Shown here one piece after another: positions 1-64,000 of a stretch of DNA of 64,000 bases. The notes under the pieces are model-generated. The model did not search any database, had not been told where the DNA came from, and was given only the letters and a program-made list of their open reading frames with translations. A program made the position numbers and the translations under genes. The stretch comes from Duganella sp. CF517 (GTDB taxonomy: Bacteria > Pseudomonadota > Gammaproteobacteria > Burkholderiales > Burkholderiaceae_D). Each line of letters starts with the position of its first letter. The stretch's first letter is position 1. The DNA lies in the NCBI RefSeq assembly GCF_900110275.1, contig NZ_FODC01000007.1, positions 186,001 to 250,000 of the forward strand. Direction: 5' to 3'.

Positions 1-966
1 TTCCAGGCGCAGGAAACCCAGTTCAAGCTGGGCCGCGCCAACAGCTTCAGCCGCTTCCTGGAGCCGCGCTCGCTCGACGACAGCGGCTCGATGTGCGCCG
101 CGCTGGTGCGCGCCCGCTTCGCCAAGGTCGGCCCCGACCTCAAGGGCATGATCGACACCTGCAGCGGCTACGTGCAGAAGAAGCAGTACCGGCTCGATGA
201 CGGCACCTTCGCGCGCCAGCGTCCGCAGGCCTCGTCGCTGTGGGCCGACGACATGTACATGGGCATTCCGGCGCTGGCCGAGATGGGCCACCTGACCGGC
301 GACAAGGCCTGGTTCGACGACGCCGCCTCCAACGTGCTGACGATGGCGCAGCGCCTGTACAACGAGCGCAACGGCCTGTTCACGCACGGCTGGAACGCCA
401 ACAACCCGGACGCGCCGCGCTTCTACTGGGCGCGCGCCAACGGCTGGGCGGTGCTGTCGATGAGCGACCTGCTCGACGTGCTGCCGAAGGACCACCCGGC
501 CTATCCGAAGGTGCTGGCCCAGTTGCGCGCCAGCCTGCGCGGCATCGCCGAGCTGCAGTCCGGCACCGGCCTGTGGCACCAGATGCTCGACCGTAACGAC
601 TCCTACCTGGAGACGTCGGCCACCGCGATTTTCGTCTACGTCTACGCGCACGCGATCAACCAGGGCTGGATCAGTCCGACCACCTACGGCTCGATCGCCC
701 AGGCCGGATGGATCGGCCTGAGCACGCGCATCAACGCCAAGGGCCAAGTGGAAGGCACCTGCGTCGGCACCACGTTCGCCAGCGACCAGGTGTACTACTA
801 CAACCGCCCGGTCAGCGTCGACGCCATGCACGGCTACGGTCCGGTGCTGCTGGCCGGCGCCGAGATGGTCAAGCTGCTCAAGAATCCCGCCATCGACATC
901 CAGCACAAACTGCGCACCTATCACTACATGCCGCGCGAGAACGGATCGAAGATCAGCGAGCACTGA
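1..966 (+). CDS. Glycoside hydrolase family 88/105 (unsaturated rhamnogalacturonyl hydrolase-like), 5' end outside window
   Basis: The reading frame is open from base 1, so the N-terminus lies upstream; 321 codons are visible. Family members are (alpha/alpha)6-barrel enzymes that remove the 4,5-unsaturated uronic acid from pectin or rhamnogalacturonan oligosaccharides made by lyases. Visible signatures are the WADDMYMGIPALA segment with the Asp pair typical of the catalytic region, FYWARANGWAVLSM, and a WHQMLDR segment followed by ETSATAIFVY. An esterase and a GH95 fucosidase follow on the same strand, which suggests a side-chain and oligosaccharide degradation block for plant cell-wall pectin or hemicellulose. 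Family assignment is firm; the exact substrate is inferred. Confidence 0.88.
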   Translation, partial: FQAQETQFKLGRANSFSRFLEPRSLDDSGSMCAALVRARFAKVGPDLKGMIDTCSGYVQKKQYRLDDGTFARQRPQASSLWADDMYMGIPALAEMGHLTGDKAWFDDAASNVLTMAQRLYNERNGLFTHGWNANNPDAPRFYWARANGWAVLSMSDLLDVLPKDHPAYPKVLAQLRASLRGIAELQSGTGLWHQMLDRNDSYLETSATAIFVYVYAHAINQGWISPTTYGSIAQAGWIGLSTRINAKGQVEGTCVGTTFASDQVYYYNRPVSVDAMHGYGPVLLAGAEMVKLLKNPAIDIQHKLRTYHYMPRENGSKISEH

Positions 967-1206
967 TCGCCGGATGCGGCGGCACGCTGGGCCGGGCCCG
1001 CTTGCGAAATTCCTGGACAAGCGGTTTTAACGGATCGGAATTCAGTCCAGGCCCTGTAATTGTGTCGACATCGGCGAAAGTGCCGCCGTCATGGCAAAAA
1101 ATGTAACCGGAGATGGTGGTTTTCGTTATTAAAATAGACTATGGCAAGCGGGGAAATGCGGCCACACTTCATGCTGCGAAAACTTTCGCCTGATTCTGGC
1201 GCCAAT

Positions 1207-3174
1207 ATGAAAAATCCATCCCGCAGCCGCGTTGCCGGCCTGTTCTTCCTTGCGCTCGTGTCGTCGATCGCCGCCCCGGTGGCGGCGCGGGCGGCGCCAC
1301 CGGCGTTCGCTGCCATTTTTGGCGATCACGCCGTGTTGCAGCGCGGCGAACCCTTGACCGTATGGGGCACGGCGGACCCGGGGCAGCGCGTGTCGGTGAG
1401 CCTGGGCGGCGAAACCGCCGAGACGAAAGCTTCGCCGGGCGGCGCTTGGCGGCTGGCCATGCCGGCGATGGCTGCGGGCGGGCCGCATCGGTTGACCGTC
1501 TCCGGCGGCGGCGCCGCCACCACGCTCAATGACATCATGATCGGCGACGTCTACCTGTGCGGCGGCCAGTCGAACATGGCGTTCCCGGCGCGGCTGTCGA
1601 CCGGCGCGTGGTCCGACCTTCCCGCCAATCCGGATCTGCGCTTCGTCAATGTTCAAAACGTCAGCGAAGCGGCCGTCCAGGGCGATCTGGCGCGGCCGCT
1701 GGCATGGCAGGTGGTGTCGCCCAAGACGGCCGGCGAGGCGTCGGCGGTGTGCTACTACATGGCGCGCGCGCTGCAACAGCGACAGAAGGTGCCGGTCGGC
1801 TTCATCAATTCGAGCTGGGGCGGCACCACGATCCAGGGCTGGATCGGCGCGTCGTCGCTGAAGACTTTGCCCGCCTACGCAAAGCGGCTCGACGCGCTGG
1901 CCGACATGGCGTCGAATCCGGCCAAGGCGATGGCCGGCGAGGCGCGCCGGCACCAGCAATGGTGGGAGGCGCACGATCCGCAGGCCAAGGCGCAGCGCGC
2001 GTGGAGCGCGCCGGACTTCGACGACGCCGCCTGGCCCGCCGTAACGCCAGCTGGGTCGTGGAAGGAGGCCGGCATCGCGGCGCTGGCGGACTTCGATGGC
2101 TCCGCGTGGTTCCGCACCTCCGTGACGCTGGACGAGGCGCAGGCGCGGGCCGCGAACAAGCTCCAGCTCGGCCCTATCGACACCTACGACAGCACCTGGG
2201 TCAACGGCGTGCGCGTGGGCGGCGGCAGCACCGCCTGGGTGTGGCGCGACTATCCCGTGCCGGCCGGCGTGTTCAAGCCGGGCCGTAACGTCATCGCCGT
2301 TCACGTGCTTAGCGGCGGCACTGGCGGCGGCTTGACCGGGCAGCCGGAACATCGCGGCGTCAGTACCGGCGACGGCAAGTTCATCGCCCTGTCGGCGCCG
2401 TGGAAGTATCAAGTGGGCACGCGCTTGAAAGGGTTGTCGATCCCGCCGGCGCCGTGGGATATTCCGACCAGCCTGTCGACCTTGCACAACGCGATGATCG
2501 CGCCGCTGGCCGGCTACAAGTTCAAACTGGCGGCGTGGTACCAGGGCGAGTCCAACGCCGGCGAGCCGAAGGAGTACGAGACCTTGCTGCCGCTGTTGAT
2601 CGCCGATTGGCGCAAGACCTTCGGCCAGCCGCGGTTGCCCTTCCTGGTCGCCCAATTGTCGTCGTTCGGCGCGGTCGCGACCAAGCCGGCTGAGTCGAAT
2701 TGGGCGCGGTTACGCGAGGCCCAGGCCAAAACCGTCCGCAACGACGCGCATGCCGGCCTGGCCGTCACCATCGACGTCGGCGACCGCGCCGATATTCATC
2801 CGCCGCAAAAAGCGATCGTGGGCGAACGGCTGGCCCGGGCGGCGCGCGCGCTGGCCTACGGCGAGGCGATCGCGCCCGGCGGGCCGGAGGCGACCGGCGT
2901 GACGCGGGCGGGCGAGGACTTGCTGGTCAAATTCAAGAGCGCCGGTGGCGGCTTGCGTACCTATAGCGCGGGCCACGCGATCGGTTTCGAGGCGTGCGCC
3001 GGCGCAGAGTGCCGTTATGTGCTGGCGGCGCCGCAAGGCGACACGGTGGTCTTGAAAGGGGCCAACGCCCCGGGCACGACGCATGTCCGCTATGCCTGGG
3101 CCGACGCCCCCTTCGTGAATCTCTACGGCGCCGAGGACCTGCCGGCGGCGCCGTTCGAGCTGGAGGTCAGGTAA
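1207..3174 (+). CDS. Sialate O-acetylesterase-like SGNH esterase, exported
   Basis: 655 aa, predicted to remove acetyl groups from carbohydrates. ATG 1207 is chosen over the in-frame ATG 1141 because it gives a clean signal peptide (MKNPSRSR, a hydrophobic stretch, then VAARA). The SGNH block I motif GGQSNM lies near residue 120, a second block YQGESNAG near 440, and the catalytic DIHPPQK motif near 530. A galactose-binding-like beta domain (FDDAAWPAV ... SAWFRTSVTL ... GRNVIAVHVL, about residues 255-370) interrupts the esterase domain, as is usual in this family. With GH88/105 upstream and GH95 downstream, deacetylation of pectin or xyloglucan fragments is more likely here than sialate metabolism. 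Confidence 0.88.
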   Translation: MKNPSRSRVAGLFFLALVSSIAAPVAARAAPPAFAAIFGDHAVLQRGEPLTVWGTADPGQRVSVSLGGETAETKASPGGAWRLAMPAMAAGGPHRLTVSGGGAATTLNDIMIGDVYLCGGQSNMAFPARLSTGAWSDLPANPDLRFVNVQNVSEAAVQGDLARPLAWQVVSPKTAGEASAVCYYMARALQQRQKVPVGFINSSWGGTTIQGWIGASSLKTLPAYAKRLDALADMASNPAKAMAGEARRHQQWWEAHDPQAKAQRAWSAPDFDDAAWPAVTPAGSWKEAGIAALADFDGSAWFRTSVTLDEAQARAANKLQLGPIDTYDSTWVNGVRVGGGSTAWVWRDYPVPAGVFKPGRNVIAVHVLSGGTGGGLTGQPEHRGVSTGDGKFIALSAPWKYQVGTRLKGLSIPPAPWDIPTSLSTLHNAMIAPLAGYKFKLAAWYQGESNAGEPKEYETLLPLLIADWRKTFGQPRLPFLVAQLSSFGAVATKPAESNWARLREAQAKTVRNDAHAGLAVTIDVGDRADIHPPQKAIVGERLARAARALAYGEAIAPGGPEATGVTRAGEDLLVKFKSAGGGLRTYSAGHAIGFEACAGAECRYVLAAPQGDTVVLKGANAPGTTHVRYAWADAPFVNLYGAEDLPAAPFELEVR

Positions 3175-3204
3175 GCGGGCAATCAGATCCATGTGGAGGA
3201 TGAC

Positions 3205-5688
3205 TTGAACAAGAAGAAGACCGACGGTGTGGAAAAGAGTGTTTCGGAAGGCCGGCGGCAGTTGCTGGTATCGGCCGGACTGGCGATGGCGTTTCCCGGA
3301 CTGGCCGGCGCCACGATGGTCGCCACGCCGGCCGGCGGCGGCCGCGAAAACCTGGAGTTGTGGTACCAGCGCCCGGCAGGCGCTTGGGTTGAAGCGCTAC
3401 CGGTCGGCAATGGCCGCCTGGGGGCGATGTGCTTCGGCCGCGTGGCCCAGGAACGCATCCAGCTGAACGAGGACACGCTGTTCGCCGGCGGGCCGTATGA
3501 CCCGAACAACCCGCGTTCGCTGGAGGCACTGCCGGCGATCCGGAAGCTGGTCGATCAGGGCAAGCTTGCCGAGGCGGCCGACATGATCTCCTCCTCGATG
3601 ATGGCCCAGCCATTGATACAGATGCCGTATGGCGCGGCCGGCGACCTGCTGCTCGACTTCGCGGGCCTGGCGGGCGCCGGCGACTACCGGCGTTCGCTCG
3701 AACTGGACACCGCCATCGCCACCACGCGTTTCAACGACGGCAAGGCGCGGCATCTGCGCGAGGTGTTCGCCAGCGCGCCCGACCAGGTACTGGTGATACG
3801 CCTGACAGCGCAGGGCGGCACGCTCGATTTCGACCTCGGTTACCGTCACCCGGCCGCCGCCAGGTACGGCGACACCGATTACGACGGCCGCCGGAAAGGG
3901 ACATCGGCGCCGATCGGCGTGGCGTGGGACTACCTTGAACCGCCGCGCGCCGGCGAGCGCCCGTCCACGCTGTCCGTGCGCGCCGATGGTGGCGACGCGC
4001 TGCTGGTCGAAGGCCGCAACATCGAGGCGGCCGGCATACCGGCGGCGCTGCGTTACGCGGTGCGCGTGAAGGCCGTCGGCGACGGCACGATCACGCCGCG
4101 CGGCGACCGCATCGAGGTGCGCGGCGCCCGCACGGTGACGCTGCTGGTGGCGGCGGCGACCAGCTACGTCAACTATGCCGACGTCGGCGGCGATCCGCTC
4201 AAGACCGTGCGTGCGCAGACCGAGGCGGCCGCCGCCAAACCGTATGCGCGCCTGCGCGCCGCGCACCTGGCGGCGCACCGGAAGCTGTTCCGCCGGCTGT
4301 CGCTGCGCATCGGTTCCAGCGCCGGCGCCAATGCCGCCGCGTCCGCGCCGACCAACGAACGCATCGCCGCCGTCGAGGCGCGCGCGGACGCCGCGCTGGC
4401 GGCGCTGTACGTGCAGTACGGCCGTTATCTGTTGATGTCGTCGTCGCGCCCGGGCAGCCAGCCGGCCAACCTGCAAGGCCTGTGGAACGAGGGCACCAAT
4501 CCGCCGTGGGGCTCGAAGTACACCATCAACATCAACACCCAGATGAATTACTGGCCGGCCGAATCGGCCAACCTGGGCGAATGCGTCGAGCCGCTGCTGC
4601 GCATGGTCGAGGATTTGTCGGTCACCGGCGCCGTCACCGCGCGCAAGGGCTACGGCGCGCGCGGCTGGATGGCGCACCACAACACCGATCTATGGCGCGC
4701 CGCCGCGCCCATCGACGGCCCCAAGTGGGGGATGTGGCCGTGCGGCGGCGCATGGCTGTGCCAGTCGTTGTGGGAGCACTACGAATACAATCCGGACCAG
4801 GCCTGGCTGCGCCGCATCTACCCGCTGCTGAAGGGGGCGGCGTTGTTCTTCGTCGACACGCTGGTCGAAGACCCGCAGGGCAGGGGACTGGTCACGTCGC
4901 CATCGATCTCGCCCGAGAACGAGCACCACAAAGGCGTGGCCACCTGCGCCGGTCCGGCGATGGACCGCCAGATCGTGCGCGACCTGTTTGGCTGGACGCT
5001 CAAGGCCCACGCGCTGCTCGAGGATGGCGACGCCGCCTTCGCCGCCACGCTGGAGACGATGCGCGCGCGCCTGCCGGCCGACCGCGTCGGCGCGCAGGGG
5101 CAGTTGCAGGAATGGCTGGAGGATTGGGACGCCGGCGCGCCGGAGCAGCAGCACCGCCACGTATCGCATCTGTACGCGGTGTATCCGAGCGAGCAAATCA
5201 ACGTGCGCGACACGCCGGAGCTGATCGCGGCGGCCAAAGTCACCCTCAACACGCGTGGCGACAAATCGACCGGCTGGGCCACGGCGTGGCGGCTGGCGCT
5301 GTGGACGCGCATGGGCGAGGGCGAGCGCGCCTACTCGATCCTGCAAGGGCTGCTGGGACCGGAGCGCACCTATCCGAACATGTTCGACTCCCATCCGCCG
5401 TTCCAGATCGATGGCAACTTCGGCGGCGCGGCGGCGATCCTGGACATGCTGGTGCAGTCCTGGGGCGGCGAGATCCACATCCTCGCGGCGCTGCCCAAGG
5501 CCTGGCCGGAAGGTTCGCTGCGCGGCGTGCGCGCCAAGGGCGGCGTCGAGCTGGACCTGGACTGGGCCGGCGGCCGGATGACGCGCCTGCGCCTGCGCGG
5601 CAAACCGGGCGACAAGGTCCGGGTACGCTACCGCGACCGCGTACTACAGGTGGTGCTGGATAAAAAAGGCGCCGGCGCGGTGCTGTAG
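3205..5688 (+). CDS. GH95 alpha-L-fucosidase (or alpha-L-galactosidase)
   Basis: About 827 aa, the usual size for GH95. Family 95 enzymes release terminal alpha-1,2-linked L-fucose, or L-galactose, by inversion. Recognisable segments are PVGNGRLGAMCFG and NEDTLFAGGPYDP near the N-terminus, NLQGLWNEGTNPPWGSKYT and INTQMNYWPAE in the catalytic (alpha/alpha)6 barrel, TSPSISPENEH, and QIDGNFGGAAAILDML near the C-terminus. A GTG at 3193 would also open the frame. I prefer TTG 3205 because GGAGG at 3195-3199 sits five bases before it. The N-terminus then reads as a twin-arginine-like export signal (EGRRQLLVSAGLAMAFPGLAGA-type). It lies 30 bp after the esterase stop, so the two are probably cotranscribed. 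Confidence 0.9.
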   Translation: MNKKKTDGVEKSVSEGRRQLLVSAGLAMAFPGLAGATMVATPAGGGRENLELWYQRPAGAWVEALPVGNGRLGAMCFGRVAQERIQLNEDTLFAGGPYDPNNPRSLEALPAIRKLVDQGKLAEAADMISSSMMAQPLIQMPYGAAGDLLLDFAGLAGAGDYRRSLELDTAIATTRFNDGKARHLREVFASAPDQVLVIRLTAQGGTLDFDLGYRHPAAARYGDTDYDGRRKGTSAPIGVAWDYLEPPRAGERPSTLSVRADGGDALLVEGRNIEAAGIPAALRYAVRVKAVGDGTITPRGDRIEVRGARTVTLLVAAATSYVNYADVGGDPLKTVRAQTEAAAAKPYARLRAAHLAAHRKLFRRLSLRIGSSAGANAAASAPTNERIAAVEARADAALAALYVQYGRYLLMSSSRPGSQPANLQGLWNEGTNPPWGSKYTININTQMNYWPAESANLGECVEPLLRMVEDLSVTGAVTARKGYGARGWMAHHNTDLWRAAAPIDGPKWGMWPCGGAWLCQSLWEHYEYNPDQAWLRRIYPLLKGAALFFVDTLVEDPQGRGLVTSPSISPENEHHKGVATCAGPAMDRQIVRDLFGWTLKAHALLEDGDAAFAATLETMRARLPADRVGAQGQLQEWLEDWDAGAPEQQHRHVSHLYAVYPSEQINVRDTPELIAAAKVTLNTRGDKSTGWATAWRLALWTRMGEGERAYSILQGLLGPERTYPNMFDSHPPFQIDGNFGGAAAILDMLVQSWGGEIHILAALPKAWPEGSLRGVRAKGGVELDLDWAGGRMTRLRLRGKPGDKVRVRYRDRVLQVVLDKKGAGAVL

Positions 5689-5767
5689 CCGTGGGGCTTT
5701 TGCTTTCCCGCGCGGCTGACCATTTCAGGGCCCGGGACGGGGCCGGCGGCTAGAGGGCGACTACAGG

Positions 5768-5783
5768 GACCGCCGTGGCGGTC
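5768..5783. terminator. Perfect 16-bp palindrome between convergent genes
   Basis: GACCGCC-GT-GGCGGTC lies between the convergent GH95 and TonB-receptor genes. It could serve as a bidirectional transcription stop, but there is no adjacent T-run, so this is only a candidate. Confidence 0.35.
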
Positions 5784-5805
5784 ACCATGCCGAAAGCGCC
5801 GGCTT

Positions 5806-7908
5806 TTAGAAACGCCAGGCGAGGCCGGCTCGCAGCGTGCGCATCTCGCCCGGATGGGTATGGATATCCGCCACCGGCGCCGCCTCGCCGGCCAGTTGCG
5901 ATTCATAGTAGTAATCGATGTCGCTCACGCGCCGGTCCAGCAGGTTGAGCACTTCTACGGTGAGTTTAAGGTTGGCCGCCAGTCGGTAACCGAGCTTCAT
6001 GTTGACCAGTGTCGACGAGGGCGAGCGTATGGCGTCGTCCTCCACCAGCGCGCGCGCACCGAAGTAGCGCAGCCGCACGCCGCCCGACCACTGGCCGGAT
6101 TCGCCCGACACGCCCACCGACGCGGTGCGGTTGATCGAGCCGGGTATGAATTTGCCGGCTGCGTCGCTGTCGCTGAAGCGCGCGTGCGACCAGGCCAGGT
6201 TGGCGTCGATGATCCAGTCCTTGGCCGGCGAGTAGAAGTTGGTCAGCTCCACGCCGTGGCGGCGGCTTGGACGGCCCGCTTCGGTGGTGCCGGCGTCGCC
6301 GATGAAGATCAGCTCGGAATCGAGGTCCAGCTGCCAGGCGGCGATGGTCGTTTGCAGGCCGGGCACCAGGCCCACCAGCCGCAAGCCGGCCTCCTTGCCG
6401 GTGGCCTTGACGAGCGGGGTGGCGCGCGCGATGGGCGCGCCATCGCCGTCCACCGCGAGGCCGGTCTTGGGATCGACGGTGCCGGTGACGCCCCGCGCGT
6501 CGTTGCTGTGGAAGCCCCGGCCCCAATTCAGGTAGAGCTCGGCGTTTTTCCCCGGCGTGAAGATCGCGGTGAATTTCGGACTGTTGATGACGGCGTCCAC
6601 CTTGCCCGAATTGGCGGCGGTATCGCTGTCCACATCGAAGGTGTAGCGGTCCGAGCGCAAACCGGCGACGGTGCGCAGCCACGGCGTCCAGCTGGTGCTG
6701 TTGGACAGGTACAGTGCGCCGCTGCGCTCGGTGACGTCGTCCTCGCGCACGGTGGACAGGCGGCGCCGCGCCTCGCTCAGGTACAGGCCCACCGGCGACA
6801 GACGGTCCTGGCGAAGTTGCACGCCGATGGACGTCTCGGACGCGAACGGCCCGAGGGCGTGCTGCCAGGCGCGCTCGCCGTTCAGGCCCAGGATCTGTCG
6901 GCTCTCGGCCTGGTGGAACTGGTCGCCGTGTTCGGGGTCGTCGAGCACGTAGGTGACGTTGCTGAACAGGTCGAGTCGCGATTTGATGAAGTAGGCGTTG
7001 ACCTTGCCGATGCCGTCGGCGTAACGGCGGGTCCAGTCGCCCGACAGGCTGTAGCGCGAGGTCTCGCCGCCGTCGGTGGGATCGAGCGCGCCATACCGTC
7101 CGATCAGTCCGCTGTTGAGGGCGCGTTGCGGCACCTGGTCGGTGGAGTTCCATGACGAATGCATGCCCATCGCGGTCAGCCGCAGGTCGTCGTCGCCACG
7201 GGCCCAGCTGTACGACAGCACGCCGTTGACGCGCTTATAGTCTTCCGGCGTATCCCACGGCCCGTCCTGGCCGGCCCGCTCGAGCGCGTAAAGCAGGGTG
7301 CCGTCTGCCAGCGGCGTCGAGTTGGCGACCAGTATCCGGTGGAAACGGTTTTGGCCCGCCTCCACGCTGAGCAAGCCTTGCGCCAGCTGCCGGACGTAGT
7401 CGAAGGCGGCCGCGCCGGCGGCGGAAAAATCGCCTTCCTCCGCATAGTAGGTTCCCTTTTTGTACTGGATGGTGCTGACCAGTTCTGGGATCAGGAAGTT
7501 CAGGTCCGAATAGCCCTGGCCGTGGGCGTTGGTGGGCAGGTTGACCGGCATGCCCATCACCGTGGTGCGGAAGTCGGTGCCGTGGTCGAGATTGAAGCCG
7601 CGCGCGAAGTATTGATTGGCCTTGCCGTCGCCGGCATGCTGGGTCACGATCAGGCCCGGCACGGCCTCAAGCAATTCGCCGGTGCGCAACAGTGGGCGAT
7701 TTTCCAGCTGCTTGGCGGTCACCGTGCCCTGGTTGGCGGAGTCGGCCACGCCGAGCGGGATCAGACTGGCGGAGACTTGCACCTGTTGCAAGGGCTGGAT
7801 GTCTTCGGCGCTGGCTGCCTCGCTGGCGAAGGTCGGCAGGGCGGCCAGCAACATGGATGGCAGCAGGCATAGCCGCGATGGGGAATGCGTCAATAGTATG
7901 GTTTTCAT
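5806..7908 (-). CDS. TonB-dependent outer-membrane receptor under cobalamin riboswitch control (BtuB-type corrinoid receptor)
   Basis: 700 aa. It starts at ATG 7908, giving the signal sequence MKTILLTHSPSRLCLL...FASEA; the frame upstream is open but reads through the riboswitch expression region. The N-terminal plug is clear (QLENRPLLRTGELLEAVPG, YFARGFNLDHGTDF, PVNLPTNAHGQGYSDLNFL), followed by a barrel ending in the aromatic C-terminus GLAWRF that is typical of outer-membrane barrels. The leader carries a cobalamin riboswitch, so the likely ligand is vitamin B12 or another corrinoid rather than an iron chelate. No btuFCD, cob genes or tonB are adjacent. Receptor identity is firm; the ligand is inferred from the riboswitch. 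Confidence 0.9.
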   Translation of the reverse strand: MKTILLTHSPSRLCLLPSMLLAALPTFASEAASAEDIQPLQQVQVSASLIPLGVADSANQGTVTAKQLENRPLLRTGELLEAVPGLIVTQHAGDGKANQYFARGFNLDHGTDFRTTVMGMPVNLPTNAHGQGYSDLNFLIPELVSTIQYKKGTYYAEEGDFSAAGAAAFDYVRQLAQGLLSVEAGQNRFHRILVANSTPLADGTLLYALERAGQDGPWDTPEDYKRVNGVLSYSWARGDDDLRLTAMGMHSSWNSTDQVPQRALNSGLIGRYGALDPTDGGETSRYSLSGDWTRRYADGIGKVNAYFIKSRLDLFSNVTYVLDDPEHGDQFHQAESRQILGLNGERAWQHALGPFASETSIGVQLRQDRLSPVGLYLSEARRRLSTVREDDVTERSGALYLSNSTSWTPWLRTVAGLRSDRYTFDVDSDTAANSGKVDAVINSPKFTAIFTPGKNAELYLNWGRGFHSNDARGVTGTVDPKTGLAVDGDGAPIARATPLVKATGKEAGLRLVGLVPGLQTTIAAWQLDLDSELIFIGDAGTTEAGRPSRRHGVELTNFYSPAKDWIIDANLAWSHARFSDSDAAGKFIPGSINRTASVGVSGESGQWSGGVRLRYFGARALVEDDAIRSPSSTLVNMKLGYRLAANLKLTVEVLNLLDRRVSDIDYYYESQLAGEAAPVADIHTHPGEMRTLRAGLAWRF

Positions 7909-8079
7909 GGGATTGTCGATCGTGACCGCGTCGCGGTCTTTTTTTCCGGCACATCCCTCGTGTGCCGAACAAAAAAGAAACAGGCGCGGCCAAGGGCGGA
8001 CGATGCACCGGCGCGGCGGTGCGCGCCGGCAGTGCCTCCTCCGCCAATACGACAGGTCCCGGCCGCTTGCTTCCATCCG

Positions 8080-8282
8080 TTCTGGCCGGTATCCGGGCTA
8101 ACAGGACAAATCACCCCGCCTTCCCATGCCGAACGCACAGTGGACTGTTGGACTGACCGCCGGCACATCACAACACGCCGGCGCCTGTTTTACCGTTGCG
8201 GGGACAGCACACGTTGACCGCTGGCCTCCCAGCGCGTGTTTCCCGTTTAACTGCGGTCAAGGCATGACCGCGAGCACCAAAA
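8080..8282 (-). promoter_or_regulatory. Cobalamin (AdoCbl-type) riboswitch
   Basis: Read on the minus strand, the leader contains the conserved elements in order. TTAAACGGGAA corresponds to the TTAATAGGGAA block (about 8250-8240). GCTGTCCCCGCAACGGTA (8208-8191) is the B12 box, with one change from the canonical core. AGTCC follows near 8154, and AGCCCGGATACCGGCC (8099-8084) corresponds to the 3' GCC-GGA-ACC-GCC element. Between this and the receptor start lie GC-rich inverted repeats (around 8025-7981) and a TGTTTCTTTTTT tract near 7982-7971, a plausible expression-platform terminator. Cobalamin is expected to reduce receptor expression. Confidence 0.93.
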
Positions 8283-8362
8283 CACCACGATGATACTGTG
8301 TGGCGGCGTCCATGGCAATTTGATTAACAGGGAGGCGCCGATGCAAGAACTACAATAAAGAC

Positions 8363-8590
8363 ATGCCTCATTTCCTGAATCGACGCGGACTGACCGGCGG
8401 CAACGCCGTTTGGTTGCCTACCGTCCCAGGCGGGAAGGCGAACGTGACCAACATCCAGAACGTTGACGGTATCGGTACCAAGGCGCTGGAGACGGTGTAT
8501 GAGGCCGGCGACGTGCTGCTGCGCGGGCTGCGCCTCGGTGTCAGCAGTTGTTCGACGAGCGGGGTCTGCGACGCCTTGTCGCGGACGTAG
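8363..8590 (+). CDS. Unrecognised 75-codon open frame abutting the amidohydrolase remnant
   Basis: The frame opens with MPHFLNRRGLTGG and continues through NVTNIQNVDGIGTKALETV before running into the antisense of the amidohydrolase fragment, so its C-terminal 15 or so codons are probably not native. There is only a weak purine stretch upstream. I do not recognise it. It could be the broken 5' end of a gene truncated by the same rearrangement that left the amidohydrolase piece, or a chance frame. Confidence 0.2.
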   Translation: MPHFLNRRGLTGGNAVWLPTVPGGKANVTNIQNVDGIGTKALETVYEAGDVLLRGLRLGVSSCSTSGVCDALSRT

Positions 8591-8790
8591 GTCTTGATGA
8601 AGGCGTCGCCATGCAGCGCCGTCTTGGTGTCCAGCGCGATGCCGCCGCCCAGCGCCTTGACCCTGGCGATGTCCGCCGGACTGATCGTCTCGGCGTGTTC
8701 GAGGCTCCAGCGCAGGCCGTCGAGCGGCGTCCTCTGGTTCAGCTTCTCGAGCGCATCGAGGAAAGGCGTGATGTTTTCGTCGTATTGGCG
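8541..8790 (-). pseudogene. Remnant of a YtcJ-type amidohydrolase
   Basis: On the minus strand one frame reads FLDALEKLN, LRWSLEHAETISPADIARV, GGGIALDTKTALHGDAF and TPLVEQLL, an internal piece of an amidohydrolase-3 (YtcJ-like) protein including the conserved His of SLEHAE. A TAG stop lies immediately upstream in the same frame (near 8793), and similarity stops abruptly near 8541. There is no start, metal-binding N-terminus or C-terminus, so about 83 codons survive of a gene normally over 500 codons long. Confidence 0.7.
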
Positions 8791-8856
8791 CTACCCCGGC
8801 CACGTGGCGGATGGACAGGCTCACTTAGGGGATCGGGCGGGCAACAAAGCCGCCGC

Positions 8857-8903
8857 TTGACGCTGCGGACCCTTGCGCTTATATTAATGACTTACAAGTA
8901 AGT
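8857..8903 (+). promoter_or_regulatory. Promoter and TetR-type operator of the regulator gene
   Basis: TTGACG (8857-8862) and TATATT (8880-8885) are separated by exactly 17 bp. Immediately downstream, at the expected transcription start, is the perfect inverted repeat ACTTAC-AA-GTAAGT (8890-8903), a typical operator shape for AcrR/TtgR-like TetR regulators. The arrangement implies autorepression. Confidence 0.65.
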
Positions 8904-8920
8904 TAATATGAAAACCACCC

Positions 8921-9565
8921 ATGCAAGCCCCTCAAGACACCAAGCCACGCTGGGAGCGGCGCAAGGACGCGCGGCCGCAGGAATTGCTGGCCGCCGCATT
9001 GGAGCAGTTCGTCGAACGTGGCTACGCGGCCACCCGCCTTGAAGACGTGGCCAAGCGCGCCGGCGTGTCCAAGGGCACGCTATACCTGTATTTCACCAAC
9101 AAGGAAGAGTTGTTCAAGGCCGTGGTGCGCGAGACCATCGTGCAAGCCATCGGCGAGGCCGAGCAGGACGCGGCCGTGTTCGAGGGCCACAGCGGCGAGC
9201 TGCTGCGCACTATATTGATGGCCTGGTGGGACGAGATCTGCACCACGCACCTGGCCGGCATTACGAAGCTGATGCTGTCCGAAGGCCACAATTTCCCCGA
9301 ACTTGCCAAGTTTTACAACGAAGAGGTGGTCAAGCGCGGCAGCGACCTGATCACCAGCGTGCTGGTGCGCGGCATCGGCCGGGGCGAGTTCCGGCCGGTC
9401 GATCCGGCCGTCATGACGCCGGTGTTGATCGCGCCGGTGATGATGCTGATGATGTGGACCAATTCCTTCATGCCGGCCTGCGAGATGCCGGCGATCGATC
9501 CGCACGCGTTCATGAATACCTTCATCGACACCACCCTGGGCGGCTTGCAGATGGCCGCGCCTTGA
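8921..9565 (+). CDS. TetR/AcrR-family transcriptional regulator
   Basis: 214 aa. The N-terminal helix-turn-helix is textbook: ELLAAALEQFVERGY, TRLEDVAKRAGVSKGTLYLYF, NKEELFKAVV (about residues 18-70). The remainder is the variable all-helical ligand-binding half. It follows a promoter with an overlapping palindromic operator, and the pcm-rhodanese-tolC block follows 170 bp downstream. A role in controlling TolC-linked efflux is reasonable by position, but no second copy of the operator was noticed before pcm or tolC. Confidence 0.93.
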   Translation: MQAPQDTKPRWERRKDARPQELLAAALEQFVERGYAATRLEDVAKRAGVSKGTLYLYFTNKEELFKAVVRETIVQAIGEAEQDAAVFEGHSGELLRTILMAWWDEICTTHLAGITKLMLSEGHNFPELAKFYNEEVVKRGSDLITSVLVRGIGRGEFRPVDPAVMTPVLIAPVMMLMMWTNSFMPACEMPAIDPHAFMNTFIDTTLGGLQMAAP

Positions 9566-9734
9566 GCGCTTCCCGTGGCGTTTTCCGTCCAAGTTGCCAA
9601 TTTGGTAGGTTCATCCCCCTTAAACTGCAGACTGTCGCAATTTCCCGCGATATGGCCGTCAACTCGTTAATATGTGCCTCCATGCCAGTTCAACGATAAA
9701 ATGACGGATTATTTAATCCCGACCGAGTCATAAG

Positions 9735-10388
9735 ATGAATATCGAACAAGCCCGTTTCAACATGATCGAACAGCAAATCCGCCCTTGGGACGTCCTGGAC
9801 CCGGAGGTTCTGGAGCTGTTGCACGTGGTTAAACGTGAGAATTTCGTCCCCGCCGCGCACAAGGCGCTGGCCTTCGTCGACGCCGAGATCCCGCTGGCGG
9901 GTGGCGAATCGATGCTGATGCCGAAGATCGAGGCGCGCCTGCTGCAGGACGTGAACCTGAAAAAGCACGAGAACGTGCTCGAGATCGGCGCCGGTTCCGG
10001 CTACATGGCCGCGCTGCTGGCGCACAAGGGCCGCCACGTGACGACGGTGGAAATCTCGCCGGAACTGAAGGCGCTGGCGGAAAAGAATTTGGCCGACAAC
10101 GGCGTGACCAATGTGAAGGTCGAGCTGGGCAACGGCGCGCAGGGCTGGCCGAACGGCGCCCCGTACGACGTCATCGTCGTGTCGGGCTCGCTGCCGGTGC
10201 TGCCGGAGTCGCTGTTGCAGCAACTGAAGGTGGGCGGCCGCCTGGCCGTCATCATCGGCCAGGCGCCGGCGATGAAGGCGCAACTGATTACCCGTACCGG
10301 CGAAGCCGGCTACGACACGCGCACCCTGTTTGAAACCAGCGTCAAGCCGCTGGCCTCGGCGACGACGCCGTCGGCGTTCCAGTTTTAA
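9735..10388 (+). CDS. Protein-L-isoaspartate O-methyltransferase-family protein
   Basis: 217 aa, with SAM-binding motif I VLEIGAGSGYMAALLA (about residues 80-95) and the acidic VTTVEISPEL strand end. Members methylate isoaspartyl residues to start protein repair. The region before motif I reads PLAGGESMLMPKIEARLL, where canonical enzymes carry a TISAPH-type substrate loop. This lineage keeps the fold but differs at the substrate site, so true isoaspartate repair is uncertain. The rhodanese gene starts 14 bp after its stop, suggesting cotranscription. Confidence 0.85.
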   Translation: MNIEQARFNMIEQQIRPWDVLDPEVLELLHVVKRENFVPAAHKALAFVDAEIPLAGGESMLMPKIEARLLQDVNLKKHENVLEIGAGSGYMAALLAHKGRHVTTVEISPELKALAEKNLADNGVTNVKVELGNGAQGWPNGAPYDVIVVSGSLPVLPESLLQQLKVGGRLAVIIGQAPAMKAQLITRTGEAGYDTRTLFETSVKPLASATTPSAFQF

Positions 10389-10402
10389 GCGGCGGGCGGC
10401 GT

Positions 10403-10726
10403 ATGCAGCATATTACCGCTCCGGACCTGGCCGCGTGGCTGGCCGACGACGCGCGTCCCAAGCCGGTGTTGCTGGACGTGCGCGAGAATTGGGAATTCGA
10501 GACCTGCCGCATCGACGGCTCGCTGCAGATCCCGATGAACACGATACCGGCGCGCATCGACGACCTCGATGAGGACGCCGAAATCGTCTGCATCTGCCAC
10601 CACGGCGCGCGCAGCCTGCAGGTGGCCGCCTTCCTGGAGCGTAACGGCTTCGGCAAGACGGTCAACCTGACCGGCGGCATCCACGCGTGGGCGTTGCAGG
10701 TCGACCCGGCGATGCCGAAGTACTAG
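10403..10726 (+). CDS. Single-domain rhodanese-like sulfurtransferase
   Basis: 107 aa, the size of a one-domain rhodanese (GlpE/PspE type). VLLDVRENWEFETCRIDGSLQIPM is the expected N-terminal block. The active-site loop is CHHGARS, whose first Cys (about residue 64) would carry the persulfide. No signal peptide, so cytoplasmic. It sits between the Pcm-like gene and tolC. The sulfur acceptor is unknown. Confidence 0.9.
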   Translation: MQHITAPDLAAWLADDARPKPVLLDVRENWEFETCRIDGSLQIPMNTIPARIDDLDEDAEIVCICHHGARSLQVAAFLERNGFGKTVNLTGGIHAWALQVDPAMPKY

Positions 10727-10811
10727 CCGCGCGCGACGGAGTCGGCGCGGCGCCAGGGTGGCAGTGTTTTTGATTTGATCAACTTTTTTGATGACTCCAA
10801 CGGAGAATGCA

Positions 10812-12161
10812 ATGCAGAGACCCCTTATCGCCGTGCTGATCACCAGCGCCTTTTTGACGCTCAACGCACAGGCGGCCGATCTTCTTCAAGTCTATCAGCA
10901 AGCGCTCGCGAACGACGCCACGTACGCCAGCGCCCGCTCTTCGGTTGAAGCTGGTCGCGAGCGGATCACGCAAGGGCGCTCCGGGCTGCTGCCGGTCATC
11001 AGCGCCAGCGGTTCCAACACCCGCAACACGGGCGACGTCACGCCGTTCAACGTCGGCCAGCAAATCGACACCAACATCCTTGGCCAGCCGATCTACGCCA
11101 CCAAGCGCGACGCCGACAACCACAACAACATCTACACCGTGGCCCTGGCGCAGCCGCTGTTCAACCTGAGCCTGTGGCAAACCTATCAGCAAAGCAAGCT
11201 GGCCCAGGCGCAGGCCGAGGCCACCTTCGCCCAGGCGCGCCTGGACTTGATCACCCGCGTGGCGCAAGCGTACTTCGACGTGCTGACGGCGCAGGACAAC
11301 CTGACCTCGACGCAGGCGCAGAAAGTGGCCACGACCGAGCAGCTGGCCTCGGCCAAGCGCAACTTCGAGGTCGGCACCCAGACCATCACCGACACCCACG
11401 AGGCGCAGGCGGCCTACGATCTGGTGGTGGCGCAGGAATTCGCCGCCATCAACGATCTGGACAACAAGCGCGCCGCGCTGCAGGTCATCATCGGCCAGAC
11501 GCCGGGCGAGCTGGCGCCGCTGCGCGCCGGCGTGACCATCGCCGCGCCGGAGCCGGCCGCCGTCGATCCTTGGATCAGCTCGGCGGAAGACCAGAACTTC
11601 GCCGTCATCTCGGCCCAGCTGTCGCTGGAGATCGCCAAGCGCGAAATCGCGCGCAACCGCGCCAACCACCTGCCGACGGCGAACCTGATCGCCCAGACCC
11701 AGCACAACAGCGTGACCGCGAGCGGCACCACCAAGACCAACTCCATCGGCGTGACGTGGAACATCCCGATCTTCAACGGCTTCGCCATCACCAGCAAGGT
11801 GCGCGAAACCATCGCGTTGGAAGACAAGGCGCGCAACGATCTGGAATCGACCAAGCGGCTGGCGTCGCAAAACGCCCGCCAGGCCTTCCTCGGCATGAAC
11901 AGCGGCCTGGCCCAGGTCAAGGCGCTGGAGGCGGCGGAATTGTCGAGCAAGTCGTCGCTCGACTCGAACAAGCTGGGCTACCAGGTCGGCGTGCGGATCA
12001 ACATCGACGTGCTGAACGCGCAGCGCCAGCTGTATGCGACCCAGCGCGACCTGTCGCGCGCGCGCTACGACACGATCATGAACGGCCTGCGCCTGAGGTC
12101 GGCGGCCGGCACGTTGAAGGAAGAGGATTTGGCGCCGGTCAACGCGCTGCTGGCGCGTTAA
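10812..12161 (+). CDS. tolC: TolC-family outer-membrane channel protein
   Basis: 449 aa from ATG 10812, preceded by GGAG seven bases upstream. Upstream in-frame TTG 10788 and ATG 10791 would add eight residues before the signal peptide (MQRPLIAVLITSAFLTLNAQA-like) and are less likely. Two TolC repeats are visible: DLLQVYQQALANDATY starting the first, and the second with FAVISAQLSLEIAKREI and long heptad-rich helices. GYQVGVRINIDVLNAQRQLY is the typical C-terminal TolC stretch. TolC forms the trimeric exit duct for efflux pumps and type I secretion. No pump genes are adjacent. It converges on gloA with only 13 bp between stops. Confidence 0.92.
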   Translation: MQRPLIAVLITSAFLTLNAQAADLLQVYQQALANDATYASARSSVEAGRERITQGRSGLLPVISASGSNTRNTGDVTPFNVGQQIDTNILGQPIYATKRDADNHNNIYTVALAQPLFNLSLWQTYQQSKLAQAQAEATFAQARLDLITRVAQAYFDVLTAQDNLTSTQAQKVATTEQLASAKRNFEVGTQTITDTHEAQAAYDLVVAQEFAAINDLDNKRAALQVIIGQTPGELAPLRAGVTIAAPEPAAVDPWISSAEDQNFAVISAQLSLEIAKREIARNRANHLPTANLIAQTQHNSVTASGTTKTNSIGVTWNIPIFNGFAITSKVRETIALEDKARNDLESTKRLASQNARQAFLGMNSGLAQVKALEAAELSSKSSLDSNKLGYQVGVRINIDVLNAQRQLYATQRDLSRARYDTIMNGLRLRSAAGTLKEEDLAPVNALLAR

Positions 12162-12174
12162 GCCGCAAGCCCGT

Positions 12175-12582
12175 TTACAGTCCCGCGCCCCGGCCGTCGA
12201 AACTGCGTTCGATCAATTCGATCTTGTAGCCGTCCGGGTCGGTGACGAAGGCGATCACCGTCGAGCCGCCCTTGACCGGGCCGGGCTCGCGGGTGACGGT
12301 GCCGCCGTTGGCGCGCACCGCCGCGGCGGCCGCATAGATGTCGTCGGCCGAGATGGCGATGTGGCCGTAGGCGTTGCCCATGTCGTAGCTGGTGGTGCCG
12401 TAGTTGTACGTCAGCTCCAGCTCGGCATGGTCGGGATTGGAACCGTAGCCCAGGAACGCCAGCGTATACTTGTACTCCGGGTTGTCACTGGTGCGCAGCA
12501 GCTTCATGCCCAGCACTTTGGTGTAAAAATCGATCGAGCGCTGAAGGTCGCCGACTCGCAGCATGGTGTGCAAAATACGCAT
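12175..12582 (-). CDS. gloA: Lactoylglutathione lyase (glyoxalase I)
   Basis: 135 aa, the standard length for bacterial GloA. It begins [13 protein letters not shown] with the metal-ligand His in HTMLRV, and has the family blocks [29 protein letters not shown] and [16 protein letters not shown], which hold the remaining metal ligands (Glu in ELTYN, His in GHIA, Glu in IELIE). It isomerises the methylglyoxal-glutathione hemithioacetal to S-lactoylglutathione in the cytoplasm. Probably expressed with the OsmC gene 72 bp upstream. Confidence 0.96.
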
Positions 12583-12654
12583 CGTGGTCTTTCGTTGGTG
12601 AAGTGAGAAACCGCGATTTTATGCGTTTTGCCGCATCCTTGCTCGTGCCGGACG

Positions 12655-13086
12655 TCAGCCTTGCAACTGGGCGTCGAGCGTGATCTCGGCGTTGAGCAGC
12701 TTCGACACCGGGCAGTTCAGCTTGGCCTTGAGGGCCGCCTCGTCGAATTTCTTCTGGTCGGCGCCGGGGATCGTGGCCACCAGGTTCAGGTGCACCTTGG
12801 TGATGGCGAAGGCGCCGTCGACCTTGTCCAGCGTGACGGTGGCCGTGGTGGCCAGATGCTTGGCCGTCATGCCGGCGTCGGCCAGGATGCCCGACAGCGC
12901 CATCGTGAAGCAGCCCGCGTGGGCCGCGCCGATCAATTCTTCCGGGTTGGTGCCGGGGCCGTCCTCGAAGCGCGTGTGGAAGCCGTATTGCACGCCGTCC
13001 ATGGCGCCGCTCTCGGTGGAGATCTTGCCGGCGCCGTCCTTCAGGGCGCCGCTCCATACTGCCGATCCTGCGCGTTCGTTGCTCAT
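12655..13086 (-). CDS. OsmC-family organic hydroperoxide reductase
   Basis: 143 aa. Features of the OsmC branch are TNPEELIGAAHAGCFTMALS with the peroxidatic Cys (about residue 60), and NCPVSKLLNAEI with the resolving Cys (about residue 125). OsmC proteins are homodimeric thiol peroxidases that reduce organic peroxides. A well-placed AGGAGA-like ribosome site is not obvious, but MSNERAGSAVW is the usual start. Its neighbours gloA and the sorbosone-dehydrogenase-like gene on the same strand suggest a small stress/detoxification cluster. Confidence 0.93.
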   Translation of the reverse strand: MSNERAGSAVWSGALKDGAGKISTESGAMDGVQYGFHTRFEDGPGTNPEELIGAAHAGCFTMALSGILADAGMTAKHLATTATVTLDKVDGAFAITKVHLNLVATIPGADQKKFDEAALKAKLNCPVSKLLNAEITLDAQLQG

Positions 13087-13180
13087 GATGTTCTCCGTGT
13101 GGTGGGTCTGTCTATAGGAGTCTCATCATGGCGGCAGTGCGCGGCCCGGTCCGTTCGCTGCCGCACACTGCGTCGGGCCG

Positions 13181-14524
13181 TTAGCGCGCGGCCGTCTTGG
13201 CGGCGGCCGGCGCCACGCGCCAGATGATGTTGCCGACGTCGTCGGCCACCAGCAGCGCGCCGGCCTTGTCGACCGCCACGCCCACCGGCCGGCCCTGCGC
13301 CTTGCCGTCCTTGTCGAGGAAGCCGGACAGGAAGTCCTGTGGCGGTCCCGACGGCTTGCCGCCGCTGAACGGCACGAACACCACCTTGTAGCCGCTGTGC
13401 GGCTTGCGGTTCCACGAGCCGTGCTGGCCGATGAACACGCCGCCCTGGTAGTTCTGCGGGAACAGCTTGGCATCGTAGAACGCCAATCCGAGCGAGGCCG
13501 TGTGGCCGCCCAGCGCGTAGTCGGGCGCGATGGCCTTGGCCACCAGCTCCGGCTTGGGCGGCTTGACGCGGGCGTCGACCTTCTGGCCGAAGTAGCTGTA
13601 CGGCCAGCCGTAGAAGCCGCCGTCCTTGACCGAGGTCATGTAGTCGGGCACCAGGTCGTTGCCCAGCTCGTCGCGCTCGTTGACGGCGGTCCACAGGGTT
13701 TTGGTTTGCGGCTCCCAGCCCATGCCGTTGGGGTTGCGCAGGCCGGTGGCGAACAGGCGCGACTTGTTGGTGGCCAGGTCCAGCTCCCAGATCGCGGCGC
13801 GGCCTTCCTCGGCCTCCATGCCGTTTTCGGCGACGTTGCTGTTCGAGCCGACCGTCGCGTACAGGAACTTGCCGTCCGGGCTGGCGATGATGTTCTTGGT
13901 CCAGTGGTGGTTGATGGTGCCGGCCGGCAGGTCCATCACCTTGACGCCGGCGGCGGTGATGCTGGTCTCGCCCTCCTTGTACGGGAAGCGCACGATGGCG
14001 TCGCTGTTGGCCACGTACAGGTTGTTGCCGACCAGCGCCATGCCGAACGGCGAATTCAAGCCCTTGAGGAAAATGGTGCGCGTCTGCGCCACGCCCTTGG
14101 CGTCGAGCCCGCGCAGCAAGGTGATGCGGTTGGCCGACTCGGTGACGGCGCCGGCCTTTTTCATCTGGTGCTTCATGACGGCGCCCTTGATGCCCTTGCT
14201 GTCGTCCGGCTTGGGCGGGGCGTTGGTTTCGGCCACCAGCACGTCGCCGTTGGGCAGGGTGTAGACCCAGCGCGGATGGTCGAGCCCGCGCGCGTAGGCG
14301 GTCACGGCGAAGCCGGCGGCCGGCTGCGGGGTTTCCTGCGCGGTCCAGCGGTCGACCGGCGCGACGTTGACGGTGGGGATCAGCGATTTGTCCGGCTCCG
14401 GCAGCGCCGGATTGGGGCCGAAGCCGACCGGATAGGCGCCCGGCGCCCCTTGCGCCAGCGCCGCGTGCGGCGCCAGCACGGCGCCGAGGATCAGAAGGGC
14501 TGCGCTTGCGGTGGTGTTTTTCAT
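13181..14524 (-). CDS. Sorbosone dehydrogenase family protein (PQQ-type six-bladed propeller), periplasmic
   Basis: 447 aa with a signal peptide ([24 protein letters not shown]). Propeller motifs include [89 protein letters not shown] and a final [15 protein letters not shown] blade. The family is annotated as L-sorbosone or PQQ-dependent glucose/sorbosone dehydrogenase. Many members, likely including this one, are of unproven substrate. The gene is 94 bp upstream of osmC on the same strand. Confidence 0.85.
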
Positions 14525-14585
14525 AGTGGTGTCGTTACCTGGTAAGTTGTCGCGGTGGCGGACCGGCCGGCGGCCTGGTCGCGCC

Positions 14586-14619
14586 TTTAATCTCGTATTT
14601 AATCTCGTATTTAATCTCG
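14586..14619. repeat. Tandem 12-bp repeat over a stop codon
   Basis: The unit TTTAATCTCGTA occurs at 14586-14597 and 14598-14609, with a partial third copy at 14610-14619. On the minus strand each unit supplies a TAA. The period is 12, so the small gene ends in three in-frame stops. Confidence 0.9.
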
Positions 14620-14862
14620 CTTCGTGCCCGGTTGCGGACGCGCCGTGGCGTCGCGCGGGATCGGCGTTTTGACATGCTCGACGCCCGGTTTGTTGCGCGC
14701 GTCGGTGTCGACCATGCCGCTGTCGACGTCGGCGGCGGCCTGCTTGCCGACGCTGCGCGGCTCGATGTCCTGGCCGTCGGGCGACTCGTCGCGCTCGTGC
14801 GGCATGCGTTGCTCGCCGTCGTTTTTGACCTTGGTGTCGGTATTGACTTGGTGGTCCTTCAT
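14611..14862 (-). CDS. Small hydrophilic hypothetical protein
   Basis: 83 aa. ATG 14862 is preferred over ATG 14892 because AAGGAGA lies just upstream of it. The protein ([18 protein letters not shown] ... [19 protein letters not shown]) is highly charged, has no Cys, membrane segment or signal peptide, and looks intrinsically disordered. I do not recognise a named family. It is separated from the sorbosone-dehydrogenase gene by the tandem-repeat stop region and is transcribed divergently from the DUF3667-type gene. Confidence 0.65.
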
Positions 14863-15006
14863 GATGTTCTCCTTCAATCGTTGTTGTAACAATAGTAGCG
14901 AGTTGGTTTTCCGTCAGTCGCTAGATTGAATTTCGACAACATCGGCGCGAACTCGTTTATCATCGTTTATCATTTAGTCTACTTTTCCTCCGACAGGGTT
15001 GATCGC

Positions 15007-16002
15007 ATGAGCACTGCCGCACATTCCGTCCCGGACAGCCACGCGCCGGCCGGCCGCTGCCCCAACTGCGAGGCGGTGCTCACCGGCGCGTTTTGCGCCA
15101 ACTGCGGCCAGGAGGCCCACCTGCACCACGCCAGCACGCGCGAATTCCTGCACGAGTTCATCGGCCATTACGTGGCGATCGAGGGCAAGCTGTGGGGCAC
15201 GATGTCGCGCCTGCTGTTGCGCCCGGGGGAGTTGACCAACGAATACATCCGCGGCCGCCGCGTGCGGTTCGTGCAGCCGCTGCGCATCTATCTCACACTG
15301 AGCCTGCTGTTTTTCGCGGTGCTCAAGTTCACCGGCGGCTTCGAGCCGGTGATCGACGAACAGGCCAGGCCGGGCGCCAAGGTGGCCGCCACCGCCGGGC
15401 GCGACGCGCCGGACGCGGAAGCGGGCAAGGCGGCGGCCGAAGCGGCCATCGCCGACATGGAACAGGAACTCAAAGCCGGCGCGCCGGACGCGGCGGCGCC
15501 GAAGGCGGCCAAGTCCGGGGACGGCGACGACTTCGGCCCCGGGCAGGTCGACGACCTGCTGAGCGGCTGGCCGCGCGTGCGGCAGCAATGGCACCGGTTC
15601 GACGCGCTGCCGCAGGAGCAGCAGAAAAAGGTGTTCGTCGACGCCTTCTACCGGTACGCGCCGTACGCGATCTTTTGCCTGATGCCGGTGTTCGCGCTGT
15701 TCCTGAAGATACTCTACCTGGGGTCGGGGCGGCGCTTCGGCGAGCATGTGCTGTTCGCGCTGCACACCAACGCCTTCGCCTACTTCATGTTCTGCGCCAT
15801 GTTGCTGATCAACGTGGGCATCGTCGACTTCGCGCTGTGGTGCTGGCTGCTGGCGTACCTGCCGTGGGCGATGCGGCGCGTCTACCACAGCGGCCGCTTC
15901 GGCACCTTCTGGCGCTGGGCGGTACTGATGGCGTCGTTCATGGTCTGCATCTTCGTCGCCAGCGCCCTGAGCGCGGCCAGCGGCATCATGACCTTGCACT
16001 GA
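15007..16002 (+). CDS. DUF3667-type membrane protein with N-terminal zinc ribbon
   Basis: 331 aa from ATG 15007. The N-terminus has a zinc-ribbon pattern (RCPNCEAVLTGAFCANCGQ, about residues 17-35), then HHASTREFLHEFIGHYVAIEGKLWGTM and LLLRPGELTNEYIRGRRVRFVQPLRIYLTLSLLFF, the hallmark of DUF3667. A charged, Ala-rich insert (about 115-185) separates the first membrane segment from three or four C-terminal ones. Function is unknown; family members are inner-membrane proteins of conserved but unassigned role. Confidence 0.88.
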   Translation: MSTAAHSVPDSHAPAGRCPNCEAVLTGAFCANCGQEAHLHHASTREFLHEFIGHYVAIEGKLWGTMSRLLLRPGELTNEYIRGRRVRFVQPLRIYLTLSLLFFAVLKFTGGFEPVIDEQARPGAKVAATAGRDAPDAEAGKAAAEAAIADMEQELKAGAPDAAAPKAAKSGDGDDFGPGQVDDLLSGWPRVRQQWHRFDALPQEQQKKVFVDAFYRYAPYAIFCLMPVFALFLKILYLGSGRRFGEHVLFALHTNAFAYFMFCAMLLINVGIVDFALWCWLLAYLPWAMRRVYHSGRFGTFWRWAVLMASFMVCIFVASALSAASGIMTLH

Positions 16003-16044
16003 GCGCTGCTGCGGGACGACGGCGGTTCAAAAGCGGGCCGGTGC

Positions 16045-16101
16045 TTGCAGTCTGGCGGCCCGCGCACTATACTGCGGAAAATACTGTCTAAACGTACAGT
16101 A
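16045..16101 (+). promoter_or_regulatory. SOS-regulated promoter of nadK-recN (LexA box)
   Basis: TTGCAG (16045-16050) and TATACT (16068-16073) are spaced by 17 bp. The LexA-type palindrome TACTGT-N8-ACAGTA (16082-16101) covers the expected transcription start, so LexA would block this promoter. recN is a classical SOS gene; nadK comes first in the transcript. Confidence 0.85.
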
Positions 16102-16189
16102 ACGGGTGGGCCGACGGGTGATGGCAGAAGCCGGCGTTATGGGTTACTCTGCTGCGTGTCGTCGATCCCCCCTTTTTGCCGAGACTTTT

Positions 16190-17098
16190 ATGACCGCCAC
16201 GCACGCCGATTTTCAAACCATAGCACTGGTCGTGCGCCCCAACACCGACGGCATCGCCGACTCGGTGGGCAGCGTGGTCGACTTCCTGCGCCGGGGCGGA
16301 CGCACGGTGGTGTTCGAGGAGCAGACCGCCGAACACCTGGCGGGCGGCTTCGACGGCGTGCGCGCGCTCACCGCCGGCGAGATCGGCGCCGAATGCGACG
16401 CCGCCATCGTCATGGGCGGCGACGGCACCATGCTCGGCATCGCGCGCCAGCTGGCGCCGTTCGACGTGCCGCTGATCGGCATCAACCAGGGCCGGCTCGG
16501 CTTCATGACCGACATCCCGCTCGAGGGCATGCTCGACGTGCTGGCCAAGATCCTCGGCGGCAGCTACAAGGCCGAACGCCGCACGCTGCTTGAGGGACGC
16601 GTGCGGCGCGACGGCAAGGACATCCACTTCGGCCTGGCCGTCAACGACGTCGTCGTCGCGCGCGGCGCCGGCGCCGGCATGGCCGAATTGCGGGTCGACG
16701 TCGACGGCCACTTCATGTACAACCAGCGCTCCGACGGCCTGATCATCTCGACCCCGACCGGGTCGACCGCGTACGCGTTGTCGGCCGGCGGCCCGCTGCT
16801 GCATCCGAGCCTGGGCGGCGTGGTGCTGGTGCCGATCGCGCCGCACGCGCTGTCGAACCGGCCGATCGTGCTGCCCGAATCGAGCCAGATCGTCATCGAG
16901 ATCGTGCGCGGGCGCGATTGCAGCGTCAACTTCGACATGCAAACCTTCGCCAGCCTGCAGTCGCAGGACCAGATCGTGATCCAGCGCTCGCCGCACGCGA
17001 TCACCTTCCTGCACCCGGAGGGCTGGAACTACTTCAACACGCTGCGCGACAAGCTCCACTGGAACGAGTATCCGTCGGGCGAAGGCAAACTCAATTAA
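16190..17098 (+). CDS. nadK: NAD kinase
   Basis: 302 aa from ATG 16190; upstream in-frame starts lie within or near the LexA box leader and give a non-family extension. It phosphorylates NAD+ to NADP+. The ATP/NAD-binding [11 protein letters not shown] motif is near residue 80, [11 protein letters not shown] near 105, and the [19 protein letters not shown] block near 190. The recN start follows 17 bp downstream, so nadK and recN form an operon that a DNA-damage-responsive promoter should drive. Confidence 0.97.
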
Positions 17099-17115
17099 CC
17101 ACTCTCCAGGCATCC

Positions 17116-18774
17116 ATGCTCCGTACCCTGTCCATCCGTGATTTCGTCATCGTCGACTCGATAGAACTGGAATTTTCCGCCGGCTTCACCGTCTTCACCG
17201 GCGAGACCGGGGCCGGCAAATCGATCCTGATCGACGCGCTGACCTTGGCGCTGGGCGGGCGCGGCGACGCCAGCGTGGTGCGCGAGGGCGCGGCCAAGGC
17301 CGACATCACCGCCGATTTCGCCGTCAACGAACAGGCGCGCGACTGGCTCGCCGCCAACGAGTTCTCGGTGGAGGAGGGCGGCGCGCTGCTGCGCCGCGTG
17401 ATCGACAACGCCGGCCGCAGCAAGGCCTACATCAACGGCGTGGCCGCGACGGCGGCGCAGCTGCGCGAGCTGGGCGACATGCTGGTTGACATCCACGGCC
17501 AGCACGCGCACCAGTCGCTGATGAAAACCGAGGCGCAGCGCGTGCTGCTCGACGGCCAGGCCGGCGCCGGCGCCGACGCCGACGTCAAGGCGGTGGCCGC
17601 CAGCCACAAGGCCTGGCGCGCGCTGGCCAGGCAGCTGCAGGAATTCGAGACCAACGCCGCCAACGTGCTGTATGAACGCGAGCGCCTCGAGTGGCAGGTC
17701 AACGAGCTGGAAAAGCTGGCCGTCAAACCGGGCGAATGGGCCGAGGTCACCAATGAGCAAAGCCGCCTGTCGCACGCCGCCAGCCTGCTCGAAGGCGCGC
17801 AGGAGGCCTTGGCGGCGCTGTCGGAATCGGAGGACCATCCGATCCTGTCGCAGCTGTCGTCGCTCAACCAAAAACTCGGCAAGCTGGCCAACATCGACAC
17901 CGGCCTGCAAGCGATCGTCGACCTGATCGAACCGGCGCGCATCCAGCTGCAGGAGGCGGTGTACGCGATCAACGATTACCTCGACCGCGTCGACCTGGAC
18001 CCGGAGCGGCTGCGCCAGGTGGAATCGCGGATGGAGGCGATCCATTCGGCCGCGCGCAAGTTCCGCGTCACCGAGGAGGATCTGCCGGACGAGCACGCGA
18101 AGCTGGCCGAGCGCCTGACGCAAATCGCCGACGCCAGCGACATCGAGGGCCTGCGCAAGCAGGAGGAAAAACTCAAGGCGGCCTACCTGGACGTGGCGGG
18201 TCGCCTGAGCGCCACGCGCGCGCAGGCCGCGCGCCAGCTGGGCGAAGCGGTCACCAAGGCGATGCAGGAACTGAACATGACGGGCGGGCGTTTCGAGGTC
18301 GCGCTCAACCCCGGCGAACCGACAGCCCATGGCCTCGAGCAGGTCGAGTTCCTGGTGGCCGGCCACGCCGGCGTGGCCGCGCGGCCGCTGGCCAAGGTGG
18401 CCTCGGGCGGCGAACTGGCGCGCATCTCGCTGGCCATTTCCGTGATCACCTCCAACGCCACCACCACGCCGACGTTGATCTTCGACGAAGTCGACAGCGG
18501 CATCGGCGGCGGCGTGGCCGAAGTGGTCGGCCGCCTGTTGCGCCGCCTGGGGCAGGAGCGGCAAGTGCTGTGCGTCACGCACCTGCCGCAGGTGGCCAGC
18601 CAGGCCGGCCAGCACTTCCAGGTCGCCAAGGGAACCTTGGACAACGGCAAAACCGCCTCGCGCATCGACGTGCTCGACGCCAAGGCGCGCGTCGAGGAAG
18701 TGGCGCGCATGCTGGGCGGGCTGGAGATCACCGCCACCACGCGCAAGCACGCGCGCGAGTTGCTCGCCTCCTGA
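17116..18774 (+). CDS. recN: DNA repair protein RecN
   Basis: 552 aa, the usual RecN length. This is an SMC-like ATPase in double-strand-break repair: Walker A GETGAGKS near residue 35, long coiled-coil arms in the middle, the ABC signature SGGELARI near 430, and Walker B LIFDEVDSGIGGGVAEVVG near 455, followed by CVTHLPQVASQA. It begins MLRTLSIRDFVIVDSIELEF. It shares the LexA-box promoter upstream of nadK. A REP-like element lies just after the stop. Confidence 0.97.
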   Translation: MLRTLSIRDFVIVDSIELEFSAGFTVFTGETGAGKSILIDALTLALGGRGDASVVREGAAKADITADFAVNEQARDWLAANEFSVEEGGALLRRVIDNAGRSKAYINGVAATAAQLRELGDMLVDIHGQHAHQSLMKTEAQRVLLDGQAGAGADADVKAVAASHKAWRALARQLQEFETNAANVLYERERLEWQVNELEKLAVKPGEWAEVTNEQSRLSHAASLLEGAQEALAALSESEDHPILSQLSSLNQKLGKLANIDTGLQAIVDLIEPARIQLQEAVYAINDYLDRVDLDPERLRQVESRMEAIHSAARKFRVTEEDLPDEHAKLAERLTQIADASDIEGLRKQEEKLKAAYLDVAGRLSATRAQAARQLGEAVTKAMQELNMTGGRFEVALNPGEPTAHGLEQVEFLVAGHAGVAARPLAKVASGGELARISLAISVITSNATTTPTLIFDEVDSGIGGGVAEVVGRLLRRLGQERQVLCVTHLPQVASQAGQHFQVAKGTLDNGKTASRIDVLDAKARVEEVARMLGGLEITATTRKHARELLAS

Positions 18775-18784
18775 TCCGTACCCC

Positions 18785-18808
18785 GGGGTCAAGTCTGTCA
18801 TTGCGACA
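18785..18808 (+). repeat. Solitary REP-like element
   Basis: The 24 bp beginning GGGGTCAAGTCTGTCATT match the arm of the inverted doublet at 43805-43889 with a few substitutions. The following bases (GGCTGATCCG...GACGAGTTCCCC) resemble that doublet's loop, but the second arm is absent. It lies directly downstream of recN. Confidence 0.6.
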
Positions 18809-18969
18809 CGGGCTGATCCGTCCGACGAGTTCCCCTCTCCAACCTTGCCCGAAAGACCGGCGCCGCTGTCGCCGGTACGTTTGCGCCCCGTCAGTCCCCG
18901 CCCGCCGCGTGCGCCTAGAGTTAAAGGCAGCACCGGACCAGCGTTCCCGACGCGATCCGTGTGGCCGCA

Positions 18970-18989
18970 GCGCAAGCGCCTGCTTGCGC
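18970..18989 (+). repeat. Leader hairpin of first HAF-repeat gene
   Basis: GCGCAAGC-GCCT-GCTTGCGC, a perfect 8-bp stem 25 bp before the start codon. It is repeated with a wobble substitution in front of the second paralogue at 21002. Confidence 0.7.
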
Positions 18990-19014
18990 GCATTTCTTGC
19001 GAGGGGAAGCCATC

Positions 19015-20949
19015 ATGCAACGTCAATCGATCCGCACCACCGGCGCGCGCCGCCGCGTCATCGCCGCCGCCATCGCCGCCTTGTTCACCGCGCTGCCGTG
19101 CCGCGCCGCCGAGCCGCAAGCCAACCCGGTCGACCAGCAGCGCGTCAGCCAATACACGGTGATCAACCTCGGGCCGGAACTCGCCAACGCCGTGCTCAAC
19201 GAGCGCGGCGAGGTGGCGTTTACGGGTTTCAACGCCACCGACACCATCAGCCGCTTCTTCGACGGCGAGCGCATCTGGCCGATCGGCCCGACGGCGGGCG
19301 GCTTCACCTTGGTGTCCGGATTGAACGACCGCGGCGTGGCGGTGGGCGCGACCAGAACGGCCGACGAGACCGCCGCGCGGGCGTTCTCGTGGACGCTGGC
19401 CGGCGGCCTGCGCGTGCTGCCCGGCGCGGCGCCGTCGACGGCGCTCGACATCAACGAACGCAACGAGATCGTCGGCTGGGTCTCGGCGCCCGGCGTGGTG
19501 GCGCGCGCGATCCGCTGGAATCCGGACGGCGGCACGACATTGTTGGGGCCGCTTCCCGCGTCGTCGTCGGAAGGCACCGCCATCAACAACCGGGGTTACG
19601 CGACCGGCTACACGACCGTCGCCGACGGCGCCATCCACGCCCATGCCACGTTGTGGGACCGCAACGGCGCCCAGACCGACCTCGGTCCGTTCGACGGCGG
19701 CGACGGCTTCGGCCTGCGCATCAACGAGCGCAACGAGGTGGCCGGCGTGTTCAACTACCCCGCCACCGGCCGCACCGAGGGGTTTTTCTGGAGCCGTGAC
19801 ACCGGCACCGTGCGCATCGACGCCGGCCCGGCATTCGGCCTCGGCGACCTGAACAATCGAAGCGAGATCGTCGGCAGCGCCGAGATCGGCGGCCGTCCCC
19901 GCGGCTTCTACTGGACTTTGCGGCGCGGTATCGTGCCGTTGCAGCTGGGCTTTGGCAGCATCAGCCAGGCCTACGACATCAACGACCGGAGCGAGATCGT
20001 CGGCGCCGTCGCCGCGGCCGAGGGCGCGGCCTGGCGCGCGGCGTTATGGCCGTCCTATACCGCCGTGCCGATCGACCTGAACACGCAACTGTACCGGGCG
20101 CCGGCGGGCCTGGAGCTGCGCGCGGCCTTCCGGATCAACGACCGCGGCGACATCCTGGCCGACTCGAACGCCGGCCTGGTGCTGCTGCGCCCCGGCCGGC
20201 GCGGCACCGACGCGCCGGTGCTCGGTCCCGTCATCGGGCTGCCAGCCATGGCGGAGCTCGGCCAAGACTTGACGATGACGCTCAACTTCTCCGACAACAA
20301 CGCCGCGCAAACCCACACCGCCAGCGCCGTCTGGAGCGACGGCTGCCCGTCGTCGGCGTCGACCGCCGGCGAGGGCGGCGGCACCGGCCAGGTGCGGCTG
20401 CAGCATGGTTTTTGCGCGCCCGGCTATCACACCGTCAAGGTGCTGGTCACCGATTCGGGCGGACGCGCGACCGAAACGTGGCGCAACTTACTGGTCGTGT
20501 CGCCGACGCTGGCCGCGCTCAGCGGCGAGGGCGCGTTGGCCGCCGGCGGCGCGCTGGCGGCGCCCGGGCATCGGCACGCACCGCTGCGCTTCGCGCTGTG
20601 GGCGCCGCTCGGCGACGCGCCGGGCGCCGCCGCCGGCAAGGCCGTGCTCCGCTTCTCCGGCCCGTTCCAGTTCGATGGCGACGTGGTGACGCGGGCCGAT
20701 TCGACCGGCGGCCAGGCGCGGCTGGAAGGCGCGGGCCGGCTCAACGGCCTGGACGGCTACCGCTTCGTGCTCGAGGCCGTCGATGGCGATGCCGGGGAGG
20801 GCGCCGGCGCCGACCGCCTGCGGCTGCGCGTGACCCACGTCGACGCCACCGGCGCCGAGGTGGCCGATTACGACAACGGCGCGCCGGGCGCGGCGGCCGG
20901 CGGCCAGCGCGGCGCCGTGGTCCAGGGCGGGCTGACGCTGCGCCGCTAG
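19015..20949 (+). CDS. Exported HAF-repeat protein, first of tandem pair
   Basis: 644 aa from ATG 19015, with GAGGGGAAG as ribosome site and a signal peptide (MQRQSIRTTGARRRV, hydrophobic stretch, LPCRAAEP). The body is a run of about seven HAF-type extracellular repeats of 45-50 aa, each centred on an I/L-N-x-R-x-E-I-V-G motif (INERNEIVGW, INNRGYATGY, INERNEVAGV, LNNRSEIVGS, INDRSEIVGA, INDRGDIL). A PKD-like beta domain with two Cys follows (SDGCPSS...HGFCAPGYHTVKVLVTDSGG, about 440-510), then a further beta-rich C-terminal region ending in GGLTLRR. The next gene is a paralogue of the same architecture. Function unknown; probably secreted or surface-associated. Confidence 0.85.
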   Translation: MQRQSIRTTGARRRVIAAAIAALFTALPCRAAEPQANPVDQQRVSQYTVINLGPELANAVLNERGEVAFTGFNATDTISRFFDGERIWPIGPTAGGFTLVSGLNDRGVAVGATRTADETAARAFSWTLAGGLRVLPGAAPSTALDINERNEIVGWVSAPGVVARAIRWNPDGGTTLLGPLPASSSEGTAINNRGYATGYTTVADGAIHAHATLWDRNGAQTDLGPFDGGDGFGLRINERNEVAGVFNYPATGRTEGFFWSRDTGTVRIDAGPAFGLGDLNNRSEIVGSAEIGGRPRGFYWTLRRGIVPLQLGFGSISQAYDINDRSEIVGAVAAAEGAAWRAALWPSYTAVPIDLNTQLYRAPAGLELRAAFRINDRGDILADSNAGLVLLRPGRRGTDAPVLGPVIGLPAMAELGQDLTMTLNFSDNNAAQTHTASAVWSDGCPSSASTAGEGGGTGQVRLQHGFCAPGYHTVKVLVTDSGGRATETWRNLLVVSPTLAALSGEGALAAGGALAAPGHRHAPLRFALWAPLGDAPGAAAGKAVLRFSGPFQFDGDVVTRADSTGGQARLEGAGRLNGLDGYRFVLEAVDGDAGEGAGADRLRLRVTHVDATGAEVADYDNGAPGAAAGGQRGAVVQGGLTLRR

Positions 20950-21001
20950 CGGCATCGGTGTGCGGGCCGGCGCGCGTTGCCGTGGCGTGCCGGCCCCGTC
21001 C

Positions 21002-21034
21002 GCGCAGGCGCCCGCTTGCGCGCCTTTTCTTTTT
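21002..21034 (+). terminator. Hairpin with T-tract between tandem HAF-repeat genes
   Basis: GCGCAGGC-GCCC-GCTTGCGC (one G-U pair) is followed by TTTTCTTTTT at 21025-21034. It has the shape of an intrinsic terminator for the first gene. It is also the counterpart of the hairpin at 18970, in the leader of the second gene 17 bp before its ATG, so it might attenuate that gene. Confidence 0.65.
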
Positions 21035-21050
21035 GCGAGGAAGCTCCATC

Positions 21051-23012
21051 ATGCACACTTCATCGATTTGCGGCGTCGCGCGCCGGCGCGCCATCGCCGC
21101 GCTGTGCGCGTCGCTGCCATTCTGGGCCGGCGCGCAGACCCCGCCGGCCGAGCCGAAAAACCAGGCCGGCCAGTTTCCCTTCGGCCTCTACACGGTTATC
21201 AACCTCGGGCCGGAGCCGACCGCGGCGGTGCTCAACGAGCGCGGCCAGGCGGCGTTCACCGACGACAATTTCCCCGACACCGTCAGCCACTACTTCGACG
21301 GCGACCGCATCCGGCCGATCGGCTCGCTGGGCGGCGGCTTCACCTATGTGGGCGCCCTGAACAGCCATGGCGTGGTGGTGGGCGCCTCGGCCGGCGCCGG
21401 GCAGGCCGGCGGGATCGCCTACGCCTGGACCCTGGCCGGCGGCATGCGCGCGTTGCCCGGCACGGCGCCGTCGGCGGCGGCCGATATCAACGACCGCAAC
21501 GAGATCGTCGGCCGGCTGACCGATCCCGGCGGCATGGTGCGCGCGGTGCGCTGGAATCCGCTCGGCGGCGCCACGCGCCTGGGGCCGCCGCTGGCCGAGT
21601 ATTCCGAAGCGCGCGCCATCAACAAAACCGGCTACGCCACCGGCGTCTCCACCGGCACCACCGGCAACAGCGTGCCGCACGCCGTCCTGTGGGACCGCGC
21701 CGGCGCCGCCACCGACATCAGCGCGGTGCCCGGCGGCTTCGGCTACGGCGTCCACATCAACGACCGCGGCGAAGTTGGCGGCTTGATCAACGAAGGCCCT
21801 TTCGCCCCCTGGAAAGCCCTGTTCTGGAGCCGCGCCACGGGCACGCTGTCGATCGACGCCGGCATCGACTACCGTCCCGGCGACCTGAACAACCGTGGCG
21901 AGCTGGTCGGTAGCGGGGAGGTCGGCGAGCAGCGCAAGGCCGTCCATTGGACCCTGGGACGCGGCCTGGCGCGCCTGCCGGTCGACGCCAGCCTGTTCAG
22001 CCACGCGGCCGACATCAACGAGCGCGGCGAGATCGCCGGCTCGACCTTGCGCGCCACGGCCGACGGCTTCATCCAGCGCGCGGTGCGCTGGCCGTCGTCG
22101 ACCACGCTGCCGGTCGACTTGACCACGCGCCTGTACCGCGCGCCGGCCGGCCTGGCGTTGTGGGAGGCGCTGGCGATCAACGACAACGGCGCCATGCTGG
22201 CGACATCGAACGCCGGGCTGGTCATGCTGCGCCCCGGCCTGCGCGGCACCGACGCGCCGGTGCTCGGCCCGATCGTCGGCCTGCCGGTCGTGGTCGAGCT
22301 CGGCCAGGAGCTGGACTTGACGCTCAACTTCACCGACAACGCCTGGGCGCAAACGCACACGGCCGGCGTGGCCTGGGCCGACGGCTGCCCGTCGCCGGCG
22401 CCCAGCGTCACCGAGGCCGGCGGCGTCGGCCAGGCAAGGCTGCGGCACCGGTTCTGCGCGGTCGGCTATTACGCCGTGACGGTGGTGGTCACCGATTCGG
22501 GCGGCCGCTCCACCGAGCTGCGGCGCAACGTCTTCGTCGAGGCGCCCGGCATGGCCTCGCTCAGCGGCGAGGGCGTGCTGGCCGGCGCCGCGACACCGGG
22601 CAGGCGCGGGCAGCGCGGCTTTCCACACGCGCCGCTGCGGTTCGCGCTGTGGGCGCCGCTCGACGGCGCGGCGCCCACGGCAGGCGTCGCCGCCGGCGCG
22701 CCGATGGCGTGGTTTTCCGGCCCGTTCCACTTCCGCAGCGATGCGGTGACGCGCGCCACCAGGACCGGCGAGGGCCGCGCGCGGGTGACGGGTACTGGCC
22801 GGCTCGACGGCCGGGCCGGCTATCGTTTCGTGCTCGAGGCCGTCGATGGCGGCGCGCTGCAGGGCGCGCGGCTCGACCGCCTGCGGCTGCGGGTGACGCA
22901 CGCCGACGCCGCCGGCGCCGAGGTCGTCGATTACGACAACGAGCCGGCGCGGCCGCCGGCGGGCGCCGACCGCACCGTGGTGGTGGAGGGCGGGCTGACG
23001 CTGCGACAATAG
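21051..23012 (+). CDS. Exported HAF-repeat protein, second of tandem pair
   Basis: 653 aa from ATG 21051, preceded by GCGAGGAAG; the open frame upstream overlaps the first paralogue and is not used. A signal peptide (MHTSSICGVARRRAI...FWAGAQT) is followed by the same repeat series as its neighbour (INDRNEIVGR, INKTGYATGV, INDRGEVGGL, LNNRGELVGS, INERGEIAGS, INDNGAML). The same PKD-like block with paired Cys (DGCPSPAP...HRFCAVGYYAVTVVVTDSGG) and a C-terminus ending in GGLTLRQ complete it. Similarity runs end to end, including the leader, so this is a tandem duplication. Function unknown. Confidence 0.85.
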   Translation: MHTSSICGVARRRAIAALCASLPFWAGAQTPPAEPKNQAGQFPFGLYTVINLGPEPTAAVLNERGQAAFTDDNFPDTVSHYFDGDRIRPIGSLGGGFTYVGALNSHGVVVGASAGAGQAGGIAYAWTLAGGMRALPGTAPSAAADINDRNEIVGRLTDPGGMVRAVRWNPLGGATRLGPPLAEYSEARAINKTGYATGVSTGTTGNSVPHAVLWDRAGAATDISAVPGGFGYGVHINDRGEVGGLINEGPFAPWKALFWSRATGTLSIDAGIDYRPGDLNNRGELVGSGEVGEQRKAVHWTLGRGLARLPVDASLFSHAADINERGEIAGSTLRATADGFIQRAVRWPSSTTLPVDLTTRLYRAPAGLALWEALAINDNGAMLATSNAGLVMLRPGLRGTDAPVLGPIVGLPVVVELGQELDLTLNFTDNAWAQTHTAGVAWADGCPSPAPSVTEAGGVGQARLRHRFCAVGYYAVTVVVTDSGGRSTELRRNVFVEAPGMASLSGEGVLAGAATPGRRGQRGFPHAPLRFALWAPLDGAAPTAGVAAGAPMAWFSGPFHFRSDAVTRATRTGEGRARVTGTGRLDGRAGYRFVLEAVDGGALQGARLDRLRLRVTHADAAGAEVVDYDNEPARPPAGADRTVVVEGGLTLRQ

Positions 23013-23052
23013 ACCCCGGGAGCGGGCATCACAGCCGATTGGGTTTCTTATC

Positions 23053-23058
23053 TATAAT
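23053..23058 (+). promoter_or_regulatory. -10 element of hemH
   Basis: A consensus TATAAT lies 35 bp before the hemH start. No good -35 sequence is visible at 16-18 bp spacing, so the promoter may need an activator or be weak. Confidence 0.45.
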
Positions 23059-23093
23059 GGCGACCTGTCCTATTCAAACCGCCATTGGCCCCC

Positions 23094-24215
23094 ATGACTT
23101 TCTCCAAAGAACCTCCTTACAAGCACGGCACCGTCGGCCGCAGCGCGATCGTGCTGGTCAACCTGGGCACGCCCGACGCCCCGACCCGCTCGGCGGTGCG
23201 CCGCTACCTGAAGGAGTTTCTGTCCGATCCGCGCGTGGTGGAAATCCCGCGCGCGGTCTGGTGGTTCATCCTGAACCTGATCATCCTGCCGTTCCGCTCG
23301 GGCCAGTCGGCCAAGAAATACGCCACCATCTGGACCCGCGAGGGCTCGCCGCTGAAAGTGCACACCGCCGCCCAGGCGATGTACCTGCTGGGCGCGCTCG
23401 GCGAACGCGGCCACGAGAACCTGACCGTGGCCATGGCCATGCGCTACGGCTCGCCGTCGATTCCCGAAGTGTTGACCAAGCTGAAGGCCGACGGCTGCGA
23501 GCGCATCCTGGTGCTGCCGGCCTATCCGCAGTATTCCGGCACCACCACCGGCTCGATCTACGACGCCGTGTTCGACCACTACGGCTCGGTGCGCAACATC
23601 CCCGAGCTGCGTTTCGTGCGCAACTACCATGACCACGACGCCTATATCCGCGCGCTGCAGAACTCGGTGCTGGCCCATTGGGAAGCGCACGGCCGCCCCG
23701 ACAAGCTGGTGCTGAGCTTCCACGGCGTGCCCAAGCGCACCCTGATGCTGGGCGATCCCTACCACTGCGAGTGCCTCAAGACCGCGCGCCTGCTGGCTAC
23801 CGCGCTGAAATTGAAGCCGGAGCAGTACATGGTCACGTTCCAGTCGCGCTTCGGCAAGGCCGAGTGGCTGCAGCCGTACACGGCGCCGACCGTCGCCCAG
23901 CTGGCGCGCGACGGCGTCAAGCGCATCGACATCATGTGCCCGGGCTTCACCAGCGATTGCCTGGAGACGCTGGAAGAGATTTCGATGGAGGTGCGGCATG
24001 ATTTCGAACAGGCGGCCGGCGGCCGCCAAGGCGTCGGATTCCACTACATCCCGTGCCTGAACGAAGCGCCCGACTGGATCGCCGCGCTGGGCGAGATCGC
24101 CGAGCAGCACATGATCGGCTGGCCGACCCAGATGTCGCCCGCCCAGCACGAGGAGCGCCGCAAGGACGCCGACACCGGCCGCGCCGCCGCGCTGCGGCTG
24201 GGCGCCGCCGACTAG
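23094..24215 (+). CDS. hemH: Ferrochelatase
   Basis: 373 aa from ATG 23094 (a TTG three codons earlier is possible). It inserts Fe2+ into protoporphyrin IX, the last step of protoheme synthesis, at the inner membrane. Family blocks are VLVNLGTPDAPT, LSDPRVVEIP, LPAYPQYSGTTTGS, LSFHGVPKRTL with the catalytic His, and the C-terminal CPGFTSDCLETLEEI. Adjacent to grpE-dnaK-dnaJ, as in many betaproteobacteria, although the hrcA gene that often precedes hemH is not here. Confidence 0.97.
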   Translation: MTFSKEPPYKHGTVGRSAIVLVNLGTPDAPTRSAVRRYLKEFLSDPRVVEIPRAVWWFILNLIILPFRSGQSAKKYATIWTREGSPLKVHTAAQAMYLLGALGERGHENLTVAMAMRYGSPSIPEVLTKLKADGCERILVLPAYPQYSGTTTGSIYDAVFDHYGSVRNIPELRFVRNYHDHDAYIRALQNSVLAHWEAHGRPDKLVLSFHGVPKRTLMLGDPYHCECLKTARLLATALKLKPEQYMVTFQSRFGKAEWLQPYTAPTVAQLARDGVKRIDIMCPGFTSDCLETLEEISMEVRHDFEQAAGGRQGVGFHYIPCLNEAPDWIAALGEIAEQHMIGWPTQMSPAQHEERRKDADTGRAAALRLGAAD

Positions 24216-24303
24216 CGCCGCCGACCGGCGCCGCGGCGGTGTGCGGCCGCCGAAACCGCTGAAAAAGTGACAACTACACCACACCCGCCCGGTTCCGGGA
24301 TAA

Positions 24304-24330
24304 TCAGCACTTGCGGTCGTTGAGTGCCAG
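24304..24330 (+). promoter_or_regulatory. CIRCE-like HrcA operator upstream of grpE
   Basis: TCAGCACTT-N9-GAGTGCCAG, 27 bp with the exact 9-9-9 geometry of CIRCE (TTAGCACTC-N9-GAGTGCTAA). Each half matches 7 of 9 positions and the GCACT/AGTGC core is intact. It lies about 200 bp before grpE. No hrcA gene is in the window, so the repressor would act from elsewhere. Confidence 0.7.
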
Positions 24331-24446
24331 CCTGTTAAAATAGCCAACTGTTGGATCCGCCCGACGCCGCCTGCGCGCGGCGCCGGCGCGCGCCGGAGCC
24401 GGCGCTGGGCTGGTGACCAGCTGATTAATCAGTGGGCAGAATAACC

Positions 24447-24474
24447 CTTGAAAACATAGGATATCGCCCCATTT
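24447..24474 (+). promoter_or_regulatory. Sigma-32 heat-shock promoter of grpE
   Basis: CTTGAAA-N13-CCCCATTT matches the RpoH consensus at every defined position. It lies 58 bp before the grpE start. Confidence 0.92.
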
Positions 24475-24531
24475 GCAGCCAGTGCGGTAACAAAAGTAAT
24501 GTCAAACAAATACGATTGTAGGAGTCTTTAG

Positions 24532-25071
24532 ATGCAAGATCAGGAAAATCAAGCAGTACCTAATCCGGAAGCGGCCGCCGAGCCGGCCGCGCCATCGACT
24601 CCTGACCAGCAGCCTTCCCTGGAAGAACAGCTGGCCAGCACCGAAGCGCGTCTGGCGGAAATGCATGACGCGTTCATGCGCGCCAAGGCCGACAGCGAGA
24701 ACATCCGCCGCCGCGCCCAGGAAGATGTCGCCAAGGCGCATAAATTCGCGGTGGAAAGCTTCGCCGAAGCCATGGTGCCGGTCAAAGACAGCCTGGAAAT
24801 GGCCCTGAAGGTCGAGTCGCCATCGATCGAGTCGCTGAAGGAAGGCGTGGAAATGACGCTCAAGCAGCTGACCGCCGCGTTTGAAAAGAACCGCCTGCTG
24901 GAGATCCAGCCGGCGCAGGGCGACAAGCTCGATCCGAACAAGCACCAGGCCGTTGCCGTGGTGCCGGCGGACCAGGAAGCCAACACCGTAGTTTCCGTGC
25001 TGCAAAAAGGTTATATGATCGCGGACCGCCTGCTGCGTCCCGCCATCGTGACCGCCGCGCAAGCGAAGTGA
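24532..25071 (+). CDS. grpE: Nucleotide exchange factor GrpE
   Basis: 179 aa. The charged coiled-coil N-terminal half ([36 protein letters not shown]) is followed by the beta-wing domain ending [17 protein letters not shown], the standard GrpE C-terminus. A dimer, it releases ADP from DnaK. GGAG precedes the ATG. Driven by the sigma-32 promoter at 24447, with a CIRCE-like element further upstream. Confidence 0.97.
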
Positions 25072-25078
25072 TGTCCGG

Positions 25079-25096
25079 GGTGAAAATATTTTCACC
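25079..25096. repeat. Perfect 18-bp palindrome between grpE and dnaK
   Basis: GGTGAAAAT/ATTTTCACC has no loop, starts eight bases after the grpE stop and lies 19 bp before the dnaK sigma-32 -35 element. The lack of loop and T-tract makes it look more like a protein-binding site than a terminator. Confidence 0.6.
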
Positions 25097-25114
25097 GTCA
25101 GCCGAACTTAAGCA

Positions 25115-25142
25115 CTTGAAAACATACAGCTTTTCCACATAT
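25115..25142 (+). promoter_or_regulatory. Sigma-32 heat-shock promoter of dnaK
   Basis: CTTGAAA-N13-CCACATAT differs from the RpoH consensus at one defined position and has the same 13-bp spacer as the grpE promoter. It lies 38 bp before dnaK and gives dnaK its own heat-inducible start. Confidence 0.88.
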
Positions 25143-25179
25143 TAGTACCATCTGAACTTAGCAAAGAGGAAGAAAAATC

Positions 25180-27135
<1,956 letters not shown>

Positions 27136-27176
27136 TTTGTCCGCAAGAGCGCCGCTTCCCCTACGAAGCGGCGAGC

Positions 27177-27219
27177 GCCGAGCCGTGCGGCCGTGTAAGC
27201 GGTGCCGGCTCGGCTTTTT
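27177..27219 (+). terminator. Intrinsic terminator after dnaK
   Basis: A 9-bp perfect stem GCCGAGCCG / CGGCTCGGC (27177-27185 and 27206-27214) is followed by TTTTT at 27215-27219. A second hairpin, CGCCGCTTC/GAAGCGGCG, lies just before it. dnaJ starts 44 bp later, so some readthrough or a separate promoter is needed for dnaJ. Confidence 0.85.
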
Positions 27220-27263
27220 AGCGTAATCAGCACACAGTATAAATACAGCAAGGTCCCGACAAA

Positions 27264-28394
27264 ATGGCAAAGCGTGATTTCTACGAGACACTTGGTGTCG
27301 CAAAAAACGCGTCGGAAGACGAGATCAAGAAGTCCTATCGCAAACTGGCGATGAAATACCATCCGGACCGCAATCCGGATAGCAAAGAGTCGGAAGAAAA
27401 ATTCAAGGAAGTCAAAGAAGCGTACGAGATGCTGACCAATCCGGAAAAGCGCGAGGCGTATGACCGTTACGGTCACGCCGGCGTCGATCCGAACATGGGC
27501 GGCGGGGGCGGCTTTGGCGGCGGCGCCGGCGGTTTCGGCGACGCCTTCGGCGACATCTTCGGCGACATCTTCGGTGGTGGCGGCCGTGGCCGCGGCGCCG
27601 GCCCGCAGGTCTATCGCGGCGCCGATCTGCGCTACAACCTCGAGATCACGCTGGAGCAGGCGGCGCACGGCTTCGACACGACGATCCGCGTGCCGTCGTG
27701 GGACAAGTGCGACACCTGCCACGGATCCGGCGCCAAGCCGGGCACCTCGCCGGTCACCTGCACCACGTGCGCGGGCCACGGCCAGGTGCGCATGCAGCAG
27801 GGCTTCTTCAGCATCCAGCAGACCTGCCCGAAGTGCCACGGCACCGGCAAGATCATCCCCGAGCCATGCGCCGCGTGCGCGGGCCAGGGCCGCATCAAGC
27901 GTAACAAGACGCTGGAAGTGAAGATACCGGTCGGTATCGACAACGGCATGCGCATCCGCTCGTCCGGCAACGGCGAACCGGGGACCAACGGCGGACCGTC
28001 GGGCGATTTGTATGTGGAGATCCACATCAAGCCGCACACGGTGTTCCAGCGCGAGGGCGACGACCTGCATTGCGAGATGCCGATCTCGTTCGCCAAGGCG
28101 GCGCTGGGCGGCGAAATCGAAGTGCCGACGCTCTCTGGTAAAGTGTCGTTCACGATCCCCGAAGGCACCCAGTCGGGCAAGACCTTCCGCCTCAAGGGCA
28201 AGGGCATCAAGGGCGTGCGTTCCGGCTTCGCGGGCGACTTGTTCTGCCACGTGGCGGTCGAGACCCCGGTCAAGCTGACCGAGAAGCAGAAGGACATGCT
28301 GCGCGATTTCGAGAAGCTGACCACCGAGGGCGGCGCCAAGCATAGCCCGCAAAGCAAAACCTGGCGCGACAAGGTGAAGGACTTTTTTGAGTAA
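27264..28394 (+). CDS. dnaJ: Co-chaperone DnaJ (Hsp40)
   Basis: 376 aa, class A. J domain residues 1-70 with the HPD tripeptide in KYHPDRNP; Gly/Phe-rich linker ([19 protein letters not shown]); four zinc-finger CxxCxGxG modules ([32 protein letters not shown], about residues 150-215); then the substrate-binding C-terminal domains. The second and fourth modules carry Ala in place of the more usual residue before Gly, which is common in this group. Stimulates DnaK ATPase activity and delivers substrates. Confidence 0.98.
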
Positions 28395-28437
28395 CCGTTT
28401 TGTGTAACCCCGTCGTCACACAGGACGCGTAATATCG

Positions 28438-28479
28438 GACCGCCGTGCAGCCCATCTTGGGCGGCTCGGCGGTCTTCTT
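28438..28479 (+). terminator. Intrinsic terminator after dnaJ
   Basis: GACCGCCG (28438-28445) pairs perfectly with CGGCGGTC (28467-28474), with an inner GCCC/GGGC extension, and is followed by TTCTT. It ends 25 bp before the carbonic anhydrase start, which rules out the longer open frame that begins inside it. Confidence 0.85.
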
Positions 28480-28504
28480 ATGTACAAGTACAAGAGGAGC
28501 ATTC

Positions 28505-29182
28505 ATGAGCGATCAAGACATCAGCAATTCCCCGTTGCGCGGCCTGTTGGAAAACAACCGCAAGTGGGCCGATTCGGTAGTGGCACGCGATGCGGATTTC
28601 TTTAACCGCCTCGCCACGCAGGCGGCGCCGGAATATCTGTGGATCGGTTGTTCGGACAGCCGCGTGCCGGCGAACGAGCTGCTGGGCCTTGCCCCGGGCG
28701 ACGTTTTCGTCCACCGCAATATCGCCAACGTGGTGGTGCACTCGGACCTGAACGCGCTGTCGGTGCTGCAGTTCGCGATCGATGTGCTGAAGGTGAAGCA
28801 TGTGATCATCGTCGGCCACTACGGCTGCAAGGGCGTGCACGCGGCGATGACGGGCCAGCGTTTCGGCCTGGTCGACAACTGGCTGCGCCATGTGCAGGAC
28901 GTCAACCAGAAGCATGGCCGCTACATGGGCGATGTGATGCCAAGCCAGGAGCGGTCGAAACGGCTGGTGGAGTTGAATGTGGTGGAGCAGGTCTCCAACG
29001 TGTGCCAGACCACGATTTTGCAGGATGCGTGGGATCGCGGCCAGGACGTCACCGTCCATGGTTGGGTCTACGGTATCGAGGATGGCAAGCTGCACGACCT
29101 GGGCATGACCGTCACGGCCGCGCATGAATTGGCGCCGCGTTCGGCTGTCAGGCTGGGCAAGTATGAGGATCAGTTGAGCTGA
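28505..29182 (+). CDS. can: Beta-class carbonic anhydrase
   Basis: 225 aa from ATG 28505, preceded by AGAGGAG. Zinc ligands and catalytic Asp are visible: CSDSRVPANELLGL (first Cys and the Asp/Arg dyad, about residues 42-46), and HYGCKGV (His and second Cys, about 103-106). VFVHRNIANVVVHSDLNALSVLQFA lies between them. It interconverts CO2 and bicarbonate in the cytoplasm. Separated from dnaJ by a terminator, so independently expressed. It converges with the type VI secretion island. Confidence 0.96.
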   Translation: MSDQDISNSPLRGLLENNRKWADSVVARDADFFNRLATQAAPEYLWIGCSDSRVPANELLGLAPGDVFVHRNIANVVVHSDLNALSVLQFAIDVLKVKHVIIVGHYGCKGVHAAMTGQRFGLVDNWLRHVQDVNQKHGRYMGDVMPSQERSKRLVELNVVEQVSNVCQTTILQDAWDRGQDVTVHGWVYGIEDGKLHDLGMTVTAAHELAPRSAVRLGKYEDQLS

Positions 29183-29383
29183 TTCGGCTTCAGCGGTATC
29201 ATTTCTGCCCGCTAAATCGTTGAGTAGGGCACAACCCGCAGCTGTCTTTGAAGACTTACTCGTGCTTTCATTTCTGAGTACTTTGGAGGCAGCTGTCGCG
29301 ACGATTGATGACGTCGTTTTCGATGGCGTTAGGCGCTCGTCTCTGACGCCTTCTGGAAGCCCCCCAAAAATTGTGCTACCCAT
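29183..29383 (-). pseudogene. Possible small-protein gene overlapping the PAAR stop, 3' end lost
   Basis: ATG 29383 overlaps the PAAR stop by eight bases. It opens a frame reading GGLPEGVRDERLTPSKT, then SSIVATAASKVLRN and SKSSKTAAGCAL, which resembles small bacterial proteins of the ASKVLR...AAGSAL type known only as hypothetical. The expected stop after that motif is missing, and the frame runs on into the antisense of the carbonic anhydrase gene. Either a frameshift or deletion removed the true end, or this is coincidence. Confidence 0.3.
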
Positions 29384-29642
29384 GCGTTGCTGAGGCGAGG
29401 CTGGAGATAAGCGTACATCCGCAAGCGCACTTGTGACCGTGCAAAGCGACCATTCGTCCACCAACCAGATAAGTCGCCGTGCCCTCGACAATGACATTTA
29501 CGCCATGTCCCGGCATCGGACATGAAATTTTGTCACCCATGCGTGCGATGCCAATGCCTCCGATACTGTGAGTCGGCGATGCGGTGGTGACGGTACCACC
29601 ATGAGACGTCATATCCCCCAACCGAACAATGGGCAGCGCCAT
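29376..29642 (-). CDS. PAAR-domain type VI secretion spike-tip protein
   Basis: 88 aa from ATG 29642, preceded by AGGA; an upstream in-frame ATG at 29711 is less likely. MALPIVRLGDMTSHGGTV, SIGGIGIARMGDKISCPMPGHG and the C-terminal HGHKCACGCTLISS are typical of PAAR beta-cones, whose His/Cys bind a tip metal. It sharpens the VgrG spike and helps load effectors. Same strand as and downstream of vgrG, toxin and the two small unknown genes, so it completes an orphan VgrG-cargo-PAAR set. Confidence 0.93.
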   Translation of the reverse strand: MALPIVRLGDMTSHGGTVTTASPTHSIGGIGIARMGDKISCPMPGHGVNVIVEGTATYLVGGRMVALHGHKCACGCTLISSLASATHG

Positions 29643-29774
29643 GCTAGTTCCTATCTCAGGAGTGTTTGCGTTTAATTTCGACTCAGGCATTCGATGATAA
29701 TTCGGTTTCAAGCTTTGTTAGGCGTGTAAAAACCTTTAGTTTTTCCGCGATGCTATCGCTTCGTAATTCTCCGA

Positions 29775-30128
29775 TCAACTTTCTATAGTTCGTCTGATCA
29801 GCTTCGGTACGTGCGGAACGTTAAGCGCGTTTAGCAACCTGCGTGCCGCTCTTGCCACCTCGTCACTGTCGGTTTCGATTAAGATAACTTGTTTAAGAAA
29901 GCTAACCGATTCTATGGTCGGAGGTGTTCGACCAATGGCATCTATCACCAATGGTCTCAGGTAATCGACGTAATCCGAGTGATCTTCAATCATATGTTTT
30001 TGATAGGAAAGATCGCTGGTGTGATCGAGTAACTCTTCCTGAAGCATGTACGCGCGTGCATATCCGTCGCCACGCATCTTTTTCTTCCTGCTTAAGTGGC
30101 TTCTGTCTAAACGTAAAGAAAAAGCCAT
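29775..30128 (-). CDS. Unrecognised small protein in T6SS cargo island
   Basis: 117 aa (MAFSLRLDRSHLSRKKKM ... HVPKLIRRTIES). It is charged and mostly helical by appearance, with no signal peptide or membrane segment and no Cys. An internal ATG at 30077 is an alternative start after a purine-rich stretch. It lies 24 bp after the candidate immunity gene and before PAAR on the same strand, in AT-richer DNA than the flanks. It may be a second immunity protein, an adaptor or a remnant; I do not recognise a family. Confidence 0.6.
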   Translation of the reverse strand: MAFSLRLDRSHLSRKKKMRGDGYARAYMLQEELLDHTSDLSYQKHMIEDHSDYVDYLRPLVIDAIGRTPPTIESVSFLKQVILIETDSDEVARAARRLLNALNVPHVPKLIRRTIES

Positions 30129-30152
30129 GTGCGTGAGAGGAAATTGTAATTT

Positions 30153-30752
30153 TTACGTGGAAAGTTTTTCGAGTTGTTTGAACGCATTTTCCTTGGTCCG
30201 TAGGTCTTCATTATGCAGATTTCTGTATATGCTCAAATACTCTTTCTTACCCACCGATTCTTCGCTCACGCCATAGCATTCTAAAAGTTTGTCCACGGCA
30301 TGTATCCGCGCAAGTTGCTCTGTTTCTACCCGAATCATTGCTTGGAGGCAGGATTTAAGTTCAGGGGTGAGCTTGCTCGCGGGCACGTAGTAGGCTGCTT
30401 TTTCTCTTAATCTTTCGTCTGGATCAGCCATAAACCGAATGAAAATCTGAATCAGACTCTCGTCGTTTTCTATACGAGAAAGATTCCAGGCGGCGGCAAT
30501 CTGTGCATCACCATTTAACACGCCCATCGCCATTAGTCGCTTAATCGACTCACCAGCACGATTACGGTCGGCTCTAAAAAGGCCATGAACGCTTTCTTCA
30601 GTCCCTCCTTTCTCCACAAGTTTTAACAGGTAATCAAATGCCATCTCTCTTTCCTCATGGGTCATGTCAGTGAAATAACTTTCACTCAGTCCGTCCAAGC
30701 GTTCCTTATTCTGCATCGAAAAGAAGTCTAAAAATCGTTGATATGCATTCAT
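30153..30752 (-). CDS. Helical-repeat (HEAT-like) protein, candidate immunity to the adjacent toxin
   Basis: 199 aa. Its ATG overlaps the toxin stop (ATGA, 30752-30749), the tight coupling expected of an immunity gene. The sequence is all-helical with HEAT-like repeats: QIAAAWNLSRIENDESLIQIF, LREKAAYYVPASKLTPEL, LARIHAVDKLLECYGV. No export signal, so it would act in the cytoplasm, where NAD+ and an imported NADase would meet. Immunity function is inferred from position only. Confidence 0.75.
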   Translation of the reverse strand: MNAYQRFLDFFSMQNKERLDGLSESYFTDMTHEEREMAFDYLLKLVEKGGTEESVHGLFRADRNRAGESIKRLMAMGVLNGDAQIAAAWNLSRIENDESLIQIFIRFMADPDERLREKAAYYVPASKLTPELKSCLQAMIRVETEQLARIHAVDKLLECYGVSEESVGKKEYLSIYRNLHNEDLRTKENAFKQLEKLST

Positions 30753-32413
30753 GGTTTCGGTCTTTGATCAAATTTTAGTAGCTGTTCAATGTACCCTTGG
30801 GAAAGTACATTCGTTGTTGAACTGCCATCTACGACATGCACCTTGATTTCACTTATCTGTCCCATTTTTTGAAGATAGGTTAAGGTGGGTTTTTCTTGAG
30901 TATGCCAGATGGTCGTCGGGTCCCATAGCTTAGCCGGAGTCTGTACAAGATTTACTTGCCCAGTCACTGCTTCGGCATATTTTTTCGAAACGTTTTCCCA
31001 TAAATCGCTTGTCCACGGTGGTGGGCCTTTATCGGCGTTCCATGCGAATTTGCTGTTCACCTCTGGCCAATTATCAATTATCCGGCCGCCCGGCGTGGTT
31101 TCCAAAGTTACCCCGCCAATCTTCTCTGCAAATGTTCTCGCCGCGTCTGGGTGGCCAGTAAGCTTTGCCTGATAAGACGTGCCTGACCAGAACACTGCAC
31201 CATCTTTTGGCGATGATACGTCTAGCCTTTTTATCACCTCATCCCAGTTATCGCCCGGATTTTTGGGCAGGTGCGGCTCCAATATGTCGCGAGCTTCCTT
31301 AATTTTTGCTGCGGCGAGCGCCGTGTCGCCACTTTTTTCCGCTTCCTTTGCTTCGTTCGATAATTGTGTGACCCGCTCGAGATCGGCCGCCGCCGTCGCA
31401 TCAGCTGCGGCTTGCTTCTTCGTGTTGGCTCCATCGTCAGGAGGCTTGCCCGGATGAGGGCTGTCTTTTAACGGTGGATCCGGAACTGGCTTTGGAGTTC
31501 CCTTTGGTTTGGGTGCGGGCTTGGTGGTTGGCTTTAGCGTAGCGCCTGCCGCAGGCGCTTCATCCTCTACTTTCGCCAGTACTTTTCCCGGCGTGTCCCT
31601 AACCCGCTGCTTTGCCGGGACCGCCGCCACCGTTTTGTCGGCCTGGACGCCAGCGGACACCGTGTGCGCTTCCTTGGGCGCGGCCTGTGCCAACACCTTT
31701 CCCAACCGCGCGTCGAGTTCGACCAGCGCTTTGGGGATTTGTTTCAGCCCGTCCTGCTGTACTGCGTAAAACTTCTTCTCCCACTCGACAAGTTTGGCAA
31801 TGGCGGCCTTGACGCTATCGAAGTACTTCAGGCTTTCCAAGTGCACACGCAGCGACTTGACGATTTCCAGCAGCTTACCGCTGATCTTGCGCAGCGCCTG
31901 AAGCAGGGCCTTTTCGTACTGCGCAAATTTAACTGCGCGCAAAAACTTTAAGATGTCACCCTTGATGAACTTTTGCAGGAAGCGCACCAGTTCCACCAGC
32001 TCGGACGCCTCCTTGATCAACAACAGCATGACCGCACGCAGCGCCGCACCCAACTCCGAGCCGGCGATGCCGCCGACAATAGCGCCAACGCCGGCCGCCC
32101 CGAAACCGCCGGCAGCCATCGCCAGTGGCAACGCGATGACGATAAGACAGGCGCACAACAACACCCACTCCATCAAGTCTTCCCGCTTCTCCGGATGGTT
32201 GGCCAACCGTAGAATGACCGCGACCGCGTCGCGGGCGCTGGTGACGATGACCACGCCAGGCAGAAAGCTCACCAACATATCGGCCATGACGGCCGATAGC
32301 GGACGATTGTCGACGAACTCGCCGAAGAACACGGATTTGAGCCAATCCATTCCGCCGACGATCTGCTCCCAGGCGTCGTCCAGAATACCGTTTTCGTCTG
32401 GCCGCTTGGTCAT
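30749..32413 (-). CDS. T6SS effector with C-terminal CD38/ADP-ribosyl-cyclase-like toxin domain
   Basis: 554 aa. The N-terminal third has a hydrophobic helical pair (about residues 82-120, LLCACLIVIALPLAMAAGG onward) and long amphipathic helices. A Pro/Lys/Ala-rich linker (about 290-350) follows, then a short helical segment. The C-terminal domain (about 400-515) reads AVFWSGTSYQA, GVTLETTPGG, DLWENVSKKYAEAV and WHTQEKPTL. These align with CD38's LLWSR, FTLEDTLLG, VFWKTVSRRFAEAA and GSVEVHNL, so W409, E438, W472 and E507 match catalytic W125, E146, W189 and E226. The W472-E507 spacing is 35 versus 37 in CD38. The CD38 cysteines are absent. Predicted to hydrolyse or cyclise NAD+. The ATG overlaps the vgrG stop by ATGA. 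Confidence 0.82.
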   Translation of the reverse strand: MTKRPDENGILDDAWEQIVGGMDWLKSVFFGEFVDNRPLSAVMADMLVSFLPGVVIVTSARDAVAVILRLANHPEKREDLMEWVLLCACLIVIALPLAMAAGGFGAAGVGAIVGGIAGSELGAALRAVMLLLIKEASELVELVRFLQKFIKGDILKFLRAVKFAQYEKALLQALRKISGKLLEIVKSLRVHLESLKYFDSVKAAIAKLVEWEKKFYAVQQDGLKQIPKALVELDARLGKVLAQAAPKEAHTVSAGVQADKTVAAVPAKQRVRDTPGKVLAKVEDEAPAAGATLKPTTKPAPKPKGTPKPVPDPPLKDSPHPGKPPDDGANTKKQAAADATAAADLERVTQLSNEAKEAEKSGDTALAAAKIKEARDILEPHLPKNPGDNWDEVIKRLDVSSPKDGAVFWSGTSYQAKLTGHPDAARTFAEKIGGVTLETTPGGRIIDNWPEVNSKFAWNADKGPPPWTSDLWENVSKKYAEAVTGQVNLVQTPAKLWDPTTIWHTQEKPTLTYLQKMGQISEIKVHVVDGSSTTNVLSQGYIEQLLKFDQRPKP

Positions 32414-35139
32414 ACCTGACCCTCTTTTTTCGCGCCGCGCGGCGTCCAGTTCAGTAGCTCATGGATGTCGTCATCCAATTCGGTACTGACGGTGGAGCTT
32501 GCCTGCAAAGGCTTGTAGTCATATTCAATCTTTGCGCCGGCGCCCGGTGGCACGTCGCTGATCCGGGCGACACCCAGCGCGTCGAGGATGCCCTTGCGTA
32601 CGCTGCCATCGCTTAATGTCGCCTTGTAGGCGGCACCGGCCAACGGCGCTCCCCAGTCGGTGAGATGGCGGAACTCCACGTCGGTCTTTTGCAGTTCGGA
32701 TTTGGGCACGTGCGGCATCAAGTAGGACTTGTTCGTCGGCCCCGGCATCGTATGCATCGATGCCTGCGCGGTCCAGGTGCCAGGCGTTCCGTTAGTGATG
32801 CCGGATGCGTTGATTTTGATGAACGAGCCGCCTGCGGAAATCGTAACCTCTTCTTTGGCGTGGATTTCGATACGCGATGTCGTCGACAAAAGGCGCACCA
32901 CCTTTTCCGCAATAAGATCGAGGTCGTCGCTTTGCGCCTGGACCTCGACTTTGCCCTTGGCGGCAAAGAGTTTGATGCCGGCGTTGTAGGCGAATAGACT
33001 AATTTTTTCGGCAATGCTGGCGAGTAGGCTTTTGCCCGTCGCGACATTGATATCCGTGCCCGATGACAGCGTCACTTCGGCGCCCGCGTGCACATGCGTG
33101 CCTTTGGTGCTAGCTAGGCCGATGCCTGCGGCCGACGCCGCCACAAGGATCGGCTCCTTAAAGCGGTTGGCGCCGCCTTGGCCGTCGCCTTCGTACCGTT
33201 CCTGGGTGGCGTCGATGAATTGATTGAGCGCGTCCTGGCCGAGCAGCGCTTCGGCGCCCGCCTTCGATGCTGTGTCAGACAGGTTTTTTGTCAGCGACGC
33301 GGCCGCTTTCAGTTGCGTGGTCGCTTCGGTCGCATCGAGTTGCGTGCCTTGCGGTCCCGCTCGGCCAAAGGTACTCAGGTACAGTCCCTTTTGCGTGACG
33401 ACCGCCCCGAAATCATCGGTGCTGAGCGCAAACCCCGATCCATAGAAGGCGCCGCGCGTATTGCCTTGCTGGCTGACGAGGTAGCCAAGGGTCAGTTGCG
33501 CATGGGCGCTGGTGCTATAGAGATGAACCCTGTTTTGCTTGGTGGTGTCGTCAAGCACCAGTTGATTAAAACCACTGCCTTTGTACTCCTTGGACTTGTA
33601 GCCCGAGAGCCTGCCGTCCGTGCGCCATTGCGGGGCCTGCTCCTCGTTGTACAAACGTCCCGAGATCACGGGACGGTCCGCATCGCCATTGAGGAAGGTG
33701 ACAATGACTTCCTGCCCCACGCGCGGGACATTGACACCTCCCCAGCCTTGACCGGCGTTGGGATAGCTGACGCGCACCCAGCACGAAGCGCGCTCGTCGC
33801 CGGGATTTTGCCGGTCCCAGCGAAACTGGACTTTAACGCGGTTGAGATGATCGGTATAAATCTCTTCATTCGCCGGTCCGACGACTATCGCGGTCTGCGG
33901 ATGCAAAACGGGCTTGGTGTGCTCGAAGGGGCTACGGAAGGGAACCTTGCGGCGTTGGACTTCCATGCGGTTGAAACAATGACCCGTGTGCTCGCGCGCC
34001 ATGTCTCGCCCCATGGATGCCTTAGCCGCGTTCAGTTGCGCCAACAGGCTGCCGGGAAAGTTCGCGAGTGTGTCCGACAGCGGTAGATTATTTTCGATAC
34101 ACCATTCCACCGCAATCACCAGGAACTGGCGGTCCTCCGGCGCATCGGCTTGATGCACCCGATGGTCTTCAAAGGTGAAGTAGCGACCGACTGGCAGCGA
34201 GCGCACACCCGAAACGGCGAAGTACCGTTTCATGCACGATTCCCATTGCTCGACCCTTAAGCGTGCCAGCTTGTCGCCGTGTTCCTGTCTCGAATAGCTA
34301 TAAGCGCCGGCGTATTCATAGATTTCCAACTGCGCAGGCAGATCGCCATGCTCTGCACGCACGACGGTATTGCTTTGCTTTGATACGCTCGGCGCCTTGT
34401 AATCGTCCGTTGTGATGGTCAGTTGATTGGCCGCCATACCGCGATCCGCGCGCCAATGCGTGATCTTGTTTAATTCGTCTTCCGTATCCCCAGAGTGGAA
34501 GTGAATTTCTTCCTGGGCGATAGGCTTTAGTTCAAAGGCGCTGTCGGTGATCACCAGAACGTGCCCGGAGCCGTCGGGCAGTTGCTCGTGATAGCTGTAC
34601 CAGCCTTCTTCTTCCATCAACCGTTGGGCAAAATGCCAGTCTGTATCGCATTGCGTGCAATACGACCGCCGCCGCGCGGGCTCCCGCACGTCAAAGCGGA
34701 AATTCCCTTGCGCCTGCGGATGGACGTTAAATACGTCGCGCAATATGTCGTCGGCGGTTTTGTCTTGCCAGATCCGTGCGTCTTTCCGATATTTAAGGAA
34801 GTGCAGCCATGGCGCGAAGGCCAGCTGGTAAAACGTGAGCTGGCCGTCGCTGCCCAGGCGCTTCATGGTATGCACGTAGCCATGGACGGGCAAATAGTTC
34901 CGATCCTGCTGCCGCACCCATAGTGTGACGGGTTGCGCAATGAGCTTTTTGAGTTCGATATCGTGGACGACCGAAAGGCAATCGAGCCAGTATTCGTAGC
35001 CTCGCGCCAGCCGGTCATCGGCGAGCACGCGTTGCGGTATAAGCACGTTTTCGCCAAGTGGCGTGGTTAATTTGACGAGGCGGTCGTGCTGTTCAACGAG
35101 TACTTGATCCGGCGACGGGAGGGTATTCAAATCGGCCAT
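32410..35139 (-). CDS. vgrG: VgrG type VI secretion spike protein with C-terminal extension
   Basis: 909 aa. The gp27/gp5-like core occupies about residues 1-570 (LSVVHDIELKKLIAQPVTLWV; HPLKV-type RDVFNVHPQAQGNFRFDVREPARRR; the WVRVSYPNAGQGWGGVNVPRVGQEVIVTFLNGDADRPVISGRLYN-type gp5 OB fold). A DUF2345-type beta-helix follows (IAEKVVRLLSTTSRIEIHAKEEVTISAGGSFIKI). The last 90 residues (VEFRHLTDWGAPLAGAAYKATLSDG...) look like a transthyretin/carboxypeptidase-regulatory-like module used for cargo docking. First gene of the island, coupled to the toxin by ATGA overlap. No T6SS core genes are nearby, so it is an orphan VgrG locus. Confidence 0.95.
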   Translation of the reverse strand: MADLNTLPSPDQVLVEQHDRLVKLTTPLGENVLIPQRVLADDRLARGYEYWLDCLSVVHDIELKKLIAQPVTLWVRQQDRNYLPVHGYVHTMKRLGSDGQLTFYQLAFAPWLHFLKYRKDARIWQDKTADDILRDVFNVHPQAQGNFRFDVREPARRRSYCTQCDTDWHFAQRLMEEEGWYSYHEQLPDGSGHVLVITDSAFELKPIAQEEIHFHSGDTEDELNKITHWRADRGMAANQLTITTDDYKAPSVSKQSNTVVRAEHGDLPAQLEIYEYAGAYSYSRQEHGDKLARLRVEQWESCMKRYFAVSGVRSLPVGRYFTFEDHRVHQADAPEDRQFLVIAVEWCIENNLPLSDTLANFPGSLLAQLNAAKASMGRDMAREHTGHCFNRMEVQRRKVPFRSPFEHTKPVLHPQTAIVVGPANEEIYTDHLNRVKVQFRWDRQNPGDERASCWVRVSYPNAGQGWGGVNVPRVGQEVIVTFLNGDADRPVISGRLYNEEQAPQWRTDGRLSGYKSKEYKGSGFNQLVLDDTTKQNRVHLYSTSAHAQLTLGYLVSQQGNTRGAFYGSGFALSTDDFGAVVTQKGLYLSTFGRAGPQGTQLDATEATTQLKAAASLTKNLSDTASKAGAEALLGQDALNQFIDATQERYEGDGQGGANRFKEPILVAASAAGIGLASTKGTHVHAGAEVTLSSGTDINVATGKSLLASIAEKISLFAYNAGIKLFAAKGKVEVQAQSDDLDLIAEKVVRLLSTTSRIEIHAKEEVTISAGGSFIKINASGITNGTPGTWTAQASMHTMPGPTNKSYLMPHVPKSELQKTDVEFRHLTDWGAPLAGAAYKATLSDGSVRKGILDALGVARISDVPPGAGAKIEYDYKPLQASSTVSTELDDDIHELLNWTPRGAKKEGQV

Positions 35140-35447
35140 GGTGGACGGCTACCTTGTGTTGATCAACGCAGCGCAAAATGGCGTGAGAGGAAGCACCGCG
35201 CGCTGATAGATTGGCAAGTACGACCGCCGCACGGTGAACAACGTTATCCAAAGCGGGGGTGATCATTGATTCTGCCCACTGCGCCATAGTGCTGTCTATC
35301 GCTGTGTCCATCCTTCTTGCGGTCAGTCAAATGGGGGAGGACCGCATGTCTAAGCAGTAATCCGCATATGGATATCGGATAAAGTTCGTTTTGTTTATAT
35401 GGCGTGCGGCATAGACTAGGCGACTACTTATCGAATGGGCGTGTGCC
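35140..35447. other. Divergent intergenic region between vgrG and the TauD-type gene
   Basis: 308 bp holding the start regions of both divergent genes. The half next to the dioxygenase gene is AT-richer (ATATGGATATCGG, TTTATATGG) and is the likely promoter zone, but I could not fix a convincing -35/-10 pair. A 72-codon minus-strand frame (35311-35093) overlaps the vgrG start and looks like chance. Confidence 0.5.
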
Positions 35448-36317
35448 ATGTCTGCCGTTCTCCAATCCGCTTTCGACATCGAATTGTTCGACGCGCCGCT
35501 CGGCGCCGAGATACTCGGCCTGGACCTGACCCGTCCGCTGTCGCCGCGCCAGTTCCAGCGCATCCACAAAGCCCATCTCGACCACCACCTGCTGGTGTTC
35601 CGCGACCAGCGCATCACGCCGCAGCAGCAGGTCGATTTCAGCCGCCGTTTCGGGCCGCTGCAGATTCATGTACTGCGCAACTTCCAGCTGCCGTCCCACC
35701 CGGAGGTGCTGATCATCTCCAACATCATCGAGGGCGGCCAGCCGATCGGCCTGGGCGACGCCGGCCACTTCTGGCATTCCGACCTGTCGTACAAGGAGAA
35801 GCCCAGCCTCGGCTCGCTGCTGCACGCGCAGGAGCTGCCGGCGGAGGGCGGCGATACGCTGTTCGCCAATATGCATCTGGCGTGGGACACCTTGCCCGCC
35901 GCGCTGCGCCACGCGGTGCAGGACGCGCGCGCCGAACATAGCTATCTGGCGCAGTACGAGGAACTGCGCCGCCGCAGCCCCTTCCGCCCGGCGCTGACGC
36001 AGGCGCAGATCGACGAGGTCAAACCGGTGACGCATCCGGTGGTGCGCACGCATCCCGAAACCGGCCGCAAGGCCTTGTTCGTCAGCGAGCATTTCACCAC
36101 GCGCATCGTCGGTATCCCCGACGACGAAAGCCGCGCGCTGCTGGCCGAGTTGTTCGCGCACAGCGTGCTGCCGGCGCATATCTATCGCCACAAGTGGGCG
36201 CCGCACGATCTGGTCTTCTGGGACAACCGCTCGCTGATGCACCTTGCCGGCGGCACGCCGGAGCATCTGCGCCGCAAGCTCTATCGCACCACCATCGAGG
36301 GCGACGCGCCTTTCTGA
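35448..36317 (+). CDS. TauD/TfdA-family Fe(II)/2-oxoglutarate-dependent dioxygenase
   Basis: 289 aa, normal TauD length. The Fe-binding HxD pair is in GHFWHSDLSYKEKP (about residues 105-108), and the distal His is in FWDNRSLMHLAGG (about 263). The 2-oxoglutarate-binding Arg is in the following HLRRKLYRTTIEG. Followed by an SsuA/TauA-like binding protein, ATPase and permease, so it likely hydroxylates and cleaves a sulfonate or related compound imported by that transporter, releasing sulfite. The substrate is not determined by the sequence. Confidence 0.92.
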   Translation: MSAVLQSAFDIELFDAPLGAEILGLDLTRPLSPRQFQRIHKAHLDHHLLVFRDQRITPQQQVDFSRRFGPLQIHVLRNFQLPSHPEVLIISNIIEGGQPIGLGDAGHFWHSDLSYKEKPSLGSLLHAQELPAEGGDTLFANMHLAWDTLPAALRHAVQDARAEHSYLAQYEELRRRSPFRPALTQAQIDEVKPVTHPVVRTHPETGRKALFVSEHFTTRIVGIPDDESRALLAELFAHSVLPAHIYRHKWAPHDLVFWDNRSLMHLAGGTPEHLRRKLYRTTIEGDAPF

Positions 36318-36343
36318 GATCTTCAAATAGCCTAAGGAATCCG

Positions 36344-37363
36344 ATGTCCAGACTTACTCCCCGCGCCCTCGCAGCCGCAATCGCATCCACCCTTGTCCTG
36401 AGCCTTGCCGCCACCTCCAGCGCGCGGGCCGAGGGCACGCTCCGCATCGCCCAGCAGTTCGGCGTGGTCTACCTGCTGCTCAACGTCGCGCAGGACCAGC
36501 AGTTGATCGAGAAGGAAGGCAAGAAGCACGGCGTCGACGTCAAGGTCGAGTGGAAGCAGCTGTCCGGTGGCGCCGCCGTCAACGACGCGCTGCTGTCCGG
36601 CGCGGTCGATATCGCCGGCGCCGGCGTCGGCCCGCTGCTGACGATCTGGGACCGCACCGCCGGCCGGCAGAATGTCAAAGGCGTGGCCTCGCTGGGCAGC
36701 TTCCCGTACTACCTGGTCAGCACCAATCCCAAGGTGAAGACGATCGCCGACCTGACCGAGAAGGATCGCATCGGCCTGCCGGCGGTGACGGTGTCGGTGC
36801 AGGCGCGCATCCTGCAGTACGCGGCGGCCAAGCAGTGGGGCGACAAGGAATTCGCGCGGCTCGATAAATTCACCCAGACCTTGCCGCACCCGGATGCGGC
36901 GGCCGCCGTCATCGCCGGCGGCACTGAGATCAACGGCCACTTCGGCAATCCGCCGTACCAGGACCAGGAACTGGCCGGCAATCCGAACGCCCACATCATC
37001 CTCAACTCGTACGATGTGCTGGGCGGTCCGAGTTCGGCCACCGTGTTGTACGCGACCGAGAAATTCCGCGCCGAGAATCCGAAGACTTATCGCGCGTTCA
37101 CCGGCGCGCTGGCCGAGGCGGCGAAGTACGCGAGCGCCAATCCGGAAGGCGCGGCCGATGCCTACATCCGCGTCTCGAAGAGCAAGGTCGATCGCGATCT
37201 GCTGCTGAAGATCTTCAAGAACCCCGAAGTGCGCTTCAGCGTCGAGCCGCAAAATACGCTCGGCCTGGCGCAGTTCCTGCACCGCGTGGGCGCCATCAAG
37301 AAGAAGCCCGCCAGCTGGCGCGACTACTTCTTCGACGATCCGGTCATCACGAAAGGCGGGTGA
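36344..37363 (+). CDS. ABC transporter periplasmic binding protein, NitT/TauT (sulfonate) family
   Basis: 339 aa from ATG 36344, with AAGGA as ribosome site and a signal peptide ([17 protein letters not shown]...SSARA). The fold is that of SsuA/TauA/NrtA proteins: [57 protein letters not shown] and [32 protein letters not shown]. Only 26 bp after the dioxygenase and directly followed by ATPase and permease. An aliphatic sulfonate or taurine is the best guess. It is not the nitrate-binding protein of the downstream operon. Confidence 0.9.
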
Positions 37364-37367
37364 GATC

Positions 37368-38225
37368 ATGGCCTTCCAGGTGGTTCGTCCCAACACCGGC
37401 ATCGCGCCGTTGCTGATTGCCGATGGCGTGAGCCTGGAATACGGCGCCACGCGCGCCACGCACGACGTCAGCTTCAACGTCTATCGTGGCGACCGGTTCG
37501 TGCTGCTCGGGCCTTCGGGCTGCGGCAAGTCCTCGCTGCTGAAGGCGGCGGCGGGTTTCATCAAGCCGGCCGCCGGCAGCATCAGCATCGACGGCAGGAC
37601 GATCGACGGACCGGGGCCGGACCGCATCGTCGTGTTCCAGGAGTTCGACCAGCTGCCGCCCTGGAAGACGGTCAAGGAAAACGTCATGTTCCCGCTGCTG
37701 ATGACCAAGCGCCTGAATCGCCATCACGCCGAGGAGCGCGCGCGGCACTGGATCGCCAAGGTGGGACTGGGTGGCTTCGAGGACGCGCATCCGCACACGC
37801 TGTCCGGCGGCATGAAGCAGCGGGTGGCGATCGCGCGCGCGCTGGCCATGCAGCCGGAGATACTGCTGATGGACGAACCCTTTGCCGCGCTGGACGCGCT
37901 CACGCGCCGTAATATGCAGGAGGAGCTGGGACGGCTGTGGGAAGAGCTGCGTTTCACGCTGCTGTTCGTCACCCATTCGATCGAGGAGGCGCTGGTGGTG
38001 GGCAACCGCATACTGCTGCTGTCGCCGCACCCGGGGCAGGTCAGGGCGGAATTGAACAGCCACCAGTTTGGCCTGGACAGCGCCGGCGGCGCCGACTTCC
38101 AGGCGGCGACGCAGCGCATCCACGGGTTACTTTTCGGCGCCCCGGCGCAGGCTCACCCCGCCCCGGTGCCGGCCTCCGTGCCCGCCGCCGCCGGCGCACC
38201 GCTTGAGAGGAGCCGCGTGTCATGA
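37368..38225 (+). CDS. ABC transporter ATP-binding protein (SsuB/TauB type)
   Basis: 285 aa. Walker [13 protein letters not shown] (about residue 44), Q-loop [13 protein letters not shown], signature [16 protein letters not shown], Walker [17 protein letters not shown], switch His in [12 protein letters not shown]. The last 30 or so residues are a Pro/Ala-rich tail. Starts four bases after the binding-protein gene and overlaps the permease start by four bases, so the three genes are one operon. Confidence 0.94.
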
Positions 38226-39094
38226 GCCTCGTCCTCGATCCGCCGGTGCGTCAGGAGTATGTCTACGCCACCAACACCGCCGCGCCGCGCGCGGTCGACA
38301 TCCCGCTGCCGCTGGTCCGGCGCGCGTGGCAACAGGCATGGCTGCGTAAGAGCTTTATTCTGATCCTGTTGGCGGTGCTGTGGGAAGGCGTGGCCCGCTG
38401 GCAGAACAACGACCTGCTGTTGCCGGGCTTCGTGCAAACGGCGCAAGCCTTCGTCAGCGGCGTCGCCAGCGGCGAACTACTCGACCGCGTGCGCATCTCG
38501 CTGGCCGTTCTGCTGCAAGGCTATGTGGCCGGCATCGTCGCCGCCTTCGCGCTGACGGCGCTGGCCGCGTCCACGCGTGTCGGCCGCGACCTGCTGGAGA
38601 CGCTGACGTCGATGTTCAACCCGCTGCCGGCGATCGCGCTGCTGCCATTGGCGCTGCTGTGGTTCGGCCTGGGCAAGGGTAGCTTGATCTTCGTGATTGT
38701 GCATGCGGTCCTGTGGCCGCTGGCGCTGGGCGCCTACGCCGGTTTCCAGAGCGTGCCCGAGACGCTGCGCATGGCCGGCCGCAATTACGGCCTGAGTGGC
38801 CTGCGGCTGGTGCTGCACATTTTGGTGCCGGCCGCGCTGCCGTCGATCCTGTCGGGACTCAAGATCGGCTGGGCGTTCGCGTGGCGCACGCTGATCGCCG
38901 CCGAGCTGGTGTTCGGCACCACCGGCGGGCAGGGCGGGCTTGGATGGTACATTTTTCAGAACCGCAATGAGCTCTACACCGACAAGGTGTTCGCCGGGCT
39001 GGCCGCCGTGATCCTCATCGGACTGCTGGTGGAAAACGTGGTATTCCGACCACTCGAAAGCGTCACCGTCAAGCGCTGGGGCATGCAACGATAA
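38222..39094 (+). CDS. ABC transporter permease (SsuC/TauC type)
   Basis: 290 aa. ATG overlaps the ATPase stop (ATGA). About six membrane segments, with the EAA loop in [52 protein letters not shown]-type sequence (about 170-220), as in BPD-transporter permeases of the NitT/TauT family. Forms the channel with the ATPase at 37368. Confidence 0.94.
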
Positions 39095-39165
39095 TTTGAG
39101 GGCTGGCAGGATTCGGCCTTTGTGCCTTAGAATCTGCCCATGCACATCAAAATTATCGGTTTGTT

Positions 39166-39795
39166 ATGACCATGCGTAATTTACGTATCGTGGTTGTCAA
39201 CGCCATCATCCACGCCGGCGACGAGGATGACGAGTCGTTGCGCGCCCAGGTCGAACGGGCCAGGGTGCTGCGTATCGGCCTGCTGGAAGCGGGCTACGAC
39301 ATCGTCGCCTCGCTGCCGCCGGACATGTACCTGCCCGAGCGGATCGCCCAGCTGCAGCCCGATATGATCATCGTCGACGCCGAATCGGACGCCCGCGACG
39401 TCCTCGAACACATCGTCATCGCCACCCGCGACGAGCGCCGCCCCATCGTCATGTTCACCGAAAGCGCCGACACCGAGAGCATGGATGCGGCCATGGCGGC
39501 CGGCGTGTCGGCCTATATCGTGGCCGGCCTGCAGGGCGACCGCATCAAGCCGGTGCTGCAGGTGGCGCTGGCGCGCTTCAAGCGCGAGCAAAAGCTGCTC
39601 GAGGAGCTGTCCGACACCAAGAGCAAACTGGCCGAGCGCAAGGTCATCGAGCGCGCCAAGGGCTTGCTGATGGAGCGCCAGCGCTTCACCGAGGAGCAGG
39701 CCTACCAAAAGCTGCGCGGTATGGCGATGAGCAAGAACCTCAAGCTCTCCGAGGTGGCCCAGCGCATCCTCGACGTCGAAGACCTGCTAGGTTAA
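39166..39795 (+). CDS. nasT: NasT-type ANTAR antitermination regulator
   Basis: 209 aa. The N-terminal receiver-like domain keeps the phosphoacceptor-position Asp (MIIVDAES, about residue 70) but lacks the usual acidic pair after the first strand, where it has an acidic insert (HAGDEDDESL). The C-terminal ANTAR RNA-binding domain is clear (ERKVIERAKGLLMERQ ... AYQKLRGMAMSKNLKLSEVAQRILD, about 148-203). NasT proteins bind a two-hairpin RNA in nitrate-assimilation leaders and prevent termination; both leaders in this window (39955 and 44079) carry that motif. The usual partner nasS, normally immediately upstream, is absent. Confidence 0.93.
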   Translation: MTMRNLRIVVVNAIIHAGDEDDESLRAQVERARVLRIGLLEAGYDIVASLPPDMYLPERIAQLQPDMIIVDAESDARDVLEHIVIATRDERRPIVMFTESADTESMDAAMAAGVSAYIVAGLQGDRIKPVLQVALARFKREQKLLEELSDTKSKLAERKVIERAKGLLMERQRFTEEQAYQKLRGMAMSKNLKLSEVAQRILDVEDLLG

Positions 39796-39831
39796 TACTT
39801 TATTTTAGTCCCCCGTCCAAAATGATGCGAG

Positions 39832-39854
39832 GCGCACCGCCGGTGCGCTTTTTT
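39832..39854 (+). terminator. Intrinsic terminator after nasT
   Basis: GCGCACC-GCC-GGTGCGC followed by TTTTTT. A strong factor-independent terminator separating nasT from the nitrate transporter operon. Confidence 0.93.
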
Positions 39855-39924
39855 CGCCGCGCGCCAGTCATTTAGCGGTGCGCGGGCCGATCGCGCTTTC
39901 GTTTCCTCCCTCTGTAAACACCGC

Positions 39925-39940
39925 TGGCACGGACATTGCA
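39925..39940 (+). promoter_or_regulatory. Sigma-54 promoter of the nrt operon
   Basis: CTGGCACG-N4-TTGCAT: TGGCAC at 39925-39930, five bases, TTGCA at 39936-39940, a full match to the RpoN -24/-12 consensus. Implies NtrC-type nitrogen control. The 11-mer CTCCCTCTGTA (39906-39916) just upstream recurs before the second sigma-54 promoter. Confidence 0.92.
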
Positions 39941-39954
39941 TAGTCCGTAGGCAA

Positions 39955-40056
39955 GCGCAATGATGCGCCGATGAGCCTTGCCAACGGCGGTGGGGCACAC
40001 CAGACAACGACGTCTACCGAACATGAATGCGTTCATGCGGGGTAGGCGTTTTTTTT
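39955..40056 (+). promoter_or_regulatory. ANTAR-responsive antitermination leader of the nrt operon
   Basis: P1 is GCGC-AATGAT-GCGC (39955-39968). P2 is AGAC-AACGAC-GTCT (40002-40015). Both have six-base loops with A at position 1 and G at position 4, the defining feature of ANTAR-bound RNA. P2's 3' strand is also part of the 5' arm CGTCTACC (40011-40018) of a terminator. That arm pairs with GGTAGGCG (40041-40048), encloses a CATGAA/TTCATG inner hairpin, and is followed by eight T (40049-40056). P2 and the terminator are mutually exclusive, so NasT binding would allow transcription into nrtA. Confidence 0.9.
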
Positions 40057-40091
40057 GTCCGAACGGTTTTACTGTCTACAGAGGGATAGTC

Positions 40092-41387
40092 ATGAACGAT
40101 AAGAAGCTACCAGCAGATTCCGCCTTGCCACCGGCCGCCAGCGACGTTAATGTTTCGCGCAGAGCGGCAATTCAAAAAGTGATTCATGGTGCGGGTTTAG
40201 TAGCGGGAGGAAGTATGTTGGGTTTATCGACGGGTGGCGTGTGGGCGGCGGGTTCGGACAAACCGGAAAAGGAAGAAATCAAGATCGGCTTTATTCCACT
40301 GACCGATTGCGCGTCGGTGGTCATGGCCTCGGTCCTGGGCTTCGACAAAAAGTACGGCGTCAAATTCGTGCTCAGTAAAGAGGCCTCGTGGGCCGGCGTG
40401 CGCGACAAGCTGGCCAACGGCGACCTCGATGCGGCCCATGTGCTGTATGGCCTGCTGTACGGCGTCCAGATGGGCATCGGCGGCCAGAAGAAGGACATGG
40501 CGGTGCTCATGGGCCTCAATAACAACGGCCAGGCGATCACGCTGTCGAAGAAGCTGGCCGACAAGGGCGCCGTCGATGGCGCCTCGCTGGCGAAGCTGAT
40601 GAACTCCGAAAAGCGCGAGTACACCTTCGCCCAGACCTTCCCGACCGGCACCCACGCGATGTGGTTGTACTACTGGCTGGCCGCCAACGGCATCAACCCG
40701 ATGAAGGACGCCAAGGTCATCACCGTGCCGCCGCCGCAGATGGTGGCCAATATGCGGGTCGGTAACATGGACGGCTTCTGCGTGGGCGAGCCATGGGGCC
40801 ACCGCGCCATCATGGACGGCATCGGCATCACCGCCACCACCACCCAGGACATCTGGAAGGACCACCCGGAGAAGGTTCTCGGCTCGACGCTGGAATTCGC
40901 CAAGAAGAACCCGAACACCTGCCGCGCGATGATGGCCGCCATCCTGGAGGCGAGCAAATGGATCGACGCCTCGCTGGCCAACAAGAACAAGATGGCCGAG
41001 GTCATTGCCGACAAATCCTATGTCAACACCAGCAAGGATGCGATCGACCAGCGCATCCTGGGCCGCTACCAGAATGGCCTGGGCAAGACCTGGGACGACC
41101 AGAATCACATGAAGTTCTACAACGACGGCCTGGTGAACTATCCGTTCCTGTCGGACGGCATGTGGTTCATGACGCAGCACCGCCGCTGGGGCCTGCTGAA
41201 GGACGATCCTAACTACCTGGCCGTGGCCGCCTCGGTCAACCAGATCGATTTGTACAAGGACGCGGCGACCATGACCAAGACGCCGATTCCGAAAAGCCCG
41301 CTGCGGACATCGAAGCTGATGGACGGCTCGGTGTGGGACGGCAAAGACCCGAAAGCCTTCGCCGCCTCGTTCAAGATCAAAGCCTGA
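40092..41387 (+). CDS. nrtA: Nitrate ABC transporter substrate-binding protein (NrtA/CmpA type)
   Basis: 431 aa from ATG 40092; earlier in-frame starts fall inside the leader terminator. A twin-arginine motif (VNVSRRAAIQ) and hydrophobic stretch lead to an export site near GGVWA, so it is periplasmic. That distinguishes it from the cytoplasmic sensor NasS. KIGFIPLTDCASVVMASVLGFDKKYGV is the NrtA/CmpA hallmark; DLDAAHVLYGLLYGVQMGIG and GNMDGFCVGEPWGHRAI line the ligand pocket. First gene of nrtABC under sigma-54/ANTAR control. Confidence 0.94.
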   Translation: MNDKKLPADSALPPAASDVNVSRRAAIQKVIHGAGLVAGGSMLGLSTGGVWAAGSDKPEKEEIKIGFIPLTDCASVVMASVLGFDKKYGVKFVLSKEASWAGVRDKLANGDLDAAHVLYGLLYGVQMGIGGQKKDMAVLMGLNNNGQAITLSKKLADKGAVDGASLAKLMNSEKREYTFAQTFPTGTHAMWLYYWLAANGINPMKDAKVITVPPPQMVANMRVGNMDGFCVGEPWGHRAIMDGIGITATTTQDIWKDHPEKVLGSTLEFAKKNPNTCRAMMAAILEASKWIDASLANKNKMAEVIADKSYVNTSKDAIDQRILGRYQNGLGKTWDDQNHMKFYNDGLVNYPFLSDGMWFMTQHRRWGLLKDDPNYLAVAASVNQIDLYKDAATMTKTPIPKSPLRTSKLMDGSVWDGKDPKAFAASFKIKA

Positions 41388-41413
41388 TGTCCCTACCCAG
41401 ATAGAGGAACGCC

Positions 41414-42310
41414 ATGAACGCCATGCTCAAACCCGATAGCGCCGCCCCGGTAGCGGCGGCACTCGACACCAAACCGGCCCGCCGTCCACGCCGCCCGCTC
41501 GCCGCCAATTCGACGGCGCGGGTGCGCAAGCAGGTCTCCGCCACCGCCCTGAAGATCGTCGCCCCGTTGCTGGGCGCCGCGCTGCTGGTGCTGGTGTGGC
41601 AGCTCATCACCGTAAAGAACACCTCCTTCCCGACGCCGCTGGTGACCTTGCAGGAAGCGATCAAGCTGTTCTCCGATCCGTTCTACCGCAACAGCATGAA
41701 CGACCAGGGCATCGGCTGGAACCTGCTGGCGTCGTTGCAGCGGGTGGCGATCGGCTTCGGCCTGGCCGCCGTGGTGGGCATCCCGCTGGGCTTCCTGATC
41801 GGCCGCGTGCAGTTCATCGGCAATATGTTCAGCCCCATTATCAGCTTGCTCAAGCCGGTGTCTCCGCTGGCGTGGCTGCCGATCGGCCTGCTGGTGTTCC
41901 AGTCGGCCAATCCGGCCGCGATCTGGTCGATCTTCATCTGCTCGATCTGGCCGATGATCATCAACACCGCCGTCGGCGTGCAGCGCGTGCCGCAGGATTA
42001 CATGAACGTGGCGCGCGTGCTCAATCTGTCGGAGTGGAAGGTGCTGACCAAGATCCTGCTGCCATCGGCGCTGCCGTACATCCTGACCGGCGTGCGCCTG
42101 TCGATCGGCACCGCGTGGCTGGTCATCGTCGCGGCGGAAATGCTGACCGGCGGCGTGGGCATCGGCTTCTGGGTCTGGGACGAGTGGAACAACCTGAACG
42201 TCCCGCACATCATCATCGCGATCGTGGCGATCGGTTTTGTCGGTCTGCTGCTGGAGCAGGCGCTGATGGCGCTGGCCCGCGCCTTCACCTACGAACAAGT
42301 ATCCAACTAA
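41414..42310 (+). CDS. nrtB: Nitrate ABC transporter permease
   Basis: 298 aa. A basic N-terminal tail (about 40 residues, KPARRPRRPLAANS) is followed by six or so membrane segments. It has the permease signature VGVQRVPQDYMNVARVLNLSEWKVLTKILLPSALPYILTGVRLSIGTAWLVIVAAEML. WVWDEWNNLNVPHI near the end is typical of NrtB. 26 bp after nrtA and 11 bp before nrtC. Confidence 0.95.
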   Translation: MNAMLKPDSAAPVAAALDTKPARRPRRPLAANSTARVRKQVSATALKIVAPLLGAALLVLVWQLITVKNTSFPTPLVTLQEAIKLFSDPFYRNSMNDQGIGWNLLASLQRVAIGFGLAAVVGIPLGFLIGRVQFIGNMFSPIISLLKPVSPLAWLPIGLLVFQSANPAAIWSIFICSIWPMIINTAVGVQRVPQDYMNVARVLNLSEWKVLTKILLPSALPYILTGVRLSIGTAWLVIVAAEMLTGGVGIGFWVWDEWNNLNVPHIIIAIVAIGFVGLLLEQALMALARAFTYEQVSN

Positions 42311-42321
42311 GGAGCACTGTC

Positions 42322-43128
42322 ATGGACGATCCAAAATTCATCGATGTCGAAGGCGTGGAAATGGTCTTCCACACCAAAAAAGGTGTGTTCCACGCGCTGC
42401 GTGAAATCGATCTGACGGTGCGCAAGGGCGAATTCATCACCCTGATCGGGCACTCGGGCTGCGGCAAATCGACCTTGCTCAATCTGATCGCCGGGCTGCT
42501 GAAACCAACCGACGGCGTGCTGCTGTGCGCCAACCGCGAGATCGCCGGGCCGTCGCCGGAGCGCTCGGTGGTGTTCCAGAACCACTCGCTGCTGCCTTGG
42601 CTGACCTGTTACGAAAATGTCCACCTGGGCGTCGAGCGGGTGTTCGGCAAGGCCGAATCGAAGGCGCAGCTGCGCGAGCGCACCATGCAGGCGCTGTCGC
42701 TGGTGGGCCTGACGGCCGCTGAGACCAAGCGTCCGCACGAGATCTCGGGCGGGATGAAGCAGCGCGTCGGCATCGCCCGGGCGCTGGCGATGGAGCCGAA
42801 AGTGCTGCTGATGGACGAACCGTTCGGCGCCCTCGACGCGCTCACCCGCGCCCACCTGCAGGACGAACTGCTCAAGATCGTCGCCGCCACCAAATCCACC
42901 GTGGTGATGGTCACGCACGATGTCGACGAGGCGGTGCTGCTGTCTGACCGCATCGTCATGATGACCAACGGCCCGGCCGCCACCATCGGCGAGATCGTCG
43001 ATGTACAGCTCGAGCGTCCGCGCGACCGCGTCGCGCTGGCGCAGGACGCGCGCTACACCGAGTACCGCACGGCCGTGTTGGAGTTCTTATACCGGAAACA
43101 GGCGCATCCCGCGAAGGAAGCGGCGTAA
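42322..43128 (+). CDS. nrtC: Nitrate ABC transporter ATP-binding protein (NrtD/single-domain NrtC type)
   Basis: 268 aa with Walker A GHSGCGKSTLLNLIAG, Q-loop VFQNHSLLPWLTCYENV, signature [18 protein letters not shown], Walker B VLLMDEPFGALDALTR and switch MVTHDVDEAVLLSDRIVMMTNGP. It lacks the C-terminal NrtA-like regulatory domain found in cyanobacterial NrtC, and only one ATPase gene is present, so it presumably works as a homodimer. Preceded by AAGGAG; its stop overlaps the next start (TAATG). Confidence 0.94.
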   Translation: MDDPKFIDVEGVEMVFHTKKGVFHALREIDLTVRKGEFITLIGHSGCGKSTLLNLIAGLLKPTDGVLLCANREIAGPSPERSVVFQNHSLLPWLTCYENVHLGVERVFGKAESKAQLRERTMQALSLVGLTAAETKRPHEISGGMKQRVGIARALAMEPKVLLMDEPFGALDALTRAHLQDELLKIVAATKSTVVMVTHDVDEAVLLSDRIVMMTNGPAATIGEIVDVQLERPRDRVALAQDARYTEYRTAVLEFLYRKQAHPAKEAA

Positions 43129-43799
43129 TGGACCTGTCCACGGGCACGCTGCCGCCTCCCGGCGCCGCCCCCAAGGCGCTGACCGGCGAGGTATTCAGCG
43201 CCTTGATCAACCTCTCGGGGCGGCGCCGCTTCACCTCGCAGCGCATCGTGCTGTACGCGCTGCTGGCGTCGCAGGGGCAGGAGGAGGGCGCGGCAACCGC
43301 GCGGGAGGCGCTGGCGCTGTTCCGGGGCGCCCACAAGTCGCTGTTGAGCGAGGCGGACGGCCTGCCGGGCGTATTTTGTCCGGAGCTGCGCGAAGCCTAC
43401 TTCGGCAAAATGGACGGCGACCGCCAGATCGTCGCCTTCGCCGACCTGGGCGAGCGCACGCTGAACGCGATCGCGCGCGGTTCGGCGCAGGCGGCGGAGC
43501 TGCTGGAGGAGCTGGTGCGTATCACAACGCCAACGTTGGGAATCCTGAACCAGATCACCGGCATCTACGAGGAGCAGGCCAAGCAGAACGCGCGCCTGGT
43601 GCGCAAGCAGCTGCGCGGCGTGATCACCGATATCGAGACGATCAACCGCCAGGCGCGGATGGTGGCCTTCAACGCCCGCATCGTCGCCGCGCGCGCCGGC
43701 GCGGCCGGCAAGGAGTTCTCGGTGGTGGCGGGCGTGCTGTCCAGCATCAGCGGCGAAATCGACGAAATGGTGGCCGCCGCCCTGGCCGCCGCCGGCTAA
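43128..43799 (+). CDS. Soluble P-box (PilJ/NIT-like) protein with an MCP-tip-like C-terminus, candidate nitrate sensor
   Basis: 223 aa, no signal peptide or membrane segment. Its start overlaps the nrtC stop (TAATG), so it belongs to the nrt operon. The N-terminal segment VFSALINLSGRRRFTSQRIVLYALLAS matches the PilJ_N/NarX P-box: GRRRFTSQR lines up with GSLRMQSYR of NarX, conserving both nitrate-binding Arg positions and the Ser. The C-terminal ETINRQARMVAFNARIVAARAGAAGKEFSVVAG resembles the hairpin tip of chemoreceptors, but the conserved Glu of EAARAGE is replaced, so chemotaxis coupling is doubtful. With nasS missing, it may control NasT. Function inferred. Confidence 0.8.
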   Translation: MDLSTGTLPPPGAAPKALTGEVFSALINLSGRRRFTSQRIVLYALLASQGQEEGAATAREALALFRGAHKSLLSEADGLPGVFCPELREAYFGKMDGDRQIVAFADLGERTLNAIARGSAQAAELLEELVRITTPTLGILNQITGIYEEQAKQNARLVRKQLRGVITDIETINRQARMVAFNARIVAARAGAAGKEFSVVAGVLSSISGEIDEMVAAALAAAG

Positions 43800-43804
43800 C
43801 ACCC

Positions 43805-43889
43805 GGGGTCAAGTCTGGCATTCGGACACAAGCTGGACCGTATCGCGGCTTTACGGACGAGCTCCTGTCCGAATGCCAGACTTGACCCC
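43805..43889. repeat. REP doublet (REPIN-like) with perfect 24-bp arms
   Basis: The arm GGGGTCAAGTCTGGCATT... (43805-43828) is the exact reverse complement of 43866-43889, around a 37-bp loop. It lies just after the P-box gene stop and before the next nitrogen-regulated promoter. A diverged single arm with a matching loop portion sits at 18785. No RAYT transposase is in the window. As RNA it would also fold into a long hairpin able to end or stabilise the nrt transcript. Confidence 0.85.
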
Positions 43890-43935
43890 CCGCTTGGCCA
43901 CCGCTTGGATGTGATGGATGCAACGCACCGCCATC

Positions 43936-43954
43936 GCGCACCGTCAGCGTGCGC
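43936..43954. promoter_or_regulatory. Candidate NtrC binding site
   Basis: GCGCAC-N7-GTGCGC has the GCAC-N7-GTGC geometry of NtrC enhancers and lies about 96-114 bp upstream of the sigma-54 promoter at 44050, a usual enhancer distance. A second, partial site (TGCAC-N7-TCGCA) follows near 43957. Confidence 0.55.
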
Positions 43955-44049
43955 CATGCACCGCAACATCGCACCGCGACAAGCTTGTAATTTCTTTACT
44001 GAAACTTCACAAACACGTTCTCCCTCTGTAGCGCCAATATCCGGACCAT

Positions 44050-44065
44050 TGGCACGCCTCTTGCA
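44050..44065 (+). promoter_or_regulatory. Sigma-54 promoter of the nitrate/nitrite reductase operon
   Basis: TTGGCACG-N4-TTGCAT, a full RpoN consensus match (TGGCAC 44050-44055, TTGCA 44061-44065). The 11-mer CTCCCTCTGTA recurs 20 bp before it (44020-44030), 11 bp, about one helical turn, further away than at the nrt promoter. Confidence 0.93.
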
Positions 44066-44078
44066 TTAGTTGAAGCAG

Positions 44079-44197
44079 GGGATCAACGGCGATCCCTCCC
44101 AAATACATACGGCCGGTCCAAAGAAGGACCGGCAGGACAACGGCGTCCGCCTGACCTGGTTTAGAACACCTTGGTTGAGCGGGCGCCTTTTTGTTTT
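44079..44197 (+). promoter_or_regulatory. ANTAR-responsive antitermination leader of the narK-nirBD-nasA operon
   Basis: P1 GGGATC-AACGGC-GATCCC (44079-44096) and P2 GGAC-AACGGC-GTCC (44135-44148, extended by GGC/GCC across an A bulge) carry identical hexaloops with A1 and G4. P2's 3' strand lies within the terminator arm GGCGTCCGC (44142-44150). That arm pairs with GCGGGCGCC (44179-44187), followed by TTTTTGTTTT. A separate perfect hairpin GCCGGTCC/GGACCGGC (44112-44133) occupies the P1-P2 linker. NasT would stabilise P1/P2 and release the operon. Confidence 0.93.
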
Positions 44198-44213
44198 CTG
44201 AACGGGATAAAAA

Positions 44214-45518
44214 ATGGCCAGCAAAGCTACCAGCATCAAGCTCTTCTCGATCTCAACGCCGCAGATGCGGGCGTTCCACCTGACCTGGATGGCGTTCTTC
44301 GTCTGCTTCTTCGCATGGTTCGCCTGCGCGCCGCTGATGCCTGTCATTAAAGGCGAATTCGGTCTGAGCGTCGCGCAGATCGCCAACATCAACATCGCCG
44401 CCGTCGCCATCACGATCCTGGTGCGCCTGATCGTCGGCCCGCTGTGCGACCACTTCGGCCCGCGCAAGGCCTATACCGGCCTGCTGCTGCTCGGCTCCAT
44501 CCCGGTGATCGGCGTGGCCTTCGCCCAGAGCTACGAGAGCTTCCTGTTCTTCCGCCTGGGGATCGGCGCGGCCGGCGCCAGCTTCGTCATCACGCAGTAC
44601 CACACCTCGGTGATGTTCGCGCCTAAAGTGGTCGGCACCGCCAACGCGGCCGCCGCCGGCTGGGGCAATGCCGGCGGTGGCGTCGCGCAGGCTGTCATGC
44701 CGCTCTTGATGACGGCGATGGTCATGCTGGGCGTCTCCGAGACCTTCGGCTGGCGCGCCGCGCTGATCGTGCCGGGCGTCCTGATGATCATCATGGCCGG
44801 CGTCTACTACCGCTACACCCAGGACTGCCCGCAAGGTAATTACAGCGAGCTGCGCGCCGCCGGCATCCCGATCGAAGGCGGCAAGAAGGGCGGCTGGGAG
44901 AGCTTCAAGCTGGCCGCCGCCAACTACCGCGTATGGCTGCTGTTCATCACCTACGGCGCCTGCTTCGGCATCGAGATCTTCATCCACAACATCGCCGCGA
45001 TCTACTACGTCGATCACTTCAAACTGACCCTGGGCCAGGCCGGCATGGCCGCCGGCAGCTTCGGTTTGCTGGCGCTGTTCGCCCGCGCATTGGGCGGCTG
45101 GGCCTCGGACAAATTCGCCGCCAAGGGCAACCTGAATAACCGCGTCACACTGCTGTTCGTGCTGATGCTCGGCGAAGGCGCCGGCCTGCTGATGTTCGCC
45201 CACGCCGGCACCGCCGCGCTGGCGATCGGCGCGATGCTGATCTTCGGCCTGTTCACCCACATGGCTTGCGGCGCGACCTACGCCGTGGTGCCGTTCGTCG
45301 ACAAGCGCGCCCTGGGCGGCGTGGCCGGCATCATCGGCGCCGGCGGCAACGTCGGCGCGGTGGCCGCGGGCTTCCTGATGAAGGGCCTGGGCGACACGCA
45401 GCAGACCTTGAGCATCCTGGGCATCGTCGTCGCCGCGACCGCGCTGTGCGCGCTGGCCGCCCGCTTCGGCACCTCCGCCATCGAAGAATCCGTCTCCGCT
45501 ACCAAACTGGCAGCTTAA
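44214..45518 (+). CDS. MFS nitrate/nitrite transporter (NarK/NasA family)
   Basis: 434 aa with about 12 membrane segments. It opens with AFHLTWMAFFVCFFAWFACAPLMPVI, typical of nitrate/nitrite porters. The nitrate signature WGNAGGGVAQAVMPL lies near residue 150, and a second Gly-rich GIIGAGGNVGAVAAGFLM near 380. First gene of the reductase operon, 17 bp after the leader's T-tract, providing a second nitrate uptake route besides nrtABC. Confidence 0.95.
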   Translation: MASKATSIKLFSISTPQMRAFHLTWMAFFVCFFAWFACAPLMPVIKGEFGLSVAQIANINIAAVAITILVRLIVGPLCDHFGPRKAYTGLLLLGSIPVIGVAFAQSYESFLFFRLGIGAAGASFVITQYHTSVMFAPKVVGTANAAAAGWGNAGGGVAQAVMPLLMTAMVMLGVSETFGWRAALIVPGVLMIIMAGVYYRYTQDCPQGNYSELRAAGIPIEGGKKGGWESFKLAAANYRVWLLFITYGACFGIEIFIHNIAAIYYVDHFKLTLGQAGMAAGSFGLLALFARALGGWASDKFAAKGNLNNRVTLLFVLMLGEGAGLLMFAHAGTAALAIGAMLIFGLFTHMACGATYAVVPFVDKRALGGVAGIIGAGGNVGAVAAGFLMKGLGDTQQTLSILGIVVAATALCALAARFGTSAIEESVSATKLAA

Positions 45519-45535
45519 GCTTAAAGGAACCTATC

Positions 45536-48067
45536 ATGAAAATCATCGTTATCGGCCACGGCATGGTCGGCCACAAATTCCTGGAAAGCCTGGCCGCCAG
45601 CGGCAAGACCAACCTGCAGGTGACGGTGCTGTGCGAGGAAGTGCGTCCCGCGTACGACCGCGTGCACCTGTCGGAATTCTTCTCTGGTAAAACCGCCGAA
45701 GACCTGTCGCTGGTGAAGCCCGGTTTCTTCGAACGCGACGACATGGTGCTGCGCCTGAACACCCGCGCCACCGCCATCGACACCGCCGCCAAGACCGTCA
45801 CCACCGGCGACGGCGACGTGCTCCCGTACGACAAGCTGGTGATCGCCACCGGTTCCTATCCGTTCGTGCCGCCGCTGCCGGGCAAGGAGCGCAAGGATTG
45901 CTTCGTCTACCGCACCATCGAGGATCTGGAAGCGATGATGGAATGCGGCCAGCGCTCCAAGACCGGCGTCGTCATCGGCGGCGGCCTGCTGGGCCTCGAA
46001 TGCGCCAAGGCGCTGCGCGACCTGAAGCTGGAAACCCACGTGGTCGAATTCTCGCCGCGCCTGATGGCGGTGCAGGTGGACGATGGCGGCGCGCGCGTTC
46101 TGCGCCGTAAAATCGAAGAGCTGGGCGTGACCGTCCATACCGGCAAAAACACCACCGCCATCGTCGACGGCGTCGATGGCACCCACCGCATGGAGTTCGC
46201 CGACGGCGGCCATCTGGACGCCGACATGATCGTCTTCTCGGCCGGTATCCGCCCGCGCGACATGCTGGCGCGCGAATCCGGCCTGACCGTCGGCCCGCGC
46301 GGCGGCATCGAAATCAACAACAACTGCGTCACCTCCAACCCGGACGTCTACGCCATCGGCGAATGCGCGCTGTGGGGCGGCTTGATCTTCGGCCTGGTGG
46401 CGCCGGGCTACGAGATGGCGCGCGTCGCGGCCAAGCACATGCTGGGCGAGGCGGGCGAATTCGCCGGCGCCGACATGAGCACCAAGCTGAAATTGATGGG
46501 CGTGGACGTGGCCAGTATCGGCGACCCGCACGGCAACATCGCCGGCAGCCGCTCGTACCAGTTCACCGACGAGCGCAAACAGATCTACAAGAAGATCGTC
46601 GTTTCCGACTGCGGTAAATACCTGCAAGGCGCGGTGATGGTCGGCGACGCCGCCGAATACGGCACGCTGCTGCAGATGATGCTGAATAAAATCGAACTGC
46701 CGGAATCGCCGGAGTTCCTGATCCTGCCGCAGTCGGACGGCGCCGCCAAGCCTGGCCTGGGCGTGGACGCTTTGCCGGAAGGCGCGCAAATCTGCTCCTG
46801 CAACGACGTCTCCAAGGGCGCGCTGTGCGCGGCGGTGGCCGCCGGCGCCTGCACCATCGGCGATCTGAAAAGCTGCACCAACGCCGGCACCTCGTGCGGC
46901 GGCTGCGTGCCGCTGGTGACGCAGGTGATGAAGGCCGAGATGAAAAAGCTCGGCATGGCGGTCAACAACCACGTGTGCGAACACTTCGCCTATTCGCGCC
47001 AGGAGATGTTCCATCTGATCAAAGTCGGCCAGATCAAGTCCTTCGACGACCTGCTGGCGAAGCACGGCAAGGGCCTCGGTTGCGACGTGTGCAAACCGCT
47101 GGCCGCCAGCATCCTGGCGTCGGTGTGGAACGACTTCGTGCTGAAGAAGGAACATGCCAGCCTGCAGGACACCAACGACTACTTCCTCGGTAATATCCAG
47201 AAGGACGGCACCTACTCGGTCGTTCCACGCATGCCGGGCGGCGAGGTGACGGCCGACGGTCTGATCGCGGTCGGCATGGTCGCCAAGAAGTACCAGCTGT
47301 ACACCAAGATCACCGGCGGCGCCCGCGTCGACCTGTTCGGCGCCCGCGTCGAGCAGCTGCCGCTGATCTGGGAAGAACTGATCGCCGCCGGCTTCGAATC
47401 CGGCCACGCCTACGGCAAGTCGCTGCGCACGGTCAAATCCTGCGTCGGCTCGACCTGGTGCCGTTATGGCGTCGACGATTCGATCGGCCTGGCCATCGAA
47501 CTGGAAAACCGCTACAAGGGCCTGCGCACGCCGCACAAGATCAAGTTCGGCGTGTCCGGCTGCACCCGCGAGTGCGCCGAGGCGCAGGGCAAGGACGTCG
47601 GCATCATCGCCACCGAAAAAGGCTGGAACCTCTACGTGTGCGGCAACGGCGGCATGAAGCCGCGCCACGCCGAATTGCTGGCGACGGACCTGGACAAGGC
47701 CACGCTGGTGCAGTACATCGACCGCTTCCTGATGTTCTACACCCGCACCGGCGACCGTCTGCAGCGCACCAGCACCTGGCGCGAGAACCTGGAAGGCGGC
47801 CTCGATTACCTGAAGCAGGTCGTCGTGCAGGACAAGCTGGGCATCGCCGCCGACCTGGAAGCGGACATGCAGCACGTCGTCAACACCTACGCGTGCGAGT
47901 GGAAGGAAGCCGTCGAGAATCCGGAGACGCGCAAGCGCTTCCGCACCTTCGTCAACAGCGAGAAGGGCGACGACAACGTCGTCTTCATGGAGGAACGCGG
48001 CCAGATTCGTCCGGCCACCGTGGAAGAACGCAAACGCGTGATTCCGATCGCCGTCAGCGCGGCTTGA
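45536..48067 (+). CDS. nirB: Nitrite reductase (NADH) large subunit
   Basis: 843 aa from ATG 45536, preceded by AAAGGA. N-terminal FAD/NAD(P)H domains (MKIIVIGHGMVGHKFLE; VVIGGGLLGLECAKAL), then a [2Fe-2S] BFD-like Cys region (ICSCNDVSKGALC ... SCTNAGTSCGGCVP, about 420-465). The C-terminal siroheme/[4Fe-4S] reductase domain has ligand Cys in CVGSTWCRYG (about 635) and CTRECAEAQGKDVG (about 675). Reduces nitrite to ammonium in the cytoplasm with NirD. Second gene of the nasT/sigma-54 controlled operon. Confidence 0.98.
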   Translation: MKIIVIGHGMVGHKFLESLAASGKTNLQVTVLCEEVRPAYDRVHLSEFFSGKTAEDLSLVKPGFFERDDMVLRLNTRATAIDTAAKTVTTGDGDVLPYDKLVIATGSYPFVPPLPGKERKDCFVYRTIEDLEAMMECGQRSKTGVVIGGGLLGLECAKALRDLKLETHVVEFSPRLMAVQVDDGGARVLRRKIEELGVTVHTGKNTTAIVDGVDGTHRMEFADGGHLDADMIVFSAGIRPRDMLARESGLTVGPRGGIEINNNCVTSNPDVYAIGECALWGGLIFGLVAPGYEMARVAAKHMLGEAGEFAGADMSTKLKLMGVDVASIGDPHGNIAGSRSYQFTDERKQIYKKIVVSDCGKYLQGAVMVGDAAEYGTLLQMMLNKIELPESPEFLILPQSDGAAKPGLGVDALPEGAQICSCNDVSKGALCAAVAAGACTIGDLKSCTNAGTSCGGCVPLVTQVMKAEMKKLGMAVNNHVCEHFAYSRQEMFHLIKVGQIKSFDDLLAKHGKGLGCDVCKPLAASILASVWNDFVLKKEHASLQDTNDYFLGNIQKDGTYSVVPRMPGGEVTADGLIAVGMVAKKYQLYTKITGGARVDLFGARVEQLPLIWEELIAAGFESGHAYGKSLRTVKSCVGSTWCRYGVDDSIGLAIELENRYKGLRTPHKIKFGVSGCTRECAEAQGKDVGIIATEKGWNLYVCGNGGMKPRHAELLATDLDKATLVQYIDRFLMFYTRTGDRLQRTSTWRENLEGGLDYLKQVVVQDKLGIAADLEADMQHVVNTYACEWKEAVENPETRKRFRTFVNSEKGDDNVVFMEERGQIRPATVEERKRVIPIAVSAA

Positions 48068-48078
48068 GGAGAATACAA

Positions 48079-48426
48079 ATGCATCGCGATATTCAAACTG
48101 ATAACTGGATCGCCGTCTGCAACCTGGACGACATCGTGCCCAACACTGGAGTGTGCGCACTGCTGAACAACGCGCAGATCGCCGTCTTCCACGTCAACGA
48201 CGGCGGCCCGCGCGTGTTCGCCATCGATAACTACGATCCGAACTCGGAAGCCGCAGTGCTGTCGCGCGGCCTGGTGGGCAGCCTGGGCGAACGCATCGTG
48301 GTCGCTTCGCCGATCTACAAGCAGCACTTCGACCTGCAAACCGGCGAATGCCTGGAAGCGCCGGCCAACTCGGTCGGCACTTATCCGGCACGCGTGGCAG
48401 ACGGCAAAGTCTGGGTAGGCCTATGA
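48079..48426 (+). CDS. nirD: Nitrite reductase small subunit
   Basis: 115 aa, a Rieske-like fold without the cluster ligands, as usual for NirD: NWIAVCNLDDIVPNTGVCALLNN, VFAIDNYDPNSEAAVLSRGL, IVVASPIYKQHFDLQTGECLEAP. ATG 48079 is 11 bp after nirB; its stop overlaps the next start by ATGA. Required for NADH-dependent nitrite reduction. Confidence 0.97.
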   Translation: MHRDIQTDNWIAVCNLDDIVPNTGVCALLNNAQIAVFHVNDGGPRVFAIDNYDPNSEAAVLSRGLVGSLGERIVVASPIYKQHFDLQTGECLEAPANSVGTYPARVADGKVWVGL

Positions 48427-49661
48427 AATCCCCGGAGCGCGTGGAATCGAAGCCTGCGCTGGTCGTCATCGGCAACGGCATGGCCGGCATGCGCACGGTC
48501 GAGGAGCTGCACAAACTCGATCCGGACATGTACGACATCACCGTGTTCGGCGCCGAGCCGCATGGTAACTACAATCGCATCCTGCTGTCGCCGGTGCTGG
48601 CCGGCGAGAAGACGATGGACGACATCATGCTCAACACGCGTGAGTGGTACGTCCAGCATGGCATCACGCTGCACGCCGGCGATCCGGTCGAGCATATCGA
48701 CCGCCGCAATCGCATCGTGCGCGCGCGCTCCGGCCTGGAAGTGCGTTACGACCGCCTGCTGATCGCCACCGGCTCCAAGCCGTTCATCATTCCCGTACCG
48801 GGCCACCAGCTTCCCGGTGTATTGGCCTTCCGCGATATCCAGGATGTGGAATCGATGCTGGAGGCGGCGCGCAACCACAAGCACGCGGTGGTCATCGGCG
48901 GCGGCCTGCTGGGACTCGAAGCGGCCAACGGCCTGCAACGCCAGGGCATGTCCGTCACCGTGGTCCACGTGACCGACGCGCTGATGAACCAGCAGCTCGA
49001 CAAGCCCGCCGCGCAACTGCTGCAAAAGGCGCTGGAGGACAAGGGCCTGAAATTCAGATTGAACGCGCAGACCGCCGAAATCGTCGGCACCGATCGCGCC
49101 ACCGCCGTGCGCTTCAAGGATGGCAGCGAGATCCCGGCCGATCTTGTGGTGATGACCGCCGGCGTGCGCCCGAACATCGAGCTGGCCAAGGCGGCCGGCT
49201 TGCACTGCGACCGCGCCATCATCGTCGACGACACCTTGCAAACCTACGATCCGCGCATCTACGCGGTCGGCGAGTGCGTGCAGCACCGCAGCGCGACGTT
49301 CGGCCTGGTGGCGCCGATCTGGGACCAGGCGCGCGTTTGCGGCGCCCACCTGGCCGGCGCCGGCGTGCGCCGCTACGTGCAGCAAACTTCGCCCACACGC
49401 CTGAAGGTCACCGGTGTAGACTTGTACTCGGTCGGCGATTTCGTCGGCGGCGAGGGCTCCGAGGACCTGGTGCTGCGCGATGCGCGGCGCGGCGTCTACA
49501 AGCGGCTGGTGTTGAAGAACAACCGCGTCACCGGCGCCGTGCTGTATGGCGACGTCAAGGACGGCCCTTGGTATTTCGGCCTGATCCAGAACAACACCGA
49601 CATCACCTCGATCCGGCAAACCCTGTTATTCGGCGAGGCGCTCAGCGCCAGGGCCGCGTGA
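48423..49661 (+). CDS. FAD-dependent NAD(P)H oxidoreductase, likely electron donor to the assimilatory nitrate reductase
   Basis: 412 aa. It resembles the N-terminal half of NirB and rubredoxin-type reductases: ALVVIGNGMAGMRTVEEL (FAD), AVVIGGGLLGLEAANGL (NAD(P)H), then YAVGECVQHR near residue 280. No Fe-S cluster motif is present, in contrast to nirB. Its ATG overlaps the nirD stop and nasA follows 24 bp later. It is therefore probably the NasB-type reductase that feeds electrons to NasA. Confidence 0.9.
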   Translation: MKSPERVESKPALVVIGNGMAGMRTVEELHKLDPDMYDITVFGAEPHGNYNRILLSPVLAGEKTMDDIMLNTREWYVQHGITLHAGDPVEHIDRRNRIVRARSGLEVRYDRLLIATGSKPFIIPVPGHQLPGVLAFRDIQDVESMLEAARNHKHAVVIGGGLLGLEAANGLQRQGMSVTVVHVTDALMNQQLDKPAAQLLQKALEDKGLKFRLNAQTAEIVGTDRATAVRFKDGSEIPADLVVMTAGVRPNIELAKAAGLHCDRAIIVDDTLQTYDPRIYAVGECVQHRSATFGLVAPIWDQARVCGAHLAGAGVRRYVQQTSPTRLKVTGVDLYSVGDFVGGEGSEDLVLRDARRGVYKRLVLKNNRVTGAVLYGDVKDGPWYFGLIQNNTDITSIRQTLLFGEALSARAA

Positions 49662-49685
49662 TTCAATAGTCTAAGCGAGCGAATT

Positions 49686-52409
49686 TTGAACCTGTCCCAA
49701 GACCATCTGTCAGTCCGCACCACCTGCGCCTATTGCGGCGTCGGTTGCGGTGTGAGCGCCACCCCCAAGGGCGACGGCACGGTCACCATCGCCGGCGACA
49801 AGCTGCACCCCGCGAACAAGGGGCGCCTGTGCGTCAAGGGTTCGGCGCTGGGCGAGACGGTTGGCCTGGACGGCCGTCTGCTGTATCCGCAGGTTCGCGG
49901 CGATGAGGGCCTGCGCCGCGTCTCGTGGGACGAGGCGCTGGACAAGGTCGCCGGCACCTGGCGCGCCATCATCGACGAGCATGGCCCGGACGCGGTGGCC
50001 TTGTACGTCTCCGGGCAATTGCTGACCGAGGACTACTACGTCGCCAACAAGCTGATGAAGGGTTACATCGGCAGCGCCAACATCGACACCAACTCGCGCC
50101 TGTGCATGTCGTCGGCGGTGGCCGGCTACAAGCGCGCCTTCGGCGAGGACCTGGTGCCGCTGTGCTACGACGATCTGGAACTGGCCGACATGGTGGTGCT
50201 GGTCGGCTCCAACACCGCCTGGTGCCATCCGATCCTGTTCCAGCGCATCCTGAAGGCCAAGGAGCAGCGGCCGGAGATGAAGATCGTCGTCATCGACCCG
50301 CGCCGCACGGCGACCTGCGAGCTGGCCGACCTGCACCTGCCGGTGAAGGCGGGCACCGACGTCTGGCTGTTCAACGGCTTGCTCAGCTATCTGAATCGCA
50401 TCGGCGCGGTCGATCCGGCCTTCGTGGCCGACCACACCAACGGCGTCGACGCGGCGCTCGCCACCGCCAACGCCGATTGCAGCGACCCGGCCGTCGTGGC
50501 CAGGATCTGTCGCATCGAGCTGCCGGTGCTGATGGAGTTCTACGAACTGTTCGCGTCCACGCACAAGACCATCACCGCCTACTCGATGGGCGTGAACCAG
50601 TCGTCTTCCGGCACCGATAAGGTCAACAGCATCATCAACTGCCACCTGATCGGCGGCCGCATCGGCCAGCCGGGCATGGGGCCGTTCTCGATCACCGGCC
50701 AGCCCAACGCCATGGGCGGGCGCGAAGTGGGCGGCCTGGCCAACATGCTGGCGGCGCACATGGACCTGGACCGCGCCGACCACCGCGAAGTGGTGCAAAC
50801 CTTCTGGGAATCGCCGGCCATGGCCGACAAACCAGGCCTGAAGGCGGTCGATCTGTTCAAGGCGATCGAGGACGGCAAGGTCAAGGCGGTGTGGGTAATC
50901 TCGACCAATCCCGTGGTCAGCATGCCGGACGCCGACCAGGTGCGGCGCGCGCTGGAAAAGTGCGAATTGGTGGTCGCCACCGACATCATGCAAAACACCG
51001 ACACCAACGCCTACGCCGACGTGCTGCTGCCGGCGCTGGGCTGGGGCGAGAAGGAGGGCACGGTCACCAATTCCGAGCGCCGAATTTCGCGCCAGCGCGC
51101 CTTCCTGCCGGCGCCGGGCGAAGCCATGGCCGACTGGAAGATCCTGGCGCTGTTCGCGCAGCGCATGGGTTTCAACGGTTTCGACTTCGCCGGCGCCAAC
51201 AGCGTGTTTGACGAACACGCGCGCCTGAGCGGCTTCCGCAACAGCGCCGCCGACGTGCCGCGCGCCTTCGACATGTCCGGCCTGGCGCGGTTGAACAAGA
51301 ACGAGTACGACGGTCTCGAACCTATACAGTGGCCGGTGCGCCGCGGCGCCGACGGCGGCTTCGATGTGGAACAGCGGCTGTTCGCCGACAAGCGCTTCGC
51401 CCACGCGGACGGCAAGGCGCGCTTCATCGTTACCGTGCCGCGCGCGCCGGCCAACGCCATCAGCGAGGACTTCCCGCTGGCGCTCAACACCGGCCGCGTG
51501 CGTGACCAGTGGCATACGATGACGCGTACCGGCAAATCCTTCACGCTGGCCGATCACATCTCCGAGTCGTTCGTCGACATCCACCCGCAGGACGCGCTGC
51601 TGCACGGCGTGCGCGAGGGCGACCTGGCGCGCGTCAGCTCCGAGTGGGGCGCGATGGTGGCGCGCGTGCAGCACGGTGGCGGCATCCCGCGCGGCACGGT
51701 GTTCATTCCGATCCACTGGTCGGGCCAGACGTCGTCCGACGCCCGCGTCGGCGCATTGGTCAACCCGGTGGTCGATCCGGTGTCGGGCGAGCCGGAATTC
51801 AAGCATACGCCGGTGCGCATCGAGCAGTTCCGCGTCAACTGGCACAGCTTCATCCTGAGCCGCACCGAAGTGGATCTGGAGAGCGTGGCCCATTGGACCC
51901 GCATCCAGGGCCGCGAATTCGCCCGTTACGAACTGGCCGGCCGCAACACCATCTCCGATTTCGGCCCGTGGGCGCGCGGCGTGCTGGGTGTTGATGATCT
52001 CGATGCCGACTGGCTCGAATACGAAGACCGCACCGCCGGCGTGTACCGCGCCGTGCACGTGGTGAACGACCGCATCGAACAGTGCATCTTCCTGTCGCCG
52101 CGCCAGGACATGCCGTCGCGCGCGTGGCTCGCCAGCCTGTTCGTCAAGGAGCAGTTGAGCGAAATCGACCGCGTCGGCCTGCTGGTCGGCATGCCGGTCG
52201 AGAAGGGCGCCGACACCGGTCCGACCGTGTGCTCGTGCTTCGGCGTGGGCCGCAACACGATCTGCAACGCGATCGTCGAGAAGGACTTGCAGACGGTCGC
52301 GCAGGTGACGTCCTGCCTCAAGGCGGGCGGCAATTGCGGCTCCTGTGTCCCCGAAATCAAGAAGATTCTTGTGCAAACGCGCGTGGAGGCGGCGGAGGCA
52401 AGGTTGTAA
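49686..52409 (+). CDS. nasA: Assimilatory nitrate reductase catalytic subunit with C-terminal BFD-like [2Fe-2S] domain
   Basis: 907 aa, TTG start. The N-terminal [4Fe-4S] motif is CAYCGVGCGV ... GRLCVKG (about residues 14-60). Mo-bis-MGD domains follow: SRLCMSSAVAGYKRAFG with a Cys at the molybdenum-ligand position (about 140), YSMGVNQSSSGTDKVNSIINCHLIGGRIG, and GRVRDQWHTMTRTGKS. The C-terminal 55 residues (CSCFGVGRNTICNAIV ... CLKAGGNCGSCVPEIKKIL) form a bacterioferritin-associated-ferredoxin-like cluster domain. It reduces nitrate to nitrite in the cytoplasm, taking electrons from the adjacent flavoprotein. Last gene of the operon. Confidence 0.96.
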   Translation: MNLSQDHLSVRTTCAYCGVGCGVSATPKGDGTVTIAGDKLHPANKGRLCVKGSALGETVGLDGRLLYPQVRGDEGLRRVSWDEALDKVAGTWRAIIDEHGPDAVALYVSGQLLTEDYYVANKLMKGYIGSANIDTNSRLCMSSAVAGYKRAFGEDLVPLCYDDLELADMVVLVGSNTAWCHPILFQRILKAKEQRPEMKIVVIDPRRTATCELADLHLPVKAGTDVWLFNGLLSYLNRIGAVDPAFVADHTNGVDAALATANADCSDPAVVARICRIELPVLMEFYELFASTHKTITAYSMGVNQSSSGTDKVNSIINCHLIGGRIGQPGMGPFSITGQPNAMGGREVGGLANMLAAHMDLDRADHREVVQTFWESPAMADKPGLKAVDLFKAIEDGKVKAVWVISTNPVVSMPDADQVRRALEKCELVVATDIMQNTDTNAYADVLLPALGWGEKEGTVTNSERRISRQRAFLPAPGEAMADWKILALFAQRMGFNGFDFAGANSVFDEHARLSGFRNSAADVPRAFDMSGLARLNKNEYDGLEPIQWPVRRGADGGFDVEQRLFADKRFAHADGKARFIVTVPRAPANAISEDFPLALNTGRVRDQWHTMTRTGKSFTLADHISESFVDIHPQDALLHGVREGDLARVSSEWGAMVARVQHGGGIPRGTVFIPIHWSGQTSSDARVGALVNPVVDPVSGEPEFKHTPVRIEQFRVNWHSFILSRTEVDLESVAHWTRIQGREFARYELAGRNTISDFGPWARGVLGVDDLDADWLEYEDRTAGVYRAVHVVNDRIEQCIFLSPRQDMPSRAWLASLFVKEQLSEIDRVGLLVGMPVEKGADTGPTVCSCFGVGRNTICNAIVEKDLQTVAQVTSCLKAGGNCGSCVPEIKKILVQTRVEAAEARL

Positions 52410-52460
52410 ATATGGTAAATTAGACTATCGATCGCTTGATCATCACTACAGAGAGCGAAC

Positions 52461-53831
52461 ATGTCTATCCGTGAAAACTTCTCCGACGCCGATATGGACC
52501 AGTGGCTCAACGAGAACCGAGTCACTGAAATTGAATGCCTGGTGCCCGATCTGACGGGCGTCGCGCGCGGGAAGATCCTGCCGCGCGCGAAATTCACCCA
52601 GGAGCGCGGCATGCGCATCCCCGAGGCGGTGCTGGGCATGACCGTCACCGGCAACTACCCGATCGAAAACGCGGCCTACGACCGCGCCATCTCCTCCACC
52701 GACCGCGACATGATCCTGCGCGCGGACCCGGGCAGCATCACCACCGTGCCGTGGGCGGTCGACCCCACCGCGCAGGTGATCCACGATTGCTACTTTGCCG
52801 ACGGCACGCTGGTCGATTTCGCGCCACGCTCCGTGCTGCGCCGCGTGTTGAAGCTGTACGCGGAGCGCGGCTGGAAGCCCGTGGTCGGTCCGGAGCTGGA
52901 GTTCTACCTGACCGAAAAGAACATCGATCCCGATCTGCCCTTGCGGGCGCCGGTGGGCCGCAGCGGCCGCGCCGAGACCAGCCGGCAGGTGTACAGCATC
53001 GACGCCGTCAACGAGTTTGATCCGCTGTTCGAGGATATCTACGACTACTGCGCGTTGATGAACCTCGATGTCGACACCTTGATCCACGAGACCGGCGCCG
53101 GCCAGATGGGCATCAACTTCCAGCACGGCGATCCGCTGGCGTTGGCCGACAACGTCTTCTACTTCAAGCGCACCTTGCGCGAGGCGGCGCTCAAACACGA
53201 CATGTACGCGACCTTCATGGCCAAGCCGATGGCCGGCGAGCCCGGGTCGGCGATGCATGTGCACCAAAGCGTGAGCGAGGCCGCCACCGGTCGCAATATC
53301 TTCAGCGCGGCGGACGGCTCGCCCTCGGCCGACTTCCGCCACTACATCGGCGGCCTGCAACGCTACACGCCGGCGGTGATGGCGATCATGGCGCCGTACG
53401 TCAACTCGTACCGCCGCATCGTGCGCCACACCGCCGCGCCGATCAACGTCCAGTGGGGGAACGACAACCGCACCGTTGGATTCCGCATTCCGATTTCCGG
53501 CGTCGAGCAGCGCCGGGTCGAAAACCGCATCATCGGCGCCGACGCCAATCCGTATCTGGCGATGGCGGTGACGCTGGCCTGCGGCTACCTCGGCATGGTG
53601 GACAAACTGGAGCCGACGCCGATGATCTCCGGCAGCGCCTACGACCACGCCTCCGAGCTGCCGCAGGGATTGCCCCAGGCGCTGGAATGGCTGCGCCGCG
53701 AGGACCGCATCCGCGAGGTGCTGGGCGAGCGCTTCGTCGACGTCTACACGGCGATCAAGGAAGTCGAGCACCAGGAGTTCATGACCGTCATCAGCCCTTG
53801 GGAGCGGGAACACTTATTGCTGCATGTATAG
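52461..53831 (+). CDS. Glutamine-synthetase-family gamma-glutamylpolyamine ligase, copy 1
   Basis: 456 aa. MSIRENFSDADMDQWLNENRV precedes the GS beta-grasp and catalytic domains: ECLVPDLTGVARGKILP, PELEFYL with metal-binding Glu, GAGQMGINFQHGDPLALAD, AMHVHQSV with the catalytic-site His, and NRIIGADANPYLAMA. This branch is PuuA/PauA-like and attaches glutamate to putrescine or another amine rather than to ammonia. It is nearly identical to the gene at 60361. PotG/H/I-like transporter genes follow, supporting polyamine use. Confidence 0.88.
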   Translation: MSIRENFSDADMDQWLNENRVTEIECLVPDLTGVARGKILPRAKFTQERGMRIPEAVLGMTVTGNYPIENAAYDRAISSTDRDMILRADPGSITTVPWAVDPTAQVIHDCYFADGTLVDFAPRSVLRRVLKLYAERGWKPVVGPELEFYLTEKNIDPDLPLRAPVGRSGRAETSRQVYSIDAVNEFDPLFEDIYDYCALMNLDVDTLIHETGAGQMGINFQHGDPLALADNVFYFKRTLREAALKHDMYATFMAKPMAGEPGSAMHVHQSVSEAATGRNIFSAADGSPSADFRHYIGGLQRYTPAVMAIMAPYVNSYRRIVRHTAAPINVQWGNDNRTVGFRIPISGVEQRRVENRIIGADANPYLAMAVTLACGYLGMVDKLEPTPMISGSAYDHASELPQGLPQALEWLRREDRIREVLGERFVDVYTAIKEVEHQEFMTVISPWEREHLLLHV

Positions 53832-53848
53832 GCGACTTATAGGCGACT
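53827..53848. repeat. Tandem 11-bp duplication at a stop codon
   Basis: TATAGGCGACT occurs twice in direct succession (53827-53837, 53838-53848), starting within the last codon and stop of the preceding ligase gene. Confidence 0.85.
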
Positions 53849-53944
53849 ATAACTGGCAGCATTTATAATCACGTGTCCAAAAATCGGGCGGCCTGCGGAT
53901 GACCGCTTCTGATATATTATTAATATCATTTATATTCTTATAAC

Positions 53945-55072
53945 ATGACCATAGAGCGAGCTGCTGAACCCTTCCTCCTGATCCGCAATCTGGTTAAGGA
54001 ATTCGACGGTGTCCGCGCTGTCAACGACGTGTCGGTCGCCATCAACAAGGGCGAGATTTTCGCGTTGCTGGGCAGCTCGGGCTGCGGCAAATCGACCCTG
54101 CTGCGGATGCTGGCGGGTTTCGAGACGCCGACCCAGGGTCAGATCACGCTCGCCGGCAAGGACATCGTCAGCGTCCCGCCGTATCAGCGCCCGATCAACA
54201 TGATGTTCCAGTCGTACGCGCTGTTCCCGCACCTGTCGGTGTGGGACAACATCGCCTTCGGCCTGCGCCGCGACGGCCTGCCGAAAGACGAAATCTCCGC
54301 GCGCGTGGAGCAGATGCTCAATCTGGTGCAACTGGCCGCATACGGCAAGCGCAAGCCGCACCAGCTCTCCGGCGGCCAGCAGCAGCGCGTGGCGCTGGCG
54401 CGCAGCCTGGCCAAGCGGCCGCAATTGCTGCTGCTCGACGAGCCGCTCGGCGCGCTGGACAAGAAGCTGCGCGAGCGCACCCAGATGGAACTGGTCGGCA
54501 TCATCGAGGAAGTCGGCGTCACCTGCGTGATGGTCACCCACGACCAGGACGAGGCGATGAGCATGGCGACGCGCATCGCCGTCATGAGCGAAGGCCGCAT
54601 CCTGCAGGTCGGGCCGCCGGGCGAAATCTACGAAACGCCGAACTGCCGCTTCGTGGCGGACTTCATCGGCAGCGTCAATCTGTTCAACGGCAGCGTGGCG
54701 GTCGATGAGCCGGACCACGTCATCATCGACACGCCCGAGGGGCGCCATTACGTCACCCACGGCATCACCGGCACGATGGGGATGCCGGTGTCGGTGGCCG
54801 TGCGGCCGGAAAAAATCGCCCTGCAAACGGAGGCGCCGACCCTCGAGCAGCGCGCCAACGCCGGCGAGCATGGCTACAACTGCGTGCAGGGCGCGATCAC
54901 CGCGATGGCGTACTTCGGCAACGAGACGCTGTATCACGTGCGCCTGGACAGCGGCATGGAGATCAAGGTGTCGCGCACCAACGCCGCCCGTCATGACGAC
55001 GCGGCCCTCAAGCGCGACCAGCGCGTCTACGCTTGGTGGGACGGCGCCGATGTCGTCGTGCTGACCAGCTAA
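53945..55072 (+). CDS. Putrescine/spermidine ABC transporter ATP-binding protein (PotG/PotA-like)
   Basis: 375 aa. Walker A GSSGCGKSTLLRMLAGFETP, Q-loop MFQSYALFPHLSVWDNIAFGL, signature LSGGQQQRVALARSLAKRP, Walker B LLLDEPLGALDKKLR, switch VTHDQDEAMSMATRI. The C-terminal TOBE-like domain begins near 285 (PVSVAVRPEKIAL). Upstream DNA is AT-rich (ATATTATTAATATC) with no clear ribosome site before ATG 53945. It is followed by two permeases; the substrate-binding PotF-like gene is not in the window. Confidence 0.93.
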   Translation: MTIERAAEPFLLIRNLVKEFDGVRAVNDVSVAINKGEIFALLGSSGCGKSTLLRMLAGFETPTQGQITLAGKDIVSVPPYQRPINMMFQSYALFPHLSVWDNIAFGLRRDGLPKDEISARVEQMLNLVQLAAYGKRKPHQLSGGQQQRVALARSLAKRPQLLLLDEPLGALDKKLRERTQMELVGIIEEVGVTCVMVTHDQDEAMSMATRIAVMSEGRILQVGPPGEIYETPNCRFVADFIGSVNLFNGSVAVDEPDHVIIDTPEGRHYVTHGITGTMGMPVSVAVRPEKIALQTEAPTLEQRANAGEHGYNCVQGAITAMAYFGNETLYHVRLDSGMEIKVSRTNAARHDDAALKRDQRVYAWWDGADVVVLTS

Positions 55073-55084
55073 GGCGGGGCGCGC

Positions 55085-55993
55085 ATGAACTTCCTGAAGA
55101 ATTTACTGACCTTGCGATGGCTGACCGGCCGCCGCGTCGTCATCGCCGTGCCTTTCCTGTGGCTGACGTTCGCCTTCCTGGTGCCGTTCCTGATCGTTTT
55201 GCGCATCAGCTTCACCGAGTCGGACATGGGCAATCCGTTCGGCACCTTGATGACGCTCGTCGACGGCGTCATCACGCTCAAGGTCAAGATCTCGAACTAC
55301 CTGTTCATCGCCGAGGACGAGCTGTATGTGCTGACGTATCTCAGCTCCCTCAAGTTCGCCGCCATCACCACCGCGCTATGCCTGGTCATCGGCTACCCGT
55401 TCGCCTACTTCATGGCGCGCGCCAAGCCGACCGTCCGGCCGGTGCTGCTGATGCTGGTGATGCTGCCGTTCTGGACCTCCTTCCTGCTGCGCATCTACGC
55501 CTGGAAGGGCATCCTGGCCAACAACGGCATCGTCAACAACTTACTGATCGGGATCGGCGCGATCAGCGAGCCGCTGCACCTGATGAACACCCAGTTCTCG
55601 CTGATCATCGGCATGGTCTACGCCTATCTGCCGTTCATGATCCTGCCGCTGTACGCCAACCTGGTGAAAATGGATACACGCTTCCTGGAGGCGGCCGCCG
55701 ATCTTGGCGCGACGCCGCTGCAGGCGTTCTGGCGCATCACCGTGCCGTTGTCGAAGTCCGGCATCATCGCCGGCTCGATGCTGGTGTTCATTCCGGCCAT
55801 CGGCGAATACGTGATTCCAGAACTGCTGGGCGGTCCCGAGACGCTGATGATCGGCCGCCAGCTGTGGGACGAATTCTTCACCAATAACGACTGGCCGCTG
55901 GCGTCCTCCGTGACGGTGGTGGTGATCCTGCTGATCCTGGTGCCGATGGCGATCTTCAATAAATACAAGGCAGAGCAGGAGGCCCGCTCATGA
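55085..55993 (+). CDS. Putrescine ABC transporter permease (PotH-like)
   Basis: 302 aa with about six membrane segments; begins MNFLKNLLTLRWLTGRRVVIAVPF. LPFWTSFLLRIYAWKGILANNGIVNN is typical of PotB/PotH. The EAA motif region is ANLVKMDTRFLEAAADLGATPLQAFWRITVPLSKSGIIAG. 12 bp after the ATPase and overlapping the next permease by ATGA. Confidence 0.94.
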   Translation: MNFLKNLLTLRWLTGRRVVIAVPFLWLTFAFLVPFLIVLRISFTESDMGNPFGTLMTLVDGVITLKVKISNYLFIAEDELYVLTYLSSLKFAAITTALCLVIGYPFAYFMARAKPTVRPVLLMLVMLPFWTSFLLRIYAWKGILANNGIVNNLLIGIGAISEPLHLMNTQFSLIIGMVYAYLPFMILPLYANLVKMDTRFLEAAADLGATPLQAFWRITVPLSKSGIIAGSMLVFIPAIGEYVIPELLGGPETLMIGRQLWDEFFTNNDWPLASSVTVVVILLILVPMAIFNKYKAEQEARS

Positions 55994-56835
55994 AAGGCAA
56001 TACCACTTTTATGCAGCGCTGGTTCGGGCGCGGCTGGCTGTCGATGGGCTATCTGTTCCTGTATCTGCCGATCGTCGTGCTGGTGGTCTTCTCGTTCAAC
56101 AGCTCGCGCCAGGACATGGTGTGGAGCGGCTTCTCGCTGCAATGGTACGCGGCGCTGATGAACGACACGGAGATCATCAGCGGCCTCGGACTGTCGCTGC
56201 GCATCGCGCTGATGACCGCCTGCGCATCGGTGGTGCTGGGCACCTTCGCCGCCTTCGTGCTCAATCGCTATCACCGCTTCACCGGCCGCACGCTGTTCGC
56301 CGGCATGGTCAGCGCGCCGCTGGTGATGCCGGAGGTGATCATCGGCCTGTCGCTGCTGCTGATGCTGGTGTCGGTGCAGAAGGTGTTCGGCTTCCCCGAG
56401 CGCGGCATGATGACGATCTGGATTGGCCACACCTTGCTGGGCATGGCCTACGCGGCGGTGGTGGTGCAATCGCGCCTGCAGGAGATGAACAAGTCGCTCG
56501 AGGAGGCGGCGATGGATTTGGGTTGTCGGCCGTATCAGGTGTTCTTCCTGGTGACGCTGCCGAACATCAAGCAGGCGCTGGGTTCCGCGTGGCTGCTGAC
56601 GTTCACCTTGTCGCTTGACGACGTGGTGTTGTCAGCTTTCCTGTCCGGGCCCGGATCGTCGACGATGCCGATCGTGATCTTCTCGCGTGCTCGTCTGGGC
56701 CTGGACCCGCGCGTGAACGCGGTGGCAGCGCTGACCATCCTGGTGGTCACCATCGGCGTGATCGCGTCGAGCCTCTACATCGCCCGCAACGAGCGGCTGC
56801 GCCAGAAGCAGATTTCGTCGGCCGCCAAGGGTTGA
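55990..56835 (+). CDS. Putrescine ABC transporter permease (PotI-like)
   Basis: 281 aa, six membrane segments. YLPIVVLVVFSFNSSRQDMVWSGFSLQWYAALMND is typical of PotC/PotI; EAA loop MNKSLEEAAMDLGCRPYQVFFLVTLPNIKQALGSAWLLTFTLSLDDVVLSAFLSGPGSSTMP. Couples with the PotH-like subunit. Convergent with the SRPBCC gene, seven bases apart. Confidence 0.94.
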   Translation: MKGNTTFMQRWFGRGWLSMGYLFLYLPIVVLVVFSFNSSRQDMVWSGFSLQWYAALMNDTEIISGLGLSLRIALMTACASVVLGTFAAFVLNRYHRFTGRTLFAGMVSAPLVMPEVIIGLSLLLMLVSVQKVFGFPERGMMTIWIGHTLLGMAYAAVVVQSRLQEMNKSLEEAAMDLGCRPYQVFFLVTLPNIKQALGSAWLLTFTLSLDDVVLSAFLSGPGSSTMPIVIFSRARLGLDPRVNAVAALTILVVTIGVIASSLYIARNERLRQKQISSAAKG

Positions 56836-56842
56836 ACGTGAA

Positions 56843-57856
56843 TCATCCGGGGGCGCCGGGCCAGGGCGTCTTCGGATGGTGATCCACGCGCTGCTCCGAG
56901 CGCGATTTCATTAGTCCGAGAATCGAACGGTGAAAGTCCTTCAAAACCATTTTGCCCCACAGGTTGCCATACGCTTGCAAGCGCGACTTGTTGATGAACC
57001 GCGTCGTCATGCTTAGATCGGTGCCGCCGTCCGAAGTCGGTTTCAGTGCATAGCCGCCATCGACTAGTTCGAAATATCGACCATTGATCTCAACATGTTC
57101 GTCAAGCGCCTCGCGTGGAATCGCGCCCTTCGGGACGACGAAGCGGTATCGCAGGGCTTGCGGCATGGCCGATTCGGTGATCACCTCGTGGAACCACACT
57201 CCCTTTTCCCAACGGCTGGTACGCACGCTGCCAGGGCCGCCACTGCCGCTCATTTGCGCTTCGAGCGGCTTCGGTAGTCCGACCAGATGCACGAAAGTGA
57301 ATCCCAGCTCGCTCGGTTTGATGTCGCGAACGTCCGCCAGCTTATTGAATACCGCCTCGGGCGACGCATCGATGTGGATGGTGTTGCTCACGGTTTGTAT
57401 GCTGCGCTCGGGCGGCAGCAGGCTCTCGAGCGGTCCAATCAGGAATGGCAGCAGCGCCAATGTTGGCAGCGTTGAGCGGTTGATCCGCGAGTGATTGTGG
57501 ATCGCGCCTCCGATCAGGCCACCCAGAATGCCGGCGATCATGAAAACTGGTACGACCAGCACGATGCAGAGCAGACCCTCCACGAACGTTACGAACATCG
57601 AAATCAGGAACAGCGCCATCGCGGAACTCGCGAGGCCAACCTGGCGGGAAGGTTCGATCCGCGTTCCACGCTCCGCTCCCCACAGCACAGCGATCGCGCC
57701 GACACTGAAGGGACATACGAACAGGAAGGCGGCGGAAATCGCATTCAAGAACGAATGCACCTCGGGATCGGCCAATCCAAGCCGGACCGCCAGGCCGTAG
57801 GCCGCGCCGATGAGAACACCCGCTATCTTTTTTTTGTATGGGGATGGGGTTCTCAA
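56843..57856 (-). CDS. Membrane protein with C-terminal SRPBCC (START-like) domain, coupled to the MocR regulator
   Basis: 337 aa. The real start is TTG 57856, whose last two bases overlap the MocR stop (TTGA), with GGAGG seven bases upstream. The longer open frame upstream is the antisense-phase shadow of the regulator. Hydrophobic segments span about residues 11-30, 38-60, 74-115 and 129-145. Residues 157-325 (IHIDASPEAVFNKLADVRDI ... WEKGVWFHEVITESAMPQALRYRFVV) are an SRPBCC/polyketide-cyclase-like lipid or ligand-binding domain. Function unknown. Tight coupling suggests it works with the regulator or senses the same small molecule. Confidence 0.8.
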   Translation of the reverse strand: MRTPSPYKKKIAGVLIGAAYGLAVRLGLADPEVHSFLNAISAAFLFVCPFSVGAIAVLWGAERGTRIEPSRQVGLASSAMALFLISMFVTFVEGLLCIVLVVPVFMIAGILGGLIGGAIHNHSRINRSTLPTLALLPFLIGPLESLLPPERSIQTVSNTIHIDASPEAVFNKLADVRDIKPSELGFTFVHLVGLPKPLEAQMSGSGGPGSVRTSRWEKGVWFHEVITESAMPQALRYRFVVPKGAIPREALDEHVEINGRYFELVDGGYALKPTSDGGTDLSMTTRFINKSRLQAYGNLWGKMVLKDFHRSILGLMKSRSEQRVDHHPKTPWPGAPG

Positions 57857-59379
57857 CGGCGTACCTCCGACTGGATGATGGTGGCCAGAATCCGGCCATA
57901 ATGGGTGATCTGCTCCGGCGTGCAGTAGGCGTAGCCGACCAGCAGGCCGCGCCGCGTCGGCGGCGACAGATAATAGGTTGAAAGCGCCTTGACCTGGATG
58001 CCCGCTTCCGCGGCCTTGCGCTCCAGCGCCACGTCGTCCGCGTTGCCGGGCAGTTGCACCACGAGGTGCAGTCCCGATTCCTCGCTGGAGATGGTGACGC
58101 GGCCATCGAGGCGCGATCCGAACTGGTTCACCAGCGTGCGTCGCAGCAGCTCGCGCCGGGCGCCGTAGGTCTGGCGGATCTTGCGCAGGTGCGCGGTGAA
58201 GTGGCCGAGCGAGATAAAATCGGCCAATGCCGCCTGCACCATCAACTGGCCGGGCCGCTGCAAATCGTACAGCGCGGTCTTGAAGCCGTCGATCAGCCCG
58301 GGCGGCACCACCAGATAGCCGATCTTGATGCCGGGGTAAAGCGCCTTGGAGAAGGTGCCCATGTAGAGTACCCGGTCGTCGTTGTCCAGCCCTTGCAGCG
58401 CTGCCAGCGGCCGGCCGGTGTAGCGGAACTCGCTGTCGTAGTCGTCCTCCAGTATCCACGCGTCCTTGCGCACGGCGACATCGAGCAGCTCGCGCCGGCG
58501 CGCAAGGCTCATGACCGCACCGGTTGGATATTGATGGGAAGGCGTCACGTAGATCAGGCGCGGTTTGGTCGCCAGATCCGCCGCCTTGATCGCCATGCCT
58601 TCGCCGTCCACCGCCACCGGGTGCAGTTTAAGTTCGCGCGCCTGGAACACCCGCCGCGCGCCCCAATAGCCAGGGTCCTCGATCCACGCCGTATCGCCGG
58701 CGTCGGCCAGCAACTGCGCGCACAGATCGAGCGATTGCTGCGTGCCGCCGGTGATCAGCACCTGTTCCACCGATACCTTGACCGAGCGCGATAAGCGCAG
58801 ATACTCGGTAATGGCCTGGCGCAGCGGCGCGTAACCGCCGGCCTGTCCATAGTCCAGCAGGTCGGAACGCAGGTCGCTGCCCACCTCGCGCCACACGCGG
58901 TTTTGCAGCCGATGCCAAAGCTTGAGCGGAAACGACGAGAAGTCCGGGTCGCCCGGCGCGAACGGCTGTATCTCGAACTTTGGACCGGCCGCCACGCGTG
59001 TGACCTCCTGGCCGCGTTTCGACAACCTGACGGCCAGCTGCGCTCTTTGCGCGGTTCGTCCGCTTTGCGGCGCATGCGACGGACCGCCGCGCATGCTGGC
59101 ACTGTGCGCCTGCAGGTCGGCCACGTAGGTGCCGCTTCCGAGCCGGCTGGTGACGTAGCCCTCCGCCGCCAGCTGCTCGAAGGCGGCGATCACGGTGTTA
59201 CGGGCGATGCCCAGATCCGCCGCGAGGTCGCGGCTGGACGGCAGCTTGCCGCCGGCGGTCAACTGCTGTTGATGGATTGCCACCTTGGCCGCCTCGTACA
59301 AGCGGCGCTGCTGTGGCAAACGCGGATGGAAGCCGGTTTGCGCCAAGGTTTGGGCCAGCAGCTCGGAGGTGGGGGACAT
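57853..59379 (-). CDS. MocR-family (GntR-PLP) transcriptional regulator
   Basis: About 508 aa from ATG 59379, which begins MSPTSELLAQTL; an upstream ATG at 59451 would add a hydrophobic, family-atypical stretch. N-terminal winged helix: LYEAAKVAIHQQQLTAGGKLPSSRDLAADLGIARNTVIAAFEQLAAEGY. The C-terminal domain is a type I aminotransferase fold with the PLP Lys in MGTFSKALYPGIKIGYL (about residue 340) and DDYDSEFRYTGRPLAAL before it. MocR proteins sense PLP adducts or amino compounds. It is divergent from puuD within a putrescine locus, so it likely controls gamma-glutamylputrescine catabolism. Confidence 0.93.
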   Translation of the reverse strand: MSPTSELLAQTLAQTGFHPRLPQQRRLYEAAKVAIHQQQLTAGGKLPSSRDLAADLGIARNTVIAAFEQLAAEGYVTSRLGSGTYVADLQAHSASMRGGPSHAPQSGRTAQRAQLAVRLSKRGQEVTRVAAGPKFEIQPFAPGDPDFSSFPLKLWHRLQNRVWREVGSDLRSDLLDYGQAGGYAPLRQAITEYLRLSRSVKVSVEQVLITGGTQQSLDLCAQLLADAGDTAWIEDPGYWGARRVFQARELKLHPVAVDGEGMAIKAADLATKPRLIYVTPSHQYPTGAVMSLARRRELLDVAVRKDAWILEDDYDSEFRYTGRPLAALQGLDNDDRVLYMGTFSKALYPGIKIGYLVVPPGLIDGFKTALYDLQRPGQLMVQAALADFISLGHFTAHLRKIRQTYGARRELLRRTLVNQFGSRLDGRVTISSEESGLHLVVQLPGNADDVALERKAAEAGIQVKALSTYYLSPPTRRGLLVGYAYCTPEQITHYGRILATIIQSEVRR

Positions 59380-59387
59380 GGCGCGCA

Positions 59388-59420
59388 AAGTGGTTCTAAC
59401 AAATATCAACAAGTGGTGCT
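59388..59420. promoter_or_regulatory. Direct-repeat operator candidate for the MocR regulator
   Basis: AAGTGGTTCT (59388-59397) and AAGTGGTGCT (59411-59420) are direct repeats 23 bp apart, about two helical turns, in the puuD/mocR intergenic region. Widely spaced direct repeats of this kind are usual for MocR/PdxR regulators. Confidence 0.5.
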
Positions 59421-59477
59421 CACCATGATACCAAAATAGGAATATGATCAAATGTAATTCATGTTAAATCGATAAAT

Positions 59478-60236
59478 ATGCGCAGCCCTATCGTTTTGGT
59501 CCCAGCCTGCGTCAATCTGGTCGGCGTCCACGCCAGCCACACCGCGCATCTCAAGTACGTTGCCGCCGTGGCCGACGGCGCCGGCTGCACGCCGCTGATC
59601 CTACCCGCGCTCGGCGCGGCCACCGATTTCGATGCGGTGCTCGATCTGGCGGACGGCATCATGCTGACCGGTTCCCCCTCAAATGTCGACGCTGCCCTGT
59701 ACGGACAATCGGTGCTCGATCCCTCGCTGCCGCGCGACCCCGCGCGCGACGCCACCACGCTGCCGTTGATCCGCGCCGCCCTTGAACGAGGCATTCCGCT
59801 GCTGGCGATCTGCCGCGGCTTCCAGGAGATGAACGTGGCGCTGGGCGGCACGCTGCACCAGGCGGTGCACGATGTGCCGGGCATGTCCGACCACCGCGAG
59901 CAGAAGACGCTAACGCTTGAGCAGCAGTACGCGGCGTCGCACCGCGTGACCTTAAACCCGGCGGGACGCATGGCACAAATCCTGGGTGGCGTCTCGACGA
60001 TCATGGTCAACTCGCTGCACGGTCAGGGCATCGCCAAACTGGCGCCGGGCCTGGTGATCGAGGCGCGCGCCGACGATGGACTGGTCGAAGCCTACAGCCT
60101 GCCGGGCGACACGGGATTCACGCTCGCGGTACAGTGGCACCCCGAGTGGCGGTTATCCGAGAACCCCGACTCGATCAAGTTGTTCCAGGCCTTCGGTGAG
60201 GCCTGCCGCATCTACAAGCAAGGGAGAGACGCATGA
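59478..60236 (+). CDS. puuD: Gamma-glutamyl-gamma-aminobutyrate hydrolase (class I glutamine amidotransferase fold)
   Basis: 252 aa. Nucleophile Cys in LLAICRGFQEMNVALGGTLHQ (about residue 114), catalytic His-Glu in VQWHPEWRLSENPDS (about 221-223), and GIMLTGSPSNVDAALYG in the PuuD-specific region. It hydrolyses gamma-glutamyl-GABA to GABA and glutamate, the last step of the Puu route. Divergent from the MocR regulator. Its stop overlaps an ATG (ATGA, 60233-60236 region) that opens only a 12-codon frame. Confidence 0.94.
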   Translation: MRSPIVLVPACVNLVGVHASHTAHLKYVAAVADGAGCTPLILPALGAATDFDAVLDLADGIMLTGSPSNVDAALYGQSVLDPSLPRDPARDATTLPLIRAALERGIPLLAICRGFQEMNVALGGTLHQAVHDVPGMSDHREQKTLTLEQQYAASHRVTLNPAGRMAQILGGVSTIMVNSLHGQGIAKLAPGLVIEARADDGLVEAYSLPGDTGFTLAVQWHPEWRLSENPDSIKLFQAFGEACRIYKQGRDA

Positions 60237-60360
60237 AGACCTACGAACAGTGGGCGCGGCGGGTCCCTTAGTGCCCCTATTCGCGACATCGCGCAAGACC
60301 ACGGCAACGGCGGCCCGCAGGCGGCCGCCCGCACGATCAAAACAACAATGAGAGAATCAC

Positions 60361-61731
60361 ATGGCAATCCGCGAGAACTTTACGTACACAGATATGGATC
60401 TGTGGCTGAACGAAAAACACGTCACCGAAATTGAATGCCTGGTGCCCGATCTGACGGGCGTGGCGCGCGGGAAGATACTCCCGCGCGGTAAATTCACCCA
60501 GGAGCGCGGCATGCGCATCCCGGAGGCGGTGCTGGGCATGACCGTGACCGGCAACTACCCGACCGAGGACGCGGGCTACGACCGCGCCATCTCCAGCACC
60601 GACCGCGATATGATCCTGAAGGCCGATCCGACCACCATCACCATGGTGCCGTGGGCCAGCGATCCGACCGCGCAGGTGATCCACGACTGCTACTTCTCCG
60701 ACGGCCGCCTGGTCGATTTCGCCCCGCGCTCCGTGTTGCGCCGGGTGCTCAAGCTGTATGAGGACAAGGGATGGAAGCCGGTGGTGGCGCCGGAGCTGGA
60801 GTTCTACCTGACCGCCAAGAACACCGACCCGGACCTGCCATTGCGACCACCGATCGGCCGCAGCGGCCGCGCCGAGACCAGCCGCCAGGTCTACAGCATC
60901 GACGCCGTCAACGAGTTCGATCCGCTGTTCGAGGACATCTACGATTACTGCGAATTGATGAACCTCGACGTCGACACCCTGATTCACGAAATCGGCGCCG
61001 GCCAGATGGAGATCAACTTCCTGCACGGCGACCCGCTGGGACTGGCCGACAAGGTGTTCTTCTTCAAGCGCACCTTGCGCGAGGCGGCGCTCAAGCACGA
61101 TATGTACGCGACCTTCATGGCCAAGCCGATGGCGGGTGAACCGGGTTCCGCGATGCACGTGCACCAGAGCGTGGTCGACGTCAAAACGGGCATGAACATT
61201 TTCAGCGCGGAGGATGGATCGGCCGCGCCGATCTTCAAGCAATACATCGCGGGCCTTCAGCGCTACATGCCGTCGGCGATGGCGATCGTCGCGCCGTACG
61301 TGAATTCGTACCGCCGCCTGGTGCGCCATACGGCGGCGCCGATCAATATCCAGTGGGGCATGGACAACCGCACCGTCGGATTCCGCGTGCCGGAATCGGG
61401 TGTGCAGGATCGGCGCGTCGAAAACCGCATCATCGGCGCGGACGCCAATCCGTACCTGGCGCTGGCCGTCACGCTGGCCTGCGGCTATCTCGGCATGACC
61501 GAACAGCTGGAACCGACGCCGATGACCGTGGGCAGCGCCTACGACCTCAAAGTAGAACTGCCGCAAGGCCTGCCGGAGGCGCTGCAGCACCTGCGCGCCG
61601 AGGACAAGCTGCGCAGCGTTTTGGGCGGCCGTTTCATCGACGTCTACGCCGCCATCAAGGACCTGGAGCATCAGGAATTCATGACCGTCATCAGCCCGTG
61701 GGAACGCGAACACCTGCTGCTGCACGTCTGA
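60361..61731 (+). CDS. puuA: Glutamine-synthetase-family gamma-glutamylputrescine synthetase, copy 2
   Basis: 456 aa, collinear and nearly identical in long stretches to the gene at 52461 (VTEIECLVPDLTGVARGKILP, QERGMRIPEAVLGMTVTGNYP, SGRAETSRQVYSIDAVNEFDPLFEDIYDYC). Differences cluster in the first 20 residues, in an Asp/Glu-rich patch near residue 65 (TEDAGYD versus IENAAYD) and at GQMEINFLHGD versus GQMGINFQHGD. It sits in the puuD-puuA-aminotransferase-dehydrogenase order, so it is the more likely pathway enzyme. It ATP-dependently joins glutamate to putrescine. Confidence 0.9.
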   Translation: MAIRENFTYTDMDLWLNEKHVTEIECLVPDLTGVARGKILPRGKFTQERGMRIPEAVLGMTVTGNYPTEDAGYDRAISSTDRDMILKADPTTITMVPWASDPTAQVIHDCYFSDGRLVDFAPRSVLRRVLKLYEDKGWKPVVAPELEFYLTAKNTDPDLPLRPPIGRSGRAETSRQVYSIDAVNEFDPLFEDIYDYCELMNLDVDTLIHEIGAGQMEINFLHGDPLGLADKVFFFKRTLREAALKHDMYATFMAKPMAGEPGSAMHVHQSVVDVKTGMNIFSAEDGSAAPIFKQYIAGLQRYMPSAMAIVAPYVNSYRRLVRHTAAPINIQWGMDNRTVGFRVPESGVQDRRVENRIIGADANPYLALAVTLACGYLGMTEQLEPTPMTVGSAYDLKVELPQGLPEALQHLRAEDKLRSVLGGRFIDVYAAIKDLEHQEFMTVISPWEREHLLLHV

Positions 61732-61759
61732 CCGTCCAACTCTCCAACAAGGAATCACT

Positions 61760-63211
61760 ATGGCTAACAACTCATTGGCACCAAGCGCCGCGCTGGTCGC
61801 GTCGGTAAAAAATCCCGCCGCGCCGCAGGTGTACGACACCGCCGCGATCCAGAAGCTGGATACCGCCCACTACATGCACCCGTTCACCGACCACAAGGCG
61901 CTGGGCGAAAAGGGCGCGCGCGTGATGGTGCGCGGCGAAGGCATCTACCTGTGGGACTCGCAGGGCAAGAAGGTCCTCGACGGCATGTCCGGCCTGTGGT
62001 GCGTCAACGTCGGTTACGGCCGCACCAGCATCTCTGAAGCGGTGTACCGGCAGATGGAGACGCTGCCGTTCTATAACAGCTTCTTCAACACCACCAACGT
62101 GCCGGCGGTGGAGCTGGCGGCCAAGCTGGTAAAGGTATCGCCGCCGCAGTTCAACCACGTCTATTTCACCGGCTCCGGCTCGGAAGGCAACGACACCAAT
62201 CTGCGCATGGTGCGCCGCTACTGGGACGTGTTGGGCTACAAGGAACGCCACACCATCATCAGCCGCCACAACGCCTATCACGGCAGCACCGTCGCCGGCG
62301 CTTCGCTGGGCGGCATGGACGGCATGCACGCGCAGGGCGGCTTGCCGATTCCCGGCATCGTCCATATCGGCCAGCCCAATTACCTGGAGTCCGGGCGCGG
62401 CATGACCGAGGACGAATTCGGCATCGAGGCCGCTTCGTGGCTGGAGCAGAAAATCCTGGAGGTCGGCGCCGACAAGGTGGCGGCCTTCATCGGCGAGCCG
62501 GTACAGGGCGCCGGCGGCGTGATCATCCCGCCCGCCACCTACTGGCCCGAGATCCAGCGCATCTGCGACAAGTACGGCATCCTGTTGATCGCCGACGAGG
62601 TGATCTGCGGCTTCGGGCGGCTCGGCAAGTGGTTCGCGTCGGAGCTGTTCGGCATCAAGCCCGATCTGATCACCTTCGCCAAGGGCGTCACGTCCGGCTA
62701 CGTGCCGCTGGGCGGTGTGCTGGTCGGCGACCGTGTGGCCGATGTGCTGATCGGGCAGGGCGGCGAGTTCAATCACGGCTTCACCTATTCCGGCCACCCG
62801 GTGGCCTGCGCGGCCGCCCTGGAAAATATCCGCATCATCGAAGACGAGAAGCTGGTCGAGCGCGTCGCCAACGAAACCGGGCCATATCTGAAGAAGCGCT
62901 TTGCGGAACTGTCGGACCATCCGCTGGTCGGATACGCTGACAGCTGCGGCTTCGTCGCGGGCCTGAATCTGGTGCGCAGCAAGGGAGCTATCGCGCACGA
63001 CAACGTGACGTTCGACGAGGCGCTGGGCGTGGGCATGGTCTGCCGTGGATACATGTTCGACAACGGCATGATCATGCGCGCCGTCGGCGACCGCATGATC
63101 ATCGCGCCGCCGCTGGTGATGACCGTGGCCCAGATCGACGAGATGGTGGCGCTGATCCGCAAGTGTCTGGACCTGACCTACGCCGACATCAAGGAACGCG
63201 GCTGGGTCTAA
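61760..63211 (+). CDS. Class III aminotransferase, putrescine/omega-amino acid type (SpuC-like)
   Basis: 483 aa. PLP-binding features: SGSEGNDTNLRMVRRYW, ISRHNAYHGSTVAGASLGGM, LLIADEVICGFGRLGKWF with the pyridine-N Asp, and the Schiff-base Lys in LITFAKGVTSGYVPLGGVLVG (about residue 308). Close in motif content to putrescine-pyruvate and beta-alanine-pyruvate aminotransferases. It may replace the PuuB oxidase, which is not in the window, by converting putrescine or its gamma-glutamyl form to the aldehyde taken up by the next enzyme. Confidence 0.9.
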   Translation: MANNSLAPSAALVASVKNPAAPQVYDTAAIQKLDTAHYMHPFTDHKALGEKGARVMVRGEGIYLWDSQGKKVLDGMSGLWCVNVGYGRTSISEAVYRQMETLPFYNSFFNTTNVPAVELAAKLVKVSPPQFNHVYFTGSGSEGNDTNLRMVRRYWDVLGYKERHTIISRHNAYHGSTVAGASLGGMDGMHAQGGLPIPGIVHIGQPNYLESGRGMTEDEFGIEAASWLEQKILEVGADKVAAFIGEPVQGAGGVIIPPATYWPEIQRICDKYGILLIADEVICGFGRLGKWFASELFGIKPDLITFAKGVTSGYVPLGGVLVGDRVADVLIGQGGEFNHGFTYSGHPVACAAALENIRIIEDEKLVERVANETGPYLKKRFAELSDHPLVGYADSCGFVAGLNLVRSKGAIAHDNVTFDEALGVGMVCRGYMFDNGMIMRAVGDRMIIAPPLVMTVAQIDEMVALIRKCLDLTYADIKERGWV

Positions 63212-63235
63212 ACCCGAATTGGATTGGAGCGAAAA

Positions 63236-64000
63236 ATGACGACAAAGATGGTGCCAGCATCGTGGCATGAGCAGGCGGCCGGCCTGCAGATGGATGGCCG
63301 CGCCTTCATCGGCGGCCAGCGCGTATGGGCCAAGAACGAACAGCAGTTCGAGAACCTGTCGCCGATCGACGGACGCAAGCTGGGCATGGTGGCGCGCTGC
63401 GACGGCGCCGATGTCGACGCGGCGGTCGCCAGCGCGCGCGAGGCCTTCGAAGCGCGCAGCTGGGCGGGCAAGTCGCCGGCCCAGCGCAAGCGCATCATGA
63501 TCAAGTTCGCCGATCTGGTGCAAAAGTACGGCCCGGAGCTGGCCCTGCTCGAGACGCTGGACATGGGCAAACCGATCAAGTACAGCCAGAGCGTGGACGT
63601 GGGCGCGACCGCCAACTGCCTGCGCTGGTACGGCGAGGCGATCGACAAGATCTACGACGAGATCGCGCCGACCGCCGAGAACAGCCTGGCGTTGATCACC
63701 CGCGAGCCGGTCGGCGTGGTCGCCGCCATCGTACCGTGGAACTATCCGATGATCATGGCGGCGTGGAAGATCGCGCCGGCGCTCGCCGCCGGTAACAGCG
63801 TGGTGCTCAAACCTTCGGAGAAGTCGCCGCTGACGGCGCTGCGCCTGGCCGACATCGCGCTGGAGGCGGGCATTCCGGCGGGCGTGTTCAATGTGCTGCC
63901 CGGCTATGGCCACGAGGCCGGCGCCGCGCTAGCGCTGCACATGGATGTCGACTGCATCGGCTTCACCGGCTCCACGCGCGTCGGCAAGCAGATTTTGCAG
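63236..64000 (+). CDS. Aldehyde dehydrogenase (PuuC-like), cut by window end
   Basis: The frame is open from ATG 63236 through the last base; 255 codons are visible. NAD(P)-dependent aldehyde dehydrogenase signatures: the catalytic-site Asn in IVPWNYPMIMAAWKIAPALAAGNSVVLKPSEKSPL-type sequence (about residues 165-195), and GFTGSTRVGKQI at the edge. The catalytic Cys/Glu half lies beyond the window. By context it oxidises gamma-glutamyl-gamma-aminobutyraldehyde or 4-aminobutyraldehyde. Confidence 0.92.
   Translation, partial: MTTKMVPASWHEQAAGLQMDGRAFIGGQRVWAKNEQQFENLSPIDGRKLGMVARCDGADVDAAVASAREAFEARSWAGKSPAQRKRIMIKFADLVQKYGPELALLETLDMGKPIKYSQSVDVGATANCLRWYGEAIDKIYDEIAPTAENSLALITREPVGVVAAIVPWNYPMIMAAWKIAPALAAGNSVVLKPSEKSPLTALRLADIALEAGIPAGVFNVLPGYGHEAGAALALHMDVDCIGFTGSTRVGKQILQ

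Follow-up and report, generated by a model that had tools for sequence, protein, structure and literature searches.

A probable NasT-type antitermination leader with three tandem ANTAR-type hexaloop hairpins upstream of narK-nirB-nasA in Duganella sp. CF517

Introduction

The closest described counterparts of the RNA reported here are the dual-hexaloop leaders of the NasT, NasR and EutV systems (PMC3369931, PMC7496416, PMC8934654). Hexaloop recognition by the ANTAR proteins EutV and NasR requires an A at position 1 and a G at position 4, hereafter A1 and G4 (PMC3369931, PMC7496416). How an ANTAR dimer makes use of two hexaloops is disputed. In the 2012 model the dimer bridges both loops (PMC3369931), whereas in the EutV structure of 2022 it contacts a single hexaloop at any moment, and the dimer was proposed to be handed over from P1 to P2 by hopping off a recruitment loop onto that of the antiterminator (PMC8934654). 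The natural eutP linker measures 5-12 nt, and linkers of 3 nt (which hurts induction) or 14 nt are harmful (PMC3369931). Adding 20 nt to the linker abolishes the activity of an EutV leader (PMC8934654).

Nitrate releases NasT, and activated NasT from Paracoccus behaved approximately as a hexamer (PMC3795266). The nasA leader of Paracoccus denitrificans resembles the leader described below in being a nitrate-controlled NasT leader, with a hairpin, HI, that is essential for expression with nitrate; it differs in its second hairpin, HII, which is dispensable for induction (PMC5424462). The nearest precedent for an additional loop is the EutX/Rli55 sRNA, in which an extra single G4 hexaloop reportedly stands beside the dual motif (PMC8934654). 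That sRNA sequesters EutV, whereas the extra loop at our locus sits in a terminator-coupled leader. The ANTAR literature that we examined describes two-hairpin targets; an earlier mention of a third loop may exist in the original papers on the narK RNA and on Azotobacter nasAB.

Results

Three hexaloop hairpins in the narK leader

We examined a window of 64,000 nt from Duganella sp. CF517 (contig NZ_FODC01000007.1, positions 186,001 to 250,000). On its forward strand, an ANTAR leader at 44078-44197 consists of two AACGGC hexaloop hairpins, an 8-bp hairpin between them and a terminator sharing sequence with the second AACGGC hairpin. The first hairpin, H1 (44078-44097; GGGGATC/AACGGC/GATCCCT, 7 bp with one G-U), would form the 5' end of the predicted transcript. 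It is followed by 14 unpaired nucleotides (44098-44111), whose length and sequence vary among relatives, and by H2 (44112-44133), a perfect 8-bp stem, GCCGGTCC/GGACCGGC, with the loop AAAGAA. One nucleotide further begins H3, the P2 antiterminator hairpin (44135-44148; GGAC/AACGGC/GTCC, 4 bp). The intrinsic terminator (44142-44197) is built from a 5' arm, GGCGTCCGC (44142-44150), pairing with GCGGGCGCC (44179-44187), an apical stem and a U-rich tract (44188-44197). Since the 3' strand of H3 (44145-44148) lies within the 5' arm of the terminator, the two structures are mutually exclusive. A sequence-only reading of this locus had seen a second ANTAR leader with two AACGGC loops and H1 as its P1, a P2 whose 3' strand lies inside the terminator arm, and a perfect 8-bp 'linker hairpin' with an AAAGAA loop at 44112-44133. 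All of these features can be read directly from the letters, and our analysis supports an antitermination leader of the NasT/ANTAR type.

Folding gave approximately -27 kcal/mol for the terminator versus -5.4 for H3, and -17.8 kcal/mol for H2. None of 200 dinucleotide shuffles folded as well as the whole leader (z -4.1). Shuffling the linker produced an 8-bp hairpin in 2 per 10,000 cases when every hexaloop was accepted, and in none of 20,000 when A1 and G4 were required. In simulated transcript growth, H1 formed first, then H1 with H2, then all three hairpins up to 44178; the terminator replaced H3 from 44184, and H1 and H2 were folded in both predicted states, with H3 and with the terminator. 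An origin of H2 from a repeat was also considered and rejected, as the window holds no second exact copy.

Promoter, controlled genes and presumed binder

A sigma-54-type promoter, TTGGCACG-CCTC-TTGCAT (whole element TTGGCACGCCTCTTGCAT), lies at 44049-44066 on the same strand. A -24/-12 match was found upstream of 76 of the 78 homologous leaders, and in every case 18-21 nt separate the end of TTGC from the H1 loop. From sigma-54 spacing, transcription is predicted to start near 44076, so that H1 would be the first structure to leave the polymerase.

The first controlled gene (44214-45518, forward strand) encodes a narK-like nitrate/nitrite MFS transporter (TIGR00886, E 5e-87; its 292 bits are slightly below the 312-bit cut-off). 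Downstream in the operon is nirB, for the large subunit of nitrite reductase (45533-48067, forward strand; TIGR02374, NF011565), followed by genes for a NirB-like FAD protein (48423-49661) and a NasC/NasA-like nitrate reductase (49686-52409). The presumed binder is the product of a nasT-like gene (39166-39795, forward strand) some 4.3 kb upstream of the leader, which combines a degenerate receiver (PF00072 under cut-off) with an ANTAR domain (PF03861, E 3e-21). The genome encodes only one further ANTAR protein, on contig C17 (L002), with a receiver and an ANTAR domain and a gene placed beside a thiamine-phosphate-synthase-like gene. Next to nasT, no gene for a NasS-like nitrate sensor could be recognised.

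Several minor features of this region were recorded. The NrtA-like protein encoded at 40092-41387 is the genome's only strong NMT1_2 match and has a twin-arginine-like N-terminus. Between nrtC and narK, 43128-43799 encodes a short protein with a PilJ-like N-terminus and an MCP-signalling-like C-terminus. Just beyond the 3' end of the gene preceding the narK leader lies a perfect, REP-like 24-bp inverted repeat, GGGGTCAAGTCTGGCATTCGGACA (43805-43828 and 43866-43889), of which a third copy with 3 mismatches is found at 18785.

Comparison with the described leaders

The leader shares with NasT, NasR and EutV leaders the A1/G4 hexaloops, the C-G closing pairs (H1 and H3), the overlap of P2 with the terminator, an ANTAR gene close by and nitrate genes downstream. 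Membership of this class asks for at least two hairpins of at least 3 bp with A1/G4 hexaloops, of which there are three here, and for an ANTAR protein in the genome, of which there are two (the PF03861 protein at 39166-39795 and one more). The differences lie in the number of hexaloops (three, not two), in the 1-nt gap between the H2 and H3 stems (19 nt from loop to loop), in a 37-nt H1-H3 linker with H2 inside it, in the AAAGAA loop of H2 and in the U-G closing pairs that H2 has in many relatives. Neither the 1 nt between H2 and H3 nor the 37 nt between H1 and H3 falls within the eutP linker range; that range comes from one EutV leader only, the motif of Ramesh (PMC3369931) allows a variable linker and NasT leaders vary, so it does not define the class.

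The middle hairpin is conserved as an A1/G4 hexaloop

With A1 and G4 in its AAAGAA loop, H2 obeys the ANTAR hexaloop rule, a point that the sequence-only reading had missed, and could thus be a NasT site. We compared 78 narK loci from Oxalobacteraceae and some Burkholderiaceae. The sequence-only reading had made its proposal for the linker hairpin depend on conservation among relatives, and this conservation is found: 76 of the 78 loci show H2 with an A1/G4 loop (the exceptions being L102 and L104). H1 is present in 77 and absent from L059.

A non-redundant set of 41 Oxalobacteraceae narK leaders, from which L059, L102 and L104 had been removed beforehand, was used for position-wise analysis. 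In the H2 loop, A1 and G4 occur in 41/41 and A2 in 40/41, and position 6 is nearly random (17 C, 10 T, 7 A and 7 G). The H1 and H3 loops read AAnGGC, each with A1 and G4 in all 41. Two-sided changes affect three of the eight pairs of the H2 stem, with 93.9% of cells paired, and three of the five pairs of the H1 stem; the H3 stem is invariant. For the structure as a whole, the covariation score and the cells paired exceeded those of 500/500 shuffles and of every slid register, and RNAalifold, unprompted, yielded the same three hairpins. Moreover, 34 of the 41 linkers contain a hairpin with an A1/G4 hexaloop and a stem of 5 bp or longer, versus 0.25 expected from shuffled linkers. The third A1/G4 loop is thus conserved in position and in letters. 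The closing pair of H2 is C-G or, in many relatives, U-G, and that of H1 and H3 is always C-G.

One relative, L059 (Duganella sp. CF458), has lost H1 about 80-140 nt upstream of narK and keeps H2 and H3, separated by 5 nt. The H2-H3 loop spacing of 19 nt compares with P1-P2 spacings of 18 nt in a P11 member and 20-29 nt in most other leaders. By position, H2 is therefore best read as the standard P1, and H1, which the sequence-only reading took for P1, as an extra upstream hexaloop. By loop type, H1 (AACGGC) is like P1 elsewhere and H2 (AAnGAn) is unlike it; since its loop type differs from that of H1 and H3, H2 may be a weaker site.

In six narK leaders from Burkholderiaceae, H1 and H3 are retained with no A1/G4 loop between them, and the third loop is thus not universally needed. 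A plain linker hairpin was found by folding in L162 (GACGGCTA-TGCCATG-TAGCCGTC, whose loop is not ANTAR-like), L164 and L189 and by eye in L104; none is comparably clear in L161 and L102.

Three-hexaloop leaders elsewhere

The first NasT leader of the window, that of nrtABC (39950-40058, forward strand; sigma-54 site at 39925-39939), carries hexaloops AATGAT (39955-39968), AACGGC (39975-39996) and AACGAC (40002-40015), followed by a terminator. The AATGAT loop, on a GCGC/GCGC stem near the predicted 5' end, is a third A1/G4 hexaloop. Across the nrtA leaders of the family, the first hairpin has an A1/G4 loop in about 18 of 30; this loop is kept in the closest relatives, and in one genus the same hairpin bears a non-ANTAR loop.

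At the threshold chosen, a NarK protein search across the order returned just 10 genomes, and leaders were therefore gathered with a P2 pattern and a covariance model. To avoid bias, Burkholderiales leaders were collected by P2 sequence alone (GGACAANGGCGTCC plus a terminator). This gave, outside the family, 32 distinct leaders. Two further A1/G4 hexaloop hairpins of at least 5 bp are present in 10 of them, against about 0.02 expected from shuffles, a single one in 15 and none in 7. Perfect hexaloop hairpins upstream of P2 carry both A1 and G4 in 35 of 49 cases, where chance predicts about 1 in 16. Some upstream hexaloops of this P2-pattern set may be spurious; in L210-L212, for example, cttgctaAATGAT overlaps with the region of the promoter. 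L253, L256 and most of the distant pattern matches that lack a terminator looked like chance.

The covariance model R1, built from narK leaders, found more three-hexaloop leaders, spread over several further families of Gammaproteobacteria. As R1 was built on three-hairpin leaders it favours such leaders; its hits show breadth, and frequencies are taken from the P2-pattern set only. The distal and middle loops of these leaders are mostly 31-40 nt apart, and the middle loop and P2 20-24 nt. Several of the leaders whose downstream neighbour was inspected stand in front of genes for nitrate-binding ABC proteins or for an MFS transporter of the nitrate type. In other families the middle hairpin has an ordinary ANTAR loop, AACGGC or AATGGC.

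Relation to Rfam families

At gathering thresholds, Rfam reported nothing at the narK leader and nothing in 18 related loci. Below threshold, the leader aligned to all 72 positions of RF03032 (narK RNA) with 28.7 bits and E 6e-4 (gathering cut-off 43.2), and matched RF00625 (Pseudomonas sRNA P11) with 22.8 bits (cut-off 70). Both scores being below cut-off, the leader is filed under neither family. The nrtABC leader matched narK RNA with E 0.0065, also under the cut-off.

Even so, both models resemble NasT-type leaders. The RF03032 consensus combines the letters of a sigma-54 promoter with a CC-AACGGC-GG hairpin and, as P2, CGAC-AAAGAC-GUCG, and so looks like a dual-hexaloop leader. Its model pairs the first hairpin only and contains no H2, so that H2 of the window falls in a 29-nt insertion. 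P11 is alike in having a sigma-54-type promoter, an A1/G4 hairpin (AUAGAA) right before GGACAAAGGCGUCC, and a terminator; its stems and sequences differ from those of the window, and Rfam files it as an sRNA and not as a leader. Elsewhere in the window, a cobalamin riboswitch (RF00174, 67.7 bits) lies at 8067-8296 on the reverse strand.

Discussion

We consider the locus to be, probably, a nitrate-responsive NasT (ANTAR) antitermination leader that serves narK-nirB-nasA and carries three ANTAR-type hexaloop hairpins in tandem, a judgement drawn from comparative sequence analysis. As such, it would be a variant of the known NasT/ANTAR antitermination leader; that NasT binds every one of its loops, and in what succession, is our inference. 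Some observations weigh against this reading: the loop type of H2 is unlike that of H1 and H3, its gap to H3 is shorter than the linkers of eut leaders, six Burkholderiaceae leaders have no A1/G4 loop in the middle, and a nasS-like gene was not recognised next to nasT.

Under nitrogen limitation, sigma-54 and NtrC would start the transcript. Without nitrate, NasT would be held inactive and the terminator would form. With nitrate, free NasT may capture H1 upon its emergence, next engage H2, and then pass to, or be joined on, H3, which would be stabilised long enough for RNA polymerase to clear the U tract. H2 would then be the standard P1 partner of H3, and H1 an extra upstream site raising the probability of capture or the local NasT concentration. 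The 8-bp stem of H2 would also shorten the path from H1 to H3, a spacing role that may coexist with docking. Three loops could fit a longer hand-over chain, extra recruitment or a NasT oligomer.

A version of this explanation holds that H1+H3 and H2+H3 are two alternative docking pairs, with redundant P1s of which either is enough, giving graded NasT sensitivity. It does not exclude the three-loop reading and is opposed rather to a true three-site complex. The persistence of both kinds of leader, L059 without H1 and those of Burkholderiaceae without an ANTAR-type H2, speaks for such pairs. Full redundancy, however, predicts frequent loss, and both hairpins are kept in 75 of the 78 narK leaders; we hold this version to be possible, on the doubtful side.

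The sequence-only reading had instead seen H2 as a structural element that brings P1 and P2 closer together. Taken strictly, H2 would be a passive spacer that only brings H1 and H3 within reach of one NasT dimer, its loop sequence being irrelevant. The like loops of H1 and H3 (both AAnGGC) and the different one of H2 suit this idea, as do the linker hairpins without ANTAR letters in the Burkholderiaceae leaders L162, L189 and L164. Moreover, longer eut linkers abolish antitermination, so that one would not expect a 37-nt linker to work if it lacked structure. Yet A1 and G4 are present in the H2 loop of every non-redundant Oxalobacteraceae sequence (41/41) while position 6 drifts, H2 stands at the P1 position, the middle hairpin of other families carries an ordinary ANTAR loop and L059 does without H1. 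A purely passive spacer is thus improbable in our estimation. What stands of the earlier idea is a possible contribution to spacing: comparative evidence favours both docking and spacing roles for the middle hairpin, and in the window's family docking appears the better supported.

It is very improbable that H2 serves the receiver-ANTAR protein of contig C17 and not NasT. The genome does encode this second ANTAR protein, and the AAnGAn loop of H2 is unlike those of H1 and H3; the C17 gene, however, is located elsewhere, has a thiamine-synthesis-like neighbour and is not known to be linked to nitrate, and P11-type leaders have the same kind of loop adjoining P2. Equally remote is a role independent of NasT, in which H2 would stabilise the RNA or assist the terminator, through protection from RNase or through pausing. 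This would suit the high stability of H2 (-17.8 kcal/mol) and its folding in both states but leaves the invariant A1 and G4 unexplained.

Returning to the three-hexaloop antitermination leader, a broader reading is that such leaders form a widespread nitrate-assimilation class, with stepwise loading of NasT from H1 to H2 to H3 or a higher NasT oligomer on the three loops. We put this forward tentatively and think it rather unlikely as a whole. If true, the dual-hexaloop ANTAR model would be incomplete, and narK RNA and P11 would be versions of one switch. Three-loop leaders and their natural variants, L059 without H1 and Burkholderiaceae leaders without an ANTAR-type H2, permit a direct test between bridging and hopping.

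The comparisons suggest that narK RNA, P11 and many unannotated leaders of nitrate operons belong to one regulatory class. P11 is the RNA that, according to one report, makes C. elegans avoid a pathogen in a heritable manner (PMC10977744). L257, which matches P11 strongly (126 bits), precedes a NirB-like gene and folds with the hexaloops AACGTG, ACAGAG and AAAGGC. With its promoter, three A1/G4 hexaloops, terminator and NirB-like ORF directly downstream, this P11 RNA resembles a terminated NasT-type nirB leader.
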